Of a DNA stretch of 28,972 bases, positions 1 to 28,972 are shown one piece after another. Within the stretch, counting starts at the first letter, position 1, and each line of letters opens with the position of its first letter. The position numbers and the translations under genes were made by a program. The stretch lies in the IMG/VR virus record IMGVR_UViG_3300009008_000186, positions 1 to 28,972 of that record; one strand, 5' to 3'. The notes under the pieces were generated by a model. That model worked only from the letters and a program-made list of their open reading frames with translations. It made no database searches and was not told the DNA's origin. Source of the DNA: a virus.

Positions 1-1
1 G

Positions 2-1198
2 CGTCGGCGGCCTTTGTTCATTGTGGGCTGGGAAGAACTCGCCGGCATGGTATTCGCACCATCGAAGGCGAAGAGCACAGCGGGCTTCCTGAAAGACTTG
101 AAGATCGACTCTCTGGTGATGGATGAGATCCACAATGCGAAGTCGCGCAAGCGCAAGCGCTGGACGGTGGGTGAGGGTGATGCCAAGTGGCAGTCCGAGT
201 GCCTGGAGAATCGTGTGGCTGCAGCGGAGTACCTCTCGCGCGCAGCGCGCCGCCGGCTGGCGACGACGGGAACTCCTATCCCCGACCGGGTCCGAGACCT
301 CTGGGGCCAGCTTGACCTCATCGAGCCCCAGCAGTGGGGGGGCTACTGGCGATGGGCCCGTCGTTACTGTGCCGGCAAGCCGGGTCAGTACGGCGGCATC
401 GAGGATAAGGGGTCCTCGCGGATCGAAGAGCTGCGGAGCCGCCTAGACTACGTCCGCCACCGGGTGCCCTATGAGGTCTCCCACGGGCAGCTTCCAGAGA
501 AGCGGCGGGAGGTCATGTTCGTCGGCCGAGGGCAACTCTCGCGCCCCACCGCTGGAGCGGCCAAGGAAGTCAAGACTGCGCCTGACGCCGAAACGCGGTT
601 GGAGGCCATGCTGCGGTTGGCCTGTTCGCGGAAGCGTGGCGAGATCATCGAGCAGGTGGTGGATGCAGTGAAGGGCGACAGCAAGGTGGTGGTGTTCACG
701 GGCCGCAGGGCCGACTGTGCTGCGCTCCACAAGAGTCTGAGCAGCAAGCTGAAGGGTCACCGAGTCTGGCAGGCCCACGGGGGCTTCTCAGGCTCTGAGC
801 GCGATGTGATCCGGGGCGACTACATGGACGAGCAGAAGGGGTGCGTTCTCGTCGCGACGGGGGAGTCGATGGGAGAGGGCGTGGACCTGCAGGATACCGA
901 CCTTGCCATCATCGCCATGCTCCCCTGGACGCCGAGGGCCGTCGAGCAGTGGGAGCAGCGCTTCCACCGTCAGGGGCAGACGCGGCCAGTGATCGTTCGA
1001 TACCTGATTGCCGAGAACACTGTCGATGAGCATGTGTGTGAGATCCTTCTCGGCAAGCTCCCTGCGGTGGCCGACATCGCGGAGAGCACGGCGATGGGCA
1101 GCGCAGCCCGAGACCTCAAGGGTCTGGGGAACCGAGAAGAGATCCTGGGCAACCTTGCAACGCGGTTGAAGCTCAGGCGCGAGGAGGAAGAAGAATGA
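2..1198 (+). CDS. SNF2/DEAD-like superfamily 2 helicase, C-terminal part (5' end outside window)
   Basis: The reading frame is open to the left edge, so the Walker A half lies outside the window; a TTG at 14 is not a convincing start. What is visible is the second half of a superfamily 2 motor: motif II as DEIH (about residue 40), motif III-like TGTPIPDR, a helicase C domain with FTGR, motif V-like GEGVDLQ and motif VI-like QRFHRQGQ, the last typical of SNF2/HepA-type proteins. Such enzymes use ATP to translocate on duplex DNA and remodel protein-DNA complexes or branched DNA. The tail is strongly acidic (RREEEEE). It overlaps the next gene by 4 bases (ATGA) and heads a replication/recombination operon. 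Family placement is firm. The exact role, replication fork remodelling or recombination, is inferred from the neighbours. Confidence 0.88.
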   Translation, partial: RRRPLFIVGWEELAGMVFAPSKAKSTAGFLKDLKIDSLVMDEIHNAKSRKRKRWTVGEGDAKWQSECLENRVAAAEYLSRAARRRLATTGTPIPDRVRDLWGQLDLIEPQQWGGYWRWARRYCAGKPGQYGGIEDKGSSRIEELRSRLDYVRHRVPYEVSHGQLPEKRREVMFVGRGQLSRPTAGAAKEVKTAPDAETRLEAMLRLACSRKRGEIIEQVVDAVKGDSKVVVFTGRRADCAALHKSLSSKLKGHRVWQAHGGFSGSERDVIRGDYMDEQKGCVLVATGESMGEGVDLQDTDLAIIAMLPWTPRAVEQWEQRFHRQGQTRPVIVRYLIAENTVDEHVCEILLGKLPAVADIAESTAMGSAARDLKGLGNREEILGNLATRLKLRREEEEE

Positions 1199-1908
1199 GA
1201 GAATCAGCGTACCTATCGGTGGCGGTGGCAACGACGGGGCTCTTTAGCGAGGAGTACACCCCCCGGTTGCTGGAGATCGCAGCAGTCGTCTTTGTCCCTC
1301 ACGCCCAGGTGGTGGCCGGCGATGCCGCCTTCCACTTCACTTCGCTGGTAGCGCAGCCCGAGGCTGCTTTGCATGACAGTCGAGCGGTGCAGGCTCAACG
1401 CTTCCACGGAATCACCCCGGAGATGTCCAGAGGAGCCCCTAGCGAGGCCGAAGCGATCACTGCTTTTGAGCTATGGCGGCGGAAGGTAGCTCTGGCGCTA
1501 TGGAACAGCGGAGACCTTTCCCTGGTGAGCTGGCGCTCGTACAACTCCCCCTTCGTCCGCGAGGTGCTCAAGGGCTCCGGCTGGGCGCAGTCCTTGGGAA
1601 TGGGCGGCCCCTGCATCATGGAGGAAGTGACAGCAGTGATGGGGGCTGCAGGGGCGGCTTCTCTCAACCATGACGGGGGCTACCGCTTTGTCTCTTTGAC
1701 GACAGCCGTGGACTGGTTCAGGAAGAAGAAGATCGATCTCAATCTAGGCAGCGGTGAGGTGATGAATCCCTACACCAAAGGACGGGCTCTCAACAATGCC
1801 TTCCTGGCCGGCTATTGCGCCGTCGCTGCCTCCACCATCCCCCGCCCAAAGAATGTCCCAGAGCCGTTGCTCGATGAAGCAGTGGACTGGGAAGAGGACC
1901 CACGATGA
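1195..1908 (+). CDS. DnaQ-fold 3'-5' exonuclease homologue with all catalytic residues replaced
   Basis: This 237-aa protein keeps the scaffold of a DEDD/DnaQ exonuclease but not the active site. Near the N-terminus, LSVAVATTGL aligns with the ExoI motif (DxETTGL), with both acids now Ala. FHGITPEM is the conserved strand that follows ExoI. YNSPFVREVL matches ExoII (HNxxFDxxFL) with the Asp changed to Val. KGRALNNAF matches ExoIII (HRALxDA) with His and Asp lost. Two-metal catalysis should therefore be impossible, so a binding or structural role is likely. The frame is intact, which argues against simple decay. It sits in ATGA overlap between the helicase and the Cas4-like nuclease. The downstream polymerase has its own intact exonuclease domain, so proofreading does not depend on this protein. 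The fold assignment is from motif order by eye. Confidence 0.72.
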   Translation: MRESAYLSVAVATTGLFSEEYTPRLLEIAAVVFVPHAQVVAGDAAFHFTSLVAQPEAALHDSRAVQAQRFHGITPEMSRGAPSEAEAITAFELWRRKVALALWNSGDLSLVSWRSYNSPFVREVLKGSGWAQSLGMGGPCIMEEVTAVMGAAGAASLNHDGGYRFVSLTTAVDWFRKKKIDLNLGSGEVMNPYTKGRALNNAFLAGYCAVAASTIPRPKNVPEPLLDEAVDWEEDPR

Positions 1909-2771
1909 AACTTATTGGAACCGGCCCCAGCAGCCCCTTGAGCGGCCACAAGATCGACTCATGGATCAAGTGTCCGCAGCTCTGGGCCTACAGCAACGCT
2001 ATGGACCCAAGCCCAGTCCCCAGGACGGACACCCCGGCGCTCATCAAGGGCAGCCTCGGACACCAGGGTCTCGCCCACTACTACCGCCGGCTTCAGGCCG
2101 AGCAGGAGGGAGAGGACCCCGAGCAGTGGTTCTCGCCGCTGGCTGCCATCGAGCAGCGGGCCGCCGAGGAAGGACCGATGTGGCAGGAGTTCGTCACCCT
2201 GGCGCAACGGACGATCCGCGATTACATGCGGCACTATGACGGCCAGCACATTCGGGTCGTAGGCGTGGAGAAGGTGTTCACCCTAGAAGGGCCTGGATGG
2301 AAGCTGACCAGAAGTGCTGACCTCGTTGTTGAGGCAGCCGGAGTCATTCGCATCATCGACCACAAGTGCGTAGGCCGCATCACCAGCAAGACAGTAGATC
2401 GTTACGCGCTCAGTGGTCAGTTCCTCGACTACGCACTCATCGGCCAAGAGGCCTACGGAGAACGCTTCGGGGGCACCTATCTGAACCTCGTAGAGTGGCC
2501 CCAGGCCCAAGGGCGACCCCGGTATCTCCAGGCCTTAGCCCCCGGTGCTCCAGTGGCGGTGCGCTCGCGCCGCGCTGCGTTGGATCGAGCCCACGCAGCC
2601 CGCGATCACTTTACGGCCGCCGGCACCGATCCTTGGGAGTTCCCCAAGCGCTTGCATGAGCAGGTTTGTACGGGCCCCTACGGCCACTGCAAGGCCTACG
2701 AACTGTGTCGATGGGGACGAACTGAAGAAAAGTCAGCGGGAAGTATTGACACCTTTCAACTGCTTCGGTAG
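1905..2771 (+). CDS. RecB/Cas4-like PD-(D/E)XK nuclease with Fe-S type cysteines
   Basis: This 288-aa protein has the motif order of the PDDEXK_1 (RecB/Cas4/AddB nuclease) family: SWIKCPQLW with Cys23, GSLGHQGLAHYY, RSADLVV (Asp about 139), IIDHKC (Asp152, Lys154) and QFLDYALIG as the trailing Q/Y motif. Three cysteines near the C-terminus (255, 262, 268) plus Cys23 match the one-plus-three pattern that holds a 4Fe-4S cluster in Cas4 and AddB. Homologues cut or resect single-stranded DNA ends. No cas1, cas2 or CRISPR array is present, so a phage recombination or DNA-processing role beside the helicase and Sak4-like ATPase is more likely than spacer acquisition. The start overlaps the previous stop (ATGA). 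Confidence 0.85.
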   Translation: MKLIGTGPSSPLSGHKIDSWIKCPQLWAYSNAMDPSPVPRTDTPALIKGSLGHQGLAHYYRRLQAEQEGEDPEQWFSPLAAIEQRAAEEGPMWQEFVTLAQRTIRDYMRHYDGQHIRVVGVEKVFTLEGPGWKLTRSADLVVEAAGVIRIIDHKCVGRITSKTVDRYALSGQFLDYALIGQEAYGERFGGTYLNLVEWPQAQGRPRYLQALAPGAPVAVRSRRAALDRAHAARDHFTAAGTDPWEFPKRLHEQVCTGPYGHCKAYELCRWGRTEEKSAGSIDTFQLLR

Positions 2772-2774
2772 CTT
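2746..2774 (+). promoter_or_regulatory. Candidate sigma70-type promoter before the Sak4-like gene
   Basis: TTGACA at 2746-2751, a 17-base spacer, then TAGCTT at 2769-2774. The -35 is perfect and the -10 is weak. The bases before it (GGAAGTAT) nearly match those before the much better promoter at 24869, which supports a shared phage promoter class. It overlaps the end of the nuclease gene. Confidence 0.45.
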
Positions 2775-2834
2775 TTGAAAAGTCCAAGCGTCAACGGTGA
2801 CGCAGCGGTCCCAGGTGGACCTGAGGTGGTGAGT

Positions 2835-3737
2835 ATGGTTGCGTCTTTCACGGTGGTCTATGGGCCTAGTGGTCATGGTAAATCGACCGACATGGCAGCG
2901 ACATTCCCCAGGGGATTGTTCGTCTGTCGGCCGGGCGGAATGCAGTCCGCCGGATCGTTCCTTGGCGTTACTGTCGCTGAGGCTCATGTCCGCACCCTTG
3001 AAGAAGTGCTTGGCCTCATTCCCCAAGCCAAAGACCTCGGTCACGATGCCATCATCGTAGACGACCTCTCGCTGGTCGCAGAGTCCAGCAGCCGCGATCT
3101 CGACGCTAGCCAGTTTGGCGGGCGCAACCGTTTCGCCCGCTTTGATCGACTCAACTCCCTCACCGCCAGTCTCCGTGAGCAGGGGCGCTATGCCGGCATC
3201 CATTTTGCCTGTAATGCCCATGAGCGGGCCTCTGGCCTCGACAGCAACCAGCGCCTCCGTCCGGGTGGGCCCAAGCTCCCAAGCTGGAACATGAGTGAGA
3301 GCGTTGTCCATGAGGCCAGCCTCGTCCTCCGCGCCACCACAGACCCCGAGCTGGCTCTACCCTGGAAAGGCGTCTACGACCGCTCCAATGGGCCGTGGAT
3401 GGGTAAGGATCGTCACTCTGTGACAACAGATCGCAACCCACAGAATCTCCGTGCAATCCTCACCGCCGCCGGTTATACCCTGGCCCGCCCCTCTGGCCTG
3501 GAGTGGCAAAACGAGGTGGTGACCCAACTGCACAACAAGCTCGCAGCCGGTGAAGACCGTGCTGCTCTTATCCAGACCTCCTGGGACCGCTTGACGGTTC
3601 AAGGTGGATTGGACCCCCGTCATGTGGCATGGGCGTTGAGAGACGCTCTAGCCACTTTCGATCTGGCGACATCCACCGAGGGACGGTGGCTGAAGCTTTT
3701 CACACCGCTGGAGGCTGGCAAGTCCGCCAGCTTTTAG
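2835..3737 (+). CDS. Sak4/RecA-like phage recombination ATPase
   Basis: This is a 300-aa P-loop ATPase. From ATG 2835 the Walker A motif GPSGHGKST falls at residues 10-18, and a Walker B IIVDDLS lies near residues 74-80. That compact RecA-core layout fits the Sak4/'AAA_24' class of phage single-strand annealing or RecA-like proteins. The frame is open upstream to a TTG at 2775, but ATG 2835 is chosen because the Walker A strand then begins right at the N-terminus, as is usual, and a GAGGTGGTGAG purine stretch precedes it. It lies between a Cas4-like nuclease and a protein in the usual place of an SSB, a common phage recombination layout: nuclease, recombinase, SSB. Family confidence is good; the biochemical class (annealase or strand exchange) is inferred. 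Confidence 0.8.
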   Translation: MVASFTVVYGPSGHGKSTDMAATFPRGLFVCRPGGMQSAGSFLGVTVAEAHVRTLEEVLGLIPQAKDLGHDAIIVDDLSLVAESSSRDLDASQFGGRNRFARFDRLNSLTASLREQGRYAGIHFACNAHERASGLDSNQRLRPGGPKLPSWNMSESVVHEASLVLRATTDPELALPWKGVYDRSNGPWMGKDRHSVTTDRNPQNLRAILTAAGYTLARPSGLEWQNEVVTQLHNKLAAGEDRAALIQTSWDRLTVQGGLDPRHVAWALRDALATFDLATSTEGRWLKLFTPLEAGKSASF

Positions 3738-3769
3738 CGACATCTTGCACAGAACAAGGAGATAGTCCC

Positions 3770-4417
3770 ATGAATGAAATGAATAACTGGCAGGTCAATG
3801 TGACCCTCACCCCCGACGTGGCTCCCATCGAGTCGCGCCAGGGACAGCCGAAGAACGGCTTCTATAAGGTCCGTTGCACCGAAGCTACCCTCTACCCGCC
3901 GAAGAGTGGGAAGATCCCGGCCATCCGCCTGATGCTGACCATCATCGAGTCCGCGAACGACGCGGCCGAGGTTGGCAACACGATGTCCGACTGGATCAAC
4001 CTCCCCGACGACTCGCAGAACCCCGACAAGCGCGCCACCACTCAGGCGTTCCTGAAGGGTACTCTCATCGCTCTCGGTCACGACCGTGACAAGGTGATGA
4101 GCGCGAACGGTGACATCGGTCTGAGCCGCGAGAGCCTCGTTGGCAAAGAGGGCTGCCTGCACTACGAGGCCTACGAAGGTGATGGTACTCGCAGCTACTG
4201 CACATGGCTGCGTGGCGAGCACTACGAGCGCGCCCTCCAGGGCGAGTTCAAGGTGAAGCTGCGTAACCCGCAGAGCGCCTCCATCGACGCGCCTGCTCCC
4301 TCAGCCCCCACGGGCTTTGGTGGCGGCATCAACGTCACTTCGACGGTCAGCGCTCCGACGCCGGCCGTCTCCACTAACGCAGGTCCCGGCGACAAGATCG
4401 CTGCGCTCCTGTCCTAG
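3770..4417 (+). CDS. Putative single-stranded DNA-binding protein analogue
   Basis: This 215-aa protein starts at ATG 3770 after a strong AAGGAGAT. The N-terminal ~150 residues are beta-rich in appearance (YKVRCTEATLYP, IRLMLTIIES, SDWINLPDD), and the C-terminal ~60 residues are a low-complexity Ala/Pro/Thr/Gly tail ending DKIAALLS. A folded domain plus flexible tail, directly after a Sak4-like ATPase, is the typical setting of phage SSB-like or DUF669-type proteins. No residue-level signature proves OB-fold DNA binding, and the tail lacks the acidic tip of bacterial SSB. It is the last gene before a strong terminator, so it probably gets the highest dose of its operon. Alternative: an unrelated replication accessory protein. 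Confidence 0.55.
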   Translation: MNEMNNWQVNVTLTPDVAPIESRQGQPKNGFYKVRCTEATLYPPKSGKIPAIRLMLTIIESANDAAEVGNTMSDWINLPDDSQNPDKRATTQAFLKGTLIALGHDRDKVMSANGDIGLSRESLVGKEGCLHYEAYEGDGTRSYCTWLRGEHYERALQGEFKVKLRNPQSASIDAPAPSAPTGFGGGINVTSTVSAPTPAVSTNAGPGDKIAALLS

Positions 4418-4479
4418 AGAAGGAACTCGACGGCCGCTCACCACCTCCTTCAGCCGCCTAGCGGTCAGGCCGTCAAACT

Positions 4480-4517
4480 GGGGGCGTCTCGGGTAACCGG
4501 GGCGTCCCCTTTCTTTT
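4480..4517 (+). terminator. Strong rho-independent terminator with GNRA-type tetraloop
   Basis: Arms 4480-4492 and 4497-4509 pair over 13 positions (three are G-U in RNA), close on a GUAA tetraloop, and are followed by TTTCTTTT at 4510-4517. It lies 63 bases after the SSB-like gene and 10 bases before the next ATG, so it would end or attenuate the recombination operon and limit transcription into the polymerase gene. Confidence 0.85.
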
Positions 4518-4526
4518 GGGAAAACC

Positions 4527-4772
4527 ATGACTGAAAACGACCTCAACGTCTCAGATCTTGTGAAGGCTCTAGAAACCTTCAATGCACCGGCAGCGCGTGA
4601 TGCTGCTGACCGGCTGCGCTTCTCGCTCCTGCGGGGGGACGACGTAAGTAAGGACGAGCTTCTTGTGCTCATCTCCACCTTGCGTAATACCCTCCACCGG
4701 ATGGTGGTCGCTCCGGCCCCTCGGAGTGGAATTGCCATCCGCTCCTACGACCCTCGGCCGGGCGCACGATAG
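4527..4772 (+). CDS. Small protein of unknown function upstream of the polymerase
   Basis: This 81-aa protein starts at ATG 4527, immediately after the terminator T-run, with no strong ribosome site (GGGAAAACC). It is helical in appearance (VSDLVKALETFNAPAARDAA; KDELLVLISTLRNTLHRMV) with a basic, Pro/Arg-rich tail. I do not recognise the family. Its stop (4770-4772) shares one base with the GTG start of the polymerase, so the two genes are probably translationally coupled and it may set the level of polymerase synthesis. Confidence 0.62.
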   Translation: MTENDLNVSDLVKALETFNAPAARDAADRLRFSLLRGDDVSKDELLVLISTLRNTLHRMVVAPAPRSGIAIRSYDPRPGAR

Positions 4773-7402
4773 TGACCTACGATCCCCGACAGTGCGGCGC
4801 ATGCTGCGACGAGTGTCCGCTGTCGCGGGATCGGCAGGGCCCCCCTGTTCCTCCAGAGACCCATCCCACAGCGCGCTTTGCGATTGTGGGTGAAGCTCCG
4901 GGGGGCCAGGAGGTCCGTCACAGTCGGCCCTTCGTTGGGCCGAGCGGCATCGAAGAGATGCGGCAGCTCTCGGCTCTAGGCTGGCGAAGGACGGACGCTC
5001 ACTGGACGAACGCGCTCCTCTGCCGGCCGCCAGGGACCGGCGACCTCAAGGGCTACCTCATGCAGCTCAAGAGCCGGAACCGACGCAGGAAGCGGAAGGG
5101 AGAGACCCCCTGGCGCTCTCCACTCGACTGCTGCCGACCTCGGCTCCAGGCTGAACTGAAGCCCTTTGACAAGGTGCTCACCCTTGGCGGGGCGGGAGCC
5201 AAGGCAGTCCTCGGAGGCAGCGGGGGCATTCTCGATGTCCGGGGGGGCCCGGTCGAGGCAGACGGCCGCAAGGTGCTCCCGACGCTTCACCCGTCCTTCG
5301 TCCTACGCGCTCCTCGGTGGAAGGCGGCGCTGCAGAGCGACCACGCCAAGGCCAAGCGCTTCTTTGAGGATCGCCTGACCTGGGCCGATCCCGTTACCAT
5401 CTACCGGCCCCCTGCGGGGAAGCTGGCCGAGTTTTTGGGCATCGTCCACGACGGCACAGCGTGGTGGGCTCCTCCGCATCGTGCAAAGACCTTGGCCTAT
5501 GACTACGAGACGGACTCCATCGACCCCATCATGTGCAAGGTCCGCTGCCTGGGCATCGGGACGCTGAAGCGGGCCATCGTCGTGCCCTTTCTCAGCATCG
5601 ACGGCACCCGGCGGTTCTACCAGCCGGCTGAGGAAAGGCAGGTGGAGGAGATCCTCCGCGCCTGGGCCACGGGCCCCGGCATCAAGGTCGCCCACAACGG
5701 AGGCTACTACGACACCCTGGTGATGCAGCAGCACCTGGGAGTGACACCGGCACCCCAACTCGACACCATCCTGGCCCATCGGCTCATCGAGGCGGAGCTG
5801 CCCCACAGCCTCGGCTACCTGGGCTCCACCCGCACTGATGTGATGGCGTGGAAAGCCGGCAAAGAAGCGACCACTGCCAGCAAGGAGATGGACCTCTGGC
5901 TCTACAACGCCCGAGATGTCGCTGTGACGGCCGCTATCGCGCCTCAGTTGCTCGCTGAAGTCCAGCGCAGGCACCTGGGTGGGGTAGGCCCCTCCGGCGA
6001 GCCTACGGGCCTCCTGGGGCTCGACCATGAGATCCAGCGCGTCTGTCGGACCATGCACATCAACGGGATGCGGATCGACCAGCAGCGTCGCGAGGAGTTC
6101 CTCGGTGTCTACGGAACGCGGTTGGAGAAGTGGCGCGGCAAGTGTGTCTCGATGGCCTCCGAGGTCCGGGCCATCTGGCGCAAGGAAAGCAAGAACCGAG
6201 AGCACCCCTTCAATCCGGCGAGCGGAGCCCAGGTCAGCCGCCTGCTCTATGAGGACTGGGATCTGGAGCCCGAGGAGTTCACCGAGAGCGGCGATCCCTC
6301 TGTGGCCGACAAGGCTCTACGCAAACTTCTCTCGGCTCCCCTAGAGCCCCACATGGTCCGCTTCATCCGAGCGCTCCGGCAGTTCAGGAAGGCGGCCAAG
6401 GTGGTCTCCACCTATCTGCTGCCTGCAGCCCCGCCTCCGCGAGGAGCGGTGAAGGGCACCAGGGCAGGCGACTACAAGGGGTGGTTCCGCACTCCTGGCG
6501 ACGATGGCCGGGTCCATGCTGACTGGAAGGCGCACACGGTGGTGACGGGGCGGCTGGGAAGCAGCCCCAACATGCAAAACATCCCCATCAAACTGCGCTC
6601 GATGTTCATCCCCGAGCCGGGACACATTCTGGTCTACGCCGATGCCGACCAGCTTGAGCTGAGGATCGCTGCAGCCCGGTGGGGAGCGGCCCGCTATATG
6701 GAGGCTTTTGAGGAAGGGCTCGACCCCCACCAGATCACCATGAACTCCGTCTTCGGAGACACGATGTGGACCTGGGACGGAGCGCCTCCGAAGCCCTACC
6801 GCTACAAGAAGTCGTGGCCGGGAGGCAAGATCAAGGGCCACTTCGATGACATGCGGGGGCTTGCGAAGTCGATCCAGTACGCATCGCAGTACGCAGCAAC
6901 CACCGAGACCGTGCATGATCTGGTGACTAGCGCCGAGGACAAGAACGGCGAGTTGGTCTACGCGGACCTGTCGGTCTCCGAGGTACGGGCCATGCAGGAG
7001 TCGTGGCTGGAGGGGTGCCCTGAGTTCCCTAAAGGGTGGGAAAAGGAGATGGCCTACTTCCGCAAGCATGGCTACGTCCGCGAGGAGGTGACCGGGCGAG
7101 TCCGAGACTGCCTCGATGGGGATGAGCTGAACACCATCGTGAACTTCCCGATCCAGGCCAGCGGGGCAGGCATCATCAACCACGCCACGCTAGCGATTGA
7201 CGCACAGTTCCCGCTGCAGTACGCCGGACGCTGCACAGGGCTGGTGAACCAGTGCCACGACGCCCTGACCCTGGAGGTGCCGATAGCAGACGCCGAGCGG
7301 TGCCGAGAGGCTCTCCAGGCGGCGATGACAGGCACCAGCCCGGCGCTGCCGGGAGTTGAGTTTAAGGCAGAGGCCGCAATCAAGGAGAGGTGGGAAGAAT
7401 GA
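4772..7402 (+). CDS. Uracil-DNA glycosylase / family A DNA polymerase fusion
   Basis: An 876-aa replicative polymerase. Residues 1-~205 are a family 4-like uracil-DNA glycosylase: Fe-S cysteines in CGACCDEC (8, 11/12, 15), GEAPGGQE at 40-47, NALLCRPPG, and TLHPS with His about 173. Residues ~235-400 are a 3'-5' exonuclease with intact ExoI DYE (244-246), ExoII HNGGYYD (308-314) and ExoIII YNARD (378-382). Residues ~420-876 are the PolA core: motif A DADQLELR (Asp624), motif B R695-K699-Y703, motif C QCHDALTLEV (Asp830). Tyr703 occupies the E. coli Pol I F762 position, as in T7 polymerase, and the usual HDE of motif C is HDA. Glycosylase-polymerase fusions are reported in phages such as SPO1 (recalled, not checked). 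The GTG start shares one base with the previous stop. Confidence 0.93.
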   Translation: MTYDPRQCGACCDECPLSRDRQGPPVPPETHPTARFAIVGEAPGGQEVRHSRPFVGPSGIEEMRQLSALGWRRTDAHWTNALLCRPPGTGDLKGYLMQLKSRNRRRKRKGETPWRSPLDCCRPRLQAELKPFDKVLTLGGAGAKAVLGGSGGILDVRGGPVEADGRKVLPTLHPSFVLRAPRWKAALQSDHAKAKRFFEDRLTWADPVTIYRPPAGKLAEFLGIVHDGTAWWAPPHRAKTLAYDYETDSIDPIMCKVRCLGIGTLKRAIVVPFLSIDGTRRFYQPAEERQVEEILRAWATGPGIKVAHNGGYYDTLVMQQHLGVTPAPQLDTILAHRLIEAELPHSLGYLGSTRTDVMAWKAGKEATTASKEMDLWLYNARDVAVTAAIAPQLLAEVQRRHLGGVGPSGEPTGLLGLDHEIQRVCRTMHINGMRIDQQRREEFLGVYGTRLEKWRGKCVSMASEVRAIWRKESKNREHPFNPASGAQVSRLLYEDWDLEPEEFTESGDPSVADKALRKLLSAPLEPHMVRFIRALRQFRKAAKVVSTYLLPAAPPPRGAVKGTRAGDYKGWFRTPGDDGRVHADWKAHTVVTGRLGSSPNMQNIPIKLRSMFIPEPGHILVYADADQLELRIAAARWGAARYMEAFEEGLDPHQITMNSVFGDTMWTWDGAPPKPYRYKKSWPGGKIKGHFDDMRGLAKSIQYASQYAATTETVHDLVTSAEDKNGELVYADLSVSEVRAMQESWLEGCPEFPKGWEKEMAYFRKHGYVREEVTGRVRDCLDGDELNTIVNFPIQASGAGIINHATLAIDAQFPLQYAGRCTGLVNQCHDALTLEVPIADAERCREALQAAMTGTSPALPGVEFKAEAAIKERWEE

Positions 7403-7719
7403 GCCCCGAGGAAGTCTTAGAGAAGCTAGAAACTTTGAACCCCGAGGCACTCCTGCTGGAGCCGCGAGAGGTCTACGACCCGGCCCTGGTCGATGTCACC
7501 GACGACCCTCAGGACCAATGGCCCCGGCCTGAAAAGACCTGGGTGGCGGTCTACGACGAATGGGAGTGCATCGACCGCATCATGGGCTGGATGCAGTGTG
7601 CAGAAGACGAGGCCCTGGACTGGTTTAGCTTCAATACGAGCGGTGCCTGGGCCGGTGACGGCACCCCGACCTTCCGCCGCGAGCGCGACTGCCTGGACGG
7701 ACCTGGGACTGCTTGCTAG
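7399..7719 (+). CDS. Small acidic protein of unknown function
   Basis: This 106-aa protein uses ATG 7399 inside the polymerase stop (ATGA overlap), with AAGGAGAGG about 9 bases upstream. It is acidic and Trp-rich (WPRPEKTWVAVYDEWECIDRIMGWM; ALDWFSF) and has no recognisable domain. It is the last gene of the + operon and is co-translated with the polymerase, so a replication accessory role is possible but unproven. Its TAG lies in a CTAG that is also the stop of the convergent gene. Confidence 0.65.
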   Translation: MSPEEVLEKLETLNPEALLLEPREVYDPALVDVTDDPQDQWPRPEKTWVAVYDEWECIDRIMGWMQCAEDEALDWFSFNTSGAWAGDGTPTFRRERDCLDGPGTAC

Positions 7720-7901
7720 GCGACCACCGCGCGAAGGCAGGCTAGGTTCACCTCTAGCACCACCTCCTGGGCCTCCCAGTACAGGTCTTGACGCTCCCAC
7801 CTGCTGGGCTCCCGGCCCTCGCGCGCTCGGAACTCCCGCTCCAGGCGAATCGACCACTGCTCTACCTCTGACTCAAACTCTCGGCTTCGTACATCATCCA
7901 T
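7716..7901 (-). CDS. Small charged helical protein, unknown
   Basis: This 61-aa protein starts at the ATG at 7901 (MDDVRSREF), chosen because AAGGGAGA lies just upstream; a longer in-frame ATG at 8006 lies inside the terminator stem and is unlikely. The sequence is a run of Glu, Arg and Trp (RLEREFRAREGREPSRWERQ), suggesting one or two amphipathic helices. It resembles the short DUF-type proteins common in phage accessory blocks, but I cannot name a family. It lies downstream of a terminator, so it either has its own promoter or is expressed by read-through. Confidence 0.55.
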   Translation of the reverse strand: MDDVRSREFESEVEQWSIRLEREFRAREGREPSRWERQDLYWEAQEVVLEVNLACLRAVVA

Positions 7902-7960
7902 GTGCAATCTCCCTTGTTCACCCTGGTAGGGGAACGAAGGGCGCATTTGTGACATCCGAC

Positions 7961-8006
7961 AGAAAAGAAAGTGCATCCCGGCAGTTTTCACACCACCGGG
8001 ATGCAC
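7961..8006 (-). terminator. Rho-independent terminator of the 8058-8396 gene
   Basis: A perfect 11-bp inverted repeat, GTGCATCCCGG at 7971-7981 and its complement at 7996-8006, with a 14-base loop. Read on the - strand it is followed by TTTCTTTTCT (7970-7961). Position and polarity fit termination of the upstream - strand gene. Confidence 0.85.
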
Positions 8007-8057
8007 CCATCCTTAGAGGAAAAGACCGAATCCTCTAACTGTCCCTTCCTCCACCGA

Positions 8058-8396
8058 CTACAGACTGTCGCCGGGGATCTCCTCGTCGTCCGCTGGACGC
8101 TTCGTCGTCTGATCCTGCAGAGTCTGGTCTACGGCATGCCGAAGCTTGAGCACTAGACCGTTGTAGATCTGCTGCAGCTTGCGCGCGTCCCAGTCGTCAT
8201 AGGTGATCCGCTCGCAGTGCTCGCACCGTCCTGGGCCTGACCGGAGCCCCTTGCGGGCCTCGCGACACAGGCTCAGAGCAGCAAGCAGCTTCTCTTCGCG
8301 GGTTAGATCCTCTACGTCGCGGTCGTAGAGCAGGGTGAATGCCTCTTCGGCTTCATACTTGTATTCAGGTACGCCTTTGGCTGTGATACGGGACAT
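8058..8396 (-). CDS. Protein of unknown function with one CxxC pair
   Basis: This 112-aa protein starts at ATG 8396 with AAAGGATGAG upstream. It is mostly charged helix (EAEEAFTLLYDRDVEDLTREEKLLAALSLCREARKGL) with one CEHC pair in the middle and an acidic tail. One CxxC could help form a metal site in a dimer, but no full zinc motif is present. It is monocistronic: divergent from the zinc-ribbon gene at 8560 and closed by its own terminator. Function unknown. Confidence 0.62.
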   Translation of the reverse strand: MSRITAKGVPEYKYEAEEAFTLLYDRDVEDLTREEKLLAALSLCREARKGLRSGPGRCEHCERITYDDWDARKLQQIYNGLVLKLRHAVDQTLQDQTTKRPADDEEIPGDSL

Positions 8397-8454
8397 TGTC
8401 TCATCCTTTCGTTTGGACCCCGTTCATTCGGGGCCTCTACCCTCTGATGTCCTG

Positions 8455-8510
8455 CCGAAAGCGAACTCTTCGGATTTTTCTGAAAATAGTTGGGGAGACC
8501 CCCTCTTTTT
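8455..8510 (+). terminator. Two weak tandem hairpins with T-runs
   Basis: CCGAA (8455-8459) pairs with TTCGG (8469-8473) and is followed by ATTTTT. GGGG-AGA-CCCC (8492-8502) is followed by CTCTTTTT. Stems are only 4-5 bp. They would block + strand read-through from the replication operon before the 8560 gene. The rest of the 8397-8559 gap holds a divergent leader. GGGG-CCTCTACC (8430-8441) is complementary to GGTAGAGG-TG-CCCC (8521-8534), which could form a long-range stem. Confidence 0.45.
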
Positions 8511-8559
8511 GGCCGCCTGTGGTAGAGGTGCCCCGCTGTTATTTCAGGAGGGGATTCCC

Positions 8560-8727
8560 GTGCAGAAGTTGAAAGTGTTCTGCGGCACCTGCCGCAAAGA
8601 TGTGACCGTACTTGCCAACGGCCAATGCGAGAGCTGCCGAAGGACCGACAAGCAGGTCATGGCGAAGCCTGTGCGCTCGCCCGTCTACGTCCTGCACCCG
8701 CAGCAGTGGAAAGCTCAGGTCTTCTAG
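8560..8727 (+). CDS. 55-aa zinc-ribbon protein
   Basis: A short gene with a GTG start at 8560 preceded by CAGGAGGGG at good spacing. The 55-aa product has two CxxC knuckles, CGTC near residue 8 and CESC near residue 27, separated by a short beta-hairpin (KDVTVLANGQ), which is a classic small zinc ribbon. Such proteins bind nucleic acid or act as transcription adaptors. The C-terminal 25 residues are basic and aromatic. It is followed by a 10-bp hairpin and a longer hairpin, so it is probably its own transcription unit. Confidence 0.66.
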   Translation: MQKLKVFCGTCRKDVTVLANGQCESCRRTDKQVMAKPVRSPVYVLHPQQWKAQVF

Positions 8728-8728
8728 G

Positions 8729-8753
8729 TAGCACCTACCGTAAGTAGGTGTTA
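8729..8753 (+). terminator. 10-bp hairpin after the zinc-ribbon gene
   Basis: TAGCACCTAC (8729-8738) pairs with 8744-8753 (one G-U) around CGTAA. No T-run follows, so it may be an mRNA 3' stabiliser or an operator rather than a true terminator. Confidence 0.4.
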
Positions 8754-8819
8754 GGATCTCAGGACTCCTCGTCGTGCAAGACGAAGCGGTCCCGGCTCCC
8801 CACCCCACCCGGACCCCTC

Positions 8820-8858
8820 AGGCGTCTCCTCTGTCCCCCACGGAGGGGACGCCTCTTG
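8820..8858 (+). terminator. 15-bp hairpin upstream of the HTH gene
   Basis: Arms 8820-8834 and 8840-8854 pair almost fully (two G-U) around a CCCCC loop, followed by the weak tail CTCTT. It insulates the zinc-ribbon unit from the promoter at 8870. The short T-tract lowers confidence in intrinsic termination. Confidence 0.55.
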
Positions 8859-8869
8859 CATGGCGCAGA

Positions 8870-8898
8870 TTGACAGGTGACACCGCGACGCTTATCTT
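8870..8898 (+). promoter_or_regulatory. Promoter for a leaderless HTH transcript
   Basis: TTGACA at 8870-8875, a 17-base spacer, then TATCTT at 8893-8898. The expected start of transcription, about 7 bases downstream, coincides with the ATG at 8905, leaving no room for a ribosome site. GGTGACACC just after the -35 is a short dyad. The stretch TTGACAGGTG is repeated exactly at the promoter at 9153. Confidence 0.72.
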
Positions 8899-8904
8899 GT
8901 CGCC

Positions 8905-9156
8905 ATGACCACTACACCTTCCTTGTGGGTCGAGGCCCTCTCCCAACTCCGAGCCGCCGGCTGGCGGTACGACCAGATCGGCCCTGCTGTTGGCTCCTCG
9001 GCGCGTAGCGTCCGCCGCTGGGATAGGCTCCGCGTCCGTTTGCAGCAGGGAGGGAAACCAGCACCGACCTTGGAAAGCGCGCCCCTCAATGCCTTCGCCC
9101 ATAAGCTAGTGGAGCTTGCCCGAGAAACACCCGTGACGAGCCAGCCCACCTGTTGA
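8905..9156 (+). CDS. Small helix-turn-helix DNA-binding protein, likely operon regulator
   Basis: This 83-aa protein carries an HTH near its N-terminus (LWVEALSQLRAAGWRYDQIGPAVGSSARSVRRW), with the recognition helix in SSARSVRRWDRL, similar to homeodomain-like or Sigma-70-r4-like small HTHs of phages. The ATG falls at the predicted transcription start of the 8870 promoter, so its mRNA is probably leaderless, as lambda cI is from PRM. The stop codon lies within a perfect palindrome that overlaps the -35 of the SMC operon promoter. This arrangement suggests it controls the next operon, and possibly itself because TTGACAGGTG is shared. Repression rather than activation is inferred from the overlap with the -35. 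Confidence 0.75.
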   Translation: MTTTPSLWVEALSQLRAAGWRYDQIGPAVGSSARSVRRWDRLRVRLQQGGKPAPTLESAPLNAFAHKLVELARETPVTSQPTC

Positions 9157-9182
9157 CAGGTGGCACAACTTCCGTTTACAAT
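9147..9182 (+). promoter_or_regulatory. Operon promoter with palindromic operator
   Basis: TTGACA 9153-9158 and TACAAT 9177-9182 with an 18-base spacer form a good sigma70 promoter. CACCTGT-TG-ACAGGTG (9147-9162) is a perfect 7-bp-arm palindrome covering the -35, so a bound dimer would block polymerase. The right half-site ACAGGTG recurs at the HTH gene's own -35. Confidence 0.72.
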
Positions 9183-9223
9183 GACCGGAAAAGACGCAGG
9201 TGCGTCAACTGAAGGAGAAGGTC

Positions 9224-10909
9224 ATGGGTGAGCGATACGTCAAGCAAGTAGAACACAACATCAAGGGAGGGGGCACCGTCGAGTTGGGCCCCCGCACTCT
9301 CATCGTCGGTCCAAATGGTGCCGGCAAGTCTGCCGTCGTGAACGCGGTGGAAGCTGCACTCACCGGCAGGGTGAGCGACATCGCTGGCCGCAAGCTGGTG
9401 AGCAGTGGTCCCGAGCTACTGAGCCTCGGCAACGAGTCCGGTGCATGGTCGGTAGCCACGTTGGACGACGAAACCACCGCTGAGTGGAAGGTCGCCCCCC
9501 GTACCTCTGGAGGAGCCAAGCGGGCCGTCCGTAAGGGCCCCCAAGGGGTGCTCCCGCTGCGGGAAGTGCTCGACGCACTCACCGGCAGCGCCGACAAGGC
9601 TCGACGCTATCTACTCCGCCATGCGTGTCACGCGGTCGAAGAGAACGACATCCTCACCAAGATGCACCCTGACGCGCTGGCGCGCTACCGCCGCCTCTCC
9701 GACACTTCCCTCAGTGCGGTAGACAACCTTCTCCTCATTAACGAGACCGCCAAGGAACGCCTTCGGAGTGCCTCCCAAGAGCGGGATGCGGCGAAGAAGA
9801 CGCGCGACGCAGCGGCCATGTCTCTTGGGCCGGCTCCGGGGGTCCAGGCCGTCGATGCAGCGGAGACTCGCTGGCAGGCTGCACAGGCCGTGGTCACCGA
9901 GGCCCAGCGCTTGGTGCTGACTGCCGAGCAAGCTGCTGCCCATCTCCCAGGAGTAGATACCAGCTACCAACAAGACGCTTTGCGTGAAGCGGTCCAGGCA
10001 GCCCTGGAGGAGCAAGCAGCGTTGTTGGGGGTCCTCGATGAGCTTCCTGCCCCCAGTGCGAAGGCCGAGGCTCTCCTCTTGCTGCTCGACGCTATGGCCG
10101 AGCACCGGGAAGAGGACTGCTTTGCTTGTGGGCAGAGTCGTCCCTTGAGCTGGGACAGCCACTACATGAGCCTCAAGCGTAGCCTTTCCTCCCCAGAATC
10201 CTCCGCGCGCCGAGCGCAGGTTGAAGAGGAGCTAGCGCTCCTCAACTCTCAGGTGATCCGGGGAGAGCGGAAGCTGGAAGCCATGGCCGGCATGCGGCAG
10301 AAGCTCCAGGCTGCTCGCGTCATCTCACCAATTAGCCTTGAAGAGGCTCAGGAGCGCCTTCAGGTTGCCGTGACGGCTGAGGAGACGTGCCGTGCTGAGT
10401 GGCAGGCGCAGGCCGCCACGCAGCATGCTCATCGCGCAGTGGACATCGCTCGCGAGACCGAGCGCGCTGCAGCAGCCGAGGTTGAGGGGTGGACGTATCT
10501 CCGGGCCATCTGCTCTTCTTTGGTGGAAGAGTTGGTCGAAGGAGCAGTCTCCACCTTCACCGCACGGGTACAGCGCTTTCTGCCTGAGACCGATGAGTTT
10601 GGCATTCGACTGACGACCAACAGCATTCGCTACGGGCTTGTGGAGGGTGCGGCTGATAATCGAGTTCTCCACACAGCTTTGTCGGGGGCTGAGTGGGCCC
10701 GCGTCTCGCTGGCTCTGGCGGCCGTCTGCACCCCAGAGGAGGCCGACGTGAGTGTGCTGGTACCCGAGGACCGTGCCTGGGACGCAAAGACGCTCAAGGG
10801 CGTCCTCAAGGGCCTCAGCGACTACGACGGACAGGTCATCGTGACCACGACCGTCAAGCCGTTCCGGGGTGTCCCGGCTGGCTGGACCCTACTGGAGATG
10901 AGCGCATGA
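9224..10909 (+). CDS. Rad50/SMC-like ABC ATPase with zinc hook
   Basis: This is a 561-aa protein. From ATG 9224 (AAGGAGAAGG just upstream) the Walker A GPNGAGKS is at about 29-36. Helical coiled-coil arms flank a single zinc-hook CFAC (about 299-302), and the ABC signature ALSGAEWARV is near 486. The Walker B strand reads VSVLVPED (about 511), with Pro where the magnesium-binding Asp normally sits, then RAWDAKTL as D-loop. The switch region is VIVTTTVKP without the usual His. It is a short Rad50 (arms of roughly 130 residues) of the kind used in DNA end processing (T4 gp46, SbcC). No Mre11/SbcD nuclease is in the window. It heads the HTH-controlled operon. Confidence 0.85.
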   Translation: MGERYVKQVEHNIKGGGTVELGPRTLIVGPNGAGKSAVVNAVEAALTGRVSDIAGRKLVSSGPELLSLGNESGAWSVATLDDETTAEWKVAPRTSGGAKRAVRKGPQGVLPLREVLDALTGSADKARRYLLRHACHAVEENDILTKMHPDALARYRRLSDTSLSAVDNLLLINETAKERLRSASQERDAAKKTRDAAAMSLGPAPGVQAVDAAETRWQAAQAVVTEAQRLVLTAEQAAAHLPGVDTSYQQDALREAVQAALEEQAALLGVLDELPAPSAKAEALLLLLDAMAEHREEDCFACGQSRPLSWDSHYMSLKRSLSSPESSARRAQVEEELALLNSQVIRGERKLEAMAGMRQKLQAARVISPISLEEAQERLQVAVTAEETCRAEWQAQAATQHAHRAVDIARETERAAAAEVEGWTYLRAICSSLVEELVEGAVSTFTARVQRFLPETDEFGIRLTTNSIRYGLVEGAADNRVLHTALSGAEWARVSLALAAVCTPEEADVSVLVPEDRAWDAKTLKGVLKGLSDYDGQVIVTTTVKPFRGVPAGWTLLEMSA

Positions 10910-11124
10910 GCGAATACACTGAACTTGAAAACGCTGCGTGGAACATCGCGGCGGCACTGGAACGCATCGCGGGCCTGCTGGAGGCGTTCGCCGCCACAGA
11001 TTCCGCTGCCGAGAGAGCCCGACACGAACGAATGGAGGCAACGAAAAAGGCGATAGTAGAGCTTTACGAAAACCTCTCGGCTCACTACCCACACCTTTCC
11101 CCCCAGACGGAGCCAGACGCATGA
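10906..11124 (+). CDS. Small helical protein, unknown
   Basis: This 72-aa protein overlaps the SMC stop by ATGA. It is almost entirely amphipathic helix (ENAAWNIAAALERIAGLLEAF; ERMEATKKAIVELYENL) with a disordered acidic tip. Co-translation with the Rad50-like ATPase suggests an accessory or oligomerisation partner. No family recognised. Confidence 0.6.
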   Translation: MSEYTELENAAWNIAAALERIAGLLEAFAATDSAAERARHERMEATKKAIVELYENLSAHYPHLSPQTEPDA

Positions 11125-11777
11125 AAATTACGAGCGAAACGATTCAAGCACAACGCGCCGCCTTTGCCGCACGGGAAGAAGGAGAACCCCATTCCTGGCG
11201 CGTCACCCTGGAGAACGTGCTTCCTGTGATTTCACTGGTCGAGGCCGATCAGGCGGCGCGAGTCGAGGCCGGCATAAGGCAGACTGTCCCGCCGAGCGCG
11301 AGGCCGAGCGGCAGGGCGAAGGTGATGTATGAAGAGGAGAGGGGAAGCCACTGGGCACAGACCTTCAACAGGAGCCGGTTTGATGAGTCCAAGTTGGTCC
11401 CCTCCCGTCCACTCAACAGGACGTTGGTAGGGCTGGCGCAGGGCAAGAGTTGGCTCGGGCGCGGGAGTGATCGGTTCCGCATCCGTTTTGAAGTGGGCCG
11501 GTGGGGGGGAGTCTTCGACCATCCGACCTGCCTGGGATGGCACCCCAATACCTCTCGCCGCCCCAGCCCGGCCGTGCTGATTGGAGAGCCCTATAGCTTG
11601 TCGGGCCTCCCTGGACTCATGGGGCAACTGGCAGAGGCCGAGCTACTCTCCTCCTTGCTGGTGGAGGTGTCGGCCTTTTCCCACTACTACCCGTTGCGCA
11701 CCTTTAGCGTGCGGATGTGGAACCGAGCATGCTATGTGGCCGACCCTCCGGGTGCAGGAAAGGGAATGCTCTCATGA
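11121..11777 (+). CDS. Protein of unknown function in the SMC operon
   Basis: This 218-aa protein overlaps its neighbours by ATGA on both sides. The N-terminal 60 residues are helical and charged. The central part (VMYEEERGSHWAQTFNRSRF, FRIRFEVGRWGGVF) looks alpha/beta. A C-terminal hydrophobic helix follows (AEAELLSSLLVEVSAFSHYYPL). The end, VADPPGAGKG, resembles a P-loop fragment but is at the extreme C-terminus without a Walker B, so it is not an ATPase. I do not recognise a family. The tight coupling implies it works with the ATPase. Confidence 0.6.
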   Translation: MKITSETIQAQRAAFAAREEGEPHSWRVTLENVLPVISLVEADQAARVEAGIRQTVPPSARPSGRAKVMYEEERGSHWAQTFNRSRFDESKLVPSRPLNRTLVGLAQGKSWLGRGSDRFRIRFEVGRWGGVFDHPTCLGWHPNTSRRPSPAVLIGEPYSLSGLPGLMGQLAEAELLSSLLVEVSAFSHYYPLRTFSVRMWNRACYVADPPGAGKGMLS

Positions 11778-12166
11778 GCGCCCTCTGGTTCCGCCGAGAC
11801 CTCGTTCGATCCTACCTCCAGGCCAACCCAGAGGCCCTCGATGAGTGGGTCCAGTTCGCGCTGCGTACCCAGCACGACATCGAGGTGAGCCATGAGACAG
11901 TGCGCCGGGACCGCCAACTCTGGCGTCTTCCTTCCGGCGAGACGCAGCGGTGGCGACGGACGCATGGCTTCTCCTACGTTGCCCCTGCCCCTCGGAGCAA
12001 CTCCCTGGCGCATCGCGCTCTAGGCGTCTTGCTGCGGGGCCCTCGACCCCTGGCCGATCTCGCTACCGAGCTGGATGCCAAGCCGGCATCGGTGAGACGA
12101 GCACTCACACCACTTCACTACATCTCAGGAGGTGCCACCGAGTACCGCCTGCGGGGGACGCCATGA
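11774..12166 (+). CDS. Protein with two HTH-like segments
   Basis: This 130-aa protein starts at the ATGA overlap at 11774. An HTH-like stretch around VSHETVRRDRQLW (residues ~40-52) is followed by a linker and a winged-HTH-like C-terminal half (HRALGVLLRGPRPLADLATELDAKPASVRRALTPLHYI), which matches the MarR/ROK-type 'is gene silenced by low-level duplicate helices' spacing only loosely. A DNA-binding role is likely. Target unknown; it could be a second regulator of this operon. Confidence 0.6.
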   Translation: MSALWFRRDLVRSYLQANPEALDEWVQFALRTQHDIEVSHETVRRDRQLWRLPSGETQRWRRTHGFSYVAPAPRSNSLAHRALGVLLRGPRPLADLATELDAKPASVRRALTPLHYISGGATEYRLRGTP

Positions 12167-12507
12167 GCCGCTCCGTCATCTCTATTGAACGCTTTCTCTG
12201 CGCGGAGTGCGACGAGGTCTTTCTCGCCCCCGACCGCCAGAGGCCGCAGCCCCGATGCGAAAGCTGCGGAGGCCATGTAGTCCGCGTGGCGTCTCGCGGT
12301 CCTGCACCCTCTCGGGGAGGTCGCCCTCCCGTGGAGGACCCCCAGTCGATCACCCTTGGGGTGCGTGTCACTGAAACCGTTGCCGAGCAGATCGACGCTT
12401 ATCGCGGCACCACAAGTCGAAGCGCTTGGCTCCGTACTGCAATCCTTGAAACCCTGCTGGCCCTGGATGAACTAGGACCAGATATTTCCGCCCACATGGA
12501 CACCTAA
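12163..12507 (+). CDS. Zinc ribbon fused to ribbon-helix-helix DNA-binding domain
   Basis: A 114-aa protein with an N-terminal zinc ribbon (CAEC about 13-16, CESC about 32-35), a Gly/Pro/Arg-rich linker, and a C-terminal ribbon-helix-helix: strand ITLGVRVTETVAEQIDAY, turn, then SRSAWLRTAILETLLAL. RHH proteins (Arc, CopG, MetJ) bind DNA as dimers through the strand; the ribbon could add a protein or DNA contact. It starts at the ATGA overlap and is followed by a 38-base gap, so it may end the regulatory half of the operon. The domain pairing is unusual in my experience. Confidence 0.68.
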   Translation: MSRSVISIERFLCAECDEVFLAPDRQRPQPRCESCGGHVVRVASRGPAPSRGGRPPVEDPQSITLGVRVTETVAEQIDAYRGTTSRSAWLRTAILETLLALDELGPDISAHMDT

Positions 12508-12545
12508 GTCCATTTCCATTACCCTGCCCTGGAGGTCCCTCTACC

Positions 12546-12914
12546 ATGTCTGAACCCATCCACCCTGTCGCCCCCGAGATGCAGGCCCCCTACAATGGGC
12601 AAGCAGTTCCTCACGCGCACCAGACCCCTTCCTCGGCAGTTCCTCCACAGGGGCAGCCGCAGGTCATCCCACCTCAGGCCACCATCACTCCGGTGGGCAC
12701 CCATCACCAGTATGCTGGGCAGCCTGCTCAGGCCCAGGCGGGCCTCCCCGCACGGCTTCCCAATGGTCAGCCGGCTCCTCAGAAGGCCAACTTCTTTGAA
12801 ACGCACCAGAAGACGATCCTCGTCGGTGTTGGTGCCGGCCTTCTCGGCATGATGTTTGGCGGGGGCAAGGTCACCATCCCCGGCACTACCCGGCGTGGGC
12901 CACAATCATCTTAA
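12546..12914 (+). CDS. Pro/Gln-rich protein with C-terminal membrane segment
   Basis: This 122-aa protein starts at ATG 12546 with CTGGAGG upstream. Residues 1-~80 are low complexity (Pro, Gln, Ala, His), probably disordered. Residues ~89-105 (TILVGVGAGLLGMMFGGG) form a short Gly-rich hydrophobic segment, followed by a basic tail. The layout suggests a single-pass tail-anchored protein with a flexible extension. It opens a five-gene run of membrane-type proteins. No homologue recognised; a virion or envelope-associated role is possible. Confidence 0.6.
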   Translation: MSEPIHPVAPEMQAPYNGQAVPHAHQTPSSAVPPQGQPQVIPPQATITPVGTHHQYAGQPAQAQAGLPARLPNGQPAPQKANFFETHQKTILVGVGAGLLGMMFGGGKVTIPGTTRRGPQSS

Positions 12915-12921
12915 TGCAGTG

Positions 12922-13281
12922 ATGCTGCCACCCCTCTCCCGAAAGACATGGATCATCGTCGCGATAGTGGCGGTGATTCTTGTCGTTCTGGCTCTCCTCC
13001 TTCCCCACCTCCTCAAGTGGGTGGTGGTCGGAGCGGCTGCCGGTGCCGGTGCCGTCGTCGGAGCGCGCAAGCGCCGCAAGACTGCTGACGACTCTCACCG
13101 TCAAGCCATCGCCAAGGAAGAGAAAGCCGTCGAGGCGATTCAAGACGAGGCCGACACAGCAGTGAAGGAGGCCGACCAGCGGGAGCAGGACAGTCCCCAA
13201 GCGGCCGTGAAGGGCCTCACCACCGAAGAACGAGTAGCCCGTCTTGAGGCGGCTGCTGCGAAACTCAACAAGGAGAACTAA
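12922..13281 (+). CDS. Membrane protein with cytoplasmic coiled-coil tail
   Basis: This 119-aa protein starts at ATG 12922 (GTG 12919 is an alternative); no clear ribosome site, so it is probably coupled to the previous gene. Two adjacent hydrophobic stretches (WIIVAIVAVILVVLALLL and WVVVGAAAGAGAVVGA) are followed by a basic stop (RKRRK) and an ~65-residue charged heptad-like tail ending in RLEAAAAKLNKEN. It resembles a two-TM anchor with a coiled coil, as in some spanins or holin-like proteins, but no lysis enzyme is nearby. Stop and next start overlap as TAATG. Confidence 0.62.
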   Translation: MLPPLSRKTWIIVAIVAVILVVLALLLPHLLKWVVVGAAAGAGAVVGARKRRKTADDSHRQAIAKEEKAVEAIQDEADTAVKEADQREQDSPQAAVKGLTTEERVARLEAAAAKLNKEN

Positions 13282-13541
13282 TGTCTTTTGATCCCACTGA
13301 CCTGTCCGTCAAGGACGCACTAGCCAACGCCGCTGACCTCAGCGACGACGAGCTGGATACCATCTACGAAACTGAGCTGGACGGCAAGGCGCGCAAGACG
13401 CTCCTCGACGGCCTCACTGAGCTGCGAGAGGCTCTGCGCGAGTCTACAGCCCTGGTGGCACCCGAAGCGGCTGAAGAGGCCGCTGAGACCCCGGCACCGG
13501 CCAAGGAACGCCAGATCCACCCGTGGGCCTTCACCAGCTAG
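13281..13541 (+). CDS. Small acidic protein, unknown
   Basis: This 86-aa protein overlaps the previous stop (TAATG). It is very acidic (DLSDDELDTIYETELDG) with a helical core (KTLLDGLTELREALRES) and an Ala/Glu/Pro-rich linker ending in HPWAFTS. It is soluble and has no membrane segment, unlike its neighbours. The next gene starts inside its last codons. No family recognised. Confidence 0.58.
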   Translation: MSFDPTDLSVKDALANAADLSDDELDTIYETELDGKARKTLLDGLTELREALRESTALVAPEAAEEAAETPAPAKERQIHPWAFTS

Positions 13542-13954
13542 CCCCGCTCGCGGGAGCGCTCTTCCTGGCGATGGGGTGCGGCACTTCGGTGCTCAAGCCG
13601 CTAGCCTGGGAGCCGGTCCCGACCTATGCCCCGCCCAGGATTGAAGAGGTGGTCGCCCACGCGCCGGCCACCCTTCTCCAGGGGGAAGCTGCGCCTTGGG
13701 ATGGCGTACTGGTCGCCTCTGACGACCTGAACGCCCTGCTCAGTGAGCATCAACGCCTTCTCCATGCGCTCCAAACAGCGTACATTGGCCGAGAGGACGA
13801 CCGGGCCTACGCATCCAAGGCGCTTGAGAGCGCCCAGGAGACCCTCACCGTGTGTCGTCAGAACCAACCTCGTACCTTCCTGGCCGGCGTGGCTGCAGGA
13901 GGCGCAGGGTGCGCTGCTGCAGTCGGCATTGGGGCTGCAGCCCAGGCGAGATAG
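13523..13954 (+). CDS. Probable exported or lipoprotein-like membrane protein
   Basis: This 143-aa protein has a GTG start at 13523, overlapping the previous gene by 19 bases. The N-terminus (LAPLAGALFLAMGCGTS) resembles a lipoprotein signal with Cys19, although the -3 position is Ala rather than Leu, so the lipobox is imperfect. A helical middle (LNALLSEHQRLLHALQTAY; KALESAQETLTVC) is followed by a Gly/Ala-rich C-terminal membrane segment (TFLAGVAAGGAGCAAAVGIGAAA). Embedded, overlapping lipoprotein genes are typical of outer-membrane spanin subunits, but that is only an analogy. Confidence 0.55.
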   Translation: MGLHQLAPLAGALFLAMGCGTSVLKPLAWEPVPTYAPPRIEEVVAHAPATLLQGEAAPWDGVLVASDDLNALLSEHQRLLHALQTAYIGREDDRAYASKALESAQETLTVCRQNQPRTFLAGVAAGGAGCAAAVGIGAAAQAR

Positions 13955-13963
13955 GAGTTTTCC

Positions 13964-15049
13964 ATGCTCAACGGTTGGCACAACGGCCACAGCAAGCCCA
14001 TTGGCTACAGTCTTGCCAAGCACGACTGGCTGAACCAGGGGATTTTTGAAGCTGAAGTGGCTAGCGACGGAGCCCTCGCCGTTCCGACGATGGACGGCTA
14101 CGACTACTTGATCCCGCCTCCCCTCTTTGAGCCGACCGTCATACTGGTCATGGCCGGCACCCGAGAAGAGAGCCGCGCCGACCAGTATCTGGAACAGGCA
14201 GAGAGTCTGGGGATCGGGCGTGGGACGCGGGCCTGGGCCGACCAGCTTTCCCTGGCATGGTACGGCAAGCCGTATGCAGCCCTAAACCAGTTCGGGGTGC
14301 CCGATCCGGTGGGGGACTTTGAGAAGCGCGCCAACATCCGGGCCGCTATGGCGACGGTCTCTTGGCCGGCGTGGCTTGCCCTCAACATCGCTGCGGCGCG
14401 CGACCTTGAGTTCCACATGACGAATGGCACCGTCACTACCGAGGTTCTAGCCGGCACTCTGGCGTCCCTCTCTGCCATCCCCGTTGTGGGGGTGGTCTTT
14501 GCGATTGTGGCCGCAGCCCTCGGCGCTGTCGGCCTCATTATTGCTGCCGCCGGCAACGACCGCCTAGCACAGGTGATGGATGAGATCCGGGTGAGTCCAA
14601 GCAAGATGCATGCGGCGGACGCAGAGACGATCTGTGCCATCGCTGGCATCACCCTCGACCGTTACGCCAGCTACACCGACACCGCGAGCCCCGAGGCCCT
14701 GGTGGCGATCAACGAAGCGGGTGAGCGGGTCGAGGCAGCCATTCAGGACCAGATTGCAGCCGGGAGCACCGACCTCACCAGCCTTTTCCGTAACTGCCCC
14801 CAGATCAAGCGCCTACACGACGAAGGCAAGCTCTCACCGGCAATGACCTACGCCCTCTTCCCCCCCGAAATCGTGGAGGAGCCCCCTCTACCCAGTGGGG
14901 TGAGTGACATGCTTAAAGAGCAGTCCGAGCGGGAGCAGGCAGAAGATCAGGTCGCGCGGGAGCAGCGAGCAGCCGAGGAGGACGCGGTGGTGACCACCGT
15001 CGTCGGAGGAGCGGCCATCTTCACCCTTGTGAAGCTTCTCCTGCGCTGA
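13964..15049 (+). CDS. Membrane protein with central hairpin and C-terminal anchor
   Basis: A 361-aa protein starting at ATG 13964 after ATAGGAGTTTTCC. A soluble N-terminal ~160 residues is followed by a long hydrophobic stretch with a possible helical hairpin (residues ~165-195, IPVVGVVFAIVAAALGAVGLIIAAAG), a helical soluble part, an acidic Gln/Glu-rich coiled coil (EQSEREQAEDQVAREQRAAEE), and a terminal anchor (TTVVGGAAIFTLVKLLLR). Hydrophobic hairpins of this kind occur in pore-forming, injection or exclusion proteins. No family recognised. It ends the long + operon and overlaps the convergent gene by 29 bases. Confidence 0.65.
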   Translation: MLNGWHNGHSKPIGYSLAKHDWLNQGIFEAEVASDGALAVPTMDGYDYLIPPPLFEPTVILVMAGTREESRADQYLEQAESLGIGRGTRAWADQLSLAWYGKPYAALNQFGVPDPVGDFEKRANIRAAMATVSWPAWLALNIAAARDLEFHMTNGTVTTEVLAGTLASLSAIPVVGVVFAIVAAALGAVGLIIAAAGNDRLAQVMDEIRVSPSKMHAADAETICAIAGITLDRYASYTDTASPEALVAINEAGERVEAAIQDQIAAGSTDLTSLFRNCPQIKRLHDEGKLSPAMTYALFPPEIVEEPPLPSGVSDMLKEQSEREQAEDQVAREQRAAEEDAVVTTVVGGAAIFTLVKLLLR

Positions 15050-15326
15050 GTTCGTCTGAGGCGGGGGTAGGGTCGAAGAGGACCATCGCCACTGCATCGA
15101 GAATCTCTGCGCGTCGCTCAGGCGTTGCATTCATGCAAGCTGCCGCCAGCGAGCCCACGACCCGCATCTGCTGGTTCGCCCCCTCGGGGACAACCACAAA
15201 GCCACCAGAACCGCCGTGCTCGTTCCCTAAGAGCACGACAGCGGAGAGCTGTTCGGCCATGGCCCGGAGATAGACGAAGTCTATGGCGGTGAGAAGAGCA
15301 TCGTCCTGGGTAAGGGCATCAGACAT
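15021..15326 (-). CDS. Unknown protein paired with the RHH gene
   Basis: This 101-aa protein starts at ATG 15326, overlapping the RHH gene stop by 8 bases without its own clear ribosome site, so the pair is translationally coupled. A central beta-rich stretch (SAVVLLGNEHGGSGGFVVVPEGANQQMRVVGSL) lies between helices. A small protein encoded directly after an RHH regulator recalls toxin-antitoxin order, but no known toxin fold or catalytic motif is apparent. Its 3' end overlaps the convergent membrane protein gene. Confidence 0.6.
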   Translation of the reverse strand: MSDALTQDDALLTAIDFVYLRAMAEQLSAVVLLGNEHGGSGGFVVVPEGANQQMRVVGSLAAACMNATPERRAEILDAVAMVLFDPTPASDELSAGEASQG

Positions 15327-15597
15327 CGGTAGTCAACTCTAGCGCATCGAGGGCTATCGGCAACGGGGACTCTTCGGCCCCGTTTGTCGGAGCCGCGAAA
15401 GCCAGAAGCTGGTGCTGGGCGTCGATGCGGGCCCGTAGGGCCGCCTGGAACTCCTCGCCAGCCACTAGGCCATCCAGGCCTGCGTCGAGACAGTCTCGGA
15501 TCACGTTCGCCTGAGTTTTGCTTAGGACCGAAGCGACGGTGCCCAGGCGCTGGGCCAGTTCCTCAGAGAGGCGGAGGGTGAAGGATCGGCGTTGCAT
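15319..15597 (-). CDS. Ribbon-helix-helix (CopG/Arc-like) regulator
   Basis: This 92-aa protein starts at ATG 15597, with GGGAG upstream. The N-terminus RRSFTLRLSEELAQRLGTVASVLSKTQANVIRDCLDAGL is a good ribbon-helix-helix: beta strand with alternating residues, helix A, turn, helix B with the conserved small-residue/Asn entry. The C-terminal half is helical then Pro-rich. Such proteins repress their own promoters as dimers. The divergent gap to the recombinase holds a 15-bp dyad (15664-15678) that could be its operator. It may co-regulate the recombinase. Confidence 0.75.
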   Translation of the reverse strand: MQRRSFTLRLSEELAQRLGTVASVLSKTQANVIRDCLDAGLDGLVAGEEFQAALRARIDAQHQLLAFAAPTNGAEESPLPIALDALELTTDV

Positions 15598-15634
15598 GAA
15601 GTCTCCCGTGCAGTGGTGCTCAGACGATTGTGAC

Positions 15635-15650
15635 TTATCTCCACCGAAAG
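15635..15650 (-). promoter_or_regulatory. Motif shared with the leader of the other - strand operon
   Basis: A 16-base element 38-53 bases upstream of the RHH start matches 21733-21748 at 15 of 16 positions (- strand reading CTTT-N-GGTGGAGATAA). Both lie upstream of - strand transcription units. Candidate binding site for a shared regulator. Confidence 0.4.
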
Positions 15651-15663
15651 CACAACTCACCGC

Positions 15664-15678
15664 GTCACCCGAGGTGAC
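15664..15678. promoter_or_regulatory. Candidate operator dyad in the divergent region
   Basis: GTCACC-CGA-GGTGAC is a perfect 6-bp-arm palindrome midway between the RHH and recombinase genes, a typical site for an RHH or resolvase dimer. Confidence 0.45.
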
Positions 15679-15736
15679 TTGATACCGGCGCACCTCTGAG
15701 GCCCTGGTAGCGCCCGAGAGGAGCTGCAGCGGATTC

Positions 15737-15765
15737 TTGCCACCGCCGCGCGTGACGGATACTCT
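15737..15765 (+). promoter_or_regulatory. Recombinase promoter
   Basis: TTGCCA (15737-15742), 17 bases, TACTCT (15760-15765). Transcription would begin near 15772. That rules out starts before it and leaves ATG 15800 or TTG 15857 for the recombinase. Confidence 0.5.
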
Positions 15766-15795
15766 TCGCCTCAAGTGTGTACGGGATTTAGGGGT

Positions 15796-15838
15796 GCCGA
15801 TGAGCGGAAGCCGCTCTTCCTACATCTTTTCTCATCGG
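15796..15838. repeat. Inverted repeat in the recombinase leader
   Basis: GCCGATGAG (15796-15804) and its exact complement (15830-15838) enclose a second hairpin, GAGCGG-AAG-CCGCTC (15802-15816). The right arm ends just before the AAGGAG ribosome site at 15841. The two stems share bases and are mutually exclusive, so it may control translation; alternatively it is a recombinase binding site. Confidence 0.55.
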
Positions 15839-15856
15839 CAAAGGAGAACTTGTATC

Positions 15857-16582
15857 TTGACAACTCCACCAAAGTCTGAGCGCGCAATCGGCTATATCCG
15901 GGTCTCAACCGACGACCAGCACCTGGGGCCCGAGGCACAACTCCACGACCTGCAGCGCTGGTGCGAGCGTCAGGAGGTCACGCTAGTCGAGACCTTCACC
16001 GACCACGGCGTGTCGGGCGGCAAGGGCCTCGACAGCAAGGGCATCGGCCTGGACCTCAAGAAGCGCCCGGCGCTGATGGAAGCGATCCAGGCGCTCAAGG
16101 ACCGCGACGCCGGCATCCTGCTCGTCGCCAAGCGAGACCGGCTGGCTCGTGACGCCATGCTGGCTGCGATGGTGGAGCGGCTCTTAGAGCGGAGCGGAGC
16201 TGTGGTCCGATCTGCCGATGGGGTCGGTGGAGGCGACGGGCCCGCCGACAAGTTCCAGCGCCAGATCCTCGACGCAGCCTCCGAGTACGAGCGCGCTCTC
16301 ATTCGCGCCAGGACGGCCGCTGCGCTCGCCGCGAAGCGTCGCAAGGGAGAGAAGCTCGGCGGCGACTGTCCCTACGGCTGGCAGGCCGTGGAGGGGCCAG
16401 GAGGGAAGCTCATGCTGGTGCCCGAGCCCGAAGAGACGAGGGTGCTGCAGTGGATCTCGATTATGCGTGAGGCGGGCCTCTCCTATCAGAAGGTGGCCGA
16501 CCGCCTGAACGACGAAGGCGTGCAAGCACGCGGGTCTCGGTGGCATAAGCAGACCATCGTGCGCCTCCTGGCGCGTGCATAG
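15857..16582 (+). CDS. Serine recombinase (resolvase/invertase type)
   Basis: A 241-aa serine recombinase. The catalytic domain opens with RAIGYIRVSTDDQ (nucleophile Ser17), followed by the loop with DHGVSG, the VAKRDRLARD arginine helix, and SEYERALIRARTAAALAAKRRKGE, the E-helix region. The C-terminal ~75 residues form a short recombinase domain with an HTH (LSYQKVADRLNDEGVQARGSRWHKQTI). TTG 15857 is preferred because AAGGAG lies 10 bases upstream; ATG 15800 would add 19 residues. The size fits small resolvases, not large phage integrases, so inversion or dimer resolution is more likely than integration. Possible target sites are the nearby palindromes. Confidence 0.9.
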   Translation: MTTPPKSERAIGYIRVSTDDQHLGPEAQLHDLQRWCERQEVTLVETFTDHGVSGGKGLDSKGIGLDLKKRPALMEAIQALKDRDAGILLVAKRDRLARDAMLAAMVERLLERSGAVVRSADGVGGGDGPADKFQRQILDAASEYERALIRARTAAALAAKRRKGEKLGGDCPYGWQAVEGPGGKLMLVPEPEETRVLQWISIMREAGLSYQKVADRLNDEGVQARGSRWHKQTIVRLLARA

Positions 16583-16583
16583 T

Positions 16584-16626
16584 ATGCAAGGGCTTTGCAT
16601 TTGCAAGACCACGATTGCATTTGCAA
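16584..16626. repeat. Clustered TTGCAW palindromic repeats
   Basis: Two exact copies of the palindrome TTGCATTTGCAA (16595-16606 and 16615-16626) lie 20 bp apart, about two helical turns. ATGCAA at 16584-16589 adds a fifth hexamer in inverted orientation. They fill the convergent gap between the recombinase and the XRE-sigma4 gene. Candidate protein-binding array (resolvase accessory site, operator or iteron). Confidence 0.65.
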
Positions 16627-16643
16627 AACAAGTAGGTGGGCCA

Positions 16644-17645
16644 TTAGGGGCGATACGGGCGCTTGCGCCAATACGGTGGCCTCTCATCCAGGCGTGCTTC
16701 GATGATGAGGTCCTTCCAGATGACGCAGATCCGCGTACAGATATGGCAGTGGCAGTGAGGATTGAACCAGCCGACACCCCCCCGAGGCGTGTGGTGTGAG
16801 CGAAAGTAAGCGTGCTGGACCTCCCCCTTCCACGCCTCAGGGTGCCCAGACCAAGCGTGCCTGTGGGGATGAGTGTCGTGAATCTTCAGGATCTCTTGGC
16901 ACGCCTGACAGGGGCAGTCACGGCTCCACCAGAGGCTCCCCCCCTGTTGCTGGTGACCTGCAAAGAAGATGTCTGAGGCCGACCCACAAAGTTCCTCTTT
17001 GCGCCTCGCACGCTCGTCCTCAATCCACTTCTTTTTGGCCTCCTGGGCCTCATGTCGTCGGTGCTCCTCCGCTTGTTCGCGGGCCGTGGGCCACGGCGCA
17101 CCCTCTTGCACATAGGAGCGCAGAGAAGAGTGCCAATGCCGATAGAGGGCGCGCTCGGCCTTCCGCACAAGCTCCTGGGCCCGTGCCTTCTTTATCCCGA
17201 GCTGTTTGCCAACCCGCGCATAGGACTGGGGGAGACACCCGTCCCGCAGCCCGTAATAGGCGATGAGGGCCTCGCGGCTGCGTGCGTGGTCGAGTTGCTC
17301 TGCGCCCTCTCGTACCAGAGGAATCAGTTCGCGCTTCAGTACAGCCTCCTCAGCAGAGGGAACACCCTCACCGCCGGCCGCCTGGAGTTCAACCACTGCG
17401 TGGATCCCTACGCAGACCTCAGGATGTCCCCAGATCTCGCCAATCCCCACGCCGTGATAAGCGGCTACTTTGCGTGCCGTCTTTGTCCAGAGCCCGTTTG
17501 GCCGCTTGGGTGAACAGTGGTTCGCCTCCAAGGCGGAATAGTGCTGCGGGTCGATGCGCGCCGCACGGGCAAAAGCAGTGGGAGTTCGGTGTCCCAGGTC
17601 TGCGCGAAGCTGTATGAGCCGCTCAGGGCCATGGAGGACTACCAT
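16644..17645 (-). CDS. XRE HTH - sigma region 4-like HTH - Cys/His-rich protein
   Basis: This 333-aa protein starts at ATG 17645, overlapping the helicase stop by 7 bases. Residues ~8-75 form an XRE/lambda-repressor-like HTH (TAFARAARIDPQHYSALEA, then KVAAYHGVGIGEIWG). Residues ~118-172 closely resemble sigma-70 region 4: REALIAYYGLRDG, then YARVGKQLGIKKARAQELVRKAERAL. A charged helix (185-220) leads to a Cys/His-rich tail with CPCQAC (244-249) and HCHCHICTRIC (298-307), which could bind zinc. No sigma region 2 is present, so it is not a complete sigma factor. It probably acts as a transcription regulator that contacts both DNA and RNA polymerase. The combination is new to me. Confidence 0.68.
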   Translation of the reverse strand: MVVLHGPERLIQLRADLGHRTPTAFARAARIDPQHYSALEANHCSPKRPNGLWTKTARKVAAYHGVGIGEIWGHPEVCVGIHAVVELQAAGGEGVPSAEEAVLKRELIPLVREGAEQLDHARSREALIAYYGLRDGCLPQSYARVGKQLGIKKARAQELVRKAERALYRHWHSSLRSYVQEGAPWPTAREQAEEHRRHEAQEAKKKWIEDERARRKEELCGSASDIFFAGHQQQGGSLWWSRDCPCQACQEILKIHDTHPHRHAWSGHPEAWKGEVQHAYFRSHHTPRGGVGWFNPHCHCHICTRICVIWKDLIIEARLDERPPYWRKRPYRP

Positions 17646-18769
17646 CGCCGTGCAGGACGACGCTGGTGGTTGGTGGTGCGGTTGTAGTTGGCAGCGGCCT
17701 TGAAGCCCTTGGGGAAGACAGCCACGCATTCCTCAGCGAAGCGGGTGAGCGCCGTGTAGTGCCAGCGCCACTCGTCCTGCTCCATGAACATGCAGAAGTC
17801 AACGACGTAGACTCCGCCGGCCCACTGCGAGCCCTGCGCCTTGTGGCAGGTCACGGCGAAGCCGGTGTCGATGCGCAGCACGTTGCTCTCCAGCCAGTTG
17901 ACCGGCATGAAGATCTCCATGAGCCGCGCCTCTTCCAGCTTCACGCGCCACTCGTCGGGCTGCTTGCCCCAGCGCTGGAACTGGGCCTCACGCCAGCCCT
18001 CCAGGGCATCCGCCAGGGCGGCTCCGTCACCGCGCTGGCGCTCCCACCGGGCCTGCTCCTCGATGTCCTTGCGGACATGCGAGCGCAGCGCTCCCCGGTA
18101 GCGGGGCTCGGCTGCCAGCCAGGAGCTGTCGAGGACAGCACCTCGGACGCGGAGCGGCTCGCCCTTGCGGGTCTTGCGCTCGGTCTCGACCTCGACCACC
18201 CAGCCGCTGAAGTGGCCCCAGGTGGCGGGCTCGCAAGCGACGATGACGCCCTTCTCCGAGTTGATCATCCCGCCGCCACCCTGCATGGCGCAGACCTTCT
18301 CACCGAGCGCCGGGCCCTGGTCGCGGGCCGGGAGGCCGAGCTTGACGCGGACAGCGTCGTTGACCGGGGTGCGGATCTTGTGGCGACCGACGACCGCGAT
18401 GGCGTCGCCGTCGTGGCGCTCCATCTGGGCCAGGAAGAGCTTGGCGATGCCGTCAGCGTCCGCCCACTGAGCGCGGATGCCGTGGCGGCGCAGGAGGTCA
18501 GTGTCGCCGTTGTCGGCGTCCTTGAAGTCCTTGCGGGGGAGCACCTTGCGCTCGCGGATCTCGGTGGCGGCTCCCAGGATGGGCGAGCCCTCAGCCTGCC
18601 GGTAGACCGTGGTCAGCTTGACCGGGGCCCCCTCTAGGTCGAAGTACATACCGGGCTCCTCGTCATCCCGAGTGACCGGGGGAAGCTGGCAGTGGTCACC
18701 CACCGCGACGACCTGGGTGGTCTCAGGGAGCGCCTCCATGAAGTCTGCGCCGAGACCCTGGCCGACCAT
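17639..18769 (-). CDS. RecD-like superfamily 1 helicase, C-terminal part (after in-frame TAG)
   Basis: 376 codons in the same frame as the upstream part, beginning with an ATG directly after the TAG. Motifs: MVGQGLGADF (rest of motif II), VGDHCQLPPV (motif III, about 24-32), TVYRQ (motif IV, about 54-58), a VVGRHKIRTPVNDAV segment, TCHKAQGSQW (motif V, about 305-314) and YTALTRF (motif VI, about 337-343), all typical of RecD2/Dda-type 5'-3' helicases. Without the Walker A part it cannot hydrolyse ATP alone. It could act only if the stop is read through or if two polypeptides reassemble. A start at the TAGATG junction by reinitiation is possible although the ribosome site is poor. Confidence 0.82.
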   Translation of the reverse strand: MVGQGLGADFMEALPETTQVVAVGDHCQLPPVTRDDEEPGMYFDLEGAPVKLTTVYRQAEGSPILGAATEIRERKVLPRKDFKDADNGDTDLLRRHGIRAQWADADGIAKLFLAQMERHDGDAIAVVGRHKIRTPVNDAVRVKLGLPARDQGPALGEKVCAMQGGGGMINSEKGVIVACEPATWGHFSGWVVEVETERKTRKGEPLRVRGAVLDSSWLAAEPRYRGALRSHVRKDIEEQARWERQRGDGAALADALEGWREAQFQRWGKQPDEWRVKLEEARLMEIFMPVNWLESNVLRIDTGFAVTCHKAQGSQWAGGVYVVDFCMFMEQDEWRWHYTALTRFAEECVAVFPKGFKAAANYNRTTNHQRRPARRW

Positions 18770-19288
18770 CTACTGCTCGTCGGCCACCACGATACGACCC
18801 ACTTTGTCGTTGGGCTTGTCGCGTCGGTTGAAGAGCAGCTCAGGCTCGTTCTCTATGAGGACTGCTAGCTCTGCGTCGAACTCCTCCTGAGTGACGAGGC
18901 CGTCTGCAAGGCGCTGCTTCAGCTCCTCCAGCTCTTCGCTCTCCTGGGCACCCGAGTAGGTGATCTGGTGCATCGTGAATCCCACCTCGATGCCGGTGGC
19001 TTCCTTGGCGCGGGTCAACGCCATGTGCGTCGGAGCAGCCAGAGTCGTGGTCAGTCCGCAGCAGCGCAGGATCTTGAGAAGGAACTCCAGGGTGGTGGTC
19101 TTGCCGGTGCCGGCAGCACCGACGAGCCGGGTGATCTTCTCACCGGCTGCGAGGTCCGCCAGGATGATCGCAAGAAGCTCCCGCTTCTCGCCGTCAGGCT
19201 CAAAGGGGAGGTCCAGAAGAGGTTGGATGGGAGTGCCGTCGCGCAGCATCTGCGCCCACGCACGGAGGTTGGTGGGAAGTTCGGTCAT
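18770..19288 (-). CDS. RecD-like helicase, N-terminal part ending at in-frame TAG
   Basis: This 172-aa product starts at ATG 19288 with GGAGAG upstream. Walker A VGAAGTGKTTT is at 56-66, a second motif APTHMA (motif Ia) follows, then a charged helical insert. It ends in GRIVVADEQ and the stop TAG (18772-18770). The next in-frame codons read MVGQ. RecD-family motif II normally reads DExSMV, so the stop sits exactly where Ser is expected; TCG to TAG is one base change. The frame is otherwise unbroken. Options: nonsense mutation, sequencing error, suppression, or a true split helicase. TAG ends many other genes here, so it is not globally recoded. Confidence 0.82.
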   Translation of the reverse strand: MTELPTNLRAWAQMLRDGTPIQPLLDLPFEPDGEKRELLAIILADLAAGEKITRLVGAAGTGKTTTLEFLLKILRCCGLTTTLAAPTHMALTRAKEATGIEVGFTMHQITYSGAQESEELEELKQRLADGLVTQEEFDAELAVLIENEPELLFNRRDKPNDKVGRIVVADEQ

Positions 19289-19337
19289 TGTTGCTCTCCG
19301 TCTAGCTGGAGGGGGCTGAATCGCCCCGAGCCCGTAC

Positions 19338-19366
19338 ATAGTAGGGGATGTCATTACTTAATGCAA
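19338..19366 (-). promoter_or_regulatory. Candidate internal promoter for the helicase gene
   Basis: On the - strand TTGCAT (19366-19361), 17 bases, TACTAT (19343-19338), then a GGGGC-GCCCC hairpin (19312-19327) in the leader before the helicase ribosome site. The 19289-19353 gap holds nothing else. Confidence 0.38.
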
Positions 19367-19710
19367 ACACTCTGCTGTCGAAAGTTCAGAAGGCGGGTCT
19401 GCATGTCGCCTGGAGCCGCTGCCTGCACGGCTTCCCTGGTGGTGGCCGAGAAGGCCCTCCACAGCCTCTCGTCGCCCAGGAGCAGTCCTACCAGGGTCTC
19501 CGCTTCCTGGCGAGTCGAGAGGGCCTCCAGAGGCAGCTTGAGGCCTGTGGCAACATGGCTGATGTCCCAGCCGGCTCCCAGACGAGGGACGGACCCTCCA
19601 GGCACGATGGTGGGGTGGAGGGCCAGGGGCCCCGACTGGTGCCCTCGGACGCTCACGCTACCCCCCACGTCGAGGGGCAGCGTCAGGGTCACTTTGCGGA
19701 AGGCGCTCAC
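19354..19710 (-). CDS. Protein of unknown function between ArdC and helicase
   Basis: This 118-aa protein overlaps the ArdC stop by 4 bases. The N-terminal half is beta-rich (FRKVTLTLPLDVGGSVSVRGHQSGPLALHPTI), the C-terminal half helical (LPLEALSTRQEAETLVGLLLGDERLWRAFSATTREAV). No family recognised. Translational coupling to the ArdC-like gene suggests a linked role in the same operon. Confidence 0.6.
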   Translation of the reverse strand: MSAFRKVTLTLPLDVGGSVSVRGHQSGPLALHPTIVPGGSVPRLGAGWDISHVATGLKLPLEALSTRQEAETLVGLLLGDERLWRAFSATTREAVQAAAPGDMQTRLLNFRQQSVCIK

Positions 19711-20909
19711 GCGGCCTCCGCCACATCGTCGGCCTCGGCGGAGGTGCTCTCAGGCAAGAGGAGCCCTACCGCCTCGCGGGACATCCGAGCGGCCGTGTGA
19801 ATCGAGTACTTGTCCTGCTCGATGCGCTTGATCCAGCTTTGGATGTAGCTCGCATGGTCCTCACGCAGTTCGGAGTGAATCCCGAGTGCGTGGCAGAGGC
19901 TGGCCGAGCCAATCTCTGCGATCAACTCCTCAAAGGCGTAAGCCTCCGAGCCGAAGCGGTTGCCGAGCTGTCGGTTGAGCACCTTGGCGTGGCCGGTGGC
20001 ATGCGTCATCTCATGCAGGAGCGTGGCGCAGTAACGGTTGAGGCCCTGCTCCGCGCTCTTCGCAGTGAACTGCTCGACGGGGGGCATCCAGATCTCATGG
20101 GTGGCTGAACTGTAGCAGGCACGGTTGCCGGCGTTGCTCAGGGTGCAGCCGGTGGCCTCAGCGAACTGAGCCCAGACTGCAGCCACCGCCGGGTAGGCCT
20201 CTGCGACCTCGACCGGGATGCCGAGGGCGGCAGGGTCCTTCACGCGGCGAAGCGAGACTGTCATGGTCTTGGGCTGTGCAGCCTTCGGGTCCGGTAGGCT
20301 GTCGCACTGGCTCCAGTTGAAGACGCTGTAGACCCGGCAGGACGGAACGCTCTTGCGCGTCAGGTCGCCCTTGGCGATCCTCGCCTTGCTGGGCTTGCGT
20401 ATCACCTTGCCGCTCTTGTCGGTGTAGGAGACGAAGAAGCTCCAGAAGAAAACCGGAGTCCCTTCCTCACCCTTCCGCACACCAGGGCACGGCGCGTCAC
20501 CGAGAGGAGCGTCGCCCTCGCCGGCATACGTCCATCCCCAGCCGCCCACCACGTTCCCCTGCTTGTCCTCCTTCGTCCGCTCAGGCTCGTAGCCCAGCTT
20601 CAGGAGGTTGGCAGTGGCAAGCTTCTGCGCCTGCTTGTACGTCGTCCAGGCGAAGCTGTCGTAGGAGCAGGCGCTGGCCGTCGCATCGAGGAACCAGGGG
20701 TTGAGGCCGTTGTAGCCGCGACCGCTGGTCCCGTTGTAATGGCCGGTGGTCTGGACCGTGATGGTCTCAGTGTCGTACTCGACGGTGCCCCCAGACGCCC
20801 ACGGCTTGTGCCAGGGCAGGGGAGTACCGCTCTCGTCGGACTCGCGGAGCATGGCCGCGATGCGGTCTGCAATCTCTTGAATGCTGTCTCTCTTGGTCTT
20901 GTTGGTCAT
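19707..20909 (-). CDS. ArdC-like antirestriction protein (ssDNA-binding domain plus zincin)
   Basis: A 400-aa protein with both parts of the ArdC family. The N-terminal domain (IADRIAAMLRESDESGTPLPWHKPW, then SGRGYNGLNPWFL, WTTYKQAQKL and VRKGEEGTPVFFW) is the ArdC/TraC single-stranded DNA-binding domain, here with an insert around residues 105-145. The C-terminal zincin-like peptidase carries LLHEMTHATGH (HExxH) and YAFEELIAEIG as third-ligand region; the active site looks complete. ArdC proteins travel with incoming DNA and protect it from host restriction in plasmids and phages. The start is ATG 20909, following CACACCTCC on the + strand (GGAGGTGTG in mRNA), a strong ribosome site. Confidence 0.9.
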   Translation of the reverse strand: MTNKTKRDSIQEIADRIAAMLRESDESGTPLPWHKPWASGGTVEYDTETITVQTTGHYNGTSGRGYNGLNPWFLDATASACSYDSFAWTTYKQAQKLATANLLKLGYEPERTKEDKQGNVVGGWGWTYAGEGDAPLGDAPCPGVRKGEEGTPVFFWSFFVSYTDKSGKVIRKPSKARIAKGDLTRKSVPSCRVYSVFNWSQCDSLPDPKAAQPKTMTVSLRRVKDPAALGIPVEVAEAYPAVAAVWAQFAEATGCTLSNAGNRACYSSATHEIWMPPVEQFTAKSAEQGLNRYCATLLHEMTHATGHAKVLNRQLGNRFGSEAYAFEELIAEIGSASLCHALGIHSELREDHASYIQSWIKRIEQDKYSIHTAARMSREAVGLLLPESTSAEADDVAEAA

Positions 20910-20936
20910 CTCACACCTCCTTCAATGGTGATCGGG

Positions 20937-21278
20937 TTAGTCAAGCTGGTAGTAGACGCCTGCAGGGACTCCGGCAGTCGTCAGGGTCTTGGCGATGGCC
21001 TCAGCCACAGCGGTACGGCGAGCCTGATGGCAGCCCTTCCACTCCGGCCAGCGGCGGTACTGGATCTCTTCGGGGTAGAGCATGAAGCCCCAACCCTTCC
21101 GGTAGTCGGTTCGGAACCGCAGGGCCTCGATGCGCTTGCGCGTCTTGGCCGAGTCTCTCTTGGCGGGGATGTAGGCTGTATCAAAGTTGCAGCTTCCGTA
21201 CTTCCCCTCGGGGTAGTGCTCGGCCACCTCTTGGGCGGCTCTCCAGGCGGTCTGTAGTGCGGGTTCAAAAAGGCTCAT
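20937..21278 (-). CDS. Small protein of unknown function
   Basis: This 113-aa protein starts at ATG 21278, with GAGGAG upstream. It opens with a helix (PALQTAWRAAQEVAEHY) and has a middle with CNFDTAYIP and a basic KTRKRIEALRFRTDYRKGWGFMLYP, suggesting alpha/beta structure and possible nucleic-acid contact. It lies 27 bases before the ArdC-like gene in the same operon. No family recognised. Confidence 0.62.
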   Translation of the reverse strand: MSLFEPALQTAWRAAQEVAEHYPEGKYGSCNFDTAYIPAKRDSAKTRKRIEALRFRTDYRKGWGFMLYPEEIQYRRWPEWKGCHQARRTAVAEAIAKTLTTAGVPAGVYYQLD

Positions 21279-21288
21279 GGCAGTCTCC

Positions 21289-21618
21289 TCAGACTTTGGG
21301 GTAGGCCGGCAGAGTCTTGACCTGCCGGAGGACATAGGAAGGGGGAAGGACGGTAGTCCGCCTGATCTCACGCGGCATGCCATCGGCGTCTCTTACGCGG
21401 GTATGAACAGTGAAGATCGGCGCGTCAGGATGGGCCTGGAGCCTCTGCAGGAGGACTACGTCCTGGCTGGTGATGGTCCGCCCCTTGGCCTTCAGGCGAC
21501 GCAGGAGCGTCGAGGGGCGCTGGCGCTGGCGCGTCAGGTACTGCGGGATGCGCCACACCCCCCGCCTCTTGCGGAAGACGTAGCGCCCAGCGAGCGTTGT
21601 GTCAGCGGCCTTGATCAT
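21289..21618 (-). CDS. Small basic protein, first sizeable gene of the - operon
   Basis: This 109-aa, very basic protein (YVFRKRRGVWRIPQYLTRQRQRPSTLLRRLKAKGRTI) has a beta-rich C-terminal half. Its ATG has no good ribosome site, but it overlaps by ATGA the stop of a 15-codon mini-ORF that has a strong one, so it is probably expressed by coupling. No family recognised; the charge suggests DNA or RNA binding. Confidence 0.58.
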   Translation of the reverse strand: MIKAADTTLAGRYVFRKRRGVWRIPQYLTRQRQRPSTLLRRLKAKGRTITSQDVVLLQRLQAHPDAPIFTVHTRVRDADGMPREIRRTTVLPPSYVLRQVKTLPAYPKV

Positions 21619-21662
21619 AGTCGCAGTTCCAACGCGCAGGGGATGATGGGCGGGTTAGTCAT
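21615..21662 (-). CDS. Candidate 15-codon leader ORF
   Basis: ATG at 21662 encodes MTNPPIIPCALELRL and ends in TGA overlapping the next ATG. GGAGGT lies 8 bases upstream, the best ribosome site in this leader, whereas the following gene has none. It likely delivers ribosomes to the downstream start. Whether the peptide itself matters is unknown. Confidence 0.42.
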   Translation of the reverse strand: MTNPPIIPCALELRL

Positions 21663-21683
21663 TTTTCATTACCTCCAGCTCTC

Positions 21684-21712
21684 AATCTATAGATGTCGAA
21701 ACTTGTTGTCAA
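21684..21712 (-). promoter_or_regulatory. Promoter of the - strand ArdC/helicase operon
   Basis: On the - strand TTGACA (21712-21707), 17 bases, TAGATT (21689-21684), about 65 bases before the 21618 gene start. The 21619-21964 gap also holds a 16-base motif (21733-21748) shared with 15635-15650, a GGGGG-GTT-CCCCC hairpin near 21844-21856, and the divergent + promoter. I see no RNA gene in it. Confidence 0.6.
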
Positions 21713-21916
21713 CGTGCTGATTCCATAAATCTTTATCTCCACCTAAAGTGCTCTACATTCTCTTGCGCTTGCTGGGTGCATGCCAGGAGTCGTCTCAGCA
21801 GGTCCAGGCGCTCAGATCGGCCCCTGGGCCCTGTGCTCTTCTGGGGGGGTTCCCCCTATGTAAGACGCGAGGAGAGCCGCTCTGCAGGCCACTTTGAATA
21901 AATGTCAGCAGAAAGT

Positions 21917-21945
21917 TTGACAACCCCTTTCTCGATCTGTAATTT
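21917..21945 (+). promoter_or_regulatory. Promoter of the + strand accessory operon
   Basis: TTGACA (21917-21922), 17 bases, TAATTT (21940-21945), preceded by GCAGAAAGT, which closely matches the bases before the promoter at 24869 (ACAGAAAGTA). AAGGAGG and ATG 21965 follow at once, giving a leader of only about 12 bases. Confidence 0.65.
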
Positions 21946-21964
21946 CAGGCTGAAGGAGGCACTC

Positions 21965-22600
21965 ATGCCACAACAGCTAGTCACCATCGTTCCTCTCCAC
22001 CCCATCCCTGCTCCCCCCGAGCCCACGCCTTATGACAAGGCCTGCGTGGAGGCGGGGCGTGCTCGTGTCCACGGCTTCGTCATGCACCCTCAGACCTACC
22101 TGTCGATGCTGGAGCGCTGGACGACTGAGGAGCAGCGAGCACACCTCCACTGGCCGAGCGTCATCCAGTCGGCAGTCACCTGCGCCGAGCAGCTCGCTGA
22201 CCAGTATCGCGATAGCGGCTGTGGCTTCGGCTCCAGCGATCACACCTACGAGATGATCAGCTTTCTACGGGAGATCGGCTTCATCACCGCCTTCGTCAGG
22301 ACCGAGGAGGGCTACGAGGTGGGACGCATCATCGGCCGCACTGCCTACAGCGTCGGCTGGAAGGAAGGCATCGAGCGCGAGGCGCTGGACTTCTTCGGCC
22401 CCGGCGAGAACTACGAGGAGTGCTGGCAGCGCATCTCGGTGTGGCGACAGGCCGAGCGGGCGCAACCCGACTTCGCAGAGAAGAACCCGAATGTCCAAGC
22501 CAACTGGGGCAACCCCTCGTACTTCTATGACATCCAAGTCCTCTTCGACAAGACCCACCGATACCCCGGCTTTGAGGGCGTTAAGCCCGGCCGCTGGTAG
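21965..22600 (+). CDS. Protein of unknown function, first gene of accessory operon
   Basis: A 211-aa protein starting at ATG 21965 behind AAGGAGG; an upstream ATG at 21902 is rejected because the promoter lies inside that extension. A Pro-rich N-terminus (PLHPIPAPPEPTPYD) precedes an alpha/beta domain (YEMISFLREIGFITAFVRTEEGYEVGRIIGRTAYSVGWKEG). The C-terminal part is rich in aromatic residues and Glu. No catalytic motif stands out and I do not recognise the family. As the promoter-proximal gene it should be expressed early and strongly. Confidence 0.68.
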   Translation: MPQQLVTIVPLHPIPAPPEPTPYDKACVEAGRARVHGFVMHPQTYLSMLERWTTEEQRAHLHWPSVIQSAVTCAEQLADQYRDSGCGFGSSDHTYEMISFLREIGFITAFVRTEEGYEVGRIIGRTAYSVGWKEGIEREALDFFGPGENYEECWQRISVWRQAERAQPDFAEKNPNVQANWGNPSYFYDIQVLFDKTHRYPGFEGVKPGRW

Positions 22601-22612
22601 GAGAAGCTGATC

Positions 22613-22762
22613 ATGCTTGACGCCATTCTCATGTGCATCGGCCTCGTCCTCGTGACGGCCGAGCACGACCTGAACGCTCCCAACTGGGTCTGGCTCGTCA
22701 ACCTGACGGGCCTCGCCTGCGTGGCCCTGGTGGCCTACCGCAACCATCGCCTGGAGGAATGA
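22613..22762 (+). CDS. 49-aa two-segment membrane protein
   Basis: ATG 22613 follows GGAGAAGCTGATC. The peptide has two hydrophobic stretches, AILMCIGLVLVTA and WVWLVNLTGLACVALVAY, with a polar turn (EHDLNAPN) and a charged end (RNHRLEE), so it should form a small membrane hairpin. The stop is 3 bases before the next ATG. A gene this short is easily missed; the tight spacing supports it. Function unknown. Confidence 0.6.
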   Translation: MLDAILMCIGLVLVTAEHDLNAPNWVWLVNLTGLACVALVAYRNHRLEE

Positions 22763-22765
22763 CCG

Positions 22766-22909
22766 ATGACTCTCCCCAAGACTCGCAACTGGATCGCCGT
22801 CGCTGCTCACCAGCGCGGCGGTGCCGGAAAGCACAAGAACAAGGCGCTCCGAGGCTCAGGAAAGGGCCAGGGGCGTCGTCACCCAAAGCACAAAGGTAGA
22901 ACTCGATGA
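22766..22909 (+). CDS. 47-aa highly basic protein
   Basis: ATG 22766 follows CTGGAGGAATGACCG. The peptide is about one third Lys, Arg and His (GKHKNKALRGSGKGQGRRHP), with an N-terminal helix (NWIAVAAHQR). It overlaps the next start by ATGA, good evidence that it is translated. Its charge suggests nucleic-acid or ribosome contact. No family assigned. Confidence 0.6.
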   Translation: MTLPKTRNWIAVAAHQRGGAGKHKNKALRGSGKGQGRRHPKHKGRTR

Positions 22910-23340
22910 GCTTCATTCAAAACGACGGGGGCCGCGCAGCAGCGGGCTTCAAGGGTGTAACCGGAGACTGCGCCACCCGCGCGGTCGCTATCGCCACAGG
23001 CCTCCCCTACCGGCAGGTCTACGACCGGATCAACGTCCTGGCAAAGCTGGAGCGCACGAGCAAGCGCAAGACCAGCAAGAGCAACGCCAGGACCGGCGTC
23101 TACCGGGAGACCCTAGACAAGGTCCTGGCCGAGCTGGACTGGGTCTGGGTGCCCACCATGAAGGTGGGCCAGGGCTGCACCGTCCACCTGCGCTCCGATG
23201 AGCTGCCTCCAGGCCGCATCATCGTCCGCCTCAGCCGCCACTTCTGCGCCGTCATCGACGGCGTCCCCCACGATACCCACGACTGCTCCCGCAAAGGCAC
23301 ACGCTGTGTCTACGGGTACTGGAGACCTGCCGATGTCTAG
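22906..23340 (+). CDS. Phage-type protein with cysteine-peptidase-like motifs
   Basis: A 144-aa protein. GDCATRAVAIATGLPYRQVYD near the N-terminus, SRHFCAVIDG in the middle and HDTHDCSRKGTRCVYGYW at the end form a Cys-His-Asp order like papain-fold (C39-like) peptidases: Cys of GDC as nucleophile, His of SRH, and the following HDT. A basic KRKTSKSNARTG loop is inserted between. This architecture recurs in phages and plasmids, usually as a hypothetical protein; activity is not established. It overlaps neighbours by 4 and 8 bases. Confidence 0.72.
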   Translation: MSFIQNDGGRAAAGFKGVTGDCATRAVAIATGLPYRQVYDRINVLAKLERTSKRKTSKSNARTGVYRETLDKVLAELDWVWVPTMKVGQGCTVHLRSDELPPGRIIVRLSRHFCAVIDGVPHDTHDCSRKGTRCVYGYWRPADV

Positions 23341-23647
23341 ATCCCCCCACACCCCCGGACCCTGGAGCCTCTCAAAAGAGGGCGCTCCATCTCCGCTACT
23401 CACCCGCATCACTGGCAGTGGCGCTGCCGTCTGGGCGTGGAGCGACTCCGACCGGGCCAACGCCCAACTGATAGCGGCAGCCCCAGAGTTGCTTGCTGCG
23501 CTGAAGGCCATTGAGGCCCTTATCAACCAACGCCCCCTCGTTATGGGAGCGACCACTCTGGAAGGGCAAGTCGCTGCGAGAGTCGTGTTCGACCAAGCCC
23601 GTGCCGCTGTTGCCAAGGCCACCGGGGAGGAGAGCTGCAATGACTGA
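23333..23647 (+). CDS. Small phage-type protein with HTPGPW and ANAxLIAAAPELL motifs
   Basis: This 104-aa protein starts at ATG 23333, 8 bases inside the previous gene. It opens with HTPGPW and then has SDRANAQLIAAAPELLAALKAIEAL, the hallmark of a small family very common in phage genomes (usually named from these motifs, function unknown). The C-terminal helix is followed by an Asp/Asn end. I am confident of the family resemblance but know no function. Confidence 0.75.
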   Translation: MSRSPHTPGPWSLSKEGAPSPLLTRITGSGAAVWAWSDSDRANAQLIAAAPELLAALKAIEALINQRPLVMGATTLEGQVAARVVFDQARAAVAKATGEESCND

Positions 23648-23957
23648 GCAAATCTACATGGTAATTGCCCCCGAGGGCTGGGGGACGGGCACGACCCGCC
23701 AGGATGCCCAGGAGGTCTGTGCGCGCCACATCCCCGAGGAGATCTTGCCGCCCGGTGGCAAGTGCCGGCTGCAGGTTCTACTGGTGCCACCGGGTGCGGA
23801 GATGGATAACTTCTGCCTTCGCATCACTTGGCCCGAAGAAAACGACCCAGACCGCCACGGCACCCGCATCGTCGGCTACGTCGAGGTGACGCTCGATGAG
23901 GATGAAAAGGGGTGGCTCTCCCACCGCTTCAGCGACATGGAAGCTGCCTCCTCATGA
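23640..23957 (+). CDS. Small protein of unknown function
   Basis: This 105-aa acidic protein starts at ATG 23640, 8 bases inside the previous gene, with GGGGAGGAG upstream. Two beta-rich segments (QIYMVIAPEGWGTG; KCRLQVLLVPPG) and a C-terminal strand RIVGYVEVTLDEDEKGWL suggest a compact alpha/beta fold. It ends 4 bases into the next gene. No family recognised. Confidence 0.65.
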   Translation: MTEQIYMVIAPEGWGTGTTRQDAQEVCARHIPEEILPPGGKCRLQVLLVPPGAEMDNFCLRITWPEENDPDRHGTRIVGYVEVTLDEDEKGWLSHRFSDMEAASS

Positions 23958-24853
23958 AGGGCCCCACGATTGGGCTGGTGTGCGACGGCTGGGCGGCTAA
24001 GACCATCCGGCGCAAGCTGCTCAAGATCGGCATCACCCCCACGGTGCTCCCGCCTGAGAAGAACATCCGCATCCCCCTCAACCTCGACGTAGTGATCTAC
24101 GTCCCCAAGGCCATCTCCCACGGTGCGCGAGACCGCGCCAGGGAATGGTCAGCAGCCACCGGACGGCCGGTGATCTGCCTCGCCAAGAACATCAACCTGA
24201 TGCCCGAGCTACGCAAGGCCGGCATCCTCCCTCTGGAGTCGCCTGTGTCCCCTCTCTCCCCCCTCTCCCCAGAAGTCCTCGACTGCCGGCGCGGAGCCTA
24301 CGGCACGATTGCCAAGTGGTATCGAGCCCTCTTCCACCTCGATCCCACCGTCAGCCTGGATACCCTCTCCACGCATCCCGACTGGAACCCGAAGAAGAGT
24401 CCGGGGCACTTCAGCTTGGCCCGGCTCGCCTACCGCGAGAAGGCAGGACTGGTGCCCTGGTCGGAGGCCTGCAGGGGCATCTCCCGTGATGGTCGCAGCG
24501 GCCTCCCACTGAACATGGGCCCAAAGGCCCCCCCACTCTTCTCCTTCGATGAGCCCGAGCCCGAAAGTCCCCCTGAGGAGCCCCAGGAAGCCCAGGAGAG
24601 CGCTCCTGAGCCTGCGTTGGTGGTCGTCACCGGGAAGGACGCCTTAGAGCCTCCCGTGGACCCTGAGTCCCGCATGGCGGAGATTGAGGAGGAGATCCGC
24701 ACGGCCGCCGGCATGCTGCGAGAGGTGGGTCGCCGCTATGGCATCGCCACCATCTGCGTCGAGTCCTGGGGCGTCACGCGCGTCAGCAGTCGGCCGGTAC
24801 TCACCTCGCCTGAGGAGTCTGAGGTCGTCGTTGGGACACCCATCCTCACATGA
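23954..24853 (+). CDS. DUF2325-like N-terminal domain with acidic tail
   Basis: A 299-aa protein starting at the ATGA overlap at 23954. The first ~90 residues (IGLVCDGWAAKTIRRKLLKIG, LDVVIYVPKAISHGARDRARE, GRPVICLAKN) resemble the Rossmann-like DUF2325 fold with its conserved SHG segment. A middle helical part (RGAYGTIAKWYRALFHLD) leads to a long Pro/Glu-rich linker (about 185-225) and a C-terminal helix pair. A Ser-Pro-Leu-Ser-Pro-Leu repeat lies near residue 100. The function of DUF2325 proteins is unknown. Confidence 0.6.
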   Translation: MKGPTIGLVCDGWAAKTIRRKLLKIGITPTVLPPEKNIRIPLNLDVVIYVPKAISHGARDRAREWSAATGRPVICLAKNINLMPELRKAGILPLESPVSPLSPLSPEVLDCRRGAYGTIAKWYRALFHLDPTVSLDTLSTHPDWNPKKSPGHFSLARLAYREKAGLVPWSEACRGISRDGRSGLPLNMGPKAPPLFSFDEPEPESPPEEPQEAQESAPEPALVVVTGKDALEPPVDPESRMAEIEEEIRTAAGMLREVGRRYGIATICVESWGVTRVSSRPVLTSPEESEVVVGTPILT

Positions 24854-24868
24854 TGTTTACAGAAAGTA

Positions 24869-24896
24869 TTGACACCCTCGGAGAGATCCTTACTAT
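24869..24896 (+). promoter_or_regulatory. Promoter in mid-accessory operon
   Basis: TTGACA (24869-24874), 16 bases, TACTAT (24891-24896), 18 bases before ATG 24915. The upstream bases GTTTACAGAAAGTA match those of the 2746 and 21917 promoters. A GGAGG ribosome site precedes the gene. Confidence 0.72.
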
Positions 24897-24914
24897 GGGG
24901 CGTGGAGGTACTAC

Positions 24915-25421
24915 ATGACACGCGCTTGTTTCAACAACCCGGCTGCTGCCGCGACCTACGTCCTGGGTGACTGGGATCGCGCTGCAGAGAAGTGGACTGC
25001 AAAGTCCCTCACCCTTGTGTCCCGCAAGACCGACACCCGCTACACCTACCGCGTTTCTCGCCCCCCCGGCGAGGACGTAGAGCGGGCGTGGCTGGTGTCG
25101 TTGCTCACCGGGCCCAGCAACGAGAGTGACTTCACCTACATGGGCCTGCTCCGGCCTCAGGGCATCAACGCCCTGGTGGTAGCTGAGGACGCAGAGTGGC
25201 CCCTGGTCACCCTCCAGCACACCGCCAAGAGCGCCTTCCCGGCCGAATCGAAGCCCTGGAAGGCCTTCGCCTACTTCACCCGTCACCTGCTCCACCACGG
25301 CAACCTCCCCCCAGCCCTTGAGGTCTGGCATGAAGGTCGCTGTGGCCGGTGCGGACGCAAGCTGACCACCCCCCAGAGCGTAGAGACCGGCTTCGGCCCT
25401 GTCTGCGCTCAGAACCTCTAG
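24915..25421 (+). CDS. DUF6011-like protein with C-terminal zinc-type motif
   Basis: A 168-aa protein. The C-terminus GRCGRCGRKLTTPQSVETGFGPVCAQNL is the DUF6011 signature, with CGRC and a final Cys as likely zinc ligands. The N-terminal ~120 residues form an alpha/beta domain (RYTYRVSRPPGE, AWLVSLLTGP, WKAFAYFTRHLL). Such proteins are common in plasmids and phages; no activity is known to me. It is the first gene after a strong promoter. Confidence 0.75.
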   Translation: MTRACFNNPAAAATYVLGDWDRAAEKWTAKSLTLVSRKTDTRYTYRVSRPPGEDVERAWLVSLLTGPSNESDFTYMGLLRPQGINALVVAEDAEWPLVTLQHTAKSAFPAESKPWKAFAYFTRHLLHHGNLPPALEVWHEGRCGRCGRKLTTPQSVETGFGPVCAQNL

Positions 25422-25430
25422 GAGAGAATC

Positions 25431-25802
25431 ATGAAGCTTCCCCACAACTGCTATTCCTTCACGGAGGGCCGTCGAGTCCTCGACCCGGCCAAGTGCGCCG
25501 AGGAGGCCTTCCGTTACGCCACCAGCGGCACCGTCACTGACGGTGTGTTCCGCTGGGACGCCAACGGCAACGTGCCGCCCCAGGACATCCTCAACCTGCT
25601 CCAGATGGACGGGGGAGTGGTGTTCGACATGGAGGCCACCCAGGCGGCCCGAGACGCCGACACCACCGCGTTCTTGGCTGAGTACCGCGAGGCCCAGAAG
25701 AACCGGGTGCCCTCCGACGAGGAGATGTTTGAGATGCGGGCGGCCTTCGGCCCCGGCACCACCGTCGTCAACGTGATCACCGGCCGCAAGACGCGCCTCT
25801 AG
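25431..25802 (+). CDS. Small protein of unknown function following DUF6011
   Basis: This 123-aa protein starts at ATG 25431 with AGGAGAG upstream, 9 bases after the DUF6011 stop. It contains DGVFRWDANGNVPPQDILNLLQMDG, a helical AARDADTTAFLAEYREAQKNR, and a C-terminal FGPGTTVVNVITGRKTRL strand pair, a layout I have seen beside DUF6011-type genes in phages. It has no catalytic motif. Confidence 0.66.
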   Translation: MKLPHNCYSFTEGRRVLDPAKCAEEAFRYATSGTVTDGVFRWDANGNVPPQDILNLLQMDGGVVFDMEATQAARDADTTAFLAEYREAQKNRVPSDEEMFEMRAAFGPGTTVVNVITGRKTRL

Positions 25803-25810
25803 GAGACATC

Positions 25811-26068
25811 ATGAATACGCCCCAGAAGACCGGCAGCGCCTTCCAGCGAGTAGGAAAGACCCCACCCCAGGCCCGAGCCCTGCTCAACAGGCTGCGGTTG
25901 CTTCGGGCGGCGCAGGCCCGAGACGCCAAGCCGACCGCGCCCATGCGGGCGATGTATCGGGAGGCCTTTGGTCTCCTCAACGAGCAGAACCCACAGACTT
26001 CCTACGTCGCCATCCGGCTACACATCAATCGACACATCAACCCGAGGAGAGAGAGATGTTCAAGATAA
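25811..26068 (+). CDS. Small basic protein, unknown
   Basis: This 85-aa protein starts at ATG 25811 behind AGGAGACATC. Helical and Arg-rich (QARALLNRLRLLRAAQARDAKP; IRLHINRHINPRRERC). It overlaps the next gene by 13 bases. The residues after ARDAKPTAPMRAMYREAFGLL look like a folded helix pair. Function unknown. Confidence 0.6.
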   Translation: MNTPQKTGSAFQRVGKTPPQARALLNRLRLLRAAQARDAKPTAPMRAMYREAFGLLNEQNPQTSYVAIRLHINRHINPRRERCSR

Positions 26069-26307
26069 TTACCGAGACCCCCCCGACGCTGGAGGAGGCC
26101 CAGGCCTTCGTTGGCGGCTACGTCGAGATGGTCACCCTTCCCAACGGGGACCAGCTTCTCATGGACGAGGATGGCGGCTTCAAGAGCCACCTTCAGGTCA
26201 ACCGAGAGGCCCTCGCGCACGCAGCGGGCTCCGGGGTTGGCTCCTTTGGCCTCAACTGTCTCCTGGGGCCCGTACTGTGCCTCCAGGGCGAAGCGAGGTG
26301 GACCTAA
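26056..26307 (+). CDS. DUF3846-like protein
   Basis: This 83-aa protein starts at ATG 26056 inside the previous gene, with GAGGAGAGAGAG upstream. TLEEAQAFVGGYVEMVTLPNGDQLLMDEDG and the following HLQVNREALAHA match the DUF3846 pattern (beta-hairpin, acidic DEDG turn, Asn-anchored helix). Its stop overlaps the next start as TAATG. DUF3846 proteins are common phage accessory proteins of unknown role. Confidence 0.7.
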   Translation: MFKIITETPPTLEEAQAFVGGYVEMVTLPNGDQLLMDEDGGFKSHLQVNREALAHAAGSGVGSFGLNCLLGPVLCLQGEARWT

Positions 26308-26696
26308 TGAAGCGCCTTAGCAAAAAGGACCGGGCAGCCTACGCCGAGCACCGCCAGGATGTGGACAGTGCCCTGTCCGACGCCTTGGAGGAGATTGAGG
26401 CCTACAACACGGCCATACAGAACCTCGTCGTGCCCACCGACGCCCTAGAGGCTGTCAACGAGGCCATCCTCCGCTTCAACGGGTGGATGGAAGAGTTGCA
26501 CACCGAGATGGAGGCCTACGCCGAGGAGCGCAGTGAGGCGTGGCATGAAGGCGAGGCTGCCGAGACGTACAAGGAATGGATGAGCAGCTTCTCCTCTGAC
26601 ATTGACGAGGTGGATGCCTACCCGGACGAGCCTGAGCCGCTTGAAGAGCCCTGCGTCGAGATCCCCGATCTTCCCCTCTCTCCACTGGAGCTGTGA
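26307..26696 (+). CDS. Acidic coiled-coil phage protein
   Basis: This 129-aa protein starts in a TAATG overlap. It is very acidic and helical (VDSALSDALEEIEAYNTAIQNL; NGWMEELHTEMEAYAEERSEAWHEG), ending in a Pro/Glu-rich tail (DEPEPLEEP). The ERSEAWxxGE pattern is typical of a common small phage family of unknown role. The stop shares one base with the next ATG. Confidence 0.66.
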   Translation: MKRLSKKDRAAYAEHRQDVDSALSDALEEIEAYNTAIQNLVVPTDALEAVNEAILRFNGWMEELHTEMEAYAEERSEAWHEGEAAETYKEWMSSFSSDIDEVDAYPDEPEPLEEPCVEIPDLPLSPLEL

Positions 26697-26830
26697 TGTG
26701 GGTAGTCCATTGGCGCGTCAACGGCCGAACCGGCCACGGGAGCCCCCTTCACGGGCTCGTCGCCATGCTGGCCTGCGCGGCCATGAATCAAGAACACGGT
26801 GCGGGGACGCACTGGATGGAGGAAGCATGA
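26696..26830 (+). CDS. 44-aa phage-type small protein
   Basis: ATG 26696 overlaps the previous stop (TGATG), and its own TGA overlaps the next start. The product (MWVVHWRVNG, a Gly-rich GHGSPLHG turn, then a helix ending HWMEEA) resembles the small WxVxW...THWxE proteins common in phage accessory runs. Double overlap supports expression. Confidence 0.6.
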   Translation: MWVVHWRVNGRTGHGSPLHGLVAMLACAAMNQEHGAGTHWMEEA

Positions 26831-27096
26831 GATACAAAACGGAAGAAGGCAGGCCCCTGTGCCGCTACTGCCTCACGCGCCTAACCGAGAGGAAGACGTA
26901 TGTGGGTGAGGAGAACGTCTCTTCGACGGGCAGCCTAGACCTCCGCAGCGTCTACGAGCCGACAGGCACCTACGGTCGAGGAGGAAACAACCTCTTCTGC
27001 ACCATGACCTGTGCTGAAGAGTGGGCGAACAGGCGACTCACGGGCCGCTCAGTGCCCCGAGGCAAGTCGCACAAGCACCTATTGGAGCAAGCATGA
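26827..27096 (+). CDS. Small zinc-finger protein
   Basis: This 89-aa protein starts at the ATGA overlap at 26827. Two cysteine pairs, CRYC (about 12-15) and CTMTC with AEEWA after it (about 59-63), fit a treble-clef/TRASH-like zinc finger with a long intervening loop. A basic C-terminus (RSVPRGKSHKH) could touch nucleic acid. Overlaps the next start by ATGA. Confidence 0.66.
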   Translation: MRYKTEEGRPLCRYCLTRLTERKTYVGEENVSSTGSLDLRSVYEPTGTYGRGGNNLFCTMTCAEEWANRRLTGRSVPRGKSHKHLLEQA

Positions 27097-27467
27097 ACGG
27101 CACCATCCATAAGACCTTCGACCGAGCCATCTACCTGCTGGACGAGGCTCCACCCGGCATCAACCTGCCGTGGGGCTTCAATCTCATCCGCTTTAACGCG
27201 ATCTCCTACCAACTGCTGCCCCTCGTTCTCATGCACGTTTCCGAGCTTGTTGCTGGTGAGTCTGGAGAAGCTCTCTGTGGGGAGAGAGGGACTGTGGGGA
27301 TGGATATGTCTTACCTCTCTAAGGGCAAGAGCTACCCCTTCTGCCGCAAGTGCCAGGAGGCGGCGGGACGCATCCTTGACGAGCAGGCCCGCCAGGAGGT
27401 GGAGGCCAGCCTCCAGGCCGCCGGCATCATCGAGGACCCCGACCTCGACGGAGGCCTCCTCGGCTGA
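27093..27467 (+). CDS. Small protein with zinc-knuckle-like CxxC, unknown
   Basis: This 124-aa protein starts at ATG 27093. After an N-terminal alpha/beta part (FNLIRFNAISYQLLPLVLMHVSELV) it has ALCGERGTVGM and FCRKCQEAAGRIL, so three cysteines and perhaps an outlying ligand form a zinc site. The C-terminus is helical and acidic. It is the last gene before the 27549 terminator. No family recognised. Confidence 0.64.
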   Translation: MNGTIHKTFDRAIYLLDEAPPGINLPWGFNLIRFNAISYQLLPLVLMHVSELVAGESGEALCGERGTVGMDMSYLSKGKSYPFCRKCQEAAGRILDEQARQEVEASLQAAGIIEDPDLDGGLLG

Positions 27468-27548
27468 TAGGGTAGGCGAGTGACAGTCCTGTGAAGTTGG
27501 GAGCCGCTTTCCTTTGCGGGGTGGGCGGTTCGCAACGCATGGTCGTTT

Positions 27549-27605
27549 AGGCCCGGTCGGCGCTTTCCCCCGCTAAAGGGGCGTCGGTCGGGCCTCTTCT
27601 TTTTC
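27549..27605 (+). terminator. Rho-independent terminator of the accessory operon
   Basis: AGGCCCG (27549-27555) pairs with CGGGCCT (27589-27595) around a smaller CCCC/GGGG stem (27567-27581), followed by TCTTCTTTTT (27595-27604). The 27468-27548 stretch before it has a weak CCGC-GCGG hairpin and no gene. The T-run reaches the stop codon of the convergent gene. Confidence 0.85.
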
Positions 27606-28972
27606 AGTAGTTCCCTGGCGCGGTAGCGCGGAACCACTCCCGATTCAAGCGCCCCTCTCCGCGTTTACGCGGAAGGTAGTGGAGCGGCCCCTCAGAGGCC
27701 CCTGGCAGAGCCTTCCAGGCTTTCTTCGCCGCTGGGGAGGTCGTTCCTCCGCCTAGACACTCATGGGGCACCAGCGCCGCTCCTGCGCGGTCTGCGGCCT
27801 CCAGAGCATGACGATACATCACGCGCCCGATGCCCTTGCCGCGCAGCCGGGGATCGAATAGCTCCGCACCAGGGACCACCCAGATGCCCTGGATGTGCGG
27901 CTGCTTCCTCCGCAGGCGCTCTAGGGCGTCGTAGCATTCACGCGGAGCTTGGTTCCACTCAAAGCCCTTCTCATTGACCCTGGTGGCGCGGAAGTAGGAC
28001 ATAAGGCCGTACTGAACGGGTGCCGGAGCACTCTCGTCGTGCATCTCGACTTTGAAGCCTTCAAAGGCATCTCCCGGTGGGTATGCCTCGATGCGAATGT
28101 CCGTCGAGCGCGGGACTCCGGCTGCGTAGAGATCTTCGCGGAGCTGCTCCATGTGCGGCGACACCCACGGCTTCGGCTTTGACGGGAACTTGTAGGCCCG
28201 GCGACCCCTTTCCTTGATCTTCAAGGCACCCCGAGCTTGGAGGGAGGGAAGCACACTCCGACCCTTCTTCACAAAGCGGTAGTCGAGAGCTTCACGCTCA
28301 GAGGGCGGAGTTCCCTTGGGGTTGTGCTCCCCACACGCCTCTGCGTCTCGGATTGTGGGGTCGTCCCACACCGGATACCACTCGACATCGTTGCGCCGCT
28401 GGCGCAGGTAGTGGGTCCACACTGCAGCAGCGGCGGGGCTAACACTCCCACGATCTGGCATCACGCCCGTACTCCCTGCCCACTCAAGTCCCAGGTCGTA
28501 GAGCATCGGGCCCCAGCCGGAGGGAGCTTCGCTGTTGGTGACGACCCAGGCCCCTCCACAAGAGACGTAACGGATCATCTGTAGGTGTCCTATGCGTTGG
28601 TCCCGGCCATCGCGCAGGGTGATAAAGACCGAGGGCCCCCGTTCGTCGGAGTAGATCTGCACACGCCACCCCGCTGGGAGATCGGTTGGCCCCTTTGCAG
28701 CACGTCGCCCTCGCCCAGCCGGACGATTCAAGCGTCCCTCTCCGCGCAGCCTATCCCAGACCTTCTGTGCCATCGGGCTCGTCCCGCTGCCACCGTAGTC
28801 CTTGGTGGAGATCATCTTGATCGGCTTGAACTTGTAGGCCTCGATCAAGGCCCTGGTCGAGACGTACATCAGGCTCCCCAGCCCTGTCCCCTGGTAGGGC
28901 TCACCCAACTGAGATCCGCTCACCACCCAGACGCTCTCACCCCCCTGACGCACCTCCTCGACTTGAACATGG
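27604..28972 (-). CDS. Repetitive GNAT-like protein, N-terminus outside window
   Basis: The frame is open to the right edge, so the 5' end is missing; GTG 28953 is only the first start codon inside the window. At least two GNAT acetyl-CoA-binding loops are visible, PYQGTGLGSLMY near the visible N-terminus and PRLRGKGIGRVMY near the C-terminus. Between them GWGPMLYDLGLEWA is a degenerate third copy. Each is followed by SPxAxxxW (GTSPMAQKVW, SVSPAAAAVW, TTSPAAKKAW). RGEGRLNR follows the first and third units and is repeated at DNA level (27641-27663, 28724-28746). Such multidomain proteins in phages may be co-injected effectors; acetyltransferase activity is inferred. Confidence 0.72.
   Translation of the reverse strand, partial: HVQVEEVRQGGESVWVVSGSQLGEPYQGTGLGSLMYVSTRALIEAYKFKPIKMISTKDYGGSGTSPMAQKVWDRLRGEGRLNRPAGRGRRAAKGPTDLPAGWRVQIYSDERGPSVFITLRDGRDQRIGHLQMIRYVSCGGAWVVTNSEAPSGWGPMLYDLGLEWAGSTGVMPDRGSVSPAAAAVWTHYLRQRRNDVEWYPVWDDPTIRDAEACGEHNPKGTPPSEREALDYRFVKKGRSVLPSLQARGALKIKERGRRAYKFPSKPKPWVSPHMEQLREDLYAAGVPRSTDIRIEAYPPGDAFEGFKVEMHDESAPAPVQYGLMSYFRATRVNEKGFEWNQAPRECYDALERLRRKQPHIQGIWVVPGAELFDPRLRGKGIGRVMYRHALEAADRAGAALVPHECLGGGTTSPAAKKAWKALPGASEGPLHYLPRKRGEGRLNREWFRATAPGNY

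What the first reader, a model, noticed from the sequence alone, without database searches (positions are those of the whole stretch)
18770..18772. Single in-frame TAG splits a RecD-like helicase inside Walker B
The two halves lie in one frame and carry the complete motif set, Walker A before the TAG and motifs III-VI after it. The stop replaces the Ser expected in DExSMV, and an ATG follows directly (TAGATG). TAG ends many other genes in this window, so it is not globally recoded. The options are a nonsense mutation, a base-call error, tRNA suppression, or a helicase naturally made as two chains by reinitiation.
Basis: partly seen in the sequence, partly recalled or inferred. Interest (0 to 1): 0.7.

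Follow-up and report, generated by a model that had tools for sequence, protein, structure and literature searches.

The report
Phage helicase gene with nonsense codon
A bacteriophage gene for a Dda/RecD2-like DNA helicase carries one premature stop codon at a highly conserved active-site position; every sign points to an ordinary single-base nonsense change (real or a sequencing error), not to a new way of making a helicase.

Summary
On the minus strand a 549-codon frame (17642-19288) encodes a Dda/RecD2-like SF1B helicase, interrupted once by TAG at 18770-18772, exactly where DExSMV has Ser. The whole read-through scores far better than either half (PHROG 325, E 6e-50 against 5e-11 and 5e-32). 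It folds as Dda/RecD2, with high confidence across the stop.

The position holds Ser in 156 and Ala in 5 of 161 relatives and a stop in none. About half of them use the Ser codon that is one substitution away from TAG. TAG terminates about 16 other predicted genes here, so it is not recoded, and no tRNA gene lies in the window.

The adjoining ATG is not evidence of reinitiation: it encodes the Met that is invariant in the motif. No good Shine-Dalgarno precedes it, whereas four other TAG ends in this window are TAGGAG, with the stop overlapping the next gene's ribosome site.

Both halves keep coding bias and conserved residues, so the lesion is recent or not real. It sits in the loop of a GGC-bearing inverted repeat, a context linked to Illumina errors. 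Most likely an ordinary recent nonsense substitution, then a consensus error. Suppression or a two-chain helicase is possible but unsupported. No close relative or reads were available.

The parts
17639..19288 (-). Dda/RecD2-like SF1B helicase gene, interrupted once (549 codons plus final TAG when read through)
   Evidence: PHROG 325 Dda-like helicase E 6.1e-50; AAA_30 and UvrD_C_2; fold matches 3upu Dda and 3e1s RecD2
18770..18772 (-). in-frame TAG at the Ser position of motif II (DEQ-stop-MVG)
   Evidence: column is Ser 156 / Ala 5 / stop 0 in 161 relatives
18773..19288 (-). upstream half: Q-motif region, Walker A, motif Ia, Walker B strand
   Evidence: PHROG 325 E 5.4e-11 for this half alone; start ATG 19288 has a GGAG-type ribosome site
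17639..18769 (-). downstream half: rest of motif II, motifs III-VI
   Evidence: PHROG 325 E 4.9e-32 for this half alone; GC3 0.89
19097..19120 (-). Walker A, GAAGTGKT
18764..18781 (-). motif II / Walker B, DEQ-stop-MV; the Met codon is the ATG after the stop
18677..18700 (-). motif III, GDHCQLPP
17822..17845 (-). motif HKAQGSQW
17741..17758 (-). motif VI, YTALTR
18759..18786 (.). perfect 8-bp inverted repeat TGGCCGAC / GTCGGCCA with the TAG in its 12-base loop; one of 9 such repeats in the window, whose loops cover 84 bases

Best explanation
The gene encodes a single-chain SF1B (Dda/RecD2-like) helicase of a phage replication and recombination module. In this particular genome one substitution has turned the motif II Ser codon into TAG. 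Translation stops after the Walker B strand. That leaves a fragment of about 172 residues with the P-loop but none of motifs III-VI, which should be inactive. The helicase is therefore lost, or made only at trace level by ordinary leakage. The lesion is young, because the rest of the frame has not decayed. Shown here: the helicase frame, the position of the stop, the absence of recoding in the window and the intact remainder. Inferred: that the change is real in the population, and that the fragment is inactive.
For: One TAG and no other lesion in a frame that is otherwise a complete helicase. The Ser/Ala column has no stop in 161 relatives, and 78 of 161 use the Ser codon one step from TAG. 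Conserved columns are kept equally on both sides (12/15 before, 25/28 after), and codon bias persists to the end. TAG terminates about 16 other predicted genes, and no tRNA gene is found. Distantly related contigs that share the SNF2, nuclease and UDG-PolA genes carry an intact helicase with DEASMVG. In-frame stops in bacterial genes are mostly short-lived polymorphisms, over-represented in the mobilome category (PMC7918605).
Against: There are no reads and no close relative, so a real mutation cannot be separated from a consensus error, nor can its frequency be known. A metagenomic consensus normally shows the majority allele, so a null allele in a conserved replication gene is somewhat unexpected unless the helicase is dispensable.
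Confidence: 0.52

Rival explanations
1. Consensus or base-call error in the metagenome assembly: the phage has an intact helicase.
For: Single record, a fragment. The stop lies in the loop of a perfect GGC-bearing 8-bp inverted repeat, a class whose loops cover only 84 of 28972 bases. Inverted repeats and GGC were reported as Illumina error triggers (Nakamura et al., as cited in PMC4787001 and PMC4872057). Everything else about the gene is intact.
Against: A consensus of several reads normally removes such errors. The hairpin association was noticed after the fact, PMC4787001 itself doubts the folding explanation, and the sequencing platform is not known.
Confidence: 0.26
2. Readthrough or suppression: the TAG is decoded as an amino acid (a Ser- or Gln-inserting suppressor tRNA of host or phage, or programmed readthrough), giving a full-length helicase, perhaps at a reduced, regulated level.
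For: Both halves remain intact. Some phages recode TAG (PMC11210395). The record is a fragment, so a suppressor tRNA could lie outside it.
Against: TAG ends about 16 other predicted genes, and none of those known by homology continues as the same protein. Only one in-frame TAG occurs. No tRNA or Rfam element is in the window. The RNA downstream of the stop folds no better than shuffles (z 0.67). The stop would sit in the catalytic motif, where only Ser or Ala is found.
Confidence: 0.13
3. Natural two-chain helicase: termination at TAG and reinitiation at the adjoining ATG give two polypeptides that reassemble around the Walker B strand.
For: Stop and start are directly adjacent, and reinitiation is efficient only at overlaps or very short distances (PMC10666635). 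The junction is a loop between a strand (166-169) and a helix (177-186) in the model.
Against: The ATG is just the Met that is invariant in the motif, so any nonsense change of the preceding Ser codon would create TAGATG. No good Shine-Dalgarno precedes it (duplex -4.9 kcal/mol, against -6.6 to -13 for many of the predicted starts). Genuine in-frame neighbours in this window use TAGGAG. No relative is split. Split chains would lack the motif II Ser.
Confidence: 0.07

Closest known systems
Phage T4 Dda helicase (SF1B; PDB 3upu) and PHROG 325 Dda-like helicases
   Same: All SF1B motifs in order; best PHROG match over the whole read-through; Foldseek E 5.5e-19, TM 0.69 by target
   Different: About 19% identical, with longer inserts before motif II and before motif V; interrupted by one TAG
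RecD2 helicase (Deinococcus; PDB 3e1s, 3gpl)
   Same: Best sequence match among solved structures (E 1.1e-15), with DEVSMMG at motif II
   Different: Lacks the long N-terminal region of RecD2; interrupted by TAG
In-frame nonsense codons in bacterial and mobile-element genes (PMC7918605)
   Same: Single stop in an otherwise intact conserved frame
   Different: Here no orthologue carries the stop, so purifying selection on the interrupted form cannot be tested
TAG-recoded phages (crAss-like, Lak; translation table 15; PMC11210395)
   Same: An in-frame TAG in a phage gene
   Different: Only one such TAG; TAG is in regular use as terminator; no suppressor tRNA found in the fragment

Membership tests
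Dda/RecD2-like SF1B helicase (read-through gene) | Walker A GxAGTGKT | tested here: met
   GAAGTGKT at 19097-19120
Dda/RecD2-like SF1B helicase (read-through gene) | Motif II DExSMV as encoded in one chain | tested here: not met
   Ser codon replaced by TAG; D, E, M and V all present. The intact gene would be a member; as written it is a broken member
Dda/RecD2-like SF1B helicase (read-through gene) | Motifs III (GDxxQLPP), HKxQGSQW and YTAxTR | tested here: met
Dda/RecD2-like SF1B helicase (read-through gene) | SF1B fold | tested here: met
   Model pLDDT 79, pTM 0.77, 94-97 across the stop; matches Dda and RecD2
Dda/RecD2-like SF1B helicase (read-through gene) | 5'-3' helicase activity | not testable with these tools
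   Needs purified protein
TAG-recoded phage | Many in-frame TAG codons, TAG avoided as terminator | tested here: not met
   TAG is the end of 17 of 44 predicted ORFs, this one included; one TAG inside a homologous frame
TAG-recoded phage | Suppressor tRNA (CUA) in the genome | tested here: inconclusive
   None in the 28972-base fragment; the rest of the genome is not held
Two-chain protein by termination-reinitiation | Overlap or near-zero distance between stop and start | tested here: met
   TAGATG, 0 nt, but the ATG is the conserved Met codon
Two-chain protein by termination-reinitiation | Ribosome-binding site for the second chain | tested here: not met
   Weak pairing (-4.9 kcal/mol), no AGGAG-type site
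Two-chain protein by termination-reinitiation | Split conserved in relatives | tested here: not met
   0 of 161 relatives have a stop at this position

The most novel reading that the evidence does not exclude
The amber codon is functional: either regulated readthrough gives a small amount of full-length helicase, or coupled reinitiation gives a two-chain helicase split inside the Walker B motif. The intact coding state of both halves is compatible with this.
Probability: 0.12. Interest if true: 0.55.

Novelty: new member of a known kind. Interest (0 to 1): 0.16.

Why it matters
As it stands it matters little: it is a caution that isolated in-frame stops in single metagenomic phage records usually reflect a recent nonsense change or a consensus error. 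If the TAG were decoded or used for reinitiation, it would be a rare case of translational control placed exactly on the catalytic motif of a replication helicase.

Tried and rejected
Close relatives were sought by protein pattern, DNA pattern and BLAST in phages, plasmids, viral contigs and genome contigs. Only distant homologues (about 25-31% identity) came back; the two loci are chance matches. Global TAG recoding was rejected. Two other places where coding-like sequence continues in frame after a TAG (22598, 25419) are ordinary neighbouring genes with their own AGGAG site and start, one after a DUF6011 C-terminus. A readthrough-promoting RNA structure after the stop was not found; the fold spanning the upstream side is only mildly better than shuffles (z -1.8). 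The reinitiation reading of TAGATG was rejected as independent evidence because Met is invariant there.

Full report
What was checked. The window is the whole of one virus record, a linear fragment of 28972 bases, 63% G+C. Reading the minus strand through 18770-18772 gives VVADEQ-TAG-MVGQGLG. The gene most likely starts at ATG 19288, which has a GGAG-type site, and ends at a TAG at 17639-17641, so the read-through protein is 549 residues with the stop at residue 173.

What the gene is. The read-through matches AAA_30 and UvrD_C_2 and PHROG 325, Dda-like helicase, at 6e-50. The halves alone give 5e-11 and 5e-32, so the two are parts of one protein. The best solved relative by sequence is RecD2. 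AlphaFold2 with 37 relatives gives a model with pLDDT 94-97 on both sides of residue 173, and the stop falls just after the Walker B strand (166-169) and before helix 177-186. Foldseek places the model with DSH9, T4 Dda and RecD2. A chain that ended at the TAG would have the P-loop but none of motifs III-VI.

How unusual the stop is among relatives. In 161 fetched relatives with a recognisable motif II the position is Ser in 156 and Ala in 5, and none has a stop. The commonest codon there (78 of 161) is a Ser codon one substitution away from TAG. The next residue, Met, is invariant in the alignment. A single nonsense substitution at this codon therefore always yields TAGATG, and the adjacency of stop and start carries no information about reinitiation.

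Is TAG read as sense here? Of 44 predicted gene ends, 17 are TAG, the one at issue included. A scan for coding-like sequence continuing in frame after any stop found three cases, all TAG. Only 18770 continues the same protein. The other two, 22598 and 25419, are followed by separate genes with their own ribosome sites. TAG is frequent partly because four gene ends (13952, 22598, 25419, 25800) are TAGGAG, in which the stop overlaps the Shine-Dalgarno of the next gene. The stop at 18770 lacks this arrangement, and the sequence before its ATG pairs weakly with the anti-Shine-Dalgarno. No tRNA and no Rfam element lies in the window, but the rest of the genome is not held.

Age of the lesion. Codon preference after the stop is as strong as before it. 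Columns conserved in at least 90% of relatives are kept in 12 of 15 cases before the stop and 25 of 28 after it. There is no second stop or frameshift. Either the change is young, or it is not in the phage at all, or the downstream part is still made. [quoted passage not shown]

Possible artefact. The TAG lies in the 12-base loop of a perfect 8-bp inverted repeat, TGGCCGAC/GTCGGCCA (18759-18786). There are nine such repeats with loops of 3-20 bases in the window, and their loops cover 84 bases. Inverted repeats and GGC have been reported as triggers of Illumina errors (cited in PMC4787001 and PMC4872057). This was noticed after the fact and the platform is unknown, but it raises the chance of a consensus error.

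Context. Two distant viral contigs (L170, 54 kb; L171, 18 kb) share the SNF2-like, nuclease and UDG-PolA genes (L170 also the AAA gene) and carry an intact RecD-like helicase on the same strand nearby. In those two the helicase begins with a cysteine-containing stretch resembling the DUF6011 end that the window encodes in a separate gene, 24915-25421 (by eye).

Verdict. An ordinary nonsense substitution in a phage helicase gene is most likely (about 0.5), then a consensus error (about 0.26). Suppression or readthrough (0.13) and a natural two-chain enzyme (0.07) are not excluded, but nothing beyond the open frame supports them. The probabilities are judgement, not computed. Only reads or close relatives can decide.

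Noticed in passing
window 13952, 22598, 25419, 25800: Four TAG gene ends are TAGGAG, in which the stop codon overlaps the Shine-Dalgarno of the next gene; this may explain why TAG is common as terminator here.
   Followed up: partly
window 4772-7402: DNA polymerase A with an N-terminal uracil-DNA glycosylase domain (PF03167) in one gene; L170 and L171 encode a homologue over the full length at about 30% identity.
   Followed up: partly
L170 12409-14106 and L171 (same contig as L019 7503-9296): RecD-like helicases with an N-terminal cysteine stretch resembling DUF6011 (by eye), whereas the window has DUF6011 in a separate small gene, 24915-25421.
   Followed up: no
window 18759-18786: Perfect 8-bp inverted repeat with GGC in the arms around the TAG; one of nine of its kind in the window.
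   Followed up: partly
window, helicase insert just before motif II (residues 140-166 of P0001): This insert matches the SHOCT helical hairpin (PF09851, 27-29 bits, at the family cut-off).
   Followed up: no
window 19707-20909: ArdC-like antirestriction protein (ArdcN plus MPTase-PolyVal) upstream of the helicase on the same strand.
   Followed up: no
window 27604-28971: 455-residue protein with weak acetyltransferase (GNAT) similarity near its C-terminus and, by eye, a similar stretch near its N-terminus.
   Followed up: no
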